Below, piece after piece: positions 1-64,000 of a stretch of 64,000 nucleotides of DNA. The number at the start of each line of letters is the position of its first letter. Position 1 is the stretch's first letter. The stretch comes from Variovorax sp. DXTD-1. GTDB taxonomy: Bacteria; Pseudomonadota; Gammaproteobacteria; Burkholderiales; Burkholderiaceae_C. The stretch is taken from contig NZ_RWKH01000014.1 in NCBI RefSeq assembly GCF_003984625.1, forward strand, positions 1-64,000. The letters are read 5' to 3'. The notes below the pieces were generated by a model that was given only the letters and a program-made list of their open reading frames with translations, had not been told where the DNA came from and did no database searches. The position numbers were made by a program, and so were the translations under genes.

Positions 1-30
1 GCGCCCTTCGCTTTCTTCTTTATCCGGTAT

Positions 31-675
31 TCAGCGCCGGCGGCGCGCCGGCACATTCACCTTGCGGCGCGGGGCCCCTGGTGCGGACGCCAGCGCTGGC
101 TCGGCCGCCTCCACGTCGGCACCACCGCAGCGCATGCCGTCGCGATCGATGATCGTCAGTGCCACCTGCTTGATGCCGAGACCGATCATGCCGATGCGCT
201 CGGCCGCGGCACGGCTCAGGTCGATGATGCGGCCCTGCGCATAGGGACCGCGGTCGGTAATGCGCACCAGCACTTCGCTGCCGGTGACCAGGCTGCGCAC
301 GCAGACGCGGGTGTTGAACGGCAAGGTCTTGTGGGCCGCCGTCATGGCCATCATGTCGAAGCGTTCGCCGCTCGCAGTCTTGCGCTGGTGAAACGGAATG
401 CCGTACCAGGAAGCCCCGCCGCGTTCATAGATCTCGCGGGGACCACCGTCGCCGGGCACGCCGTCGTCGGGCCCCGACTCGCCGGGCCCGGGCGCCGCGA
501 GGTCGTAACGGACCGAAGGCACGTTCGAGCGCGCCGGCGCGCCTGCGGGTACAGCCAACTGGCGCGGCAATGGCGAAAGCTCTGCGTCTTTCGGGTCAGC
601 CGCCGCGCCTTCGGTGGCCGGGGGCATGGCACAGCCGGCCAGCGCGCAGGTTGCTGCGACAAGGGCCACTCGCAA
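31..675 (-). CDS. rlpA: RlpA-like septal ring lipoprotein
   Basis: The C-terminal half is a double-psi beta-barrel domain with the RlpA signature (GGASWYG, KTASGERFD, TDRGPYAQGRIIDLS). RlpA proteins are outer-membrane lipoproteins that cleave denuded peptidoglycan glycan strands at the septum. A short hydrophobic N-terminus ends in the lipobox LAGC, so export and lipidation are expected. No ATG precedes the lipobox, so I choose TTG at 675; GTG at 669 is also possible. About 214 aa; the SPOR domain that many RlpA proteins carry is absent. It lies 38 bp downstream of metF on the same strand and may be read from the ahcY operon. The family call is secure, the start is not. Confidence 0.85.
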   Translation of the reverse strand: MRVALVAATCALAGCAMPPATEGAAADPKDAELSPLPRQLAVPAGAPARSNVPSVRYDLAAPGPGESGPDDGVPGDGGPREIYERGGASWYGIPFHQRKTASGERFDMMAMTAAHKTLPFNTRVCVRSLVTGSEVLVRITDRGPYAQGRIIDLSRAAAERIGMIGLGIKQVALTIIDRDGMRCGGADVEAAEPALASAPGAPRRKVNVPARRRR

Positions 676-713
676 GGCCCCGCGCAGCGAGCTTGCTGCT
701 TCCGCGCGCCCCC

Positions 714-1538
714 TCAATCGAGACGCTCCAGCACAGCCAGTGTCGGCGCCGACTGGTTCATCGTGTAGAAGTGCAGCGCCTGCGCGCCGCCATCGCGCAG
801 GCGGGCGCAGAGGTCGGCCACCACGTCGAGGCCAAAGGCCTTGATGGATGCCGTGTCGTCGCCGAAGCCCTGCAGCCGCAGGCGAATCCAGCGCGGAATC
901 TCGGCGCCGCAGGCGTCGGAGAAGCGCATGAGCTGCGTCGAGCTGATGATCGGCATGATGCCCGGGACGATCGGTATGTTGAGCCCCAGCTTGCGGGCGT
1001 CGTCGACAAAGCGGAAGTACGCCTCGGGGCTGAAGAAATACTGCGTGATCGCCGAATCGGCGCCAGCCTTCACCTTGGCGGCGAAGGCCTGCAGGTCGGC
1101 CTCGGGCGAACGCGCCTGCGGATGCACCTCGGGGTAGCAGGCCACCTCGATGTGGAAGTCGCATCCGGTTTCTTCGCGAATGAAGGCCACGAGATCGCTC
1201 GCGTACAAGAATTCGCCGCCGATGCCGTAGCCGCTCGGCAGGTCGCCGCGCAGTGCGACGAGGCGCTTCACGCCCATGGCCTTGAGCTCGGCCAGCTGTT
1301 CGCGCACCGTGGCGCGCGTGGCGCCAATGCACGAGAAGTGGCTTGCGGCGTCCACGCCCTCTGACAGGATCTCCTGCACCGCACCGAACGTGCCCTGGTG
1401 CGTGGAGCCGCCCGCGCCATAGGTGACCGAGCAGAACTCGGGCTTGCACGCATACAGCTGCTGGCGCACGGCGCGCAGCTTGACCGCGCCTTCGGGCGTC
1501 TTGGTCGGAAAGAATTCGAAACTCAGAGGAAGGCGCAC
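714..1538 (-). CDS. metF: 5,10-methylenetetrahydrofolate reductase
   Basis: A complete MetF-type TIM barrel of 274 aa that starts RLPLSFEFFPTKTPEG and contains the FAD-region motifs VTYGAGGSTH and ALRGDLP. It reduces 5,10-methylene-THF to 5-methyl-THF, the methyl donor for methionine synthesis. The start is GTG at 1538 because AAGGAG lies six bases upstream; the longer open frame has no such support and overlaps tlyA. It is the third gene of the ahcY-tlyA-metF set, ten bases after tlyA, so the SAH riboswitch should control it together with ahcY. Confidence 0.95.
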   Translation of the reverse strand: MRLPLSFEFFPTKTPEGAVKLRAVRQQLYACKPEFCSVTYGAGGSTHQGTFGAVQEILSEGVDAASHFSCIGATRATVREQLAELKAMGVKRLVALRGDLPSGYGIGGEFLYASDLVAFIREETGCDFHIEVACYPEVHPQARSPEADLQAFAAKVKAGADSAITQYFFSPEAYFRFVDDARKLGLNIPIVPGIMPIISSTQLMRFSDACGAEIPRWIRLRLQGFGDDTASIKAFGLDVVADLCARLRDGGAQALHFYTMNQSAPTLAVLERLD

Positions 1539-1548
1539 CTGCGTCTCC

Positions 1549-2337
1549 TTAAGAGCCGTTCGCGCGAGCAACGCGCACGGCGTGAATGAAAAACTCGCGG
1601 TTGCCGTCGCCGCCGGCAATGGGGCTGTCGAACCACTGCAGCACGCGAAGCTCGAGCGCTTCGCAGGCATCGCGCAGGCGCTTTTCGACCACCGCATACA
1701 TCGACTCGTCGCGCACGATGCCGCCCTTGCCGACCTGCCCCGGCTGCAGTTCGAACTGCGGCTTGACCAGCACCAGCAGGTGCCCGTCGTCGGCCAGGAA
1801 CGGCACCACGGCCGGCAGCACCAGCGTTTGCGAGATGAACGACAGGTCGCCGACGATGAGGTCGAAACGCAGTTCGGAAGGCTCTTCGCCTTCTTCTTGA
1901 AGGTCGTCCGGCGACAAGGCTCGCGCATTGACGCCTTCGATGGCGACCACGCGCTCGTCCTCGCGCAACCGCGCATGCAACTGCCCGTGGCCCACGTCGA
2001 CGCCCACCACCTTCGCAGCGCCGCGCTGCAGCAGGCAATCGGTGAAGCCGCCGGTCGATTGGCCGACGTCGAGGCACAGCTTGCCCGATGGGTCCAGGCC
2101 GCTTGCGGCCAGCGCACCTTCGAGCTTGAGGCCGCCGCGGGACACGTAGCGGGCCTCGGCCGCGTCGTCGAGTTCGACTTCGGCCGATTCGGGCACTTCG
2201 TCGCGGTTCTTCACGACGGAGCGCCACGCGTCGCCCGTGCCAGCATCGCGCCAGCGCATGCCGCCGGCAATCAGCCGCACGGCCTGCGAGCGCGACGCGG
2301 CAAAGCCGCGTTCCACCAGCAATTGATCAGCGCGCAT
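1549..2337 (-). CDS. tlyA: TlyA-family S4/FtsJ rRNA 2'-O-methyltransferase
   Basis: 262 aa. Residues 1-60 form an S4 RNA-binding domain (MRADQLLVERGFAASRSQA), followed by an FtsJ/RrmJ-type Rossmann methyltransferase with the SAM-site motif CLDVGQSTGGFTDCLLQ. TlyA proteins methylate cytidines of 16S and/or 23S rRNA using S-adenosylmethionine. The ATG follows the ahcY stop codon directly (TGAATG), so translation is probably coupled. Its place between ahcY and metF puts a SAM-consuming enzyme inside the operon that recycles its product SAH. Older annotations call such proteins hemolysin A; the rRNA methyltransferase role is better supported for the family. Confidence 0.9.
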   Translation of the reverse strand: MRADQLLVERGFAASRSQAVRLIAGGMRWRDAGTGDAWRSVVKNRDEVPESAEVELDDAAEARYVSRGGLKLEGALAASGLDPSGKLCLDVGQSTGGFTDCLLQRGAAKVVGVDVGHGQLHARLREDERVVAIEGVNARALSPDDLQEEGEEPSELRFDLIVGDLSFISQTLVLPAVVPFLADDGHLLVLVKPQFELQPGQVGKGGIVRDESMYAVVEKRLRDACEALELRVLQWFDSPIAGGDGNREFFIHAVRVARANGS

Positions 2338-3777
<1,440 letters not shown>

Positions 3778-3849
3778 GAGAACTCCAACAAAGCTAGTTT
3801 GAAAGGTGCCACTGCGTTCGGGGAAAAAGACTCACCGCGAGAACAGCGG

Positions 3850-3912
3850 GTGAGCGTGGTTGCGATGTAGTCCGAGCCTCACGCCTGACGGCGCTGCAAC
3901 GCTCCTCGGAAC
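3850..3912 (-). promoter_or_regulatory. S-adenosylhomocysteine (SAH) riboswitch
   Basis: On the reverse strand the leader reads CCGAGGAGCGTTGCAGCG, then CAGGCGTGAGGCTCGG, then ATCGCAACCACGCTCAC. CCGAG pairs with CTCGG, and GAGCG and GTTGC pair with CGCTC and GCAAC, which gives the LL-type pseudoknot layout of the SAH riboswitch. In the family, SAH binding turns on expression of SAH hydrolase. It lies between the predicted promoter and the ahcY start, with about 70 bases between aptamer and ATG. Seen by eye; no covariance search was run. Confidence 0.9.
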
Positions 3913-3917
3913 CGGGG

Positions 3918-3946
3918 ATTGTAAACGGGGTGGGGAGGCGAGCCAA
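3918..3946 (-). promoter_or_regulatory. sigma70-like promoter of ahcY operon
   Basis: On the reverse strand TTGGCT (3941-3946) and TACAAT (3918-3923) are separated by exactly 17 bases. The predicted transcript would begin near 3911, just at the 5' edge of the SAH riboswitch, which supports both calls. Confidence 0.7.
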
Positions 3947-4150
3947 TCGCCCGGGCATCCCACATGCCGGAATGCTAGGGCGTGCACGCCTCTTTTGGGT
4001 TACCAGGCAAGACCAAGGGAAATCCCGCAGGCAAATTTGTTGCCGGACCCATCGCCCGCGAGGCCGGCCCGGCGTATCGTGCCGAGGGACTTCGCCGTCC
4101 GGCCGGTCCTTGCCATTCACCCGTTCACCCGACACAGGAGATACCGCACC

Positions 4151-4663
4151 ATGGCCACAGCCAAGAAAGCCGCCGCGAAGAAGACCACGGCCAGCAGCAG
4201 CGACAACAGCAACGGGAGCACCAGGGCATCCGCCCCCGATGCCGCCGACATGCTGAATCCGCTGAAGAATCTCAAGGCCATGACCGATCGCCTGCAGGGG
4301 CTCAACCTGACCGGCGGGGCAAGCAAGCTGCTCGAAAGCGGCCAGAAGGATCTGCAAGCGCTGATGCAGGCCAACGAAAAGTCCTACCAGGGCCTGCAGA
4401 CCGTGGTGCAGCGGCAGACCGAGATGATCAAGAGCGCCATCACCGAATGGCAGACGGCCGCCAAGGAAATGCCCGGCAAGGACCCGAAGGCCAACTTCGC
4501 CAAGCTCGACGAACTCGGCCGCCAGTCGTTCCAGCGCGCCATCGACGACATCAAGGAGCTGGCCAACCTGGCCGCCAAGTCGCAGGCCGATGCGTTCGAA
4601 CTGGTGCGCCAGCGCATCCAGGCCAATGTGGACGAAGTGAGCAAGATGCTGCAGCGGAAGTAA
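4151..4663 (+). CDS. phasin family protein (PHA granule-associated)
   Basis: 170 aa. A lysine/alanine/serine-rich N-terminus of about 30 residues resembles the PhaF-type basic tail. It is followed by an amphipathic helical phasin domain with the typical stretch YQGLQTVVQRQTEMIKSA. Phasins coat polyhydroxyalkanoate granules in the cytoplasm and control their number and size. ACAGGAG ends ten bases before the ATG. It is monocistronic. I see no PHA synthase nearby, so the role rests on family membership. Confidence 0.88.
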   Translation: MATAKKAAAKKTTASSSDNSNGSTRASAPDAADMLNPLKNLKAMTDRLQGLNLTGGASKLLESGQKDLQALMQANEKSYQGLQTVVQRQTEMIKSAITEWQTAAKEMPGKDPKANFAKLDELGRQSFQRAIDDIKELANLAAKSQADAFELVRQRIQANVDEVSKMLQRK

Positions 4664-4891
4664 GGCAAGCAGCGATGGGGCCGGGCGAAGTCGCCGCGCG
4701 CACAGCCGCCTCCCGCAAGACACATCACAGCGCTCCGCCGCGGCCGGACTGCTGTTGCATGAAATCCACCCGAGCCCGCAATTTCCATGCGCGTGTGAGT
4801 TTTCGCATACAACACCCTGCCGCATTTTCGGGCATACGCCAACATTCATTCAAAATGACGTGTCGAATAGCAACAAATCAGGGGGTAAGGA

Positions 4892-6880
4892 ATGCGCACG
4901 AGTCTTGCATTGGGATGGAGCACGGTCTTTTTGTCAGCGCTACTGACGGCGTGCGGTGGATCGAGCGGCAGTGGCGCCGGCACCAGTGCTGTTCAGCTGC
5001 CGTCGAAATCGAGCAGCTCCGAAACAGCGCCCAAGGCCGAGCAACCAACGCAGACCCCCTCCAACGCCCCCCCCGTCCTCATCGAGCCCAGGATTCAGAC
5101 CCCGGAGAGCGCGTCCGTCGACGTCAGCCCGTTCAAGGACCGCGTGCTCCATCGGGGTCCGGTGCCACAGCAGGTGGTACTGCCCGCGTTGCCCCCGGAG
5201 AGCACTTTCCCGCTGAAGGCCGCGCCAGCGATGTTTGGTGTTCCGGCCAAGATCGGTGTTGCCCGTCAGATCGCGCAGAGCGCCAGCGCCGAAGCAGTGG
5301 CTGCCATGACCAGTTGGACTCCCTCCGACCGTGGCGGGAACCTGGCCGCGTGGCGCATTGTTTCTCCGAAGGCCAAGGGCGTTCGTCTCGGCCTGCGCGT
5401 TGAACACCTTCCGCTGGGCACCCTGGTCCGTTTCTATAGTGATGCGGGCGAAAAGATGTATGAGGTGTCAGCGCACGAGATCGCCACGGTCATTCAACGC
5501 AATCTCGATGCGGGCGATTCGAGTGAAAACGCACGAATTTACTGGTCACCCAACATGGGCGGCGAGGCCCTCACGGTCGAGCTCGAAATCCCGCCGAACG
5601 CCGCGCCGGAATCGGTCAAGATCGCGCTTCCTATGCTGTCGCACGTGAATATCGACATTACCAATCGGGAATCGTTCGACAAGATCGGCGAAGCGGGCAG
5701 CTGTAATCGGGACGTGAGTTGCGAGTCTCAATACGATGCGCTCAGCAAGTCCGTCGCATTGATGGACTTCGTCAAGGATGGAAGCAATTACGTGTGTACC
5801 GGCACATTGCTCAACGACCGCATGTCGACGGGGACGCCGTATTTCTTGAGCGCCAACCACTGCATCTCCAGCCAGACGGTCGCGTCGACGCTCTACACCT
5901 TGTGGTTCTACAAATCCGCGAGTTGCAACAGCACGCAGGTCAGCCCCGCACTGGCGGCCATGACCTCCGGCGCCACGCTGCTGTACGCACAAGCCGATAC
6001 CGACACGTCTTTCATGCGACTGAACTCCCAGCCTCCAGCGGGAGCGCTGTTCGCAGGATCCAGCCCATTCGGACCCGACCTCTTCAACGGCCTCTCGAAC
6101 GACGTCTATGGCGTCCACCACCCTGAGGGTGACCTGCAAAAAATCAGCGAGGGCACATACGTCGGGACGGCGGCCTGCGATACCGACAGCTGCAGGCTTT
6201 CATCGAGCAGTGCCGCAAAGCACCTGGCAGTGAGGTGGTACCGGGGCGTCACAGAAAGCGGCAGCAGCGGGTCCGGCCTCTTTCGCAGGCTGAACGGCAA
6301 GGACTATCTTGTCGGGCAACTGCAAGGAGGCTCGGCATCCTGCAGCCGGCCCCTCAGCTACGACTTCTACGGACGTTTCGACATCCCCTTCCAAGCCGTG
6401 CTGCGGCAGTGGCTCGACGCCCCTTCGACGACCGTGCGTACAACCGTTTATCGCTTCTACAACACCCGGACCGGTGCGCACTTCTATACCGCCAACGTGC
6501 CAGAGCGTGATCTCGTAATTACGAAGCTGCCGGAATACAACTACGAAGGCCCCGCCTTTTTCGCATTCGGTGCTCAGGCCCCCGGGACCACGCCGGTGCA
6601 CCGGTTCTACAACACGCGTAATGGCACGCACTTCTACACCATCGATGAGCAGGAGCGCGCCAACATCGTCGCCACGCTGCCGTGGTACCACTACGACCAC
6701 GTGACCTGGTTCGCCAGCACCTCCGAAGGCAACGGAGCGCAGCCGATGTTTCGCTTCTACCATGCGCGCAATCAAACTCACTTCTACACGATGAATGCAA
6801 GTGAGCGCGACAGCATCCGGCAGAACCTTCCCGAATACGCCTACGAAGGGCCCCGATATTTCGCCTGGGGCAGCCCATGA
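4892..6880 (+). CDS. secreted lysyl-endopeptidase-like serine protease lipoprotein with three C-terminal DUF5648-type repeats
   Basis: 662 aa. A lipoprotein signal (FLSALLTACGG) is followed by a low-complexity linker. The trypsin-fold domain has His323 in YFLSANHC, Asp371 in DTDTSFMRL and probable catalytic Ser459 in SGSSGSGLF, which resembles lysyl endopeptidase. Cysteines around it may form disulfides. Three repeats begin near residues 519, 569 and 619 with an exact 50-residue period; each carries FYxxRxxxHFYT and a later ExxxP block, as in DUF5648 surface proteins. Expected at the cell surface or released. GC is lower than in the neighbours. Substrate unknown. Confidence 0.85.
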   Translation: MRTSLALGWSTVFLSALLTACGGSSGSGAGTSAVQLPSKSSSSETAPKAEQPTQTPSNAPPVLIEPRIQTPESASVDVSPFKDRVLHRGPVPQQVVLPALPPESTFPLKAAPAMFGVPAKIGVARQIAQSASAEAVAAMTSWTPSDRGGNLAAWRIVSPKAKGVRLGLRVEHLPLGTLVRFYSDAGEKMYEVSAHEIATVIQRNLDAGDSSENARIYWSPNMGGEALTVELEIPPNAAPESVKIALPMLSHVNIDITNRESFDKIGEAGSCNRDVSCESQYDALSKSVALMDFVKDGSNYVCTGTLLNDRMSTGTPYFLSANHCISSQTVASTLYTLWFYKSASCNSTQVSPALAAMTSGATLLYAQADTDTSFMRLNSQPPAGALFAGSSPFGPDLFNGLSNDVYGVHHPEGDLQKISEGTYVGTAACDTDSCRLSSSSAAKHLAVRWYRGVTESGSSGSGLFRRLNGKDYLVGQLQGGSASCSRPLSYDFYGRFDIPFQAVLRQWLDAPSTTVRTTVYRFYNTRTGAHFYTANVPERDLVITKLPEYNYEGPAFFAFGAQAPGTTPVHRFYNTRNGTHFYTIDEQERANIVATLPWYHYDHVTWFASTSEGNGAQPMFRFYHARNQTHFYTMNASERDSIRQNLPEYAYEGPRYFAWGSP

Positions 6881-6963
6881 GCTGACGCGGAGCCTGGCAC
6901 CGTGTTGGCCCGCGCAATGGTGGAATGCGTGGAGTAGCAAGAAAACAGAGAACATCGGCCTCT

Positions 6964-9144
6964 ATGCGAAGAAAATTAACCGGCTTTTGCGCCCTGCTGC
7001 TTTGCAGCCTCATGCTTGCAGGCTGCGGCGGGGGGACCGAAAACGCACCGAGCGGCTTCGGGGTGGCGGGTCTTTCGGCAAAGGCCGCAGTTCCCGGCGG
7101 GTCGGGATCTACCGATGGGAGCGCACTTGCAGCGACAGCCGCGCGCGCAGACGGCAAGGCCGATGAGCTTTTCCCGGCCAATCGCCCGCTCGCAAGAAGC
7201 CCCTTCGCGTTCGCACGAAACGGTCAGTTCCATGTCTATGCCGCCAACGGTTCGCGGAAACGCCTCGAACTTAACTTTGATACCAAGAGCTACACGGTAG
7301 CGGACAATTTGGGGCACGGCACCTCCGGTACGTTCAGCGAGGATGCGACGGAACCGGGGACTTACATCTTCGCGAACACGCGCATCACGAGCGTCGTCAA
7401 CACGGCACGCTTTCGCATCACTGCCGATGCAATCGTTGGCGCCTTCCCATTCGAAAAGCCTTGGTCGAATCCGGCCAGCTATGAGGTAGTGCCATTCATC
7501 GGGGCACGCGCTTTCGTTACGAATCCGGCTGAGCTCGATGGTTCTTACAACCGATTTGGCATCAGTCACAACAGCAATGGCTTTTCGGACTCGCAGATCC
7601 TTGCCATGCGAATTTCGGGGCACGGCACTGTGCTGGAGATGTGCTTTAACAACATCATCTATGCGATCGATGCCTGCCCTACCGCCTCGAAGCGGACCTA
7701 CACCGTCACAGCATCGCCCGATTCCGTGTGGACGGCAACCGGCACAACACCTGCCGATCTACTTCAGTTTCGAATGGCGCGCATCGACGGGGAGAACGTC
7801 TGGTTGTCGGGTGGTTATACCGACTCGGCGACCGATGTCCGCGTCTTTCGTGTCGGGCTGCGCAATACTCCGAATTGGCCAAAGATCAGGTACATCGGAG
7901 CTTCGACGGAAGGCAGTTGGGGATCCAATGTCTTCGACACTGCAACTTCTGTGCGAAGAGCAATTACGCCGGAAGGTGGCACCAGCGACGTCATTCTCCC
8001 ATTCACATCCATAAGCGGGCCTCAGGGCATTCGAAGCCTGAACGCCGCGGGACCGAAGAAATATTTCGCCATGCAGAACGGCGTGCTCTCCGTTATCGTG
8101 GGATCACGAAATCCCGATACGCAGGGATATATCCAGGTCAACCTGTTCAAGGAAGCGTTGGATGTGCGCAGCGGACGCTACACCGTGTTCGCAACGAATG
8201 GCACCGAGCAGTTGCTGGACGTCGATTTCGATACCCGACGATACGCGATGACGGCGCCCGGCGGTGACACTGCGACCGGGCCGTTCACCGAGGATCCGAA
8301 CGATCCCGGAACCTACATCTTTTCGAACGAGCGCATCACCACGTTCTCGAACACCGCACGTTTCAGGGTAACGACCGATGCCGTCGTCGGTGCATTTCCG
8401 TTCGCTATTTTCAAGTCGGCACCTGTAGCCTATGCAGCGCAGCCATTCATCGCCGCTCGATCCTTCGTGACCAATAAAAGCGAACTGGCTGGCCTCTATG
8501 ACGTGCTGATTGCATCAGGAAGCTCCAACAATAGCGGGTATATGGGGGCTTACTGGCAGTTGCGTGTTAATGACTCAGGGACCATCGCAACTCAGTGCTC
8601 CGCTGGCACATCGCCCTGCCAGGCACCGGCCGCTTCCCCGATTTCCTATGACTATTCGATCGCCTCGGGTGCATCCCCAGGCATATGGCTGCTCATGTCG
8701 AGTAACGGAGCGCCAACATTCGCTGTTCGCGTTGCGAAGATCGGAAGCCGGAAGATTCTACTGGAGGCGAAAGAATTCCTCAATATCTCAACGGAGCCGA
8801 ACGCCCCGCAGCCCGCTTGGCTACTGCTAACAGGATTTCGCCAGCCGGCTCCCGGAAGCGTTGATGCCTCCTGGCCCACACTGGCCATGCACAGCGTCTC
8901 CACAGCGTCCACCTTTGGTACCGCCCTCACTGACGCGAGCAGCTACACAACCCAATACGTTCAGCCAAATGGGGCATTAACCACCGTGGCATCAACACTT
9001 CAGTCCGACCCGACCAGCTCTCAAGTACGAGTGGGGACGGATGTCGGCGGCGCCAGGTTTTTGGTACTTCAGAACGGGGCTATGGCTCTCATGATGCCGA
9101 TGGGCCCAGCTATCAATCATTTGCATATTGGCCTCGCCAACTGA
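6964..9144 (+). CDS. hypothetical lipoprotein with internal duplication
   Basis: 726 aa from the ATG at 6964; an ATG 39 bases upstream is rejected because it would bury the lipoprotein signal (LLLCSLMLAGCGGG). I recognise no domain. Two halves share a module of about 110 residues: one near residues 85-195 and one near 405-515. Both carry FDTxxY, PGTYIFxNxRIT, NTARFR, DAxVGAFPF and ARxFVTNxxEL. Extracellular or outer-membrane location is expected. It follows the secreted protease gene by 83 bases on the same strand and shares its lower GC. Function unknown. Confidence 0.8.
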   Translation: MRRKLTGFCALLLCSLMLAGCGGGTENAPSGFGVAGLSAKAAVPGGSGSTDGSALAATAARADGKADELFPANRPLARSPFAFARNGQFHVYAANGSRKRLELNFDTKSYTVADNLGHGTSGTFSEDATEPGTYIFANTRITSVVNTARFRITADAIVGAFPFEKPWSNPASYEVVPFIGARAFVTNPAELDGSYNRFGISHNSNGFSDSQILAMRISGHGTVLEMCFNNIIYAIDACPTASKRTYTVTASPDSVWTATGTTPADLLQFRMARIDGENVWLSGGYTDSATDVRVFRVGLRNTPNWPKIRYIGASTEGSWGSNVFDTATSVRRAITPEGGTSDVILPFTSISGPQGIRSLNAAGPKKYFAMQNGVLSVIVGSRNPDTQGYIQVNLFKEALDVRSGRYTVFATNGTEQLLDVDFDTRRYAMTAPGGDTATGPFTEDPNDPGTYIFSNERITTFSNTARFRVTTDAVVGAFPFAIFKSAPVAYAAQPFIAARSFVTNKSELAGLYDVLIASGSSNNSGYMGAYWQLRVNDSGTIATQCSAGTSPCQAPAASPISYDYSIASGASPGIWLLMSSNGAPTFAVRVAKIGSRKILLEAKEFLNISTEPNAPQPAWLLLTGFRQPAPGSVDASWPTLAMHSVSTASTFGTALTDASSYTTQYVQPNGALTTVASTLQSDPTSSQVRVGTDVGGARFLVLQNGAMALMMPMGPAINHLHIGLAN

Positions 9145-9244
9145 CTCAACCATTCCAGAATGCAAGAATTGGTAGCGATGTTTGAGTCCACGGAGGAACC
9201 TCCAGAATCCCAGTCTGCGAAAATCGCGGGTTCTTGGAGCCCCC

Positions 9245-10879
9245 GTGTCATCACCTTTTGTTGCCGAAACCCGCCGCCGTCGCACCTTTGCGATCATTTC
9301 CCACCCTGACGCCGGCAAGACCACGCTGACCGAGAAGCTGCTGCTTTTCTCCGGCGCGATCCAGATCGCCGGCTCGGTCAAGGCGCGCAAGGCCTCGCGC
9401 CATGCCACGTCCGACTGGATGGAAATCGAAAAGCAGCGCGGCATCTCGGTGGCCTCGTCGGTCATGCAGATGCTGTACCGCGACCACGTGATCAACCTGC
9501 TCGACACGCCCGGCCACAAGGACTTCTCGGAAGACACCTACCGCGTGCTCACCGCGGTCGACTCGGCCCTGATGGTGATCGACGCGGCCAACGGCGTGGA
9601 AGCGCAGACGCGCCGGCTGATCGAGGTTTGCCGCCAGCGCGACACGCCCATCATCACCTTCGTCAACAAGATGGACCGGGAAGTGCGCGAGCCGCTCGAC
9701 ATCCTCGATGAGGTGGAACGCGAGCTCGGCATGCCCTGCGTGCCGATGACCTGGCCGGTGGGCCAGGGCAAGAGCTTCCGCGGGATCATGAACCTGCGCA
9801 CGCAGGCGATGACGGTGTTCGAGTCGGGCAGCGAGCGGCTGCCGCACGACTTCGAGACCATTGCGCTCTCGGAGCGCGACACGCTCACCCAGCGCTTCGG
9901 CGCCGATTTCGAATCCGCCATGGACAGCATGGAGCTGGCCACCGGCGCCTCGCCCACCTGGGACCGCGAGGCGTTCCTCGCCGGCAAGCAGACGCCCGTG
10001 TTCTTCGGCTCCGGCGTGAACAACTTCGGCGTGATGGAAGTGCTCGACGCGCTTGTCGACTTGGCACCGCCGCCGCAGTCGCGCACCAGCACCACCATGG
10101 TCAACCGCCAGCCGGTGGTGAAGGAGATCCAGCCCGAAGACAAGGACTTCGCGGGCGTGGTCTTCAAGGTGCAGGCCAACATGGACGCCAACCACCGCGA
10201 CCGCATCGCCTTCGTGCGCATGGCCTCCGGCAAGTACACGCCGGGCATGAAGCTCAAGGTGCAGCGCACCGCCAAGGAGCTGCGCCCCACCAGCGTCGTC
10301 ACCTTCATGAGCCAGCGCCGCGAGGCGGTCGAAGAAGCCTATGCGGGCGACATCGTGGGCTTTACCACCCACGGCGGCGTGCAGTTGGGCGACACCATCA
10401 CCGACGGTGCGAGCCTGCAGTTCACCGGCTTGCCCTTCTTCGCGCCCGAACTCTTCATGACCGTGATCCTGAAGAACCCTCTGCGCACCAAGCAATTGCA
10501 GCAGGGCCTCGCCCAGCTCGGGGAGGAAGGTGCCATCCAGGTGTTCCGCCCCGAGATCGGCGGCCCGATGCTGCTCGGCGCGGTTGGCCAACTGCAGTTC
10601 GAAGTGGTGCAGCACCGGCTGAAGGCCGAGTACGACGCCGACGTGCGGCTAGAGGGTTGCCAGTACACCGGCGCACGCTGGATCACGGCCGACTCGCCGG
10701 CCGAACTGCGCGAGTTCGTCAACGCCTATCCGCAGCGGATGGCAAAGGACGCGGCCGATACGCTGGCCTTCCTGTGCACTTCGCCCTACGACGTGCGGCT
10801 GGCGCAGGAGCGCTTTCCGAAGATTCACTTCCATCCGCTGCGCGAGCACGCGGGGCTGGCGCTGCAGAGCGCGGGCTGA
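9245..10879 (+). CDS. prfC: peptide chain release factor 3
   Basis: 544 aa translational GTPase with G1 HPDAGKTT, switch region RGISVASS, G3 DTPGH and G4 NKMD, followed by RF3-type domains II and III. RF3 removes RF1/RF2 from ribosomes after peptide release. The start is GTG at 9245 because GGAG sits five bases upstream; the ATG at 9182 would add 21 residues with no family match. It is followed eight bases later by a HAD phosphatase gene. Confidence 0.95.
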   Translation: MSSPFVAETRRRRTFAIISHPDAGKTTLTEKLLLFSGAIQIAGSVKARKASRHATSDWMEIEKQRGISVASSVMQMLYRDHVINLLDTPGHKDFSEDTYRVLTAVDSALMVIDAANGVEAQTRRLIEVCRQRDTPIITFVNKMDREVREPLDILDEVERELGMPCVPMTWPVGQGKSFRGIMNLRTQAMTVFESGSERLPHDFETIALSERDTLTQRFGADFESAMDSMELATGASPTWDREAFLAGKQTPVFFGSGVNNFGVMEVLDALVDLAPPPQSRTSTTMVNRQPVVKEIQPEDKDFAGVVFKVQANMDANHRDRIAFVRMASGKYTPGMKLKVQRTAKELRPTSVVTFMSQRREAVEEAYAGDIVGFTTHGGVQLGDTITDGASLQFTGLPFFAPELFMTVILKNPLRTKQLQQGLAQLGEEGAIQVFRPEIGGPMLLGAVGQLQFEVVQHRLKAEYDADVRLEGCQYTGARWITADSPAELREFVNAYPQRMAKDAADTLAFLCTSPYDVRLAQERFPKIHFHPLREHAGLALQSAG

Positions 10880-10886
10880 GCCGGGC

Positions 10887-11723
10887 ATGCGCCAGCCGTC
10901 CTCCCCGCCGCCCTCCTCCACCCACCTGCTGCCACTGGCGCAATGGCCGGTGGCGGCGCGCGGCAACCTGATCGGCGTGTTCACCGACATCGACGACACG
11001 CTCACCACCGAAGGCGCCATCACGCCCGATGCACTGAAGGCACTGGCCGACCTGAAGGCGGCCGGCCTCCATGTCGTGGCGATCACCGGCCGTCCGGTCG
11101 GCTGGAGCGTGCCTTTCGTTTCGGCATGGCCGGTCGATTCCATCGTCGCGGAGAACGGCGCGGTCGCCTTGCTGCCCCCGCAGGAAGACAAGCTGCAGAA
11201 GCGCTACCAGCAGGACGCGGTAACCCGCGCTGCCAATTTCGACCGCATGCAGACCGTGCTGGCCCGTATCGAGCGCGAGATTCCAGGCGCCCGACGCGCT
11301 ACCGATTCGCCAGGCCGCGAGACCGACATCGCCATCGACCACAGTGAGTTCACGCAGTTGAGCGACGAAACCATCGCACAGGTGGTGGCGCTGATGCGAA
11401 GCGAAGGCATGCACGCCACCGTGAGCAGCATCCACATCAACGGCTGGTACGGCGACAACGACAAGCTCGAAGGCGCACGCTGGATCGTGCGCGAGCTCTG
11501 GGGCCGCACGCTCGACGACGAGCTCGACCGCTGGGCCTATGTGGGCGATTCGACCAATGACCAGCTGATGTTCCGCATCTTTGCAAGCAGCATCGGCGTG
11601 GCGAACGTGGCGCGCTTCGTGCCGCAGCTGGAGCATCTGCCCCGCTACATGACCGAAAGCGAGCGCGGGGCGGGTTTCAGCGAAGCGGCGCGAGACGTAC
11701 TGGCCAGCCGCACCGCCGGCTGA
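10887..11723 (+). CDS. HAD-IIB family phosphatase
   Basis: 278 aa. Motif I is FTDIDDTL, motif II lies in AITGRPVGWS and motif IV is VGDSTNDQLMF, with a C2 cap between them as in the Cof/MPGP/trehalose-phosphatase group. It should be a Mg-dependent cytoplasmic phosphatase of a sugar phosphate or similar small molecule. The substrate cannot be read from the sequence. It starts eight bases after prfC and is probably co-transcribed, though I know of no functional link. Confidence 0.82.
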   Translation: MRQPSSPPPSSTHLLPLAQWPVAARGNLIGVFTDIDDTLTTEGAITPDALKALADLKAAGLHVVAITGRPVGWSVPFVSAWPVDSIVAENGAVALLPPQEDKLQKRYQQDAVTRAANFDRMQTVLARIEREIPGARRATDSPGRETDIAIDHSEFTQLSDETIAQVVALMRSEGMHATVSSIHINGWYGDNDKLEGARWIVRELWGRTLDDELDRWAYVGDSTNDQLMFRIFASSIGVANVARFVPQLEHLPRYMTESERGAGFSEAARDVLASRTAG

Positions 11724-11743
11724 CGGCAGCGGGCCGCCCGTCC

Positions 11744-12709
11744 TCAGTTCTTCGCCAGGCCCAGCTTCTCGATGACAGCCTTCTCCTTCACCACGGTCTC
11801 CTGCGCAAACTTGGTATAGGTTTCCGAGCTCATGTAGTTCGGCAGCATGTCGTAGCGGCCGAGCGAGGCCACGTAGCTCGGCTCTTCCATGGCCTGCTTG
11901 AACGCGTCGTGCAGCTTCTTCACCACCTCGGGCGGCGTGCCCTTGGGGGCGCCGATGCCGAACGGCGAGTTCTGCACCAGGTCGTAGCCCAGTTCCTTCA
12001 GCGTCGGCGCATCGGGGAACTTGGCCAGGCGCTTCTCGCCCCAGGTGTTCAGCACGCGCAGCTTGCCGGCCTCGACTTGCGGCGCAAAGCCGGTGCTGTC
12101 GGCGGCGGCCATGAGCTGGCCGCTGACCACCGCGAGCATCAGGTCGGCGCTGCCCTTGTAGGGCACGTGCTGCAGTTCGATGCCGGCCTTCTGCGCAATG
12201 ATTTCGGTTGTGAGGTGCGGACTGGTCAGGTTGCCGGTGGAGCCGTAGGTGAGCTTGCCGGGGTTGGCCTTGGCGTAGGCGACGAAGTCGGCCCAGGTCT
12301 TGAAGGGGCTGCTGGCCGGCACCACGATGCCGAAGGCGTAACCCGTCACGTTGATGACGTAGCTGATGTCCTTGAGCGGATCCCAGTTGATCTTCGTGGT
12401 GTAGCCAAGGCGGAACACGCCAAGCGGAATCTGCGCGACCGTGTAGCCGTCGGGCTGCGAGGTTTGCAGCGCCTGCGCGGGCAGCGTGCCGCCGGCGCCG
12501 GGCTTGTTGTCGACGATGACGGGTTGGCCGAGGATCTTGCTCGCGTTGTCGGCCAGCTGGCGCATGGTGATGTCGGTCGGGCCGCCCGCCGGGAAGGCGA
12601 TGACCAGCTTGATCGGCTTGCTGGGAAAGGCCTGGGCAAGCGCCGCCAGCGGAAAAGCAAGACCGCACGCGGCAAGCGTGGCGGCACAGAGAAGGGAACG
12701 GCGGGACAT
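11744..12709 (-). CDS. Bug-type tripartite tricarboxylate transporter receptor
   Basis: 321 aa with a Sec signal peptide ending in ALAQAFPSKPIKLV. The family blocks FPAGGPTDITMR, VDNKPGAGG and GKLTYGSTGN are present. Such periplasmic proteins capture carboxylates and other small acids, and are very numerous in Burkholderiales, often without their membrane partners. No tctA or tctB gene lies nearby. The start at 12709 is chosen for the signal peptide and the AGGAG nine bases upstream. Ligand unknown. Confidence 0.88.
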   Translation of the reverse strand: MSRRSLLCAATLAACGLAFPLAALAQAFPSKPIKLVIAFPAGGPTDITMRQLADNASKILGQPVIVDNKPGAGGTLPAQALQTSQPDGYTVAQIPLGVFRLGYTTKINWDPLKDISYVINVTGYAFGIVVPASSPFKTWADFVAYAKANPGKLTYGSTGNLTSPHLTTEIIAQKAGIELQHVPYKGSADLMLAVVSGQLMAAADSTGFAPQVEAGKLRVLNTWGEKRLAKFPDAPTLKELGYDLVQNSPFGIGAPKGTPPEVVKKLHDAFKQAMEEPSYVASLGRYDMLPNYMSSETYTKFAQETVVKEKAVIEKLGLAKN

Positions 12710-12806
12710 GGCGGAGGACTCCTGAAACTGAAATGAACCGCGCATTGGGCCTTGCCCCGCCGCCGCCCGCAATCGGGGCTCACCCGACTGCTGTCGCCGA
12801 GGTTCC

Positions 12807-13853
12807 TCAGCCGGCCGCCTGGCCGAATCCTTCGAGCACGTTCGCGGTGTTGATGCCCACTTCCGCGACCGCGTAGCCGCCTTCGAACACGAACACCGTG
12901 GGCAACCCCGCGCCAGCCAGGTCTTCGCCCATGCGCAGGTAGTCCTCGCTTTTCAGCTGGAACCCGGAGATCGGGTCACCCTCGAAGGTGTCGACGCCGA
13001 GCGACACCACGAGGGCACCCGCCTTCACTCTCGCGATGCCGTCGAGCGCCGACCTGAGTGCCGCGCGCCAGATGGAAAAATCGGTGCCGCGCGCGAGCGG
13101 CAGGTTGTGGTTGAAGCCCTCCCCTTCGCCCGCGCCGCGCTCGTCGGCATGGCCCAGGTAATACGGGTAGTCGGTGAGCGGGTCGCCGTGCAGGCTTGCA
13201 AAGTGAACATCGCTCCGCTCATAGAAGATGGCCTGCGTGCCGTTGCCATGGTGGTAGTCCACGTCGAGCACCGCAACGCGCTCCACATCGGCGTCGCGCA
13301 GCGCCTCCGCGGCGACGGCGGCATTGTTGACGAAGCAGTAGCCACCGAAGAAATCGGCGCCCGCATGGTGGCCCGGCGGCCGCGTGAGCGCAAAGGCGGA
13401 GCGCCGCCCGCCGATGACGCGCTGCGCTGCGGTCCATGCGCAGGCGGCGCCATGCCGCGCCGCGGCCCAGCTGCCGGCCGTGAGCGGCGTGCCAGCGTCG
13501 AACGAGAACAGGCCCAGGCGGGCCGGAAAGCTCTGGGGCAGCACATCGGTCCGCATGCCGCGCGTGGGCCAGTACGAAGGCAGCGCATCGCGCGAGGCAT
13601 TGGCCGCGTCGAGCGCCACCCACTCCTCCCAGGCATGCGCAATGAAGTCCAGGTAGCGCGGCGCATGCACCTTGGCCAGCAGGGCTTCGTCGAAATCATC
13701 GGGCGCCTGCAGCGGGCCCAGGCCCCGGCGATCCAGTTCATGCTTTACGTGGTCGACGCGGTCGGGCACCTCGAAGCACGGCACCAGCTCGCCGCGGAAC
13801 ATCTCGACTTTGCCCTGGTGAAGCGCGTGCTGGTCGTTGTAGATGGTAAGCAT
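12807..13853 (-). CDS. histone deacetylase family protein, acetylpolyamine amidohydrolase-like
   Basis: 348 aa. The deacetylase fold is recognised by RPPGHHA, GGYCFVNNAA and LDVDYHHGNGTQ (Zn ligands Asp and His), plus the FNHNLPLARGTD segment typical of acetylpolyamine amidohydrolases. It probably removes acetyl groups from N-acetylated polyamines or related amines in the cytoplasm. ATG at 13853 is preferred over an upstream ATG that would overlap the gene before it. It follows the ornithine cyclodeaminase gene by seven bases, which suggests a polyamine/ornithine degradation pair. Substrate is inferred. Confidence 0.85.
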   Translation of the reverse strand: MLTIYNDQHALHQGKVEMFRGELVPCFEVPDRVDHVKHELDRRGLGPLQAPDDFDEALLAKVHAPRYLDFIAHAWEEWVALDAANASRDALPSYWPTRGMRTDVLPQSFPARLGLFSFDAGTPLTAGSWAAARHGAACAWTAAQRVIGGRRSAFALTRPPGHHAGADFFGGYCFVNNAAVAAEALRDADVERVAVLDVDYHHGNGTQAIFYERSDVHFASLHGDPLTDYPYYLGHADERGAGEGEGFNHNLPLARGTDFSIWRAALRSALDGIARVKAGALVVSLGVDTFEGDPISGFQLKSEDYLRMGEDLAGAGLPTVFVFEGGYAVAEVGINTANVLEGFGQAAG

Positions 13854-13860
13854 GCCTCGA

Positions 13861-14910
13861 TCATGCCGCACGCCGCAGCACCGCGCGGCGCCGGCCCGAC
13901 GCGGTCAGGCCGAACAGATCCTTCGGGTCGTCCAGCTCGGGCACCAGCGCAATCTGCTGGCCCACACCCCGCTCGATGGCCAGCTGGTGGATGTAGCGCA
14001 GCGCGGTGTAGTCCTCGAGCGCGAAGCCGACCGAATCGAACACCGTGACCTGGTCGGCGGTTTCGCGGCCCGGCACGTCGCCGACAAGCACCTTCCAGAG
14101 TTCGTGCACCGGAAAGTCGGCCGGCAACTGCTGGATCTCGCCCTCGACGCGGGTCTGCGCCTCGTACTCGACGAACACGCGCGCGAGGCGCAGCACGTCG
14201 GGGTGCAGCTCGGTCTTGCCGGGCGAATCGCCGCCCACGGCGTTGATGTGCATGCCGGGCTCGATCATGTCGGGCGTGAGGACGGTGGCCTGCCCTTGAA
14301 ATGCGGTGACGGTGGTGACGATGTCCGCGCCGCGCACGGCGTCCGCCACGGAGCGCGCGCGCACCACGTCCAGCGGTGTGCAGGCGGACAAGTGGCGCAC
14401 CAGCTTGTCGGTTGCCTGGGGGTCGATGTCGAACACGCGCACTTCCTCGATGCCCAGCAGCGCATGAAAAGCCAGCGCCTGGAACTCGCTTTGCGAGCCG
14501 TTGCCGATCAGCGCCATGCTGCGCGAGCCAGTCGGCGCCAAGGCCTGCGCCGCCATGGCCGAAGTGGCGGCGGTGCGCAGCGCGGTGGTGAGCGTGAGTT
14601 CGGACAACAGCACCGGGTAGCCGGTGTCTACCTCGGCCAGCACCCCGAAAGCCATGACCGTGGGCAGCCCGACCGACGTGTTGTGCGGATGCCCGTTGAC
14701 GTATTTGAAGGCGTAGGCGCCGTCGTCGGCCACGGGCATCAGCTCGATCACGCCGAGATGCGAATGGCTGGCCACGCGCGCTTTCTTGTCGAACTCGCGC
14801 CAGCGCAAGAAATCGTCGCGCAGCGCGTCGGCCAGCGCCTTGAGAAATTGCGGGACGCCGGTTTCGTCCACCAGGCGAACCAGGCTGTGAACATCGATGA
14901 AGCGGGTCAT
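13861..14910 (-). CDS. ornithine cyclodeaminase/mu-crystallin family protein
   Basis: 349 aa. NAD-binding motif ALIGNGSQSEFQA, the conserved NGHPHNT block and the D-S-V-G-F-A-L-E-D segment identify the ornithine cyclodeaminase family, which turns L-ornithine into proline and ammonia. Some members act on other amino acids. AAGGAG lies eight bases before the ATG at 14910. It forms a two-gene unit with the downstream acetylpolyamine amidohydrolase-like gene. Confidence 0.88.
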   Translation of the reverse strand: MTRFIDVHSLVRLVDETGVPQFLKALADALRDDFLRWREFDKKARVASHSHLGVIELMPVADDGAYAFKYVNGHPHNTSVGLPTVMAFGVLAEVDTGYPVLLSELTLTTALRTAATSAMAAQALAPTGSRSMALIGNGSQSEFQALAFHALLGIEEVRVFDIDPQATDKLVRHLSACTPLDVVRARSVADAVRGADIVTTVTAFQGQATVLTPDMIEPGMHINAVGGDSPGKTELHPDVLRLARVFVEYEAQTRVEGEIQQLPADFPVHELWKVLVGDVPGRETADQVTVFDSVGFALEDYTALRYIHQLAIERGVGQQIALVPELDDPKDLFGLTASGRRRAVLRRAA

Positions 14911-15032
14911 GACATGGCTCCTTGCGTAGCCCGGCACGGCGCGTCATCCCGTCACACGATTCACTCACTCCACCATGGCTGATTCAGGATGCGCCTGCGC
15001 CAGGGGTCGAGGCCATTGTGCGCCTGCTTGCG

Positions 15033-20882
<5,850 letters not shown>

Positions 20883-20996
20883 GAGTGCCTTGGGGGTGGG
20901 GCAAACATTCTAGGGAGTGGCTGGTGACGAATTCGTGCACTCCGCCACATGGACTCTGCCCGTGCAGGGGTTTATACGGATTCAGTCGAAGACACT

Positions 20997-21024
20997 TTGA
21001 GTAACAAATAGACGATTTTATTTA
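20997..21024 (+). promoter_or_regulatory. possible promoter of the first binding-protein gene
   Basis: TTGAGT (20997-21002) and TATTTA (21019-21024) are 16 bases apart in an AT-rich patch 32 bases before the ATG at 21056. Matches are partial, so the call is tentative. Confidence 0.4.
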
Positions 21025-21055
21025 CGTTTACTCGAACACCTCCGGACGACCACCC

Positions 21056-22162
21056 ATGAAGACGCTGCACGCGCTTTGCGCCGCCCTCCTGACGATGGCC
21101 GCTACGGCCGCTTCGGCCCAGATCCTGATCGGCCAGACGACCGGCGTGACCGGCTCGGTGGCTGCCAGCGTGAACGAAGCCCTGGGCGGCGCCCAGCTGG
21201 TGATCGACGCCGCCAACGCCCAAGGCGGCATTCACGGCGAGAAGATCGAGATCCTCCGCATGGACGACGCCTTCGACGTGAAGCGCGCCAGCGAGAACGC
21301 CCGCGTGCTGATCGAAGACAAGAAGGTGCTGGCGCTGTTCCTGAGCCGCGGCACTCCGCACTCGCAGGCCATCGTGCCGTGGCTCGACAAGCACGGCGTG
21401 CCGCTCATCGCACCCTCCACCGGCGCCATGGCGCTGCACAAGCCGGTTCTCAAGCATGTGTTCAACGTGCGCGCCACCTACCAGCGCGAAGCAGAGAAGG
21501 CGGTTCAGCACCTGCTCACCACCGGCCTTGCGCGCATTGCGGTGGTCTACGTGACCGACTCCTTCGGCCAGGACGCGCTCGAAGGCGCAATGACCGGCTT
21601 TACCAAGGCCCAGGCCAAGCCCATCGTCACCGTGCCGGCCGACCGCGAGAAGCCCGACTACAAGTCCATCGTGCCGGCCATCAAGGACGCCAATGCACAG
21701 GCGGTGCTGTGGATCGGCTCGGGCACTGCGGTGGTCGAGGGCATCAAGGCGCTGCGCGCGTCCGGCTCCTTCGCGCAGGTGGTCACCTTGTCGAACAACG
21801 CCTCGTCGGGTTTCATCAAGCAGTTGGGCGATACGAGCAAGGGTGTGATCGTGACCCAAGTGTTTCCCAACGAGCGCTCCATCAGCTACCCGATGGTCAA
21901 GGAAGCCATGGCGCTTGCGCAGGCCAAGGGCCAGACAGAACTCTCGCCCGCGGCGCTCGAGGGCTTTGCGTCAGCCAAGGTGCTGGTGGAGGCACTGCGC
22001 CGCGCCGGGCCCAAGCCCACGCGCGCCAAGGTGCTTGCGGCGCTTGAAACCCTGCGCGCCTATGATCTCGGCGGCCTGGAGGTGAGCTATTCGCCGCAGG
22101 ACCATTCGGGCATCGACTTCGCCGACCTGGCCATCATCAGCGACGGCCGCTTCAAGCGGTAA
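21056..22162 (+). CDS. branched-chain-amino-acid-type ABC transporter substrate-binding protein
   Basis: 368 aa with a cleavable signal peptide (MAATAASAQ) and a type 1 periplasmic binding fold: ILIGQTTGVTGS, ANAQGGIHGEKIE, STGAMALHKP and TLSNNASSGF. LivJ/urea/amide-type proteins of this fold bind amino acids or other small molecules in the periplasm for ABC importers. No permease or ATPase gene is adjacent. A close paralogue follows 156 bases downstream, so a local duplication is likely. Ligand unknown. Confidence 0.88.
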   Translation: MKTLHALCAALLTMAATAASAQILIGQTTGVTGSVAASVNEALGGAQLVIDAANAQGGIHGEKIEILRMDDAFDVKRASENARVLIEDKKVLALFLSRGTPHSQAIVPWLDKHGVPLIAPSTGAMALHKPVLKHVFNVRATYQREAEKAVQHLLTTGLARIAVVYVTDSFGQDALEGAMTGFTKAQAKPIVTVPADREKPDYKSIVPAIKDANAQAVLWIGSGTAVVEGIKALRASGSFAQVVTLSNNASSGFIKQLGDTSKGVIVTQVFPNERSISYPMVKEAMALAQAKGQTELSPAALEGFASAKVLVEALRRAGPKPTRAKVLAALETLRAYDLGGLEVSYSPQDHSGIDFADLAIISDGRFKR

Positions 22163-22207
22163 ACCGCGCCCGCGCGAGCCACGTTGTTGCGGAGCTCCCT
22201 GCCCGTT

Positions 22208-22230
22208 CCATAGGAAACTATGGTTTGACA
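22208..22230 (+). promoter_or_regulatory. inverted repeat with a TTGACA box upstream of the second binding-protein gene
   Basis: CCATAG-GAAA-CTATGG (22208-22223) is a perfect inverted repeat and is followed at once by TTGACA (22225-22230). It lies about 90 bases before the ATG at 22319. No good -10 box stands 16-18 bases after TTGACA. It may be an operator or the stem of an mRNA hairpin. Confidence 0.35.
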
Positions 22231-22318
22231 GGGTTTCCACGAGCGAGTGAACGCCACTCGCTGCAACACATTGCGCATCTTCCGACGGAAGCATCCGCTT
22301 CGCGTAAAGGCTCGTTCG

Positions 22319-23440
22319 ATGAAGATGTACAGGTTCCGCGCCGCCGCGCTTTTCTTGGGCGTGGCCTTGGCCATGGCGGTCTCCGGCGCATCGGCGCAGA
22401 TCGTCATCGGCCAGTCGGCCGACCTGTCGGGCCCGGCGGCGGTGGGCGTGAAGGAAACGATCATGGGCTCGCAGCTGGTCATCGACCATGTGAACGCCCA
22501 GGGCGGTGTCCACGGCCAGCAGATCGAGGTGATCCGGCTGGACGACGGCCTGGACCCCAAGCGCTCGCTCGAGAACACCCGCATCCTCATAGAGGACAAG
22601 AAGGTGCTGGCGCTGCTGCTCAACCGGGGCACGCCCAACACCCTTGCCGTCATTCCCCTGCTCGACCAACACGGCGTGGCGCTGGTCGGCCCTTCGACCG
22701 GCGCCATGGCGCTGCACAAGCCGCTGCAGAAAAACGTATTCAACGTGCGCTCGACCTACCAGCGCGAGGCCGAAACGGCGGTGCAGCACCTGTACACCAC
22801 GGGCATCCAGCGCATTGCCGTGGTGCAGGCCGACGACTCGTTCGGCAGGGACGCAATGGAAGGCGCGAGCCGGGGCTTCGAGCGGGCCGGGCTGGCGCCG
22901 GCCGTGCTCGCGCTGGCCGACCGCAGCAAGCCCGACTACGCGGCGATCGTGCCGCAGCTCATCAGGGCCAACGCGCAGGCAGTGCTGTGGATAGGCTCCG
23001 GCACCGCGGTGACCGATGGCGTGAAGGCGCTGCGTGCCGCGGGCTCGGCGGCGCAGATCATCACGCTGTCGAACAACGCGGCGTCAGGCTTCATCAAGGA
23101 ACTCGGCTCCGCCAGCACCGGCGTGATCGTGACGCAGGTGCTGCCCTACGAGCGCGCGCTCGGCCATCCGCTGGTGAAGGAAGCGATGGCGCTCGCGCAG
23201 GCCCGGGGCCAGACCGAGCTGTCGCCGGCATTCCTCGAAGGCTTTGTGGCCACCAAGGTGCTGGTGGAAGCCCTGCGCCGCACCGGCCCCAGGCCGACCC
23301 GCGCCAGGCTGATCGCCACGCTCAACCGCTTTCGCTACGACGTGGGCGGCAAGCTCGACGTGAGCTACTCGCCGCAGGACCACACAGGCATCGACTACGT
23401 CGACCTGTCGATCGTCAGCGAAGGCCGCTTCAAGCGGTAG
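22319..23440 (+). CDS. ABC transporter substrate-binding protein, paralogue of the preceding gene
   Basis: 373 aa. Signal peptide ending in GASAQIVIGQ and the same type 1 binding fold as the upstream gene. Long shared blocks include NVRSTYQREAE versus NVRATYQREAE, VLWIGSGTAV, LSNNAxSGFIK and EGRFKR versus DGRFKR at the end. It probably arose by tandem duplication and then diverged, perhaps to another ligand. The ATG at 22319 is preferred over 22247 because it starts the signal peptide. Confidence 0.87.
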   Translation: MKMYRFRAAALFLGVALAMAVSGASAQIVIGQSADLSGPAAVGVKETIMGSQLVIDHVNAQGGVHGQQIEVIRLDDGLDPKRSLENTRILIEDKKVLALLLNRGTPNTLAVIPLLDQHGVALVGPSTGAMALHKPLQKNVFNVRSTYQREAETAVQHLYTTGIQRIAVVQADDSFGRDAMEGASRGFERAGLAPAVLALADRSKPDYAAIVPQLIRANAQAVLWIGSGTAVTDGVKALRAAGSAAQIITLSNNAASGFIKELGSASTGVIVTQVLPYERALGHPLVKEAMALAQARGQTELSPAFLEGFVATKVLVEALRRTGPRPTRARLIATLNRFRYDVGGKLDVSYSPQDHTGIDYVDLSIVSEGRFKR

Positions 23441-23444
23441 CGGC

Positions 23445-23618
23445 TTACTTGGCGGGCGCAACAGGCGCTGCGGGGGCCGCCGGGGTAGCGGGCGCGGGCT
23501 CGTGCGTCACATCGCCGCCGTGCTTCTCGCCGGACATGTCGATCTTGTCACCGCCCTTCGAAATCACGTAAAGGGCAATAGCGGCAAAGATGACGAAGCC
23601 GACAACGAGTTTCCACAT
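23445..23618 (-). CDS. small single-pass membrane protein
   Basis: 57 aa. Residues 2-20 (WKLVVGFVIFAAIALYVIS) form one membrane helix. A short charged segment and an Ala/Pro-rich tail follow. AGGAG lies nine bases before the ATG at 23618, which makes a real gene likely despite the size. It is separated from the upstream symporter gene by a hairpin terminator and converges with the binding-protein gene, their stop codons being five bases apart. I do not recognise a function. Confidence 0.7.
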   Translation of the reverse strand: MWKLVVGFVIFAAIALYVISKGGDKIDMSGEKHGGDVTHEPAPATPAAPAAPVAPAK

Positions 23619-23653
23619 GGGTTCAATCTCCTGATGGGGGTTCAATGGGTTCA

Positions 23654-23693
23654 AGAAAAAGGCCTCATGCCGACGGCATGAAGCCCCTTTGTT
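23654..23693 (-). terminator. rho-independent terminator after the MFS gene
   Basis: On the reverse strand GGCTTCATGCC-GTC-GGCATGAGGCC is a strong stem-loop followed directly by TTTTTC. It lies 45 bases downstream of the symporter stop and before the small membrane protein gene. Confidence 0.85.
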
Positions 23694-23737
23694 GAACGGA
23701 GGGCCGGCTTGCGCCCTCCTGTCGAACATGCCTCGCG

Positions 23738-25432
23738 TCAGTCGTTCGCGTAGATATCCACGTCCTTCGTCTCGCGGATGAAGAGCATGCCGATCACCAG
23801 CGTCATTGCTGCAATGATGATCGGGTACCAGAGGCCGTTGTACATGTTGCCGGTGGTCGCCACGATCGCGAAGGCGGTGGTCGGCAGCAGGCCGCCGAAC
23901 CAGCCGTTGCCGATGTGGTACGGCAGGCTCATCGAGGTGTAGCGGATGCGCGTGGGGAACAGCTCGACCAGCATGGCGGCAATGGGGCCGTACACCATGG
24001 TGACCAGCAGCACCAGCCAGAACAGCAGCGCCACGACCATCAGCTTGTTCATCTTGGCGGGGTCGGCCTTGGCCGGATAGCCCGCCACCTTGAGGTCGTC
24101 GGCCACGGCCTTCTTGAAGGCTGCGATTTCCTTGGCGGACGATTCGTCGAACTTCAGGTTGACCACGTTGCCGACCGGCGCCTCGATGGTCTTGGTGCCG
24201 ATCTTGACCACGGCCTTGGAGCCGGGGGCGCCTTCGACGTTGTCGTAGCTCACCGAGTTCTGCACCAGGTAGCGCTTGGCAATGTCGCAAGAGCTCCTGA
24301 AGTCGATTTCGCGTGCCACCGGATTGCCCTGGAACGAGCACGACTTCGGATCGGCCGTCACCGTGACGCCGGCGGTCGCTTGCGCGCGGGCCAGGTCGGG
24401 GTTGGCATATTCCGTGATCATCTTGAAGACCGGGAAGTAGGTCACCACGGCCAGCAGGCAGCCCGCCATGATGATCGGCTTGCGGCCGATCTTGTCGGAC
24501 AGCGTACCGAACACCACGAAGAACGGCGTGCCCAGCAGCAGCGAGGCGGCGATCATCAGGTTGGCGGTGGTGCCGTCGACCTTCAGTTGCTGCGTCAGGA
24601 AGAACAGCGCGTAGAACTGGCCCGTGTACCAGACCACGGCCTGGCCGGCGGTCAGGCCGACGAGCGCCAGGATCACGATCTTGAGGTTTTTCCATTGGCC
24701 GAACGATTCGGACAGCGGCGCCTTCGAGGTCTTGCCCTCGGCCTTCATCTTCTGGAAGGCGGGCGACTCGGAAAGCGACAGGCGGATCCACACCGAGATG
24801 CCGAGCAGTGCGATCGACACCAGGAAGGGAATGCGCCAGCCCCAGTCGCCGAACGCCTGTTCTCCGAGCCAGGTGCGCACGCCCAGGATGACCAGCAGGC
24901 TCAGGAACAGGCCGAGCGTTGCAGTGGTCTGGATCCACGAGGTGTAGGCGCCGCGCTTGCCGTGCGGCGAGTGCTCGGCCACGTAGGTGGCGGCACCGCC
25001 GTACTCGCCGCCGAGCGCAAGGCCCTGCAGCATGCGCAGCGCAATCAGGATCACCGGCGCGGCAACGCCGATGGTCGCGTAGCTGGGCAGCAGGCCGACG
25101 ATGAAGGTCGACAGGCCCATGATCAGGATGGTGACCAGGAAGGTGTACTTGCGCCCGATCATGTCGCCCAGGCGGCCGAACACGATGGCGCCGAACGGCC
25201 GCACCAGGAAGCCCGCGGCAAATGCCAGAAGCGCAAAGATGAAGGCGGCGCCCGCATCGAGGCCGCTGAAGAACTGCTTCGCGATGATCGCGGCCAGCGA
25301 ACCGTAAAGGTAGAAGTCGTACCACTCGAACACCGTGCCAAGGGAGGAAGCGAAGATGACCTTCTTTTCCTCCGCGGACATGGGCCGGGGGGCCGGATGC
25401 GGCATCCCCTTCGAATCCAGTGTTGCTGCCAT
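23738..25432 (-). CDS. MFS transporter, metabolite:H+ symporter type
   Basis: 564 aa with the MHS-family signatures FEWYDFYLYG, GRLGDMIGRKYTF and ALGGEYGGAATYVAEH. Twelve membrane segments are expected, so it is a proton-coupled importer of carboxylates, betaine-like or similar compounds in the inner membrane. A hydrophilic segment of about 115 residues (near 340-458) with two cysteines interrupts the usual topology between helices 8 and 9. The gene ends at a clear terminator. Substrate unknown. Confidence 0.88.
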   Translation of the reverse strand: MAATLDSKGMPHPAPRPMSAEEKKVIFASSLGTVFEWYDFYLYGSLAAIIAKQFFSGLDAGAAFIFALLAFAAGFLVRPFGAIVFGRLGDMIGRKYTFLVTILIMGLSTFIVGLLPSYATIGVAAPVILIALRMLQGLALGGEYGGAATYVAEHSPHGKRGAYTSWIQTTATLGLFLSLLVILGVRTWLGEQAFGDWGWRIPFLVSIALLGISVWIRLSLSESPAFQKMKAEGKTSKAPLSESFGQWKNLKIVILALVGLTAGQAVVWYTGQFYALFFLTQQLKVDGTTANLMIAASLLLGTPFFVVFGTLSDKIGRKPIIMAGCLLAVVTYFPVFKMITEYANPDLARAQATAGVTVTADPKSCSFQGNPVAREIDFRSSCDIAKRYLVQNSVSYDNVEGAPGSKAVVKIGTKTIEAPVGNVVNLKFDESSAKEIAAFKKAVADDLKVAGYPAKADPAKMNKLMVVALLFWLVLLVTMVYGPIAAMLVELFPTRIRYTSMSLPYHIGNGWFGGLLPTTAFAIVATTGNMYNGLWYPIIIAAMTLVIGMLFIRETKDVDIYAND

Positions 25433-25601
25433 TTGCGTCGTCTCCTGTGTATGCGTTCGTTCAGCCCCGGCAATCGGGACCGTGGGGCATTCTTGGAGGC
25501 GCGACTGACCCGAGCCTTTCGCGAAACTGAACCGACGCTTACGGATTAAGGTGAAACCCGCAGGGCTCGTTTCAGGTTGTAAGAAATCGGGAAACCACTA
25601 G

Positions 25602-26246
25602 TCAGTTTTTGCTGCTGCGCAGCATCGAAGGCCGCTGGTCGGCGCCGGCCCATTGCGGCCCTTCGAACCACGTGTCGCCGCCCAGGTAGGCACGCAGCAT
25701 CGCAAGCCCGTCGAAGCCCCAGAACAGGCGACCGTCCACCACATAGGCGGGCGTGCCGAACACGCCGGCCTGCAGTGCTTCGTCGGTGTTGCGCTTGAGC
25801 AGGGCCTTGTTCTCGTCGCTGTTCATGTCGCGCTTGAGCTGCAGTTGCGCAGCCAGCGCGGCCAGCCGCGTGGCATCCCCGGCCTCTTCTCCGCCGCGCC
25901 ACACGATGCGAAGGATCGTCTCGGCCGTGAGGCGGCTGATGCTGCCGTCCTCCGAAGTCGAGACCGCAAGCCGCAGGTGCGGGAGCGGGTTGTAGGGGTG
26001 CGACGCCGGCATCTCGATGTGGATGCCGTTCGCATGGCCGAGCCAGAGCACATGCCGGTAGGTCCAGGCACGCTTGGCTGGAATCTCCGCGGGGCCGAGC
26101 TGGCCGTGGTGCTTGAGCAGGGCGCCGAGCAGCACGGGTTTGTAGGCCACGCTGTAGCTCAGGCCTTCGAGCGCCTCTGGCAGGTGCTCGAACGCAAGGT
26201 GCGCGTAGGGCGAGATGAAGTCGAGATAAAAGTCGATGTGCTTCAT
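25602..26246 (-). CDS. 2-hydroxychromene-2-carboxylate isomerase/DsbA-family protein
   Basis: 214 aa. The thioredoxin-fold start MKHIDFYLDFISPYAHLA has Ser in the place of the DsbA cysteine pair, and VFGTPAYVVDGRLFWGFDGL is the cis-proline end, as in HCCA isomerase/kappa-class GST proteins. Such enzymes use glutathione for cis-trans isomerisation in aromatic degradation. Only the fold class is certain here. It is the last gene of the row that begins at the IclR regulator and overlaps the DUF1289 gene by four bases. Confidence 0.82.
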   Translation of the reverse strand: MKHIDFYLDFISPYAHLAFEHLPEALEGLSYSVAYKPVLLGALLKHHGQLGPAEIPAKRAWTYRHVLWLGHANGIHIEMPASHPYNPLPHLRLAVSTSEDGSISRLTAETILRIVWRGGEEAGDATRLAALAAQLQLKRDMNSDENKALLKRNTDEALQAGVFGTPAYVVDGRLFWGFDGLAMLRAYLGGDTWFEGPQWAGADQRPSMLRSSKN

Positions 26247-26509
26247 GCGTGCTTGTCTCCAAATGCCTCGGGGATGCGCCAGATGCCGGCGCGCGCCCGC
26301 AACTCTATGGCACGCCACACGCCGCGCCGCGCTGCGTCGTCCATCTTGCTCCAGGCCGCAATCTCGGAAATGGTGCGCAGGCACCCTTCGCAAAAGCCGC
26401 TCTGGCGGTCCATGCGGCAAACCGAGGTGCAAGGCGAAGGCGCATCGCCCGCCGAGCGCTGTACGGCGGTGGCGCGCTCGGCCAGCAGTTCCGCAGCGTC
26501 GAAGTTCAC
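26243..26509 (-). CDS. DUF1289 domain protein (YdhL-like, four conserved cysteines)
   Basis: 88 aa starting at GTG 26509. The C-terminal domain reads SPCTSVCRMDRQSGFCEGCLRT, then EIAAWSKM and RRxVW, which is the DUF1289 pattern of four Cys, probably a metal or Fe-S site. Its GTG overlaps the ybaK-like stop codon as GTGA, so translational coupling is likely. Function unknown in the family. Confidence 0.82.
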   Translation of the reverse strand: MNFDAAELLAERATAVQRSAGDAPSPCTSVCRMDRQSGFCEGCLRTISEIAAWSKMDDAARRGVWRAIELRARAGIWRIPEAFGDKHA

Positions 26510-26994
26510 ACCACGTCCGCCACCGGCGCACCGGTGAGCTTCTCGAGGTCTTGCGGGCGCAGTTGGAACACCGCATGCGGGTGCCCGGCCGCCGCCCATA
26601 TCTCCTCGAACCGGAACAGCTCGCGGTCGATCAGGACCACCGGCTTCGTCGCATGCCCTACCGGTGAGACCCCGCCGATGGTGAAGCCGGTGCGCGCCTT
26701 CACGAACTCTGCGTCGGCGCGGCCGGTCTTGCCGATGAGTGCGTCGACCTTCTTCTCGTCGACACGCTTGTCGCCCGAGGTGATGACCAGCACCGCCGCG
26801 TCGTCGCTCTTGCGCCGGAAGATGATGCTCTTGGCGATCTGCCCGACCAGGATGCCGAGCGCGTCGGCCGCCTGCTGCGCGGTGCGGCAGGCATCGTCGA
26901 GCATGCGCGGCGAATGAGGGTGGCCCGCGTCCTGCAGCACGCGCGAAACGCGCTGCACGCCTTCGGGCAGCGAATGAAGTTCAGCGCCGCACAT
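26506..26994 (-). CDS. YbaK/EbsC-family aminoacyl-tRNA deacylase
   Basis: 162 aa with the YbaK/ProX fold: QIAKSIIFR, the lysine-containing segments, and GGVSPVGH near the active site. The family hydrolyses mischarged tRNAs such as Cys-tRNA(Pro) in trans. It lies between the HMG-CoA lyase and DUF1289 genes and is coupled to the latter. Its role in this row of catabolic genes is not evident. Confidence 0.88.
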   Translation of the reverse strand: MCGAELHSLPEGVQRVSRVLQDAGHPHSPRMLDDACRTAQQAADALGILVGQIAKSIIFRRKSDDAAVLVITSGDKRVDEKKVDALIGKTGRADAEFVKARTGFTIGGVSPVGHATKPVVLIDRELFRFEEIWAAAGHPHAVFQLRPQDLEKLTGAPVADVV

Positions 26995-27025
26995 CAGATG
27001 GCCTCCACGCTTTTAGTTGCTCTCA

Positions 27026-27946
27026 TCAACCGGCCCTCTTGGTACGTATCGCCTTCGACGCCCGCGAATTCGGTTCGCGCCCCAGCGCCTCGCTGATGTA
27101 CACGCCCGCGTCGATCAGCTTGTCCAGTTCGATGCCGGTCTCGATGCCCATGCCGTGCAGCATGTACACCACGTCTTCGGTCGCCACGTTGCCCGTCGCA
27201 CCCTTGGCGTAGGGGCAGCCGCCCAGCCCGGCGGAGGACGACTGGAAGTTCCAGACTCCCAGCTCCAGCGAGGCCAGCGTGTTGACCAGCGCCTGGCCAT
27301 AGGTGTCGTGGAAGTGGCCCGAGATGTGGTCCACGCCGAAATGCGCCAGCGTGGCCTCGATGGCAGCCCGCACCTTGCGCGGCGTGCCCACGCCGATGGT
27401 GTCGGCCACGTCCACGCGCTGCACGCCGATGTCCTTCATCAGCTTCGCCAGCATGCCCACGCGCTCGGGGGCAACCTCGCCTTCGTACGGGCAGCCCACC
27501 GTGCACGACATGGCGCCGCGCACGTCGATGCCCTTCTCGCGAGCCGCGGCCACCACCGGCGCAAAACGCTCGATGCTCTCGGCAATCGAGCAGTTGATGT
27601 TCTTCTGGCTGAAGGCCTCGCTCGCGGCGCCGAACACCACGATCTCGTCGGGCCACTCTTCGCGCGGCGCGGCAATGGCGGCCTCGAAGCCCTTCATATT
27701 GGGCGTGAGCACCGAGTAGCGCACGCCCGGTTTGCGCTTTATGCCATGCATCACCTCGGCGTTGTCGGCCATCTGCGGCACCCACTTGGGGCTCACGAAG
27801 CTCGTGACCTCGATCTCCTTCAGGCCGGCGTCCTGCAGGCGATGCACGAGCCCGATCTTGACTTCAGCCGAGACCGGCTGCTTCTCGTTCTGCAGTCCGT
27901 CGCGCGGACCGACGTCGACGATCTTGACCTTGGCGGGGAGTTTCAT
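27026..27946 (-). CDS. mvaB: hydroxymethylglutaryl-CoA lyase
   Basis: 306 aa TIM barrel. VDVGPRDGLQNE, SGHFHDTYGQAL (metal-binding His) and the glycine-rich loop GGCPYAKGATGN identify HMG-CoA lyase, which splits HMG-CoA to acetoacetate and acetyl-CoA. This is the last step of leucine breakdown, and no other copy lies with the liu cluster at 34-43 kb. The ATG at 27946 fits the family. A 148-base gap upstream contains a pair of direct repeats also found before the liuA gene, so it may have its own promoter inside the IclR-headed row. Confidence 0.94.
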   Translation of the reverse strand: MKLPAKVKIVDVGPRDGLQNEKQPVSAEVKIGLVHRLQDAGLKEIEVTSFVSPKWVPQMADNAEVMHGIKRKPGVRYSVLTPNMKGFEAAIAAPREEWPDEIVVFGAASEAFSQKNINCSIAESIERFAPVVAAAREKGIDVRGAMSCTVGCPYEGEVAPERVGMLAKLMKDIGVQRVDVADTIGVGTPRKVRAAIEATLAHFGVDHISGHFHDTYGQALVNTLASLELGVWNFQSSSAGLGGCPYAKGATGNVATEDVVYMLHGMGIETGIELDKLIDAGVYISEALGREPNSRASKAIRTKRAG

Positions 27947-28042
27947 GGCGTGTCTCTGGAGTTCGCAGGAAGAAGAAAAATAGGCCGTCCGTCGATTGTC
28001 GGCCACCTGCGTCCGCCGTGCTCGGCCGGGCTGTTGCGCGGG

Positions 28043-28079
28043 GTTGCAATGCCCGCCACCGGCGTTGCAAATCGCGCCA
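28043..28079 (-). promoter_or_regulatory. tandem 16-bp direct repeats, proposed AraC-type operator of mvaB
   Basis: GTTGCAATGCCCGCCA (28043-28058) and GTTGCAAATCGCGCCA (28064-28079) share 13 of 16 bases and start exactly 21 bases apart, two helical turns. The second differs by one base from the repeat at 42887-42902 before liuA/araC. The pair ends 96 bases before the mvaB ATG. AraC-family dimers typically bind such spaced direct repeats. Confidence 0.65.
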
Positions 28080-28094
28080 GCGCAGCAACATCGC

Positions 28095-29264
28095 TCAATA
28101 CGACTTGGGCAGGCCGAGCGCCTTTTCCGCGATGAAGTTCAGGATCATCTGCGGGCTCACCGGCGCAATGCGCGGAATGTAGCTCTCGCGCAGCAGCCGC
28201 TCGACATGGTATTCCTTCGCATAGCCCATGCCGCCCAATGTGAGGACGGCGTTCTGGCAGGCATCGTGCGCCGCTTCGGCCGCCAGGTACTTGGCGGCAT
28301 TGGCCTCGATGCCGCAGGGCTCGCCCGCGTCGTACAGCGTGGCGGCCTTGAACACCATCAGGTCGGCGGCCTCGAGGTTGGCCCAGGCGCGCGCGAGCGG
28401 ATGCGCCACGCCCTGGTTCTGGCCGATGGGCCGGCCGAACACGACGCGCTCCTGAGCGTACTGCGAGGCGATGCGCAATGCGGCGCGGCCAATGCCGATG
28501 GCCTCGGCCGCAATCAGGATGCGCTCGGGGTTGAGCCCGTGCAGGATGTACTCGAAGCCGCGGCCTTCCTCGCCGATGCGGTCTTCTTCCGGCACTTCGA
28601 GCCCGTCGATGAAGAGCATGTTCGAGTCGACCGCCGCGCGTCCGAGCTTGTGTATCTCGCGCACCTCGACCTTGCTGCGGTCGAGCGGCGTGTAGAACAG
28701 CGTGAGGCCTTGCGTGGGCTTCTTCACCTGGTCGACGGGCGTGGTGCGCGTGAGGATCAGCATGCGATCGGCCACCTGGGCGGTCGATATCCAGATCTTT
28801 CGGCCGTGCAGCAGATAGCTGCCGTTGGGCTGGCGCACCGCCTGCGTCTTGAGGCTGGTGGTGTCGAGCCCCGCGTCGGGCTCGGTCACGGCGAAGCAGG
28901 CCTTCTCGGTGCCGGCGATCAGCGGCGGCAAGAAGCGCTGGCGCTGCGCCTCGCTGCCGAACACCACCACGGGGTTGAGTCCGAAGATGTTCATGTGCAC
29001 GGACGACGCCCCCGACATGCCCGCACCCGACGCGCTGATGGCGCGCATCATCAGCGCGGCTTCGGTAATGCCGAGGCCCGCGCCGCCCTGCGCCTCGGGC
29101 ATGGCGATGCCGAGCCAACCGCTGTCGGCGACAGCGCGATGGAACTCGTGCGGGAACGCGGCCCGGTCGTCGTGGTCGCGCCAGTAGTCGGCGGGAAAGT
29201 CTTCGCAGAGGCGCTCGATGGCCGCCACCAGCGAGCGCTGGTCTTCGTTCAGGGAAAAGTTCAT
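28095..29264 (-). CDS. acyl-CoA dehydrogenase
   Basis: 389 aa flavoenzyme: CFAVTEPDAGLDTT, ISTAQVADRMLI and FGRPIGQNQG mark the acyl-CoA dehydrogenase fold. The usual C-terminal YEGT catalytic motif is replaced by IAPVSPQMI, while a Glu in LNPERILIAAEA sits where isovaleryl-CoA dehydrogenase keeps its base. It introduces a C2-C3 double bond in an acyl-CoA. ATG at 29264 overlaps the stop of the CoA-transferase gene (ATGA), which suggests that the transferase makes its substrate. The true acyl group is unknown. Confidence 0.9.
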   Translation of the reverse strand: MNFSLNEDQRSLVAAIERLCEDFPADYWRDHDDRAAFPHEFHRAVADSGWLGIAMPEAQGGAGLGITEAALMMRAISASGAGMSGASSVHMNIFGLNPVVVFGSEAQRQRFLPPLIAGTEKACFAVTEPDAGLDTTSLKTQAVRQPNGSYLLHGRKIWISTAQVADRMLILTRTTPVDQVKKPTQGLTLFYTPLDRSKVEVREIHKLGRAAVDSNMLFIDGLEVPEEDRIGEEGRGFEYILHGLNPERILIAAEAIGIGRAALRIASQYAQERVVFGRPIGQNQGVAHPLARAWANLEAADLMVFKAATLYDAGEPCGIEANAAKYLAAEAAHDACQNAVLTLGGMGYAKEYHVERLLRESYIPRIAPVSPQMILNFIAEKALGLPKSY

Positions 29265-30484
29265 TCGCTGTCCTTCGTGGGTTCCGGCTGCAGCGTGACG
29301 CCGCGCGCGAGCATCCGGTCGATCTCTTCGCTTGCATAGCCGGCTTCGCGCAGCAGCTCGACACTCTGTTCGCCGATGCGCGGCGCTGGCCGGCGAATGG
29401 CGGCGGGCGTGGCGCTGTAGCGGCCGACCGGCGCGAGCGTGCGGATGCGGCCCTCGCTCGGATGGTCGAGTTCCGGAAAGAAACCGACTGCGCGCAGGTG
29501 CGGGTCGTCCAGCAGGCTCTCGGTGCTGTGCAGGCGCGCGACCGGGATGTCGGCTGCTCCGAGCACCACCATCCATTCGTCGCTGCCACGCGTGGCCATC
29601 ACCTCGGCCACGAACGCGTAGACCGCACCGATATTTGCCGCGCGCGCCGTGTGCGTGCCGAACATCGGCGAGTCGCGCAGCTCGGGCCGGCCGATCACAT
29701 CGAAGAAGGCCTGCCAGTGCTTGTCGTTGTAGATCAGCACGCTCAGGTAGCCATCGGCCGTGGCGTAGGGCTTGCGGTGCGGCGCGAGCAGGCGCGCATA
29801 GCCGGTCGGGCCGAGCGGCGGCTCGAAGCTGTGGCCGCCCAGATGGTCGCCCATCACGAACTGCGAGAGCGCCTCGAACATCGGCACTTCCACCGCCTGG
29901 CCCTGGCCGGTGCGCTGCGCATGCAGCACGGCAGCCAGCAGCGCGATGGCTGCCTGCAGGCCCACGGCGCGGTCGGCCAGCGTGACCGGGGCGTAGCGTG
30001 GTGCGCCGCCGCTTTGCTGCGCAAAGAGCGAGGCAACGCCGGCCGCGCCCTGGATCAGGTCGTCGTACGCGGGCTTGCCGGCATACGGGCCTTCTTCGCC
30101 GTAGCCGAACGCGCCGAGATAGACGATCTTCGGATTGGCCGCAGCCACCGCTTCGTAGCCGAGCCCGAGCCGCGCCATCGCCTGCGGCCGTGTGTTGTAG
30201 ATGAGCGCATCGCAACCCGCCGCGAGCCGCAGGCAGGCCTCGCGGCCTTCGGGCTGCTTGAGGTCGAGCACGATCGAGCGCTTGTTGCGGTTGAGGTGCA
30301 GCGCCATCGCGCCCATGCCGGCGTGGCGCATCGGGCCGACCGCGCGCAGGTTGTCGCCTGAGGGCGGCTCGACCTTGACGATGTCCGCGCCCAGGTCGCC
30401 GAGCGTCTGCGTGGCGTACGGCCCCATCACCACCGCCGTGAGGTCGAGGATGCGGATGCCGTCGAGAGGTCCCGTGGTGTTCAT
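29261..30484 (-). CDS. CaiB/BaiF family (class III) CoA-transferase
   Basis: 407 aa. LTAVVMGPYATQTLGDLGADIVKVE and NRNKRSIVLDLK are the standard N-terminal blocks, and Asp in PAYDDLIQGAAG is the expected catalytic residue. It moves CoA between carboxylates through an enzyme-bound anhydride. It overlaps the dehydrogenase gene by four bases and follows a Bug receptor gene, so it likely activates an imported carboxylate. Substrate unknown. Confidence 0.92.
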   Translation of the reverse strand: MNTTGPLDGIRILDLTAVVMGPYATQTLGDLGADIVKVEPPSGDNLRAVGPMRHAGMGAMALHLNRNKRSIVLDLKQPEGREACLRLAAGCDALIYNTRPQAMARLGLGYEAVAAANPKIVYLGAFGYGEEGPYAGKPAYDDLIQGAAGVASLFAQQSGGAPRYAPVTLADRAVGLQAAIALLAAVLHAQRTGQGQAVEVPMFEALSQFVMGDHLGGHSFEPPLGPTGYARLLAPHRKPYATADGYLSVLIYNDKHWQAFFDVIGRPELRDSPMFGTHTARAANIGAVYAFVAEVMATRGSDEWMVVLGAADIPVARLHSTESLLDDPHLRAVGFFPELDHPSEGRIRTLAPVGRYSATPAAIRRPAPRIGEQSVELLREAGYASEEIDRMLARGVTLQPEPTKDSE

Positions 30485-30491
30485 GTCTTTG

Positions 30492-30592
30492 CTCCTTCCC
30501 CTTCCGGGGGAAGGTTGGGATGGGGGCAGGCAGAGCGCTCGATGGATGTGCCGCGTGCCCCCACCCCTGCCCTCTCCCAGCGGGGTAGGGAG
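30492..30592. repeat. dispersed GC-rich repeat, copy B
   Basis: About 101 bases between the Bug receptor and CoA-transferase genes. It starts GCTCCTTCCCC-TTCC-GGGGGAAGG, goes on TTGGGATGGGGGC, has a variable centre, and closes GTGCCCCCACCCCTGCCCT and CCCAGCGGGGTAGGGAG. The ends and the GGGGGC/GCCCCC arms can pair. It fills nearly the whole intergenic gap. Confidence 0.85.
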
Positions 30593-30605
30593 AAATACAG
30601 ATTGC

Positions 30606-31616
30606 TCATTCGGGTTGAATGCCGGCGGCCTGGATCAGCTTCTTCCACTTGCCCAACTCGGACACAGTGAACGCCCCCAACTCCTCCGGCGTGCTGCCGA
30701 ACGCATCGAAGCCCAGCTTCGCGACGCGTTCGCGGAACACCGCGCCGTTCGCCATCTCCGCCAGCGCCTTGTTGAGCTTCAGCACAATGTCGCGCGGCGT
30801 TCCGGCCGGCGCGAACACGCCGTTCCACGAGGTGATGTCGAAGCCCTTGAGCTCGGGCGTGTCGGCCAGCGGCGGCAGCTCCGGGAAGAGCTTGGTGCGC
30901 TCCTGCGTCGTGACCGCAATCGCGCGCATCTTGCCGGCCTTCACCGTGGCAAGCCCCGCGGCAAGGTCCACCACCATCATCGACACCTGCCCGCCGATCA
31001 GGTCGGCGATGGCGGGCGGCGTGCTCTTGTAGGGCACGTGCAGCATCGGCACGCCGCTCATGCGCGACAACGTGGCGCCGCTCACGATGCCGGTGCTGTT
31101 GCCGCTCGCATAGGTCAGCTTGCCCGGGTTGGCCCGACCCCAGGCCAGCAGCTCGGCCACGCTTTTCACCGGCAGGTCGTTGTTGACCACCAGCATGAAC
31201 GGCAGGTTGCCCATGCGGCTCACGGGCGCGAAGTCCTTCACCGGGTCATAGGGCAGCGACTTCATCAGGCTCGGGTTGGCCGAGTGCGTGGTGTTGGTCG
31301 TCATGAAGAGCGTGTAGCCGTCGGGCGGCGCCTTGGCCACGAACTCGGCGGCAATCACGCCGTTGGCGCCCGCGCGGTTGTCGACGATGACCGAGGTCTT
31401 CAGTGCCTCGCCCAGCATCTGCGCAGTGATGCGCGCCACCGCGTCGGTGCCGCTGCCGGCCGCGAAGGGCACGATCAGCTTGATGGGCTGCTTCGGATAG
31501 CCCTCTTGTGCAAGGGCCCACGGCACCGCGCCGGCCAGGCCCGCTGCGGCACTGATGGAAATGAAACGGCGGCGGCTTGCCACCGCGACTGTTTCTGTCG
31601 CGTTCTTCGTCTGCAT
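30606..31616 (-). CDS. Bug-type tripartite tricarboxylate transporter receptor
   Basis: 336 aa. The N-terminus has SRRRFIS followed by a hydrophobic stretch and WALAQEGYP, which could be a Tat signal rather than Sec. The mature part has VPFAAGSGTDAVAR, VDNRAGANG and GKLTYASGNS, as in Bug receptors. It probably delivers the carboxylate used by the CoA-transferase encoded downstream. No membrane subunits are adjacent. Confidence 0.88.
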   Translation of the reverse strand: MQTKNATETVAVASRRRFISISAAAGLAGAVPWALAQEGYPKQPIKLIVPFAAGSGTDAVARITAQMLGEALKTSVIVDNRAGANGVIAAEFVAKAPPDGYTLFMTTNTTHSANPSLMKSLPYDPVKDFAPVSRMGNLPFMLVVNNDLPVKSVAELLAWGRANPGKLTYASGNSTGIVSGATLSRMSGVPMLHVPYKSTPPAIADLIGGQVSMMVVDLAAGLATVKAGKMRAIAVTTQERTKLFPELPPLADTPELKGFDITSWNGVFAPAGTPRDIVLKLNKALAEMANGAVFRERVAKLGFDAFGSTPEELGAFTVSELGKWKKLIQAAGIQPE

Positions 31617-31642
31617 GGTTTTTGTCTCCGGGTGGTTGTCGT

Positions 31643-32026
31643 TCAGGGCCGGATCACGCGCTCCGGCGACTCTTCATACGGCGGGCTGTAGATGACCAGC
31701 ACGCGCACCGGCTCGTCGCTCACCACCGTGAAGGTGTGCATTGCATCTGCCGGAAAAAAGCAGCTGTCGCCGGGGTGCAGCTCCTGCCGTTGGCCGTCGA
31801 CCTCGGCGACCGCACGGCCTTCGAGCATGTAGCAGACCTGCTCGATGCCGGGGTGGGCGTGGGGCAGCGCGCCCTTGCCTTTCTGGATATGCCCCACCAG
31901 CACCTCGAGCTGCTTCGCGCCGACGGTCTCGGGGCCGATGAGCCGCTTGTTGAGCGTGCCGGTGTGGTTGGCCGGGTGGTAGCCGGCAATCTCGCTTTCG
32001 CGGACGAAGTAGCGTGGGGAGGTCAT
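31643..32026 (-). CDS. cupin domain protein
   Basis: 127 aa. One cupin barrel with LPHAHPGIEQVCYMLEGRAVAEVDG (metal His/His/Glu motif 1) and PGDSCFFPADAMHTF (motif 2). It may be a small metal enzyme or a sensor-type protein. Its ATG at 32026 lies seven bases after the IclR regulator stop. Exact function unknown. Confidence 0.85.
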   Translation of the reverse strand: MTSPRYFVRESEIAGYHPANHTGTLNKRLIGPETVGAKQLEVLVGHIQKGKGALPHAHPGIEQVCYMLEGRAVAEVDGQRQELHPGDSCFFPADAMHTFTVVSDEPVRVLVIYSPPYEESPERVIRP

Positions 32027-32033
32027 TGGTTTT

Positions 32034-32771
32034 TCAGCCTTTGTGTTCGATGGCCAGGCAGGCGGCGCGCAGCATGGCGGCCACGTCGTCGATGCGGGGC
32101 TCCAGCCGGTAGCGTGGGCCCGCCACCGAGATGGCGTAGGCCTCGCCGCCGATGCGCAGCGGCCATGCAAGGCCGACCAGATCGGGAATGCTTTCGCCGA
32201 GGTTGCCGTACCAGCCGCGTACGGGCGAGCGTTCGAGCTCCTGTTCGATGGCTTCGGCGGTGATCAGCGTGGCGTCGGTCAGCGGCGCCAGCCGGGTGGC
32301 TTCGAGCAGCTTGCGGCGCGCCTCGGGCGCGAGCGTGGACAGCAGCGCGCGGCCCATCGAGTTGGCATAGGCCGGGCGGGTTTCGCCCGACTCGGCGGAG
32401 TAGCGAATGCTCTGCGGCGCGCTCAGCACTTCGAGGTAGACGACCGTGTTCGGGTCGCGGAACCTGCCGAACAGCACGGTTTCGCGCGCGCCGTCGCGCA
32501 GCTCTTCGAGGGCGGGCCGCACGCGGTCGAGCACCGGGTCGTGCGCCGCGATGATCTGCGCCATGGCGAGCAGCCGGCCGGTCGGGTAGTAGCCCTGGCG
32601 GCGGCCGGTTTCGTACATGTAGCCCTGCTCTTCGAGCGTGCGGATGAGCCCGAGGCAGCTGGACACGGGCATTTCGAGCAGGCGCGCCATTTCGGACAGC
32701 GCCAGCGGCTGCTTCTCCCGGGCGAAGAGCTCGACGATCTCGATCACGCGAAAAGCAGTTTTCACAACCAT
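32034..32771 (-). CDS. IclR-family transcriptional regulator
   Basis: 245 aa. An N-terminal winged helix (LSEMARLLEMPVSSCLGLIRTLEEQGY) precedes the IclR effector domain (YANSMGRALLSTL, LPxxG region). IclR proteins sense small acids and control catabolic operons. As first gene of the row down to 25.6 kb it probably controls itself and the cupin, receptor, CoA-transferase and dehydrogenase genes. A partial palindrome lies eight bases upstream of its ATG. Confidence 0.9.
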   Translation of the reverse strand: MVVKTAFRVIEIVELFAREKQPLALSEMARLLEMPVSSCLGLIRTLEEQGYMYETGRRQGYYPTGRLLAMAQIIAAHDPVLDRVRPALEELRDGARETVLFGRFRDPNTVVYLEVLSAPQSIRYSAESGETRPAYANSMGRALLSTLAPEARRKLLEATRLAPLTDATLITAEAIEQELERSPVRGWYGNLGESIPDLVGLAWPLRIGGEAYAISVAGPRYRLEPRIDDVAAMLRAACLAIEHKG

Positions 32772-32778
32772 GAAGGAA

Positions 32779-32796
32779 TTTTCGCGTATGTGAAAA
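32779..32796 (-). promoter_or_regulatory. possible IclR operator
   Basis: TTTTCGCGTATGTGAAAA is palindromic at 14 of 18 positions and lies just before the IclR start codon, in an AT-rich patch unlike the surrounding DNA. A regulator bound here would block its own transcription or translation start. Inferred from position only. Confidence 0.45.
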
Positions 32797-32869
32797 ACTA
32801 AAGCGTCAGGGTTTGCCCCTTGCTGCGCCTCCTTTCAGCGTAATCGTCGGTAACGCATGCCGTTCGTTG

Positions 32870-33790
32870 TCAGTAGCCCCGGACCGGGTCGACCACACCG
32901 CTGACCGGCAGGCCCTGCTCCATGGCCCGGATCTTTCCGGCGATCTGGGCGATGGACTCCTCGCGCAGCGTGCGCGCCGAGCCGTGCGGCGTCACCGTGA
33001 TCTTCGGATGGCGCCAGAAGGCGTGGTCGGCCGGCAGCGGCTCGACCTGGAACACGTCGAGCGTGGCGCCCGCCAGCTGGCCCGCATCGAGCATCGGGAT
33101 CAGGTCGTCTTCGACCAGGTGCGCGCCGCGCGCAATGCTGATGAGATAGCCGCCCGGCCGCAGCTTGCCGAGCGTGTTGCGGTTGAGAATGCCGCGCGTG
33201 GCATCGGTCAGCGGCAGCAGGTTGACCAGCACGCGTGTGGACGACAGGAACTCGTCGAACTGCGCCTCGCCGCTGAACACCTTCACGCCGTCGATGGCCT
33301 TGGGCGAACGGCTCCAGCCCAGCACCGGAAACTCGAACTGCGCCACGGCCTTGGCAACCCTCTCACCCAGCACGCCCAGGCCCATGATGCCGACCGGAAA
33401 ATCGCGCCGCAGCCGCGGCTTGCGGTAGCTCCAGCGTCCTTCGCGCGCATCGGCTTCATACACGTCGAATTCGCGGAAGTGCCGGATCAGCGTGTGGCAC
33501 ACGTACTCGGCCATCTGCACCGACATGCCGGCATCGTCGAGCCGCACGATGCGCGTCTGCGGCGGCACCTTCAGCTTGAGCAGCGCATCCACGCCCGCGC
33601 CGATGTTGAAGAGGCCATGGAGTTGGGGTTGTTCGTCGAGCAGTTGCTGCGACGGCGCCCACACCACGGCATGGTCGGCCTGGGCGGCACCCGGCTGCCA
33701 GGTCTCGATCTGCGCTCCGGGCAACTCGGCCTTGAGGCCTTCGATCCACGGGTCGGGGCGGTTGTCGGTGAGAGAGACGATGATTTTCAT
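32870..33790 (-). CDS. D-isomer-specific 2-hydroxyacid dehydrogenase (glyoxylate/hydroxypyruvate reductase A-like)
   Basis: 306 aa. GIMGLGVLGERVA is the NAD(P) site; the conserved ISIARGAHLVEDDL, a Glu in VEPLP and PHGSA (in place of PHxA) complete the catalytic set. It fits GhrA, which reduces glyoxylate and hydroxypyruvate with NADPH in the cytoplasm. It is a single gene, divergent from the small EthD-like gene. Confidence 0.88.
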   Translation of the reverse strand: MKIIVSLTDNRPDPWIEGLKAELPGAQIETWQPGAAQADHAVVWAPSQQLLDEQPQLHGLFNIGAGVDALLKLKVPPQTRIVRLDDAGMSVQMAEYVCHTLIRHFREFDVYEADAREGRWSYRKPRLRRDFPVGIMGLGVLGERVAKAVAQFEFPVLGWSRSPKAIDGVKVFSGEAQFDEFLSSTRVLVNLLPLTDATRGILNRNTLGKLRPGGYLISIARGAHLVEDDLIPMLDAGQLAGATLDVFQVEPLPADHAFWRHPKITVTPHGSARTLREESIAQIAGKIRAMEQGLPVSGVVDPVRGY

Positions 33791-33925
33791 GGCTCAATCT
33801 TAGAGGGGCCGTCAGAGGGGCCGCCTTGCCGGGGCCATGACCATTGGCCGCTTGTGGCGCCCCAGGGCTTCTTCTATGCTGGTGCGCGACCGCCGAAGAC
33901 ATCGAAACACCAGGAGACCGAAGCA

Positions 33926-34240
33926 ATGATCAAAGTCAGCGTGATGTACCCCTACACCGAGGGCGCCCGATTCGACCACGCCTACTACCGCGACACGCAC
34001 ATGCCGCTTCTGAAGGCCCGCATGGGAGACGCCTGCAAGTCGTACACCATCGACAAAGGGTTGGCCGGCGGCGCACCCGGTACGCCGCCGACCTATGTCG
34101 GCATGTGCCATGTGTTCTGCGAATCGACCGAAGCTTTTCAGGCCGCCTTCGGCCCGCACGCCAAGGAAATCCTCGGCGACATCAGGAACTACACCGACAT
34201 CGCGCCGGTGATGCAGATCAGCGAAGTAGTGGTGGGCTGA
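33926..34240 (+). CDS. EthD family protein
   Basis: 104 aa ferredoxin-like fold: MIKVSVMYPYTEGARFDHAYYRDTHMPL is the EthD start. Family members are small dimeric proteins linked to ether or polyketide degradation, mostly of unknown activity. CAGGAG lies nine bases before the ATG. Its stop is one base from the stop of the convergent carboxylase gene. Confidence 0.82.
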   Translation: MIKVSVMYPYTEGARFDHAYYRDTHMPLLKARMGDACKSYTIDKGLAGGAPGTPPTYVGMCHVFCESTEAFQAAFGPHAKEILGDIRNYTDIAPVMQISEVVVG

Positions 34241-34241
34241 C

Positions 34242-36332
34242 TCAAGCCGCTGCCGCGGCCATTCGCAACAACTCGTCGCCTTCGGCCACCTGCTCGCCGG
34301 GGGAGAACATCAGCTCTTCCACGGTGCCGTCGGCCGGCGCGGCGATGGTGTGCTCCATCTTCATGGCCTCCATCACCGCAAGCGGCTGGCCGCGGCTGAC
34401 CTTGTCGCCCGCCTTGACCGCGAACGACACGACCTTGCCGGGCATCGGTGCAGTGAGCCGGCCGCCTTCGGCATGGGTGTCGCCGGCATGGGCCAGCCGG
34501 TCGATGGTAGTGATCTTCGTCGCGCCCTTCGAGGCGAACACATGGGCCGTCGCGCCGTCCAGATGCACGTCGAGAGTCTGCCGCGTGCCCGCGAACTCGA
34601 CTTCGAACTCGCCCGACGGGAACTGGCCCACGACCAGCGGGCCTTGCGCGCCCCCGGCTTCGAGCCAGAGGCTGCCGTCGCGCTTGTAGGTCAGCAAGGC
34701 CGCCTGCTCGGCGCCGCGAAACTCGAAGTCGAAGTGGCGCCGGTACTCGCCCATCGCGCGCCAGCCGTCCCGCCGCTCGAACGGATCGGGTGCGCCAGCC
34801 GGACGTTCGGTGATCAGCGTGCGGGTGATGGCGGCGGCAGCGGCCAGCGGCAGGCCCAGCGCCTCGCGGTCGAACAGCACGGCGCGTTCGCGCTCGATCA
34901 GCGCGGTGTCGAGGTTCGCCTTCGAGAACGACTCGGTCGCGAGAATGCCGCGCAGGAACTGCACGTTGGTCGAAACGCCCACGATCTGCACCTGCGCCAG
35001 CGCGGCATCGAGCCGCGCCAGCGCTTCGTCGCGCGTGCTGCCGTGCACGATGAGCTTGGCGATCATCGAGTCGTAGAACGGCGAGATCTCTCCGCCCTCT
35101 CGCACGCCGTCGTCGATGCGCACGCGGCTGCGCTGGAAAGCGGTGGCCTGCGGCTTTCGGTACACGCGCAGCGTGCCGGTGGCGGGCAGAAAGTTGTTGT
35201 CGGGGTTCTCGGCGCAAATGCGCGCTTCGATCGCGTGGCCATGGACCTGCAGCTCCTGCTGCTTGGCCGGCAGCGGCTCGCCCGAGGCCACGCGCAATTG
35301 CCACTCCACCAGATCGAGGCCGGTGATGGCCTCGGTCACCGGGTGCTCGACTTGCAGGCGCGTGTTCATCTCCATGAAGAAGAAGTTCATCTCGGGTTGG
35401 CCTGCCCCCACGCTCGGCACTGACGTGTCCTCGCTGCCCCCCGTGGGGGCGCTCGCTTGCTTGGGGCGGCCCGGCGCGGCGCTCGGCTCACGCTGCTCGA
35501 CGATGAACTCGACCGTGCCCGCGCCCACGTAGTTCACGGCGCGCGCCGCAGCCACGGCGGCCTCGCCCATCTGCTTGCGCATCGCCTCGGTCATGCCGGG
35601 GGCTGGCGCTTCCTCGAGCACCTTCTGGTGCCGGCGCTGCACCGAGCAGTCACGCTCGAACAGGTAGACGTAGTTGCCGTGCGTGTCGCCAAACACCTGG
35701 ATCTCGATGTGCCGCGGGCGTTGCACATACTTTTCGATCAGCACCGCATCGTCGCCGAAGCTGTTGATCGCCTCGCGCTGGCACGAAGCGAGCGCCGCCG
35801 CAAAGTCTTCCGCCTTGTCGACCGCGCGCATGCCCTTGCCGCCGCCGCCCGCGCTGGCCTTGATGAGCACCGGGTAGCCGATGCGGTCGGCCTCGCGCTG
35901 CAGCAGCGCCGGCTCCTGATCATGGCCGTGGTAGCCGGGCACGAGCGGCACGCCGGCCTTTTCCATCAGCTGCTTCGACTCCGCCTTCAGGCCCATCGCC
36001 TTGATTGCCGAGGGCGGCGGGCCGATGAAGACAAGCCCTGCATCAGCGCAGGCCTGCGCGAATTCTTCGTTCTCGCTCAGGAAGCCGTAGCCGGGGTGCA
36101 CCGCTTCGGCGCCCGTGGCCTTGGCGGCCTCGAGGATCTTCTGCCAGCGCAGGTAGCTGTCTTTTGGCGCGCTGCCGCCCAGGTGCACCGACTCGTCGCA
36201 GGCGCGCACGTGGTTGGCATGCGCGTCGGCATCGGAGTACACGGCCACGGTACGGATCGCCATGCGACGGGCAGTAGCCGCCACGCGGCACGCGATCTCG
36301 CCACGGTTGGCGATCAGGATCTTCTTAAACAT
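34242..36332 (-). CDS. liuD: methylcrotonyl-CoA carboxylase alpha (biotin) subunit, with in-frame insertion
   Basis: 696 aa. Biotin carboxylase (ATP-grasp: KASAGGGGKGMR, MEMNTRLQVEHPVTE) is followed by a linker and a C-terminal biotinyl domain with EAMKMEH. Together with the beta subunit encoded upstream it carboxylates 3-methylcrotonyl-CoA in leucine breakdown. Residues about 283-315, just before the MEMNTRLQVEHP motif, are a Pro/Ser/Ala/Gly-rich segment not expected in this enzyme and encoded by repeat-like DNA. Its start overlaps the DUF4126 gene by eight bases. The substrate is assigned from context. Confidence 0.92.
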   Translation of the reverse strand: MFKKILIANRGEIACRVAATARRMAIRTVAVYSDADAHANHVRACDESVHLGGSAPKDSYLRWQKILEAAKATGAEAVHPGYGFLSENEEFAQACADAGLVFIGPPPSAIKAMGLKAESKQLMEKAGVPLVPGYHGHDQEPALLQREADRIGYPVLIKASAGGGGKGMRAVDKAEDFAAALASCQREAINSFGDDAVLIEKYVQRPRHIEIQVFGDTHGNYVYLFERDCSVQRRHQKVLEEAPAPGMTEAMRKQMGEAAVAAARAVNYVGAGTVEFIVEQREPSAAPGRPKQASAPTGGSEDTSVPSVGAGQPEMNFFFMEMNTRLQVEHPVTEAITGLDLVEWQLRVASGEPLPAKQQELQVHGHAIEARICAENPDNNFLPATGTLRVYRKPQATAFQRSRVRIDDGVREGGEISPFYDSMIAKLIVHGSTRDEALARLDAALAQVQIVGVSTNVQFLRGILATESFSKANLDTALIERERAVLFDREALGLPLAAAAAITRTLITERPAGAPDPFERRDGWRAMGEYRRHFDFEFRGAEQAALLTYKRDGSLWLEAGGAQGPLVVGQFPSGEFEVEFAGTRQTLDVHLDGATAHVFASKGATKITTIDRLAHAGDTHAEGGRLTAPMPGKVVSFAVKAGDKVSRGQPLAVMEAMKMEHTIAAPADGTVEELMFSPGEQVAEGDELLRMAAAAA
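35388..35490. repeat. repeat-like insertion in the biotin carboxylase gene
   Basis: About 100 bases containing GCTGCCCCCCGTGGGGGCGC, then GCTTGCTTGGGGCGGCCCGG and CGCGGCGCTCGG. The CCCCC-GTG-GGGGG type hairpin and the following GC-rich tract look like a dispersed Comamonadaceae repeat. It interrupts the region coding the conserved active-site block and keeps the frame. Only one copy lies in this window, so the repeat status is partly from memory. Confidence 0.6.
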
Positions 36333-36996
36333 TCGGAGTGTCTCCCGGAGGATTCTTTTTCAGTTGAAATGCAGGCGTGACGCCCGGATCGGGTCGGCCG
36401 CTGAAGATGCGGGCCACGCGGCTGAACAATGCCTTCAGAAAGCGCCAGCTCTTGCGGATGAGCCACACGCTGAGCACAAGCACCAGCACAAAAATCACCA
36501 GGAAGACCAGCGGATGCGCCACCGCCAGCCACAGGCCGGCCGGCACCATGCTGTCTTCGACCAGCGAAGCGCCCACATTGGAAAACGGCTCGGGCGATGT
36601 ATTGATGGCCGCGCGCGTGGTGGCCTTGGCCGCATGTGCGGTGGCCGCAAAGCCGCCGCCGAGCAGCGCCGCAACCACGGCCATGGCACCATGGTCGGCG
36701 CCGAACACGCTGGCCGCGAGTGCCGCGCCGGCCGGAATGCGAATGGCGGTGTGCACCACATCCCAGAGCGAATCAAGACCGGGGATCTTGTCGGCGAAGA
36801 ACTCGATGACCACCATGAAGCCGCTCGCCGCAATGACGACCGGATGCGCGAGCATCTGCAGCCCGCCGGGCAGCGGCACCCAACCGAAGTAGCCGGCCAG
36901 CCCGGTGAGCAGCACGACCAGGTACAGCCGCACGCCGCTGGCCCAGCCGATAGCGGCGGCCAGGGCAAGCAGTTGGGGCATGTCGAGCGCGTTCAT
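36325..36996 (-). CDS. DUF4126 membrane protein
   Basis: 223 aa with about five hydrophobic segments (GVRLYLVVLLTGLAGYF, HPLVFLVIFVLVLVLSVWLI among them) and the DUF4126 feature SGVRLY near the start. Inner-membrane location. It lies inside the liu row between hydratase and carboxylase alpha genes, overlapping the latter by eight bases. Role in leucine catabolism is unknown; transport or a structural role is possible. Confidence 0.82.
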   Translation of the reverse strand: MNALDMPQLLALAAAIGWASGVRLYLVVLLTGLAGYFGWVPLPGGLQMLAHPVVIAASGFMVVIEFFADKIPGLDSLWDVVHTAIRIPAGAALAASVFGADHGAMAVVAALLGGGFAATAHAAKATTRAAINTSPEPFSNVGASLVEDSMVPAGLWLAVAHPLVFLVIFVLVLVLSVWLIRKSWRFLKALFSRVARIFSGRPDPGVTPAFQLKKNPPGDTPNV

Positions 36997-37005
36997 GGCG
37001 TGCGC

Positions 37006-37797
37006 TCAGCGGCCGAGCCAGGACGGCTTGCGTTTCTGCAGGAAGGCCTGCACGCCTTCACGGCCTTCGTCGCTTGCGCGGATGTCGGCGATGCCTTCGA
37101 CCGTCTTGGCGATCAGCGCGTCGTCGATCTCGCGCCCGTCTACGTCGGCGATCAGCTGCTTGCAGGCGCGCACCGCGGCAGGGCTGGCACCGGTGAGCGC
37201 CTTCACGAGCTCGTCGACCTTGGCATCGAGCGCGTCGGCGCCCGCAACCACTTCGTGCACAAAGCCGATGCGATGTGCCTCGGCGGCGGTGAAGCGCTCG
37301 GCCGTCAGAAAGTAGCGCTGCGATGCGCGCGTGCCCATGGCGCGCAGCACATACGGGCTGATGGTCGCGGGCACGAGGCCGATCTTCACTTCGCTCAGGC
37401 AGTACCAGGCGGTATCCACGCTCACCGCCATATCGCAGGCCGCGACCAGCCCCATGCCGCCCGCATACACATCGCCCTGCACGCGCGCGATGGTGGGCTT
37501 GGGGCATTCGGCAATGGTGCGCAGCATGGTGGCCAGCTTGCCCGCGTCGGCGATGTTCTCGTCGCGCGTGTAGTCGGCCATGCGGCGCATCCAGTTGAGA
37601 TTCGCGCCGGCGCAAAAAGCAGGGCCGTTTGCGCCGAGAACGATGGCCTTGACCTGCGGCTGGGTGCCGGCTTCGGTGAAGGCCTGCGTCAGTTCGGCGA
37701 TGACGATGTCGTCGAAGGCGTTGCGTGCGTCGGGCTGGTCTAGCCAGATGCGCGCTACTGTGTCCTGGACTTCCAGTTTCAGTTTGGTGAAGGTCAT
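37006..37797 (-). CDS. liuC: methylglutaconyl-CoA hydratase (enoyl-CoA hydratase family)
   Basis: 263 aa crotonase fold: GPAFCAGANLNWMRRMADY forms the oxyanion region and GDVYAGGMGLVAACDMAV the second active-site block. In the liu set it hydrates 3-methylglutaconyl-CoA to HMG-CoA, the substrate of the lyase at 27.0 kb. The ATG at 37797 matches family starts; an upstream extension would be read from the palindromic element. Assignment of substrate is from context. Confidence 0.88.
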   Translation of the reverse strand: MTFTKLKLEVQDTVARIWLDQPDARNAFDDIVIAELTQAFTEAGTQPQVKAIVLGANGPAFCAGANLNWMRRMADYTRDENIADAGKLATMLRTIAECPKPTIARVQGDVYAGGMGLVAACDMAVSVDTAWYCLSEVKIGLVPATISPYVLRAMGTRASQRYFLTAERFTAAEAHRIGFVHEVVAGADALDAKVDELVKALTGASPAAVRACKQLIADVDGREIDDALIAKTVEGIADIRASDEGREGVQAFLQKRKPSWLGR

Positions 37798-37839
37798 GTC
37801 ATTCGTCCGTGGTGCTGATGCGTAGTTCGCAGTGCTTTC

Positions 37840-38092
37840 GGGGCGTGTGCAAAGGCCACCGGGTACTCCCCTCCGCGAATGTCCCCCGGGGCTGCGCCCC
37901 TCCTCCTTTATTTCGCTGCGTGGAGCACCCGATGCCCTGTGCACTGGGGCACGCTCGTGGTGCACCGCTGATCAACGACTGCTCCTTACAACGCACCCGC
38001 TGGCGGGGTGCCTTGCGCAGCGAAATAAAGGAGGAGGCCGCAGGCCGGGGGACATTCGCGGAGAAAGGTACCCCGTCGGCGGGTGAGCGCCC
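37840..38092. repeat. 250-bp palindromic element, copy 1 (MITE-like)
   Basis: This fills most of the 354-base gap between liuC and liuB. The left arm runs GGGTACTCCCCTCCGCGAAT, GTCCCCC, a small GGGGC-TGC-GCCCC hairpin, then TCCTCCTTTATTTCGCTGCG. The right arm is its inverted copy: CGCAGCGAAATAAAGGAGGA, GGGGGACATTCGCGGAG and GGTACCCC. The centre has GAGCACCCGATGCCCTGTGCAC and CGCTGATCAACGAC in split form. A second copy is at 43986. No reading frame of interest. Confidence 0.85.
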
Positions 38093-38151
38093 TGAACGCC
38101 CCGAAACGCGACGCCCATACAGCCCAAAAGCAAATAAAGGATGAGCCACGG

Positions 38152-41456
<3,305 letters not shown>

Positions 41457-41483
41457 TGTCCTTCCTTGTCTCCGTTTTGCCTT

Positions 41484-41603
41484 GCTCCTTCCCCTTCCGG
41501 GGGAAGGTTGGGATGGGGGCGAGCGGCGCTTGTTCGGTGCAGTGCTTCATCGAACGCCGCTTGCCCCCACCCCTGCCCTCCCCCAGAGGGGGAGGGAGAA
41601 AAA
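41484..41603. repeat. dispersed GC-rich repeat, copy C
   Basis: About 120 bases between liuA and the ligase gene. GCTCCTTCCCC-TTCC-GGGGGAAGG and TTGGGATGGGGGC are identical to copy B, the centre differs, and the right end GCCCCCACCCCTGCCCTC-CCCCAGAGGGGGAGGGAG matches both other copies. Same orientation as copies A and B. It abuts the liuA stop codon. Confidence 0.85.
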
Positions 41604-41607
41604 CATC

Positions 41608-42780
41608 CTAGGCCGTTTCCGCGAACAGCTCACGCCCGATCAACATCCTTCGGATCTCGCTCGTCCCCGCGCCAATCTCGTACAGCTTGGCATCGCGCCA
41701 CAGCCGCTCGACCGGAAACTCCTTGGTGTAGCCCATGCCGCCCAGCGCCTGGATCGCCTCGCCGGCCATCCAGGTCGCCTTTTCGGCCGAATAGAGAATG
41801 GCGCCGGCCGCGTCCTTGCGGAAGGTGCGCGCATGGTCGTTGCGGTCGCAGGCCTTGCCCACGGCGTACACATAGGCGCGCGTGGCCTGCCAGGTCGAAT
41901 ACATGTCCGCGAGCTTGCCCTGCATCAGCTGAAACTCGCCGATGCTCTGGCCGAACTGCTTGCGCTCGTGAATGAAGGGCAGCACCGCATCCATGCACGC
42001 GGCCATGATGCCCAGCGGGCCGCCCGAGAGCACGGCACGCTCGTAGTCGAGGCCGCTCATCAGCACCTTCGCGCCCATGCCTTCGCCGCCGAGCACGTTC
42101 TCTTCCGGCACTTCGCAGTTGTCGAAGAACAGCGGATAGGTGTTGGAGCCGCGCATGCCGAGCTTGTCGAGCTTGCTGCCGGCCGAAAAGCCCGTGAAGC
42201 TCTTCTCGACGATGAAGGCCGTCATGCCGCGCGCGCCCATCTCGGGTTCGGTCTTGGCGTAGATCACCAGCGTGTCGGCGTCGCCGCCATTGGTGATCCA
42301 CATCTTGCCGCCGTTGAGCACGTAGTAGCCGTTCTTCTTCTCGGCCTTGAGCTTCATGCTCACCACGTCGGAGCCGGCGTTGGGCTCGCTCATGGCCAGC
42401 GCGCCGACATGCTCGCCGCTCACCAGCTTGGGCAGGTACTTCTTCTTCTGCGCGTCGCTGCCGTTGCGGTGGATCTGGTTCACGCACAGGTTGGAGTGCG
42501 CGCCGTACGAGAGGCCTACCGAAGCCGAGGCGCGCGAGACTTCTTCCATGGCCACGATGTGCGCCAGGTAGCCCAGCTCGGTGCCGCCGAATTCTTCCTT
42601 CACGGTCATGCCGTGCAGGCCGAGTTCGCCGAGCTTTTGCCACAGGTCGTGCGGAAACAGGTTGTCGCGGTCGATGTCGGCGGCGCGCGGCGCGATTTCG
42701 TTCGCGGCAAAGTCCTGGATGGCGCTGCGCAGCGAGTCGATGTCCTCGCCCAGGTCGAAGTTCAGGCCGGGATCGTGCAT
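41608..42780 (-). CDS. liuA: isovaleryl-CoA dehydrogenase
   Basis: 390 aa. [22 protein letters not shown] and [17 protein letters not shown] are the flavin-domain blocks. The catalytic Glu lies in [17 protein letters not shown], the position used by isovaleryl-CoA dehydrogenase, while the C-terminal site reads [12 protein letters not shown]. It oxidises isovaleryl-CoA to 3-methylcrotonyl-CoA. It is the first liu gene, divergent from an AraC-type regulator, with tandem operators between them. GAGGAG precedes the ATG at 42780. Confidence 0.95.
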
Positions 42781-42865
42781 ATGTCTTGTCTCCTCTGAGG
42801 GGTCGGCGCGCAGAGCTACCCACGCGGATTGGCGCTTGGAAGAAACACAGCTTACGCCTCGCCGC

Positions 42866-42902
42866 GCCGCAATTGGCGCCACAATGGTTGCAAATTGCGC
42901 CA
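42866..42902. promoter_or_regulatory. tandem 16-bp direct repeats, proposed AraC-type operator in the liuA/araC intergenic region
   Basis: GCCGCAATTGGCGCCA (42866-42881) and GTTGCAAATTGCGCCA (42887-42902) start 21 bases apart and agree at 12 of 16 positions. The second is 15/16 identical to the repeat at 28064 before mvaB. The pair lies 85 bases before the liuA ATG and 18 bases before the araC ATG, so activation of liuA and autorepression would fit. Proposed from sequence only. Confidence 0.65.
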
Positions 42903-42920
42903 CGCACTGCTCGCCCGACC

Positions 42921-43949
42921 ATGACCTCGCCCGCCTTCCTGAAACCCGCCCGAGCGGTCACGCCCATGGCCTTTGTGAGAGCCATCGTGAAGGGCTATGA
43001 GCGCTACGGCATCGACCCGGCGGAGGCCCTGAAAGCGGCACAGATCACGCCGCGCGAACTGGCGCGGCCGGGCGCGCGGGTCACTGCGGCGCAGTTCGAG
43101 GCATTGTCGGAACACGCCATGCAGGAGCTGGACGACGAGGCGCTGGGCTGGTTCTCGCGGCGCCTGCCCTGGGGCAGCTACGGCATGCTGTGCCGCGCAT
43201 CGCTGAGCTCGCCCGACCTGGGCGTGGCCATCAAGCGCTGGTGCCGCCACCACCGGTTGCTGACCGAGGACATCGGTCTTGCGCTCGAGGTGGCGGGTGG
43301 CGTGGCCACGCTGCGCATTACCGAGAAGCGCCCGCTCGACGAGGCGTTTCGCGAGTTCTGCCTGGTGACCAGCCTGCGCTTCATGCATGGCTACATGTGC
43401 TGGGCCATCGACTCGCGCATTTCGCTGCGCAACGCCACCTTTCCGTTCGCGGCGCCGCCGCACCGAGACGCCTACGCGCCGATGTTCACGCCAGAGGTAC
43501 GCTTCGAAGCGCCGCAGGCCACCATCAGCTTCGACGAGCGATATCTCGCCCTGCCCCTGCAGCGTGACGAGCGAGCACTGCGCGCCATGCTCAAGCGTGC
43601 GCTGCCGCTCACCATCCTTCAGTACCGTCGCGACCGCCTGCTGGGGCAGCGGGTGCGCGAGCTGCTGCGTTCGCGCGCCGGCGAAGCCACCACGGCGGAG
43701 GCGCTGGCCACGCTGCTGAACGTATCGGGCCGCACGCTGCACCGGCAACTGCACGAAGAAGGGACATCGCTGCAGGTGCTGAAGAACGAAGTACGCCACG
43801 AGATGGCGGTGGAGCAGCTGCGCCGGACCAATCGGCCGATCAAGCAAGTGGCGCTGTCGGTGGGGTTTCGCAACGAGAAGAGTTTTTCGCGTGCGTTCCT
43901 GCAGTGGACCGGGCACGCGCCGCGTGACTTTCGGGCGCTGGGGTTGTAG
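42921..43949 (+). CDS. AraC-family transcriptional regulator, probable liu regulator
   Basis: 342 aa. An N-terminal AraC-binding-type (OruR/ArgR-like) domain is followed by a C-terminal double [27 protein letters not shown] and [32 protein letters not shown]. Divergent orientation to liuA and the paired repeats between the genes suggest that it controls the liu row. The ATG at 42921 is chosen; earlier ATG codons would place the operators inside the gene. Effector unknown, perhaps a leucine intermediate. Confidence 0.9.
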
Positions 43950-43985
43950 TTTATTTTTGCTGCTGTTCGGGGCGCTGCTGTTCAG

Positions 43986-44237
43986 GGCTTGTGCAGAGGC
44001 CACCGGGTACTCCCCTCCGCGAATGTCCCCCGCCTTCGGCTCCTCCTTTATTTCGCTGCGCGGAGCACCCGATGCCCTGTGCACATGGACGCGCTGCTGG
44101 TGTTCCGCTGATCAACGACCACTCTGTGCAACGCACCCGCTGGCGGGGTGCCTTGCGCAGCGAAATAAAGGAGGAGGGGCGCAGCCCCGGGGGACATTCG
44201 CGGAGTAAGGTACCCCGTCGGCGGGTGCGCCGCCCCG
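43986..44237. repeat. 250-bp palindromic element, copy 2 (MITE-like)
   Basis: This fills the gap between the AraC gene and the thioredoxin-like gene. It follows copy 1 (37840) over its whole length with the same outer GGCCACCGGGTACTCCCC and GGTACCCCGTCGGCGGGTG ends and the same TTTATTTCGCTGCG/CGCAGCGAAATAAA arms. The small hairpin heads differ: CGCCTTCGGC here on the left, GGGGC-GCA-GCCCC on the right. Compensating changes inside stems suggest the folded form matters. Confidence 0.85.
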
Positions 44238-44263
44238 AAAGAAGCAGTGCTAAAACCGAGCAA

Positions 44264-44590
44264 TCACCCCGGCTGAGCAATCAAAGCCAGCGCATCCGAA
44301 ATCGACTGGCTGTCTTCCGGACGCACCAGCTTCGCGACTTCCTTGCCATCGCGCATGAACACCAGCGTGGGCCACAGCCGCACGTTGAACGAGCGCCCCA
44401 AGGGACGGCCGCTGCCATCCTCTACCTTGATGCGCGGGATGTCCGGATACTTGGCAAAAGCTTCTGCGATATTGGGCTGCGCGGCCTTGCAGATGCCGCA
44501 CCAGTTAGTACCGAACTCGACCACCGCGGGGCCTTTCAGGGCATCGATTTCGGCGCGGGCCGGTTGCTCGGTCTTGTATTCGGAAGTCAT
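44264..44590 (-). CDS. thioredoxin family protein
   Basis: 108 aa thioredoxin fold with the active site WCGIC (Cys31, Cys34) and the cis-Pro in LWPTLVFMRDGKEV. The CGIC spacing is less common than CGPC and suggests a modified redox potential. No signal peptide, so cytoplasmic. The ATG at 44590 is favoured by AGGAG ten bases upstream. Confidence 0.9.
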   Translation of the reverse strand: MTSEYKTEQPARAEIDALKGPAVVEFGTNWCGICKAAQPNIAEAFAKYPDIPRIKVEDGSGRPLGRSFNVRLWPTLVFMRDGKEVAKLVRPEDSQSISDALALIAQPG

Positions 44591-44684
44591 GGCGATCTGG
44601 CTCCTTTCTTGGGTTGCTTGGTCCATTGCACCAAAATTTTGCGGGCTTGCTTGCGGCAGGGGCTTGGGTTAGCCGGCTGGTTTT

Positions 44685-45377
44685 TCAGGCGGGCTGCATG
44701 CCATGCGCCGCAAGCAGCGCCGGCAGCTCCCGCATGTCGCTGAACACCTGCAGCGCGCCCACACTGCGCAGCGCCTCGGGTCCGCTATGGCCTGATTCGC
44801 CGGTGCTGTAGCCGAACACCGTGGCGCCTGCGGCCACGCCGGCCATGGCGCCTGTGACGGTGTCTTCGACCACCGCGCAGCGCTTCGGATCGACACCCAG
44901 AGCCTCGGCGGCGGCAAGGTACACATCGGGGTGCGGCTTGGAGCGCGGCGTCTCGTGGCCGCTGAAGATGCGGCCCTGGAAGCAATCCAGCAGGCCCACC
45001 TTCGCCAGTTGAAGCTCGACCTTGTGGCGGTCGGCACCCGAGGCGCACGCGATGCGGCCCTTGAGCCTTGCATGAATTTCGCGGATGGCTGCGGGAGCGT
45101 GGGGAATGGCTACCAAGTCCCGTTCGAGGGCTTCGTTGCGGCGGGCCCTGAATGCCCTGAGCCACTCCTCGGTAATCCGGACGCCGGTCTTGGATTCGAT
45201 GAGGTCCGTTTCGTCCTTCACGGCCTTGCCGGTGAAGGTGTTCATCGACTCTTCGGTGGTCAGATGCCAACCGAGTTCGCCGAGCATTTCGGCAAGCACG
45301 CGGTTGGTGATGGGTTCGGAGTCGACGAGAACGCCGTCGCAGTCGAAGAGGACTGCGGCGAAGGGAAATGGGGTCAT
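44685..45377 (-). CDS. HAD-IA family phosphatase/phosphoglucomutase-like
   Basis: 230 aa. FDCDGVLVDSE is motif I with the two Asp, ASGADRHKVE motif II and VVEDTVTGAMAGVAAG motif IV; the helical C1 cap lies between. It resembles the beta-phosphoglucomutase/phosphatase group (YfbT/YniC-like). Cytoplasmic; substrate not evident. ATG at 45377 starts the conserved fold. Confidence 0.85.
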   Translation of the reverse strand: MTPFPFAAVLFDCDGVLVDSEPITNRVLAEMLGELGWHLTTEESMNTFTGKAVKDETDLIESKTGVRITEEWLRAFRARRNEALERDLVAIPHAPAAIREIHARLKGRIACASGADRHKVELQLAKVGLLDCFQGRIFSGHETPRSKPHPDVYLAAAEALGVDPKRCAVVEDTVTGAMAGVAAGATVFGYSTGESGHSGPEALRSVGALQVFSDMRELPALLAAHGMQPA

Positions 45378-45432
45378 TGCGCTGAAGGGGTTTCGGGGAG
45401 AGCCCCCATGGTAGCAACGACCCCGCGCACGC

Positions 45433-47538
<2,106 letters not shown>

Positions 47539-47967
47539 TCAACCAGGAGTCTGCAAGTCGCCTTCGAGGTAGAACCAGCGATCGCCCTCGCGCACGAAGC
47601 GGCTGCGCTCGTGCAGCCGCGTGGCGGTGCCGGTGCTGCTGCGCTGCCGGGCGACGAATTCGACCTCGGCATGGTCGGCGTCGAGCACCGATCGCGAGCG
47701 GATGTCGAGCCCCAGCCATTTCACGCCCGGCTCGAACTCGATCGAGGCCGGCCGCTTCGACGGATGCCAGGTGGCGAGCAGGTAAGGCCCCCGCTCCAGC
47801 ACGAAGGCCGTGTAGCGCGAACGCATCAGCGATTCGGCGTCCGGCGCGGGCATGCCCTCGAAATCTTCGAGGTAGCGGCCGCAGCACAGGGCATAGCCGA
47901 TGGGCTTGTCTCGACGGTCCGTGCGGCCGCAGGGGCAAGGTCCGGTGGTGGGAACGGTGGCACTCAT
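47539..47967 (-). CDS. YchJ/UPF0225 family protein with SEC-C-like motif
   Basis: 142 aa. CPCGR and YALCCGRY form the N-terminal zinc-type SEC-C-like motif, followed by LMRSRYTAFVLERG and an NTF2-like domain (WLGLDIRSR, VEFVARQR, RFVREGDRWFYLEGD). The family has no firm function. ATG at 47967. Confidence 0.87.
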   Translation of the reverse strand: MSATVPTTGPCPCGRTDRRDKPIGYALCCGRYLEDFEGMPAPDAESLMRSRYTAFVLERGPYLLATWHPSKRPASIEFEPGVKWLGLDIRSRSVLDADHAEVEFVARQRSSTGTATRLHERSRFVREGDRWFYLEGDLQTPG

Positions 47968-48055
47968 GAAGACCTCTATTGGAACACCTCGCGGGCCTCC
48001 CCTCGATGGGGCAACCCCGGGGCCGCCCCGGAGATCCACCCTTGGCGCGCCGCTT

Positions 48056-48068
48056 GCTAAACGTTAGC
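48056..48068. promoter_or_regulatory. short inverted repeat before the LuxR-type gene
   Basis: GCTAA-ACG-TTAGC lies 33 bases upstream of the ATG at 48101, between the divergent ychJ-like and luxR-like genes. It could be an operator for the regulator itself. The length is small and chance is possible. Confidence 0.3.
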
Positions 48069-48100
48069 CTTACTTCGGCACACGAAAGAGCGAGGCGGCG

Positions 48101-48838
48101 ATGTACCTGACAGGTTCCGAACAGCAGGCGCTGCGCGGCGTTTTCACGCTGCTGGCGGAAGACCGAGGCGAAGGCGACATTCGCGAGCGCCTTGGCTGGG
48201 CGCTGCTCGACCTGCTGCACGCGGACCAGTTCGCCTCTTTCGTGTGGAATGCCGAAAGCGGCCGATTCGACGGCCGCGTGGCGCTGAACATGGACCCCGC
48301 CAACCTCGACCGCTACGGTGAATGGCACCAGCACCACGACCCGATCACCTTCGTGCTGCAGTCGCACCGCCGCGCCACCCGCGTGACCGACGTGATGCCG
48401 CAGCGCGAACTGATGCGCACGGCGTTCTTTACCGACTTTCTTTCGCGCGACGGACTGCACTGGGGCATGAACCTGCATGCCTTCGAGGGCAGCCGCGCCT
48501 TGGGCGACCTGCGCATCTGGCGGCGCAAGGGCCGCGGCGATTTCGGCGACCACGAGAAGGCGCTGCTCGACCTGATCGAGCCCGCGTTCATCGGTGCGCT
48601 GCAGCGTGCGCAACGCACGGCGGCTGCCGTGCCGATGCCCGCCGCCGATACGGCGTGGCGCGCATTGAGCACGCGGGAGCAAGAAGTCGCGCGGGCCGTG
48701 TGCGAAGGCCTGACCGACAAGGAAATTGCGCGCCGCATGGCGGTGAGCGTGCCGACGGTGCGCACCTACCTGCGGCGCATTTTCGACAAGCTCGGCATCG
48801 AGCGCCGGTCGGCGCTGGCCGGTTTGGCTCAGCGCTGA
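48101..48838 (+). CDS. LuxR-family HTH transcriptional regulator
   Basis: 245 aa. The C-terminal GerE-type HTH reads LSTREQEVARAVCEGLTDKEIARRM, then VPTVRTYLRRIFDKLGI. The N-terminal 180 residues (GAF/autoinducer-like alpha-beta segment with LLHADQFASFVW) show no receiver phospho-site. It may sense a small molecule. No luxI-type gene is near. Target genes unknown; the convergent amidase gene is the only neighbour downstream. Confidence 0.87.
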   Translation: MYLTGSEQQALRGVFTLLAEDRGEGDIRERLGWALLDLLHADQFASFVWNAESGRFDGRVALNMDPANLDRYGEWHQHHDPITFVLQSHRRATRVTDVMPQRELMRTAFFTDFLSRDGLHWGMNLHAFEGSRALGDLRIWRRKGRGDFGDHEKALLDLIEPAFIGALQRAQRTAAAVPMPAADTAWRALSTREQEVARAVCEGLTDKEIARRMAVSVPTVRTYLRRIFDKLGIERRSALAGLAQR

Positions 48839-48854
48839 TACGGCCGGAGGCGCC

Positions 48855-50363
48855 CTACTTCGACTTCGGGGCCGGCAGCCGGCCCAGCACGCCTTCGACT
48901 GCAAGCCCCACGGCGAGCAGCTTGCGATCGCTGCCGGCGGGTCCGTCGAGTTCCAACCCCACAGGCAGCCCGCTGGTTGCGCCAAGGCCCGAGGGCAGCT
49001 GAATGCCCGGAATACCGGCGTTGCTGCCGGGGTCGGTGTTCTGGATCAGCGCGCCGAAGTTCTCGGGGCTGCTGGCCTCGGGCCCGGCGGCCAGCGCCAC
49101 GCGCGGCACCGTCGGAAACACGAGTGCGTCGAGCCTGTTCTTCGCGAAGGTGTCGCGATAGAGCTTCTGCAATGCGGGCCGCGCGACACGCATCGCGTGG
49201 TCGTAGGCCGGCTTCGCGTCGACCACGCCGTTCGGCGCGGGCAGCTTGCGCGGGATCACGAAAGCTTCGAAGGTGCCCTTGACGTCGGGGCTTGCGATGC
49301 CGGCCGTCAGTTGCGCGATGTCGATGCCGGTGCGGTACTTCGCGAGGTAGGCCACCATGTCGTCGTGCGCCTCGTAGAGCGCCACCGGAAAGCCGATGGC
49401 GCCATTGAGTTCCATGAGCCTGGGCATCTCCACGTCCACCAGCGTGACGCCCGCAGCGCGCAGCTTGGCCAGCGCTGCGTCGGTCGCGGCGCGCGTGTCG
49501 GCGTCGAGGTTGGCGTAGAAAGCCGGCACCACGCCGAGCCGCACGCGCTTCAGGTCGGCAGGCTTCAGCGGGGCGCCACCTGCAATCACGCGGTCGAGCA
49601 GCGCGACATCGGCCATCGACTGCGCCATCGGTCCGGCGGTGTCGCGGGTGTGCGAGATCGGCGCGATGCCCCGCTGCGAGTAGCGGCCCATGCTGGGACG
49701 CAGCGAAGCGCAGCCGTTGAATGCGCACGGAATACGCACCGAGCCGCCCGTGTCGGTGCCCAGGGCCGCGGGCGCCATGCGCGCGCCGAGCGCCGCGCCG
49801 TTGCCCGACGACGAACCGCCCGCCACGCGGCTCGCGTCGTAGGCGTTGCGCACCCCCACCTCGGGTCCGCTCTGGAACGCGGGGTTGTAGCCGGTGACCC
49901 CAAAGGCCAGCTCGTGCATGTTCGTCTTGCCGAGGATGACGGCCCCCGCCGCCCGAAGCTTGGCCACCACCGGCGCATCGGCGGTGGGCACGAAGCCCTT
50001 GAGCGCAGGCGAACCGGCCGTGGCGGGCAGGCCCCGCACCTGGATGTTGTCCTTGATGACCACCGGCAGGCCGGCCAGCGGCTTGCAGGCGCCCCCGCGC
50101 TTGCGCAAGGCATCGGCGGCGCGCGCGGCCTTCAGCGCCCCGGCTTCGTCGAGGGTGATGAAGGCGTTGAGGTTCGCCCTCTCCTTGGCCTGCGCGAGGT
50201 AGGCCGTCACGAGTTGCTCGCTGGTCAGGGTGCCGGCGCAAAGCTGCTGCACGGCATCGCTCGCGGTCAGCGTGGCAACGTCAGCGGCGGCGGGCTGCGC
50301 CAGTGCGGATGCACCGAGGCACAGCAGGGCCACGGCGAGGGAAATGGATTTTAAAAAGGGCAT
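48855..50363 (-). CDS. secreted amidase (amidase signature family)
   Basis: 502 aa with a signal peptide ending ALAQ. The Ser-cisSer-Lys triad is visible: Lys in LPVVIKDN, and GGSSSGNGAALGARMAPAALGTDTGGS. Members hydrolyse a range of amides; export to the periplasm separates it from GatA. ATG at 50363 follows GGAGG by eight bases. Substrate unknown. Confidence 0.9.
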   Translation of the reverse strand: MPFLKSISLAVALLCLGASALAQPAAADVATLTASDAVQQLCAGTLTSEQLVTAYLAQAKERANLNAFITLDEAGALKAARAADALRKRGGACKPLAGLPVVIKDNIQVRGLPATAGSPALKGFVPTADAPVVAKLRAAGAVILGKTNMHELAFGVTGYNPAFQSGPEVGVRNAYDASRVAGGSSSGNGAALGARMAPAALGTDTGGSVRIPCAFNGCASLRPSMGRYSQRGIAPISHTRDTAGPMAQSMADVALLDRVIAGGAPLKPADLKRVRLGVVPAFYANLDADTRAATDAALAKLRAAGVTLVDVEMPRLMELNGAIGFPVALYEAHDDMVAYLAKYRTGIDIAQLTAGIASPDVKGTFEAFVIPRKLPAPNGVVDAKPAYDHAMRVARPALQKLYRDTFAKNRLDALVFPTVPRVALAAGPEASSPENFGALIQNTDPGSNAGIPGIQLPSGLGATSGLPVGLELDGPAGSDRKLLAVGLAVEGVLGRLPAPKSK

Positions 50364-50451
50364 GGCAAGAACCTCCGACGAAGAGGCCGCCATGCTGCGC
50401 CGCTGTCACCGTTCTGTCTGTCATCGAAACCGATGACACCGCATGAATGTC

Positions 50452-51264
50452 TTACTGGAACATCACCCACTCGGGCCGCATGTTGAAGCGCACCGGAAGA
50501 ATGCTCACGCCCAGACCGCTGGTCACGTACATGCGCTTGTCCTTGTGCGCGATCCAGCCATAGGCCCACTCACGCGGCGCGCGCCCCGGCACCACCAGGG
50601 CGCCGTAGCCCGGCACACTGATCTGCCCGCCGTGCGTGTGCGCGGCCACCACCAAGCCTCGAGTGCGCGGCATGGTCGCGAAGCTGAAGGGGTCGTGCAT
50701 CATGACCAGCGTGGCGGCGCCCTTCGGCACGCCGGCCAACGCCTTGTCCGGCTGCGAGTGGCCCGTCGAGTCGTCGCCGATGCCGACCACCCAGATGTCA
50801 TGATCCGGCAGGCGTACCGATGCGTTTTCGAGCACGCGGATGCCCTGTGCAGACAAGGCCCGCGCCGTGCGTTCTCCGTCGTGCCACCAGTCGTGGTTGC
50901 CGAGCACCGCGTACACGCCCTGCGGCGCTTTCAGGCGGCCCAGCACGGCGGCCATCTCCTCGATGGACAGGTCTTCGTCGCCACCCGAACCCGCAAGAAA
51001 GTCGCCGGGCAGCAGGATCACGTCGGGCTGCGCGGCGTTGATCTGGTCGACGATGCGCGCGGCGCGCTCCACGCTGGTAATGCGCCATGCCGAGCGCGTG
51101 GTGAGATGCCAATCGCCCGCCATGGCCACCTTGAGTCCGGCGGGCGCCTGCCATTGCGCCGAACTCAGCGGCTCGACGGCTACGGTCCAGGCGGCCAGCG
51201 CCAGCAGCAGGACCGCCGCCGCGATCCGGAACACCGGCGGCCGGCGGCGCGTGCCGGAGCTCAC
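50452..51264 (-). CDS. membrane-anchored metallophosphoesterase
   Basis: 270 aa. One N-terminal membrane helix (FRIAAAVLLLALAAWTVAV) precedes a calcineurin-like domain: GDWH, PGDFLAG, GNHDWWHDG, MMHDPF and AHTHGGQI supply the metal ligands. It resembles YaeI-type phosphodiesterases. The GTG start at 51264 overlaps the dehydrogenase stop (GTGA). The natural substrate is unknown. Confidence 0.87.
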   Translation of the reverse strand: MSSGTRRRPPVFRIAAAVLLLALAAWTVAVEPLSSAQWQAPAGLKVAMAGDWHLTTRSAWRITSVERAARIVDQINAAQPDVILLPGDFLAGSGGDEDLSIEEMAAVLGRLKAPQGVYAVLGNHDWWHDGERTARALSAQGIRVLENASVRLPDHDIWVVGIGDDSTGHSQPDKALAGVPKGAATLVMMHDPFSFATMPRTRGLVVAAHTHGGQISVPGYGALVVPGRAPREWAYGWIAHKDKRMYVTSGLGVSILPVRFNMRPEWVMFQ

Positions 51265-52391
51265 GCCAGCGCGCGTTGAATGAGCAGCTTCTGGATGTCG
51301 GACGTGCCTTCGTAGATCTGACACACCCGCACGTCGCGGTAGATGCGCTCGAGCGGAAAGTCGTTCACATAGCCGTAGCCGCCCAGCGTCTGGATGGCGG
51401 CGCTGCACACACGCTCGGCCATTTCGCTGGCGAACAGCTTGGCCATGGCGGCCTCCTTCAGGCAGGGGCGGCCGGCGTCGCGCAGGCTCGCGGCGTGCCA
51501 GATCAATTGGCGGGCGGCTTCGAGCTGCGTGGCGCATTCGGCCAAGCGAAAGCCCACGGCCTGCTGTTCGAAGATCGAACCGCCAAAGGCCTGACGCTCC
51601 TTGGCGTAGGCCAGCGCCACGTCGAACGCGCTGCGCGCCATGCCCACGCTCTGCGCCGCAATGCCGATGCGACCACCTTCGAGCGCACCCAGCGCAATCT
51701 TGTAGCCCTCGCCCTCCGCACCGATCAGGTTTTCCGCCGGAATGCGGCAGCCGTCGAAATTGATCTGCGCGGTGTCGCTGCTGTGCTGGCCGAGCTTGTC
51801 CTCGAGACGCGCGACGCTGTAGCCGGGCGCATCGGTGGGCACGATGAAGGCGCTCATGCCGCGCTTTCCGGCACCCTTGTCGGTCACCGCAATCACGATG
51901 GCGACCTGGCCGTTCTTGCCGCTGGTGATGAACTGCTTCACGCCGTCGATCACATAGGTATCGCCATCCTTGCGCGCCGTGGTGCGCAGGCTCGACGCAT
52001 CGCTGCCGGCCTGCGGTTCGGTCAGGCAAAAGGCACCGAGCATCTGCCCTTGCGCCAACGGTTCGAGCCACTTCTTCTTCTGCTGCGCGTTGCCGTAGCG
52101 CATGAGGATGGCGTTGACCGGGCAGTTGGTCACGCTGATGGCCGTGCTGGTGCCGCCGTCGCCGGCCGCAATTTCTTCGAGCACCAGCGCGAGCGTGAGG
52201 TAGTCGAGGCCCGCGCCGCCATGCTCTTCCGGCACGCAGATGCCGTAGGCACCCAGCGCCGCAAGGCCCTGGTGCGCTTCCTTCGGAAAGCTGTGCTCGC
52301 GGTCCCACTTCGGGGCGTTGGGCCAGAGTTCGGCCTGTGAGAAATCGCGCACCGCGTCGCGGATGGCTTCCTGGTCGGGGGTAAGCAGCAT
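51261..52391 (-). CDS. short/medium-chain acyl-CoA dehydrogenase
   Basis: 376 aa. CLTEPQAGSDASSLRT and FITSGKNGQVAIVIAVTD are flavin-domain motifs, and IYEGTSDIQKLLIQRAL holds the usual catalytic Glu, as in butyryl-CoA dehydrogenase. It performs the first beta-oxidation step and could work with the thiolase encoded at 54.4 kb. It overlaps the phosphoesterase gene by four bases. Confidence 0.92.
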   Translation of the reverse strand: MLLTPDQEAIRDAVRDFSQAELWPNAPKWDREHSFPKEAHQGLAALGAYGICVPEEHGGAGLDYLTLALVLEEIAAGDGGTSTAISVTNCPVNAILMRYGNAQQKKKWLEPLAQGQMLGAFCLTEPQAGSDASSLRTTARKDGDTYVIDGVKQFITSGKNGQVAIVIAVTDKGAGKRGMSAFIVPTDAPGYSVARLEDKLGQHSSDTAQINFDGCRIPAENLIGAEGEGYKIALGALEGGRIGIAAQSVGMARSAFDVALAYAKERQAFGGSIFEQQAVGFRLAECATQLEAARQLIWHAASLRDAGRPCLKEAAMAKLFASEMAERVCSAAIQTLGGYGYVNDFPLERIYRDVRVCQIYEGTSDIQKLLIQRALA

Positions 52392-52450
52392 GAGTGTTTC
52401 CGAGCTGTTCGGTCGTTGGATTGTTGTCTGATGGCTCTACCGCAGGCTCT

Positions 52451-53029
52451 TCAACGGCGGCTCTGTCCTTCGATTGGCTGAGCGACTTGTGCTGCGTAGC
52501 CAGGCGAAAGACACGGCGGCTGGATCTGCCAATCTCCAGACGCCAAGACCTTCATCACTTCTGTCAGTCGAGTTCGCGAAAAGCGCTCGGCGCGAGCATC
52601 CAGGTCGGGGAAAGCCCATCGCATGCTCGAAAGAACGCTGCTGCTTATTTCCAGCGGCGCCATTGCGGCGTTCTTCTCGGTGCGCTGAATTGAAGTGATC
52701 GCATCGGGGCGCGCAGCCAGCATTGGGGCCAACTCATCGAGAAAGCCGCCACAACGAATGACCTGCGCCCTGTAGATCATGACGAGGTCCGATTCGACTT
52801 GAGGGATAGTGTCGATAGGGATCGCACTCCATTGAACAGAACCGCGAACCTTGTCGAGCAGCAGGGTTCCCAGCACATGAACAGAAATCTCACCGAGTTG
52901 CAGATTCGCCTTAGGTTGTTCGGCCAAAGCGCGCGCACATCCGAACGCCATCAGACCTAGTGCGGTGGACAACAACATCAGCCGATCAGTCCAACGGATG
53001 GATGCGCGAAGGCGCTTGCTCCTCATCAT
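52451..53029 (-). CDS. hypothetical exported protein
   Basis: 192 aa. A hydrophobic N-terminal segment (LMLLSTALGLMAFGCARALAEQ) looks like a signal peptide, with a Cys that could be lipidated. I recognise no family. GC is clearly lower than in the flanking genes and codon usage is less biased, which suggests recent gain. It lies between the M20 peptidase and dehydrogenase genes on the same strand, ten bases after the former's stop. Coding status is likely but unproven. Confidence 0.6.
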   Translation of the reverse strand: MMRSKRLRASIRWTDRLMLLSTALGLMAFGCARALAEQPKANLQLGEISVHVLGTLLLDKVRGSVQWSAIPIDTIPQVESDLVMIYRAQVIRCGGFLDELAPMLAARPDAITSIQRTEKNAAMAPLEISSSVLSSMRWAFPDLDARAERFSRTRLTEVMKVLASGDWQIQPPCLSPGYAAQVAQPIEGQSRR

Positions 53030-53039
53030 TCGACAGCCG

Positions 53040-54290
53040 TTACTTGCCGGCGCCCAAGTCCATGATGAGCCGCGCCGCCATGTACAGGCGCCGTGGAATG
53101 GCGCTGATGTCCACGTATTCGGCCTTGTCGCTGTGATAGTCGAAACCCGGCAGGCCCAGGCTTTCGATCACCGGCTTGCCCGAAAGCGCCGCGTAGGCCG
53201 CATCGGTGCCGCCGCCGGTGCGTTCTTCAACGCCCAGCGTGCCGCCGGCTTCCTTGTAGAAAGCTACGGCCTTCTCGACCAGCTTCTTGCCGCCCTCGCC
53301 TGCATTGAAGGCCGGGCGGCCGCGGGTGACCAGCACCTTGACGTCGGATTCGGGCAGCTTCTTTTGCTGCGCCTTTTCTTCCAGCGTCTTCAAGGCGGCT
53401 TCGAAGTCTTCGTTTTGCGCATAACGCACGTCGGCATTCAGCGTGGCGCTGGCGGGGATGATGTTCGACACGCTGCCGGCCTTGGCGATGGTCCAGTTGA
53501 AGCGCAGGTGCTTGGCCTTGTCGTCGATGCTCATGGTGCGCAGCACCAGGTCGGACGCCTCCACGAGCGCGTTCACGCCCAGGTCTGGCGCGGCGCCGGC
53601 ATGCGAGGCCTTGCCGGTGATGTTGACCTGCACGTAGGCAATGCCCGAGGTACCCAGCGAAAGCTTTTCGTCGCCGGCCGAGGTGGGTTCGAACGAAAGC
53701 ACGTAGTCGGCCTGCTTGGCTTCTTCCTGGATCAGGTCGCGCGAGCCGAAGGAGCCTTTTTCCTCGTCGGTGTTGAAGAGCACGGTGATGGTGCCGTAGT
53801 CGCGCACGCCGTAGTCCTTGAGCAGCTTCAGCGTGTGCAGGATGACGGCGTTGCCGCCCTTGTCGTCGGCAATGCCCGGGCCGTAGGCCTTGTTGCCCTC
53901 GATGCGGAAAGGCGCCTTCGCGAGCGTGCCCTTGAGGTAGACGGTGTCTATGTGCGACATCAGCAGCAGGTTCTTGCCGCCCCGGCCCTTGATCTTGCCG
54001 ACGATGTTGTCGCCCACCGCGAGCCCGGCCGACTTGCTGCGCGTGACGGTGAAGCCGAGGTTCTTGAGTTCGGCCTCGAGGTAGTTGCCCGCGGCCGCAA
54101 TGCCTTCGGCATCGCCGGTGCCGGTTTCGATGTTGACGAGCTGCTCCAGCGTCTTGAGCACCGCGGGCTGCGCATCGGTCGCGGCCTGGAAGAGCACGTT
54201 GTCGCGTTTCTGCGCCCAGCCGGCGGCGGGCGCAAGAAAGGCGCCGGCGAGCAAGGCCGTCATGACGGTACGTTGGATGGATGGGCGCAT
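53040..54290 (-). CDS. M20 family metallopeptidase, glutamate carboxypeptidase-like, exported
   Basis: 416 aa with a signal peptide (LLAGAFLAPAAGWAQ). SHIDTVY, GPGIADDKGGN, TDEEKGSFGS and DYHSDKAEY carry the two-zinc ligands and catalytic Glu of the M20/CPG2 group, and a lid domain lies between them. It likely removes C-terminal Glu or another residue from peptides or folate-like compounds in the periplasm. Substrate is inferred from family. Confidence 0.9.
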   Translation of the reverse strand: MRPSIQRTVMTALLAGAFLAPAAGWAQKRDNVLFQAATDAQPAVLKTLEQLVNIETGTGDAEGIAAAGNYLEAELKNLGFTVTRSKSAGLAVGDNIVGKIKGRGGKNLLLMSHIDTVYLKGTLAKAPFRIEGNKAYGPGIADDKGGNAVILHTLKLLKDYGVRDYGTITVLFNTDEEKGSFGSRDLIQEEAKQADYVLSFEPTSAGDEKLSLGTSGIAYVQVNITGKASHAGAAPDLGVNALVEASDLVLRTMSIDDKAKHLRFNWTIAKAGSVSNIIPASATLNADVRYAQNEDFEAALKTLEEKAQQKKLPESDVKVLVTRGRPAFNAGEGGKKLVEKAVAFYKEAGGTLGVEERTGGGTDAAYAALSGKPVIESLGLPGFDYHSDKAEYVDISAIPRRLYMAARLIMDLGAGK

Positions 54291-54371
54291 GAAGAACTCC
54301 TGGCGTCTGCGATATTTTGAAGAAGAACCACGAGGCGCGCCGGCAAGGGGCGCTTGTGGCGGTCGTTTTTA

Positions 54372-55556
54372 TCAGAGCAATTCGAGTGCCACGGCGGTGC
54401 CTTCGCCGCCGCCGATGCACAGCGTGGCCACGCCGCGCTTCTTGCCGCGCGCCTTCAGCGCATGAATGAGCGTGACCATGATGCGCGCGCCGCTGGCGCC
54501 GATGGGGTGACCCAGCGCGCAGGCACCGCCGTTCACGTTGACGATCTCGTGCGACACGTCGAGCTCATGCATCAGCGCCATTGGCACGACGGCGAAAGCT
54601 TCGTTCACTTCCCACAGGTCGACGTCTTTCACGCTCCAGCCGGTCTTCTTGAACAGCTTGGCCACGGCGCCCACCGGCGCGGTGGAGAACCACTCGGGCT
54701 GCTGCGCATGCGTGGCATGGCCGACGATGCGCGCGATGGGCCTGGCGCCGATCTTCTTCGCATGCGATTCGGTCATCATCACCAGCGCCGCAGCGCCGTC
54801 GTTGATCGACGAACTCGATGCGGCGGTGATGGTGCCGTTCTCTTTCTTGAACGCGGGCTTGAGCGTGGCGATCTTGTCGAGCTTGACCTTGCCCGGGCCC
54901 TCGTCGATGGAAATGACGGTGTCGCCGCCGCGCCCCTTCACGGTGACGGGCGTGATCTCGTCCTTGAACGCGCCGGACTCGGTGGCCGCCTTGGCGCGCT
55001 GCACGCTGGCAATGGCAAAGGCGTCTTGCTGCTCGCGCGTGAACTTGTACTTGGCGGCGCAGTCTTCGCCGAAGGTGCCCATCGAGCGGCCCGGCTGGTA
55101 GGCGTCTTCGAGGCCGTCGAGCATCATGTGGTCATAGATCTTGTCGTGGCCCATGCGGTAGCCGCCGCGGCCCTTGAGCATGAGATAGGGCGCGTTGGTC
55201 ATGCTTTCCATGCCGCCGGCCACCATTACCTCGTGCGTGCCGGCCAGCAGCAGGTCGTGTGCGAGCATGGCGGCCTTCATGGCCGAGCCGCACATCTTGC
55301 TGAGCGTGACCGCGCCCGCGCTGTCGGGCAAGCCGCCCTTGTAGGCCGCCTGGCGCGCCGGCGCCTGGCCTTGCCCGGCCATGAGGCAGTTGCCGAACAG
55401 CACTTCGCCGACGCTCTCGGTCGCAATGCCCGCGCGCTCGACGGCAGCCTTGATGGCGGCGCCGCCGAGGTCGTGCGCGGAGAGGGAAGAGAAGTCGCCC
55501 TGGAAGCTGCCCATGGGGGTGCGGGCGGCGCCGACGATGACGATGGATTCGGACAT
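54372..55556 (-). CDS. acetyl-CoA C-acyltransferase (thiolase)
   Basis: 394 aa. The nucleophile Cys lies in LSKMCGSAMKA, and NVNGGACALGHPIGASGAR and TLCIGGGEGTA contain the His and second Cys. It condenses or cleaves acetyl-CoA units (acetoacetyl-CoA thiolase or 3-ketoacyl-CoA thiolase). GAAGGAG ends seven bases before ATG 55556. It lies 51 bases downstream of aceK on the same strand. It could use the acetoacetate-derived CoA ester made by leucine breakdown. Confidence 0.92.
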   Translation of the reverse strand: MSESIVIVGAARTPMGSFQGDFSSLSAHDLGGAAIKAAVERAGIATESVGEVLFGNCLMAGQGQAPARQAAYKGGLPDSAGAVTLSKMCGSAMKAAMLAHDLLLAGTHEVMVAGGMESMTNAPYLMLKGRGGYRMGHDKIYDHMMLDGLEDAYQPGRSMGTFGEDCAAKYKFTREQQDAFAIASVQRAKAATESGAFKDEITPVTVKGRGGDTVISIDEGPGKVKLDKIATLKPAFKKENGTITAASSSSINDGAAALVMMTESHAKKIGARPIARIVGHATHAQQPEWFSTAPVGAVAKLFKKTGWSVKDVDLWEVNEAFAVVPMALMHELDVSHEIVNVNGGACALGHPIGASGARIMVTLIHALKARGKKRGVATLCIGGGEGTAVALELL

Positions 55557-55607
55557 GGTGATCTCCTTCGGAAAGTTGAAAGGTGTCGCGGTGGACCGGG
55601 GTCTCAA

Positions 55608-57428
55608 TCAAAAATGCGTCGCGTGCCCGTCGTGCGGAAAGCGCTGCGCTTCTTCGTACGGGAACACATCGAGCATTTGCCCGGCCTGGATGCGTTCCTT
55701 GTGGTGCTGCCAGAAGGCGGCGTCGAGCAGGTCGGCGTGGTGCGCCATGAAGGCTTCGCGCACCGCGTCGTTGCCGAGCAAAAAGGGGCCGAAGGTTTCG
55801 GGAAACACGTCCTTCGGGCCGACCGAATACCAGACCTCGCCGCTCATCTCGTCTTCCTCGTTGCGCGCCGCGGGCACCTTGCGGAACTGGCAATCGGTGA
55901 TGTATTCGATTTCGTCGTAGTCGTAGAACACGACCTTGCCTCCGCGCGTGACGCCGAAGTTCTTCCACAGCATGTCGCCGGGAAAGATGTTGGCCGCCAC
56001 CATGTCCTTGATGGCGTTGCCGTATTCGACGACCGCGTGCTCCAGCTGCTCCTTCGCGCGCTTGGCATGGGCCGGGCTTTCCGGGTTGGCCAGCGTGTCG
56101 AAGGCTTCCTGCAGGAAGATGTTGAGCGGAATCATGCGGCGCTCGATGTAGACGTGCTTGAGCACCAGCTCCATCTCCCCGTTGCCGTCGCGGTCGGCAA
56201 TCTCGAGCTGGCTGGGCGCGAACTTCCGGATTTCCTCGATCAGCTCGGGCTCGAAGCGGTCGAGCGGAAAACCCACGTCGCTGTACTCCAGCGTGTCGGC
56301 CATGCGGCCCACGCGGTCGTGCTGTTTCACGAGCAGGTACTTGCCCTTGATCTGCTCGCGGGTGGTGTCCTTCTGCGGCGGATAGAAATCCTTGATGACC
56401 TTAAACACGAACGGGAACGAAGGCAGGTCGAACACCAGCATGACCATGCCCTTGATGCCCGGCGCAATGCGGAAGCGGTCGCTCGAATAGTTGAGGTGTG
56501 AAAGAAAGTCGCGGTAGAACAGCGTCTTGCCCTGCTTTGCAAGGCCCAGCGCGTTGTAGATTTCGGCGCGCGGCTTGCGCGGCATGAGCGAGCGCAGGAA
56601 CTGCACGCAGGCCGAGGGCACTTCCATGTCGACCATGAAGTAGGCGCGCGCAAAGCTGAAGAGCATCTGCAGGTCGTCTTCGCCGAAGAGCGCCGCATCC
56701 ACATAGAACTTGCCATGCCTGTCGTGCAAGATGGGCAGCGAGAACGGCAGCTCGACAAAGCCGTTCATGATCTTGCCGACCACGTAGGCGCCCTTGTTGC
56801 GGTAGAACAGCCCCGACAGCACCTGGATCTGGAAGTTGGCGCGCAGCTTCACCTGGTGAAAGCGCCCCATGATCGCGTGCGCCACGCGCTCGGCATCGCG
56901 CCGCTTGTTGGCGAATGTGCCCTGCAGCGCATAGTCATCGAGCATCTGCTCGATGGTGTCGGCCAGCGTGTCGTGCGAGGGGTAGTAGGGCCGATAAGTG
57001 GGCGCGCCGCGCGGCTCGATGTACTCGGTGCTGATGGCCGGCCGAACGAAGATGAAGTCGTTCTGGAAATAGGCGCGGTGCAGGATCTTCGTCGTGACCG
57101 AGTTGAAGAAACTCTCGGCCAGTTCAGGCTGGTGGTGGTCCACCAGGAGGCCGATGAAGTGCAGCTTGATCTGGTGCCACACCTCCATCGGCTGGTCGCC
57201 GGCCTTGTATTCTTTCTCGAGCCGGGCCACGGCCTCGTTCACGCGCAGGTCGTAGAACTCGATGCGCTCCCGCTGGGCGCGCTGCTGGCCGTGCCAGTCG
57301 GCCGTTTCGAAGCGGTGCTTGGCGCGCGCCGATTCAGCGCGGAACAGGCTGTAGTGGCGATTGAATCCATCGATCATCGCCTTGGCGATGTCGTAAGCCA
57401 GCGGCGAATCGAGGCGCTGCGGAAACAT
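55608..57428 (-). CDS. aceK: isocitrate dehydrogenase kinase/phosphatase
   Basis: 606 aa with the AceK hallmarks [16 protein letters not shown], the ATP-binding region [10 protein letters not shown] and [14 protein letters not shown] plus [13 protein letters not shown]. It switches isocitrate dehydrogenase between active and phosphorylated forms to route carbon to the glyoxylate shunt. ATG at 57428 is taken because it matches the family start; the longer frame would overlap the carbonic anhydrase gene. No clear Shine-Dalgarno is seen, so coupling to the upstream gene (five bases away) is likely. Confidence 0.96.
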
Positions 57429-57432
57429 GGCT

Positions 57433-58203
57433 TCAGCCGGTTTTCGCGCCGCTGCCTTCCCCGGGCTGGACGAGCGGGAGGGCTTCGGTGGCTTCGGTCC
57501 CGTCGGCACCGGCCTGTGCGGACGGCGAGGCGCCCAGCGGCTTGCTCCATTTGTAGCGGATGCGCTGCACCGCCGCCTTGTACACCGCGTCCAGCGGCTT
57601 GGCGCCGTCCACGTTCAGGCCCAGGTCCTGCAGCAGGCCGTCGTGCACGCCGAAGGTCCAGCCGTGGATCTCGACCTTCTGGCCGCGGCCCCAGGCATCG
57701 ACCATGACGGTGCTGACCGCCACGTTGACCACCTGCTCGGCCACGTTGAGTTCGCACAGCGCGTCGACACGCACCTCTTCGGGCAGGCTGTCGAGCATCA
57801 CGGCGTGGCGGTCGCGCACGTCCTGGATGTGGCGGATCCAGTTGTCGGCCAGGCCGATGCGCTTGCCGCTGAGCGCCGCCTTGACGCCCGCGCAGCCGTA
57901 GTGGCCCACCACCATGATGTGCTCGACCTTCAGGTGCTCGACCGCGAATTGAATCGCCGAGAGCGCGTTCAGGTCGGAATGCACCACGATGTTGGCGACA
58001 TTGCGGTGCACGAACACCTCGCCGGGCTCCAGGCCGGTGATCTGGTTGGCGGGCACGCGGCTGTCGGAACAGCCGATCCACATGTAGCGCGGCGTCTGCT
58101 GCTTCACCAGGCTGGTGAAGAAGCCGGGCCGGTCGCGTTCCATTTGTGCGGACCAGGCACGGTTGTGGGCGAACAGGTCATCAAGATTGTCGGACATGGG
58201 CAT
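57433..58203 (-). CDS. can: beta-class carbonic anhydrase
   Basis: 256 aa. CSDSR (Cys45, Asp47, Arg49) and HYGC (His101, Cys104) supply the zinc site of beta carbonic anhydrases, which interconvert CO2 and bicarbonate. A C-terminal tail of about 35 residues rich in Ala/Gly/Pro exceeds the core. Bicarbonate supply would serve the biotin carboxylases, but that link is general. A second ATG is at 58197. Confidence 0.95.
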
Positions 58204-58236
58204 GATTGTCGATGAGTGGTGATTCGGTGCGGTATT

Positions 58237-58644
58237 TCAGGCCGTCTTGGCCGTTTTGGCCGTCCTTTGGGCTTTGGCCAGTGCCGCGCGGCCCTTTTTC
58301 TCGTGCTCGCGCACTTCGGCCAGGTTGGCCTGCAGTTCGGCGAGCTGCTCTTCCAGCTGGGCGCGGTGCGCGCCCAGCACGCCGAGAAACTTCTGCAGCT
58401 GCGCCACGGTGTCGCGCGGGCTGTCGTACATGTCGAGGATGTCCTTGGCCTCGGTCAGGCTCAGGCCAAGGCGCTTGGCCCGCAATGTGAGCGTGAGCCG
58501 CGCCCGGTCGCGCGCGCTGTAGATGCGCTGCATGCCGGCCCGCTCCGGTGTGAGCAGCCCCATGTCTTCATAGAAGCGGATGGCGCGCGTCGTGAGGTCG
58601 AACTCCTTCGCGAGCTGGCTGATGGTGAAGGTCGGCGCAGGCAT
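58237..58644 (-). CDS. MerR-family transcriptional regulator, LiuR-like
   Basis: 135 aa. The N-terminal winged helix FTISQLAKEFDLTTRAIRFYEDMGLLTPER is followed by RLGLSLTEAKDILDMYD and a coiled coil, then a Lys/Ala-rich tail. No metal-binding Cys is seen. It resembles the LiuR group of MerR proteins that control branched-chain acid and fatty acid degradation. A perfect 20-bp palindrome lies 94 bases upstream, shared with the divergent MBL-fold gene. Confidence 0.87.
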   Translation of the reverse strand: MPAPTFTISQLAKEFDLTTRAIRFYEDMGLLTPERAGMQRIYSARDRARLTLTLRAKRLGLSLTEAKDILDMYDSPRDTVAQLQKFLGVLGAHRAQLEEQLAELQANLAEVREHEKKGRAALAKAQRTAKTAKTA

Positions 58645-58737
58645 GTGGCTGAAATCGGTCGAAAAGCCGTCTGGAGGGGCGTTGCGATGGCGACAGCAGG
58701 TTTGCCCCGGTCTCCCTACAATGATGCCCTTAACCCA

Positions 58738-58757
58738 TGACGTTTACGTAAACGTCA
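58738..58757. promoter_or_regulatory. perfect 20-bp palindrome, proposed MerR operator
   Basis: TGACGTTTACGTAAACGTCA is a perfect palindrome seven bases before the ATG of the MBL-fold gene, and on the reverse strand TTGACG at its edge could be part of the regulator's own promoter. Palindromes with TTTACGT/ACGTAAA cores are, from memory, typical for LiuR-type MerR regulators. No Shine-Dalgarno fits between palindrome and ATG. Confidence 0.75.
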
Positions 58758-58764
58758 ATCTTAC

Positions 58765-59835
58765 ATGAACCTCCTCGAACGCGAACTCCACTACCCCTTG
58801 GGCGACACCCTGCCCGCCCCCGGCGAAGTACTGGAAGTCGCGCCGGGCGTGCGCTGGATCCGCATGCGGCTGCCATTCGCGCTCGACCACATCAACCTCT
58901 GGCTGCTGCGCGACAGCCTCGACGGGGTCGAGGGCTGGACGGTAGTCGACTGCTGCATTGCGCATGACGAAGCCCGTGCGCAGTGGGAACGCGTGTTCGA
59001 AACGCAACTGCAGGGCCTGCCGGTCCTGCGCGTGATCGTCACGCACATGCACCCCGACCACATCGGCCTGGCCGACTGGCTGTGCAAGCGCTGGAGCGCG
59101 CCGCTGTGGATCAGCTCGACCGACTACCACGTGGCCCGCGTGCTCACCTCCGCCGGCGACACGCTGGCCGGCGGCGACGCGGCGGCCAACTTCTTTGCGT
59201 CGCACGGCCTGACCGACCCGGAGGCCGTGGCCAAGATTCGCGCCCGCACCAACTACTACGCCAACATGGTGCCTTCGGTGCCCGAGCGCTTCACGCGCAT
59301 GATGGACGGCGACACGGTATCGATCAACGGCCACGCCTGGCGCTGCATCAGCGGCTACGGCCATGCGCCCGAACACATTGCCCTCTACTGCGACGAACTG
59401 AAGCTGCTGCTGGGCGGCGACATGATGCTGCCGCGCATTTCCACCAACGTGAGCGTGCACTCGGGCGAGCCGGAAGCCAACTCGCTGCGGCTTTTCCTGG
59501 ACAGCATCGACAAGTTCAAGGCGTTGCCGGCCGACACGCTGGGCCTGCCTTCGCATGGCAAGCCGTTCACCGGCATTCACCGCCGTGTGGACCAGTTGCA
59601 GGAGCACCACCGCGACCGCCTGGCCGAACTGCTCGAAGCCTGCACCGCCCGCCCGCTGACCGCCGCCGAGGGCCTGCCCATCCTGTTCAAGCGCGAACTC
59701 GACCTGCACCAGATGACCTTTGCCATGGGCGAGACCGTGGCGCACCTGCACCTGCTGTGGTTCTCGGGCCAGCTCAGGCGCGAACTGGGGTCGGACGGCA
59801 TCTACCGCTTCGGAGCCCGCAGCGCCGCAGCGTAG
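58765..59835 (+). CDS. metallo-beta-lactamase-fold hydrolase
   Basis: 356 aa. THMHPDHIGLADWL is the HxHxDH metal motif; GHAPEHIALY, LLGGDMML and SHGKPFTGI give the other ligands. A C-terminal helical domain of about 80 residues follows, as in a group often found with acyl-CoA metabolism genes. It is probably a thioesterase or another ester hydrolase. The operator position suggests control by the divergent MerR regulator. Substrate unknown. Confidence 0.87.
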   Translation: MNLLERELHYPLGDTLPAPGEVLEVAPGVRWIRMRLPFALDHINLWLLRDSLDGVEGWTVVDCCIAHDEARAQWERVFETQLQGLPVLRVIVTHMHPDHIGLADWLCKRWSAPLWISSTDYHVARVLTSAGDTLAGGDAAANFFASHGLTDPEAVAKIRARTNYYANMVPSVPERFTRMMDGDTVSINGHAWRCISGYGHAPEHIALYCDELKLLLGGDMMLPRISTNVSVHSGEPEANSLRLFLDSIDKFKALPADTLGLPSHGKPFTGIHRRVDQLQEHHRDRLAELLEACTARPLTAAEGLPILFKRELDLHQMTFAMGETVAHLHLLWFSGQLRRELGSDGIYRFGARSAAA

Positions 59836-59852
59836 GGATTTAGACTCGCCGG

Positions 59853-61163
59853 ATGGACACGCTGGCTGAGCTGCGCGCCGGCCGGCTGGCTGGCGCCAAA
59901 CGAATCGATCTCTCGTGCGGACTCACGGAGTTTCCGCGCGAAATTTATGACCTGGCGGATTCGCTCGAGGTCTTGAACCTTTCGGGCAACGCGCTCGATG
60001 CGCTGCCCGACGATCTTGGCCGGCTGCACCGCCTGCGCGTGCTGTTCTGCTCCGACAACCGCTTCACGCAGTTGCCCGAATCGATCGGCCGATGCCAGGA
60101 ACTGGAGATGGTCGGCTTCAAGGCCAACCGCATCCGCACCGTGCCCACCGCGGCGCTGCAATTGCCCTTGTTGCGCTGGCTGATCCTGACGGACAACCAG
60201 GTCGAGACGATGCCCGAGTCGGTCGGCCAATGCACGCGAATGCAGAAGCTCATGCTCGCCGGCAATCGACTGTGCGCGCTGCCGGAATCTCTGGCGGCCT
60301 GCAGCGAGCTCGAGATGCTGCGCACCTCCGCCAATCGCTTCGATGTGCTGCCCGAGTTGGTGTTTTCGCTGCCGCGACTTTCGTGGCTGGCAGGCGCTGG
60401 CAATCCTTACGATGCACGAGTCGAAGATGCCGCCATTGCCGCGCAATCGGTGCCGCGCGTCCACTGGCGCGAACTGGCACTGGGCGAAAAGCTCGGCGAA
60501 GGCGCCTCGGGGGTGATCTACCAGGCGACGCTCGGCACGACGTCGAAGCCCGTGGCCGTCAAGCTGTTCAAGGGCGCGGTGACGAGCGACGGCTGGCCGC
60601 ACAGCGAAATGGCTGCGAGTATCGCAGCCGGCGTGCATCCGACATTGATTGCCGCGCAAAGCCGTATCGACGGTCACCCGGAAGGCACCGAAGGCCTCGT
60701 CATGGCGCTGGTGGATCCATCTTTCCGCACGCTCGCGGGCCCGCCCAGCCTGGCTTCGTGCACGCGCGACGTCTATGCGGCCGATGCGCAATGGACTTCC
60801 GGCGTGGCTCTGGGCATTGCGCGCGACATTGCTTCGGCCATGCGGCATCTGCATGCGCGCTGCATTCTTCATGGCGACCTCTACGCGCACAACATCCTGT
60901 GGAGGGCGCAGGGCGGCGGGTTGCTTGGCGACTTTGGCGCGGCGTGGATGACGGACGCGCTCGATCCGGTGCAGATCGAAGCCTTGCAACGGCTGGAGAT
61001 GCGCGCCTTTGGCTGCCTGCTGGAAGAGCTGCTCGACCGCTGCAGCGATGCCCCGCCCGAGGCCATGATGGCATTGAAAGACCGCTGCATGCAGCCCGAC
61101 ATTGCCGCGCGGCCGTCGTTCGCCGAGGCGCTGTCGCTGCTCCAGGGCGAGCTCTCGCAATGA
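59853..61163 (+). CDS. leucine-rich-repeat protein with a eukaryotic-like protein kinase domain
   Basis: 436 aa. Residues about 15-200 hold some eight leucine-rich repeats (LEVLNLSGNALDALPDDLGRL, LRWLILTDNQVETMPESVGQC). The kinase domain starts near 205: G-loop LGEGASGVIYQA (213), VAVKLFK with Lys237, HGDLYAHN with Asp342 and GDFGAAW with Asp360, so catalysis appears intact though the lobe is short. No membrane helix: cytoplasmic. Its stop overlaps the pseudouridine synthase start (ATGA). Substrates unknown. Confidence 0.88.
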   Translation: MDTLAELRAGRLAGAKRIDLSCGLTEFPREIYDLADSLEVLNLSGNALDALPDDLGRLHRLRVLFCSDNRFTQLPESIGRCQELEMVGFKANRIRTVPTAALQLPLLRWLILTDNQVETMPESVGQCTRMQKLMLAGNRLCALPESLAACSELEMLRTSANRFDVLPELVFSLPRLSWLAGAGNPYDARVEDAAIAAQSVPRVHWRELALGEKLGEGASGVIYQATLGTTSKPVAVKLFKGAVTSDGWPHSEMAASIAAGVHPTLIAAQSRIDGHPEGTEGLVMALVDPSFRTLAGPPSLASCTRDVYAADAQWTSGVALGIARDIASAMRHLHARCILHGDLYAHNILWRAQGGGLLGDFGAAWMTDALDPVQIEALQRLEMRAFGCLLEELLDRCSDAPPEAMMALKDRCMQPDIAARPSFAEALSLLQGELSQ

Positions 61164-62071
61164 CGAGCCCGCGCTTGCCGCTGCCCACGCGCGATGGGGT
61201 CGGCCCGAGCTGCGTCGGCCTGCCGCAAGGCCACTGGCCCACCATCGTCGATTTTTTGATCGCACGCTTTCCGGCGATCTCGCGCGAGACGTGGATGGCC
61301 CGCATCGAGGCCGGTGACGTGATCGACGAGCACGGCGTGCCCGTGACCGCGCAGCGCCGCTACCAGGCGCCGCTGCGCGTGTACTACTACCGCACGCTCG
61401 ACGCTGAGGTGCGCATTCCGTTCGACGAGCAGGTGCTGTTCCAGGACGACCAGCTCGTGGTGGTGGACAAGCCGCCCTTCCTGCCCGTGACGCCCACCGG
61501 CAAGTACCTGCAGGAAAGCCTGCTGGTGCGGCTCAAGCGCAAGCTGAAGCTCGACGACCTGGTGCCGCTGCACCGCATCGACCGCAGCACGGCGGGGCTG
61601 GTGCTCTTTTCGATACGCCCCGAAACCCGCGGCGCCTACCAGGCCATGTTTCCCGAGCGGCGCATCGCCAAGCACTACGAGGCAGTGGTGCCGTGGCAGC
61701 CGGGCGTGTCGTCGGTGCCCGGCACTTACCGCAGCCGGCTGGTCGACGATGAGCATTTCATGCGCGTGAAAGAAGAAGCCGGCGAGCCCAATTCGGAAAC
61801 GCGCATCGCCGTGGAAGAGGCGGCCGACGGCTACGCGCTGCTGAAGCTTTCGCCGGTGACCGGCCGCAAGCACCAGTTGCGGGTGCACTGCATGGCGCTG
61901 GGCATGCCGATCGTCAACGACCCGATCTACCCCACACTCCTGCCGCCCGACAGCGACGACTTCGACAAGCCCTTGCAGCTGCTGGCCAAGTCGGTGGCGT
62001 TTCAAGACCCCGTGAGCGGCGAATTGCGCAGCTTCACGAGCCCCCGGAGCCTGGCCCTGCCGCCAAGGTGA
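61160..62071 (+). CDS. RluA-family pseudouridine synthase
   Basis: 303 aa. HRIDRSTAGLVLF carries the catalytic Asp; LVVVDKPPFLPVTPTG and GRKHQLRVHCMALGMPIVNDPIY are the other conserved blocks. The N-terminal region acts like an S4-type start. It should isomerise uridines in rRNA or tRNA. It is translationally coupled to the kinase gene (four-base overlap). Confidence 0.9.
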   Translation: MTSPRLPLPTRDGVGPSCVGLPQGHWPTIVDFLIARFPAISRETWMARIEAGDVIDEHGVPVTAQRRYQAPLRVYYYRTLDAEVRIPFDEQVLFQDDQLVVVDKPPFLPVTPTGKYLQESLLVRLKRKLKLDDLVPLHRIDRSTAGLVLFSIRPETRGAYQAMFPERRIAKHYEAVVPWQPGVSSVPGTYRSRLVDDEHFMRVKEEAGEPNSETRIAVEEAADGYALLKLSPVTGRKHQLRVHCMALGMPIVNDPIYPTLLPPDSDDFDKPLQLLAKSVAFQDPVSGELRSFTSPRSLALPPR

Positions 62072-62146
62072 CGCGCTGCGCGCACGCGGCGCACTAAGCT
62101 CGTTTCCTGAAATCTTTCGTCATTTCATTCAGGAGACACCTGCACC

Positions 62147-62917
62147 ATGGACACCACCCAACTCTTCTCGCTGAAGGGCCGCAGCGCCTTGATCACCGGC
62201 GGCTCGCGCGGCATCGGCCGCATGATCGCCGAGGGCTTTCTGGCCCAGGGCGCGCGCGTGTACATCTCAGCCCGCAAGGCCGCGCCCTGCGATCAGACGG
62301 CCAAGGAGCTTTCGGCCTTCGGGCAATGCGTATCTTTGCCGGCCGACGTGTCGACGCTGGAAGGTGCGCAGGCGCTGGTCGATGCGTATGCCAAGCATGA
62401 AGACTCGCTCGACATCCTGGTCAACAACGCCGGCGCGGCCTGGGGCGCACCGTACGACGAGTTTCCCGAGAGCGGCTGGGACAAGGTGGTGGACCTGAAC
62501 CTGAAAACACCCTTCTTCCTGACCAAGGCGCTGACGCCGATGCTCAAGAAGGCTGCGACCGATCACCTGGCGAAGGTGATCAACATCGCGTCCATCGACG
62601 GCATCTCGGTGAACCCGCAGGAAACGTATTCGTATGCGGCCAGCAAGGCCGGGCTGATCCAGCTGACGCGGCGCATGGCACTGCGCCTTGCGCAAGACCG
62701 GATCGTGGTGAGCGCGATCGCGCCGGGCGCGTTCGCTTCCGACATGAACAAGGACGCGCGCGACCACGGCGACGAGGTCAAGGGCCGCATTCCCGCGGGC
62801 CGCATCGGCACGCCGGAAGACATGGCCGGCGCCGCCATCTATCTTGCCTCGCGCGCCGGCGACTACGTGATGGGTTCCACGCTGGTGGTCGACGGCGGCG
62901 TGACGCACGCGCGCTGA
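62147..62917 (+). CDS. short-chain dehydrogenase/reductase
   Basis: 256 aa. Cofactor motif GGSRGIG (residues 18-24), NNAG, and the Ser-Tyr-Lys set in NIASIDG and YSYAASKAG are complete. It resembles SDRs annotated as gluconate or 3-oxoacyl reductases (RhlG-like). AGGAG precedes the ATG. Substrate unknown. Confidence 0.88.
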   Translation: MDTTQLFSLKGRSALITGGSRGIGRMIAEGFLAQGARVYISARKAAPCDQTAKELSAFGQCVSLPADVSTLEGAQALVDAYAKHEDSLDILVNNAGAAWGAPYDEFPESGWDKVVDLNLKTPFFLTKALTPMLKKAATDHLAKVINIASIDGISVNPQETYSYAASKAGLIQLTRRMALRLAQDRIVVSAIAPGAFASDMNKDARDHGDEVKGRIPAGRIGTPEDMAGAAIYLASRAGDYVMGSTLVVDGGVTHAR

Positions 62918-62946
62918 GCGCCTGAAGCGCCCACGCGGCGGCCACC

Positions 62947-64000
62947 TCAGTGGTTGTCGCGCGGCACGCCGAAGGTGGCGTGGATCTTCTGGTACTTCAC
63001 CGCGGGCTTGAGCACCATGCCCTCGGAGAGCTCGTCGACCACCGCACGCTGGATCTCCTGCCACGGCGTCTGGCTCGGCGGGTACGGGTAGCCGCCCGAG
63101 GCCTCGAGCTTCTGGCGGCGCTTGGCCAGTTCTTCGTCGGACACCAGCATGTTGGCCGTGCGCTTCTTCAGGTCGATGCGCACGCGGTCCCCCGTCTTCA
63201 AGAGCGCCAGCGCACCGCCGGTCGCGGCCTCGGGCGAGGCGTTCAGGATCGACGGCGAGCCCGACGTGCCCGACTGCCGCCCGTCGCCGATGCAAGGCAG
63301 CGCGGTGATGCCCTTCTTCAGCAGGTAGGCCGGCGCGCGCATATTCACGACCTCGGCCGCACCGGGGTAGCCCACCGGCCCCACGCCGCGCATGAACAGG
63401 ATGCTGTGCGCATCGATCTTCATCTTCGGATCGTCGATGCGACGATGGTAGTCCTCGGGCCCGTCGAACACCACGGCCGTGCCTTCGAAGGCCATCGGGT
63501 CGGCCGGGTTCTCCAGGTAGCGGCTGTGAAACTCGGGCGTGATCACGCTGGTCTTCATGATCGCGGAGTCGAACAGGTTGCCGCTGAAGTCGAGGAAGCC
63601 CGCGTTCTTCATCATCGGCTTGGCGTACGGGAAGATCACCCTGCGGTCTTCGGTGAACCGGCCTTCGCAGTTCTCGATGATGCTCTTGCCGTTGGCCGTG
63701 AGCGCCGGCTGGATCTTCCCCTTGGCGATCAGCTCGGCCACCACGGCGGGCACGCCGCCTGCGCGGTAGTAGTCCTCGCCCAGGTACTCACCGGCCGGCT
63801 GCAGGTTGACCAGCAGCGGCACCTTGTAGCCGTGCTTTTCCCAGTCGCCGGTGGTCAGCGGCACGCCGATGTGGCGCGCGATGGCGTTCAGGTGGATGGG
63901 CGCATTGGTCGAGCCGCCGATGGCCGAGTTCACGACGATCGCGTTCTCGAAGGCCGCGCGCGTCATGATGTCCGAGGGCTTCAGGTCTTCGCGCACCATC
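62947..64000 (-). CDS. IlvD/Edd family dehydratase, 3' part (5' end outside the window)
   Basis: At least 350 aa of the C-terminal part. [34 protein letters not shown] and [35 protein letters not shown] identify an Fe-S dehydratase; the last block is closer to L-arabonate/D-xylonate dehydratases than to IlvD of isoleucine synthesis. It would dehydrate a sugar acid to its 2-keto-3-deoxy product. The reading frame continues past the window end, so the start is not seen. Confidence 0.9.

Follow-up and report, generated by a model that had tools for sequence, protein, structure and literature searches.

For the genes of leucine breakdown two types of regulator have been described, LiuR, a MerR-type protein with 103 regulons, and LiuQ, a TetR-type protein with 14 regulons, and the types named for both in a sequence-only reading of the DNA analyzed here agree with that account; the main text of the same paper, in which the word 'AraC' is absent, assigns to both regulons the pathway genes that are also treated below and places LiuQ at the betaproteobacterial liu row as well (PMC5343134). 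The locus described here differs from both in that the protein encoded beside the liu genes belongs to another family, AraC, and the site consists of direct repeats. LiuR and LiuQ are repressors, and the binding sites of TetR, MerR and IclR proteins are usually inverted repeats. In Escherichia coli, araI1-I2 consists of a strong distal and a weaker proximal direct half-site at a promoter without a -35 element, and the N-terminal domain of E. coli AraC is the cupin-like PF02311. Control of a branched-chain amino acid pathway by an AraC family protein is also represented by MmsR of Pseudomonas, the activator of mmsAB in valine breakdown, which concerns a different branch and is set beside the present case by description only. 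An AraC-type liu regulator was not found in the open papers searched, most subscription journals lying outside the search, and such a regulator and its regulon are apparently undescribed. In the best reading of the sequence, the AraC-type regulator takes the place of the MerR-type LiuR and the TetR-type LiuQ.

The liu row, the AraC protein and two repeat pairs

The window, a stretch of 64,000 nucleotides from Variovorax sp. DXTD-1, contains the following genes:

42921..43949, plus strand: araC, AraC-family regulator P0001 of 342 aa, with Arabinose_bd (PF12625) and HTH_18
41608..42780, minus strand: liuA, acyl-CoA dehydrogenase, by context isovaleryl-CoA dehydrogenase
39774..41456, minus strand: acyl-CoA ligase (AMP-forming), NF009233 above cut-off
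38152..39777, minus strand: liuB, carboxyltransferase, by context methylcrotonyl-CoA carboxylase beta
37006..37965, minus strand: liuC, enoyl-CoA hydratase family, homology beginning near ORF residue 57
36325..36996, minus strand: DUF4126 protein, retained in the liu row of most relatives read
34242..36332, minus strand: liuD, biotin carboxylase, methylcrotonyl-CoA carboxylase alpha, with BT_MCC_alpha and biotinyl domains
32870..33790, minus strand: 2-hydroxyacid dehydrogenase, last gene of the liu row
32034-32771: IclR gene, between the liu row and mvaB
27026..27946, minus strand: mvaB, hydroxymethylglutaryl-CoA lyase, NF004283 above cut-off

The name isovaleryl-CoA dehydrogenase rests on context because none of the NCBIfam equivalogs attains its cut-off with liuA. 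The liu row and mvaB are separated by a block of IclR, TctC, CoA transferase III and acyl-CoA dehydrogenase genes (window 28095-32771), which occurs in many Variovorax read, is missing from others, and resembles a cassette that was inserted together with a regulator of its own. Past araC, window positions 43960-44200 are GC-rich, with words such as 'gcgaaataaaggagga' recurring in inverse sense, and perhaps represent a mobile or repetitive element.

P0001 has the composition of an AraC/XylS protein, with an N-terminal effector/dimer domain (PF12625 Arabinose_bd, E 2.3e-55) and, as in the activators of that family, a C-terminal DNA-binding domain with two HTH motifs (PF12833 at E 1.8e-18, above the cut-off; PF00165 just under it with 25.4 bits versus 26.6); a MerR or TetR DNA-binding domain, as in LiuR and LiuQ, was not found. 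P0001 differs from E. coli AraC in the PF12625 domain at the N-terminus, and the half-site sequence and the 27-nt step to the promoter described below are its own. The NCBIfam equivalogs QhpR, GliR and CypR remained below their cut-offs (152 vs 250, 128 vs 570 and 77 vs 500 bits). The structure model (mean pLDDT 79.5, pTM 0.58) matched the fold of the GadX DNA-binding domain (TMt 0.85), and the fold search returned CdpR and VirS with no hint of the effector. CdpR (PDB 5chh) and VirS (8rcx, 8rcw) are the nearest solved structures by sequence as well as by fold, with 22% and 17% identity that lies mostly in the DNA-binding domain; no functional relation to these proteins is known. Across 20 aligned relatives, RTLHRQL and N-[ED]-KSF-x-RAF, the recognition segments, vary at one position only. 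The nearest named relative belongs to Variovorax beijingensis (98% identity), and no close paralogue was found in the genome of the window, where the next best protein shows 26% identity. With the araC ATG used (window 42921-42968), just 18 bp separate the gene from the operator; distant relatives become homologous near residue 10, and translation may in fact begin at the ATG of codon 16.

Two 16-base repeats with starts 21 bases apart had been noticed in the liuA/araC gap and again in the gap before mvaB, and an exact string check found them in both pairs:

42887..42902, minus strand, 5' end at 42902: putative liu operator, distal repeat, GTTGCAAATTGCGCCA in the window and TGGCGCAATTTGCAAC in the liu sense
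42866..42881, minus strand: putative liu operator, proximal repeat, GCCGCAATTGGCGCCA in the window and TGGCGCCAATTGCGGC in the liu sense
28064..28079, minus strand: putative mvaB operator, distal repeat, GTTGCAAATCGCGCCA in the window and TGGCGCGATTTGCAAC in the mvaB sense, found by profile R1
28043..28058, minus strand: putative mvaB operator, proximal repeat, GTTGCAATGCCCGCCA in the window and TGGCGGGCATTGCAAC in the mvaB sense

Both pairs are oriented alike and lie, as had been claimed, 85 bases before the ATG of liuA and 96 bases before that of mvaB. The downstream copies of the two gaps indeed differ by a single base (identity 15/16), the upstream copies agree in 11/16 positions, and the copies inside one pair in 12/16 and 13/16.

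The genome of 5,254,730 bases matches the pair pattern GCAAN4CGCCAN8GCAAN4CGCCA exactly at 2 places only, the liu and mvaB sites, versus ~0.0004 expected from base composition alone, and at 1 place with one mismatch. A longer pattern with 2 mismatches allowed gave 2 matches in the window versus a mean of 0.09 in 100 shuffles; both patterns were composed after the sites were known, and the independent test is that with profile R1. The short pattern with up to 3 mismatches matched the whole genome 55 times, in no excess over the 53 matches of the reversed control, so that loose pattern matching is meaningless and was dropped. With at most one mismatch it matched in 60 of 299 family genomes; since true liu sites were mixed with many unrelated matches, it was replaced by profile searches.

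Conservation of the site and co-occurrence with AraC

Of 56 relatives of the AraC protein, 54 had a readable upstream region, which together with the window gave 55 gaps; over 57 columns these represent 42 distinct sequences. Conservation of the repeats in related genomes, on which the proposal of a regulatory site depended, was borne out in these gaps, as the distal repeat is kept in 55/55, its core TGGC..ATTTGCAACC (TGGC..ATYTGCAACC-like) being nearly invariant. In the liu sense the site reads TGGC[GA]-S-R-ATTTGCAACC-N4-TGGCG. In the first copy, TGGC, AT and TGCAACC do not vary among the 42 distinct gaps, whereas the second copy is far less conserved: its TGGC box is kept, the remainder less so, and in six Pseudacidovorax the box is TGTC. 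The set extends to Xenophilus, Pseudacidovorax, Methylibium, Zoogloea, Polaromonas and Rhodoferax, where the flanks have diverged. In 54 of the 55 gaps (the exception is L072) TANNCT follows 27 nt past the start of the second TGGC, and in the window it is represented by

42849..42854, minus strand: putative liuA -10 element TAAGCT, 27 nt downstream of the first base of the proximal TGGC (inferred promoter)

The pair points towards liuA and mvaB, and the 27-nt step between the second TGGC box and the liu -10 is fixed.

A second profile, R2, built from 20 liu and mvaB sites including those of the window, was applied to 299 genomes of the family with a threshold of E<=0.005; AraC was called in these genomes at E<=1e-85 and liuB at E<=1e-200. 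R2 revealed 96 sites in 87 genomes; AraC was detected in 141 of the 299 genomes, and 83 carry both. AraC is present in 83/87 genomes with a site versus 58/212 without (Fisher p 5e-30, the genomes not being independent). Seventy-one of the 96 sites are located 12-281 bp before the AraC gene, all 71 in the same orientation, pointing away from it, so that the arrangement directly at araC, found in 71 of 299 family genomes, is not peculiar to the strain of the window. Its recurrence in many relatives looks like that of a real genetic switch. When 61 of the 96 sites were read, 54 (in 50 genomes) had liuA, the ligase gene, liuB or mvaB downstream, and for the other 7 the sequence retrieved contained no liu gene. 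G069 and G175, whose liu rows are split, have a second site before the separate liuB operon, with TACCCT at 27 nt.

The co-occurrence is incomplete in both directions. At E<=0.005 and with the strict filters used, 58 of the 141 AraC genomes yielded no site, which may reflect drift. Four genomes have a site and no AraC at the threshold (G061, G166, G224, G232); the sites of G061 and G224 are weak, and the genome of G166 is 78% complete. In the complete genome G232 the site before the liu row (L266 / L227) has a second box (TGGAGCC) and a -10 (TAGGCC) that both deviate from the rule, as if it were decaying. liuB was found in 272/299 genomes, which, with AraC in 141, leaves at least 131 liu-bearing genomes without AraC at the threshold. 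A sample of 14 of these included 4 with a divergently oriented TetR gene next to liu, in agreement with LiuQ. One of the 14 (G217) encodes an AraC relative of 55% identity that escaped the threshold, and 141 is therefore a lower bound.

The AraC protein could be a bystander, the sites being read by LiuR, LiuQ, IclR or a second AraC protein. The IclR gene between the liu row and mvaB and the TetR genes at the liu rows of some relatives lacking this AraC would fit such a regulator. We nevertheless regard it as highly unlikely: the four TetR-bearing liu rows belong to genomes without a detected site, the sites are direct repeats and not the inverted repeats usual for TetR, MerR and IclR proteins, and the genome of the window offers no close AraC paralogue as another binder. 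That the site travels with AraC in nearly all site-bearing genomes argues for the neighboring AraC protein as the cognate regulator, the candidate named from the sequence at the outset.

The mvaB site and further targets

The presence of the site before mvaB could be judged with a profile, R1, that was built from 17 sites of araC/liu gaps, including the liu site of the window, and contained zero mvaB sites. In the genome of the window R1 recognized the liu site with E 1.6e-9 and the mvaB site with E 1.8e-4; the next match had E 1.16, the mvaB site being the sole other significant match. Among the 150 of 2562 candidates scored, R1 disclosed no targets beyond liu and mvaB at E<=1 in this genome.

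Orthologues of mvaB with at least 75% identity were available from 37 of 40 genomes (one was split in pieces); G331, G332 and G333, with no orthologue above 61% identity, were omitted. The site is present in 24 of the 37, in Variovorax, Xenophilus-type genomes and a Xylophilus MAG, with diverged flanks. Conservation of the mvaB site therefore holds in part: it is not universal, as 13/37 orthologues lack it, among them the three closest to mvaB of the window (G310, G311, G315). In these three relatives a 97-aa ORF on the same strand, acylphosphatase-like by eye, lies between the 2-hydroxyacid dehydrogenase gene and mvaB (L163:11099-11392, L164, L165).

The site is retained mainly where mvaB is detached from the liu row, namely in 22/28 relatives with interrupted or unlinked mvaB versus 2/9 with contiguous mvaB (Fisher p 0.004; the 37 relatives are not independent). 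There are exceptions both ways: six detached mvaB genes lack the site (G324, G326, G328, G336, G337, G338) and two contiguous ones have it (G301, G318). An earlier sorting had given 24/32 versus 0/4 (p 0.008); it was revised because the 97-aa ORF fills the gap in G310 and because G318 and G301 were counted as contiguous, and in four Xenophilus-type genomes the ~1-kb interval before mvaB was classed by length alone. In 7 of the 13 site-less relatives mvaB runs on from the 2-hydroxyacid dehydrogenase gene or liuD.

The distance to the promoter differs from that at liu. At the 27-nt position before mvaB the window has GCCCGG and no -10 element; the candidate lies further downstream:

27995..28000, minus strand: putative mvaB -10 element GACAAT, 58 nt downstream of the first base of the proximal TGGC

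GACAAT is found 58 nt from the second box in the window and at 16 of 18 Variovorax mvaB sites, and at 59 nt in the other 2. Compared with 27 nt this is 31 nt further, or about three helical turns. The Xenophilus-type and Xylophilus genomes checked keep the 27-nt step at mvaB (TAGGCT, GACAAT).

These data bear on the question of whether the liuA/araC site is real and the mvaB copy a chance or relic match without function. The 13 orthologues without the site, very close ones included, and the six that lack it although mvaB stands apart from the liu row speak for a chance or relic match. Its detection by a model that had seen no mvaB site, its retention with diverged flanks in three genera, its recurrence before mvaB in a further genus (G020, TACCCT at 27 nt) and the constant spacing to GACAAT make this quite unlikely. 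The claim that mvaB is joined to the liu regulon by a common operator is supported by the same untrained detection and by the 24 orthologues, which suggest that the joint control is real.

In the 40 relatives three further sites had E<1e-3. One (L154:2671-2707, E 3.2e-5) lies in Variovorax paradoxus ISL-81 (G306) ~50 bp before a bioB-like gene, with TATCCT at 27 nt. Since methylcrotonyl-CoA carboxylase requires biotin, this site possibly ties the regulon to biotin supply; it was found in 1 of the 40 genomes only. The other two (L155:2446-2482 in G311; L156 in G310) are of the same type and precede a GST-like gene, named by eye, with TATGCT at 27 nt. Nearby is the gene of an AraC paralogue of 60% identity whose recognition helices are nearly the same, a predicted sister regulator. 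The case shows this type of site to be a property of the AraC subfamily, and in genomes with both paralogues the two could share sites; the genome of the window has only one. Weaker matches begin at E 0.009, and L157-L159, among those listed in part, lie inside or beside unrelated ORFs.

Promoter geometry and proposed action of the regulator

Across the family, TANNNT occurs 27 nt from the second box in 46 of the 54 sites with a liu gene or mvaB downstream, and in at most 2/54 at each of the remaining offsets between 15 and 74. At the -35 position of all 46 of these promoters the best match to TTGACA comprises only 1-3 of 6 bases, which indicates the need for an activator. If TANNNT is the -10 element (-12 to -7), the distal copy would extend from ~-60 to -45 and the proximal copy from -39 to -24, with TGGC on the place of the -35; in an alternative phasing, TTTGCAACC-N4-TGGCG at ~-51 to -35 would be the promoter-side unit. 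Direct repeats ~21 bp apart beside the -35 region are present, as in AraC-type operators. The plan resembles that of AraC at araI1-I2 and of class II AraC/XylS sites, with direct half-sites about two helical turns apart, a strong distal and a weaker proximal half-site, and no -35, and for this reason activation is the first choice.

With good confidence we propose the AraC/PF12625 protein as an activator of liu and mvaB that acts from a class II-like operator and probably also controls its own gene. Two AraC protomers would occupy adjacent positions, separated by two helical turns and in the same orientation, upstream of liuA and of mvaB. The upstream copy would serve as the strong half-site, and the downstream copy, mainly through its TGGC box, would lie over the place of the -35. 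Like E. coli AraC at araI1-I2, the effector-bound protein would then recruit RNA polymerase to the liu promoter, which has a -10 (TAAGCT) but lacks a -35. The effector is probably leucine or an early intermediate (isovalerate, isovaleryl-CoA), which is a guess. mvaB, detached from the liu row, would have its own copy of the operator, by which the last step of leucine breakdown would stay under the same control.

Towards araC, TTGCAA of the distal repeat has [CG]ANACT 16-18 nt further on in 18/54 sites, compared with 0-2/54 in 11 other spacing ranges, the pattern having been picked after inspection of the site list. A consensus-like -10 (4 of 6 bases to TATAAT) was seen on this side in only 1/54 sites, so that autoregulation rests on the weaker [CG]ANACT pattern. 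From the position of this pattern, araC probably overlaps its own operator. Since the site covers the araC start, the AraC protein would probably limit its own synthesis.

The same geometry could also serve repression, AraC covering -60 to -24 at liu and mvaB and being released by the effector. The repeats extend into the -35 region, to ~-24 if TAAGCT is the -10, and reach further downstream than the position of araI2; moreover, the known regulators of the pathway, LiuR and LiuQ, are repressors. Yet the liu promoters, lacking a -35, point to the need for an activator, and at 16 of the 18 Variovorax mvaB promoters the -10 is 58 nt away from the site, which would thus leave the promoter uncovered. 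Repression is therefore considered unlikely, and activation remains the preferred reading.

For the family as a whole a wider proposal can be made, to which we give about an even chance. A dedicated AraC-type leucine/isovalerate activator, acting from a direct-repeat operator 27 nt from a promoter that consists of a -10 only, would have taken over the liu regulon in about half of a large betaproteobacterial family (AraC in 141/299 genomes, liuB in 272), the others using TetR or other regulators. A copy of the operator would follow mvaB or liuB where these are detached, in some cases at 58 instead of 27 nt, a shift of three helical turns, and the regulon could reach beyond the pathway, for example to biotin synthase. 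The regulators of leucine breakdown, LiuR and LiuQ, are a textbook case of non-orthologous replacement, to which an AraC-type regulator would add a third. The operator, the promoter geometry and the targets deduced from sequence would close a gap for a sizeable group of environmental bacteria, and many nameless genes annotated as 'AraC family' would gain a testable role. The natural series of promoters, with 27 versus 58 nt, may tell how far from the polymerase an AraC-type activator can stand.
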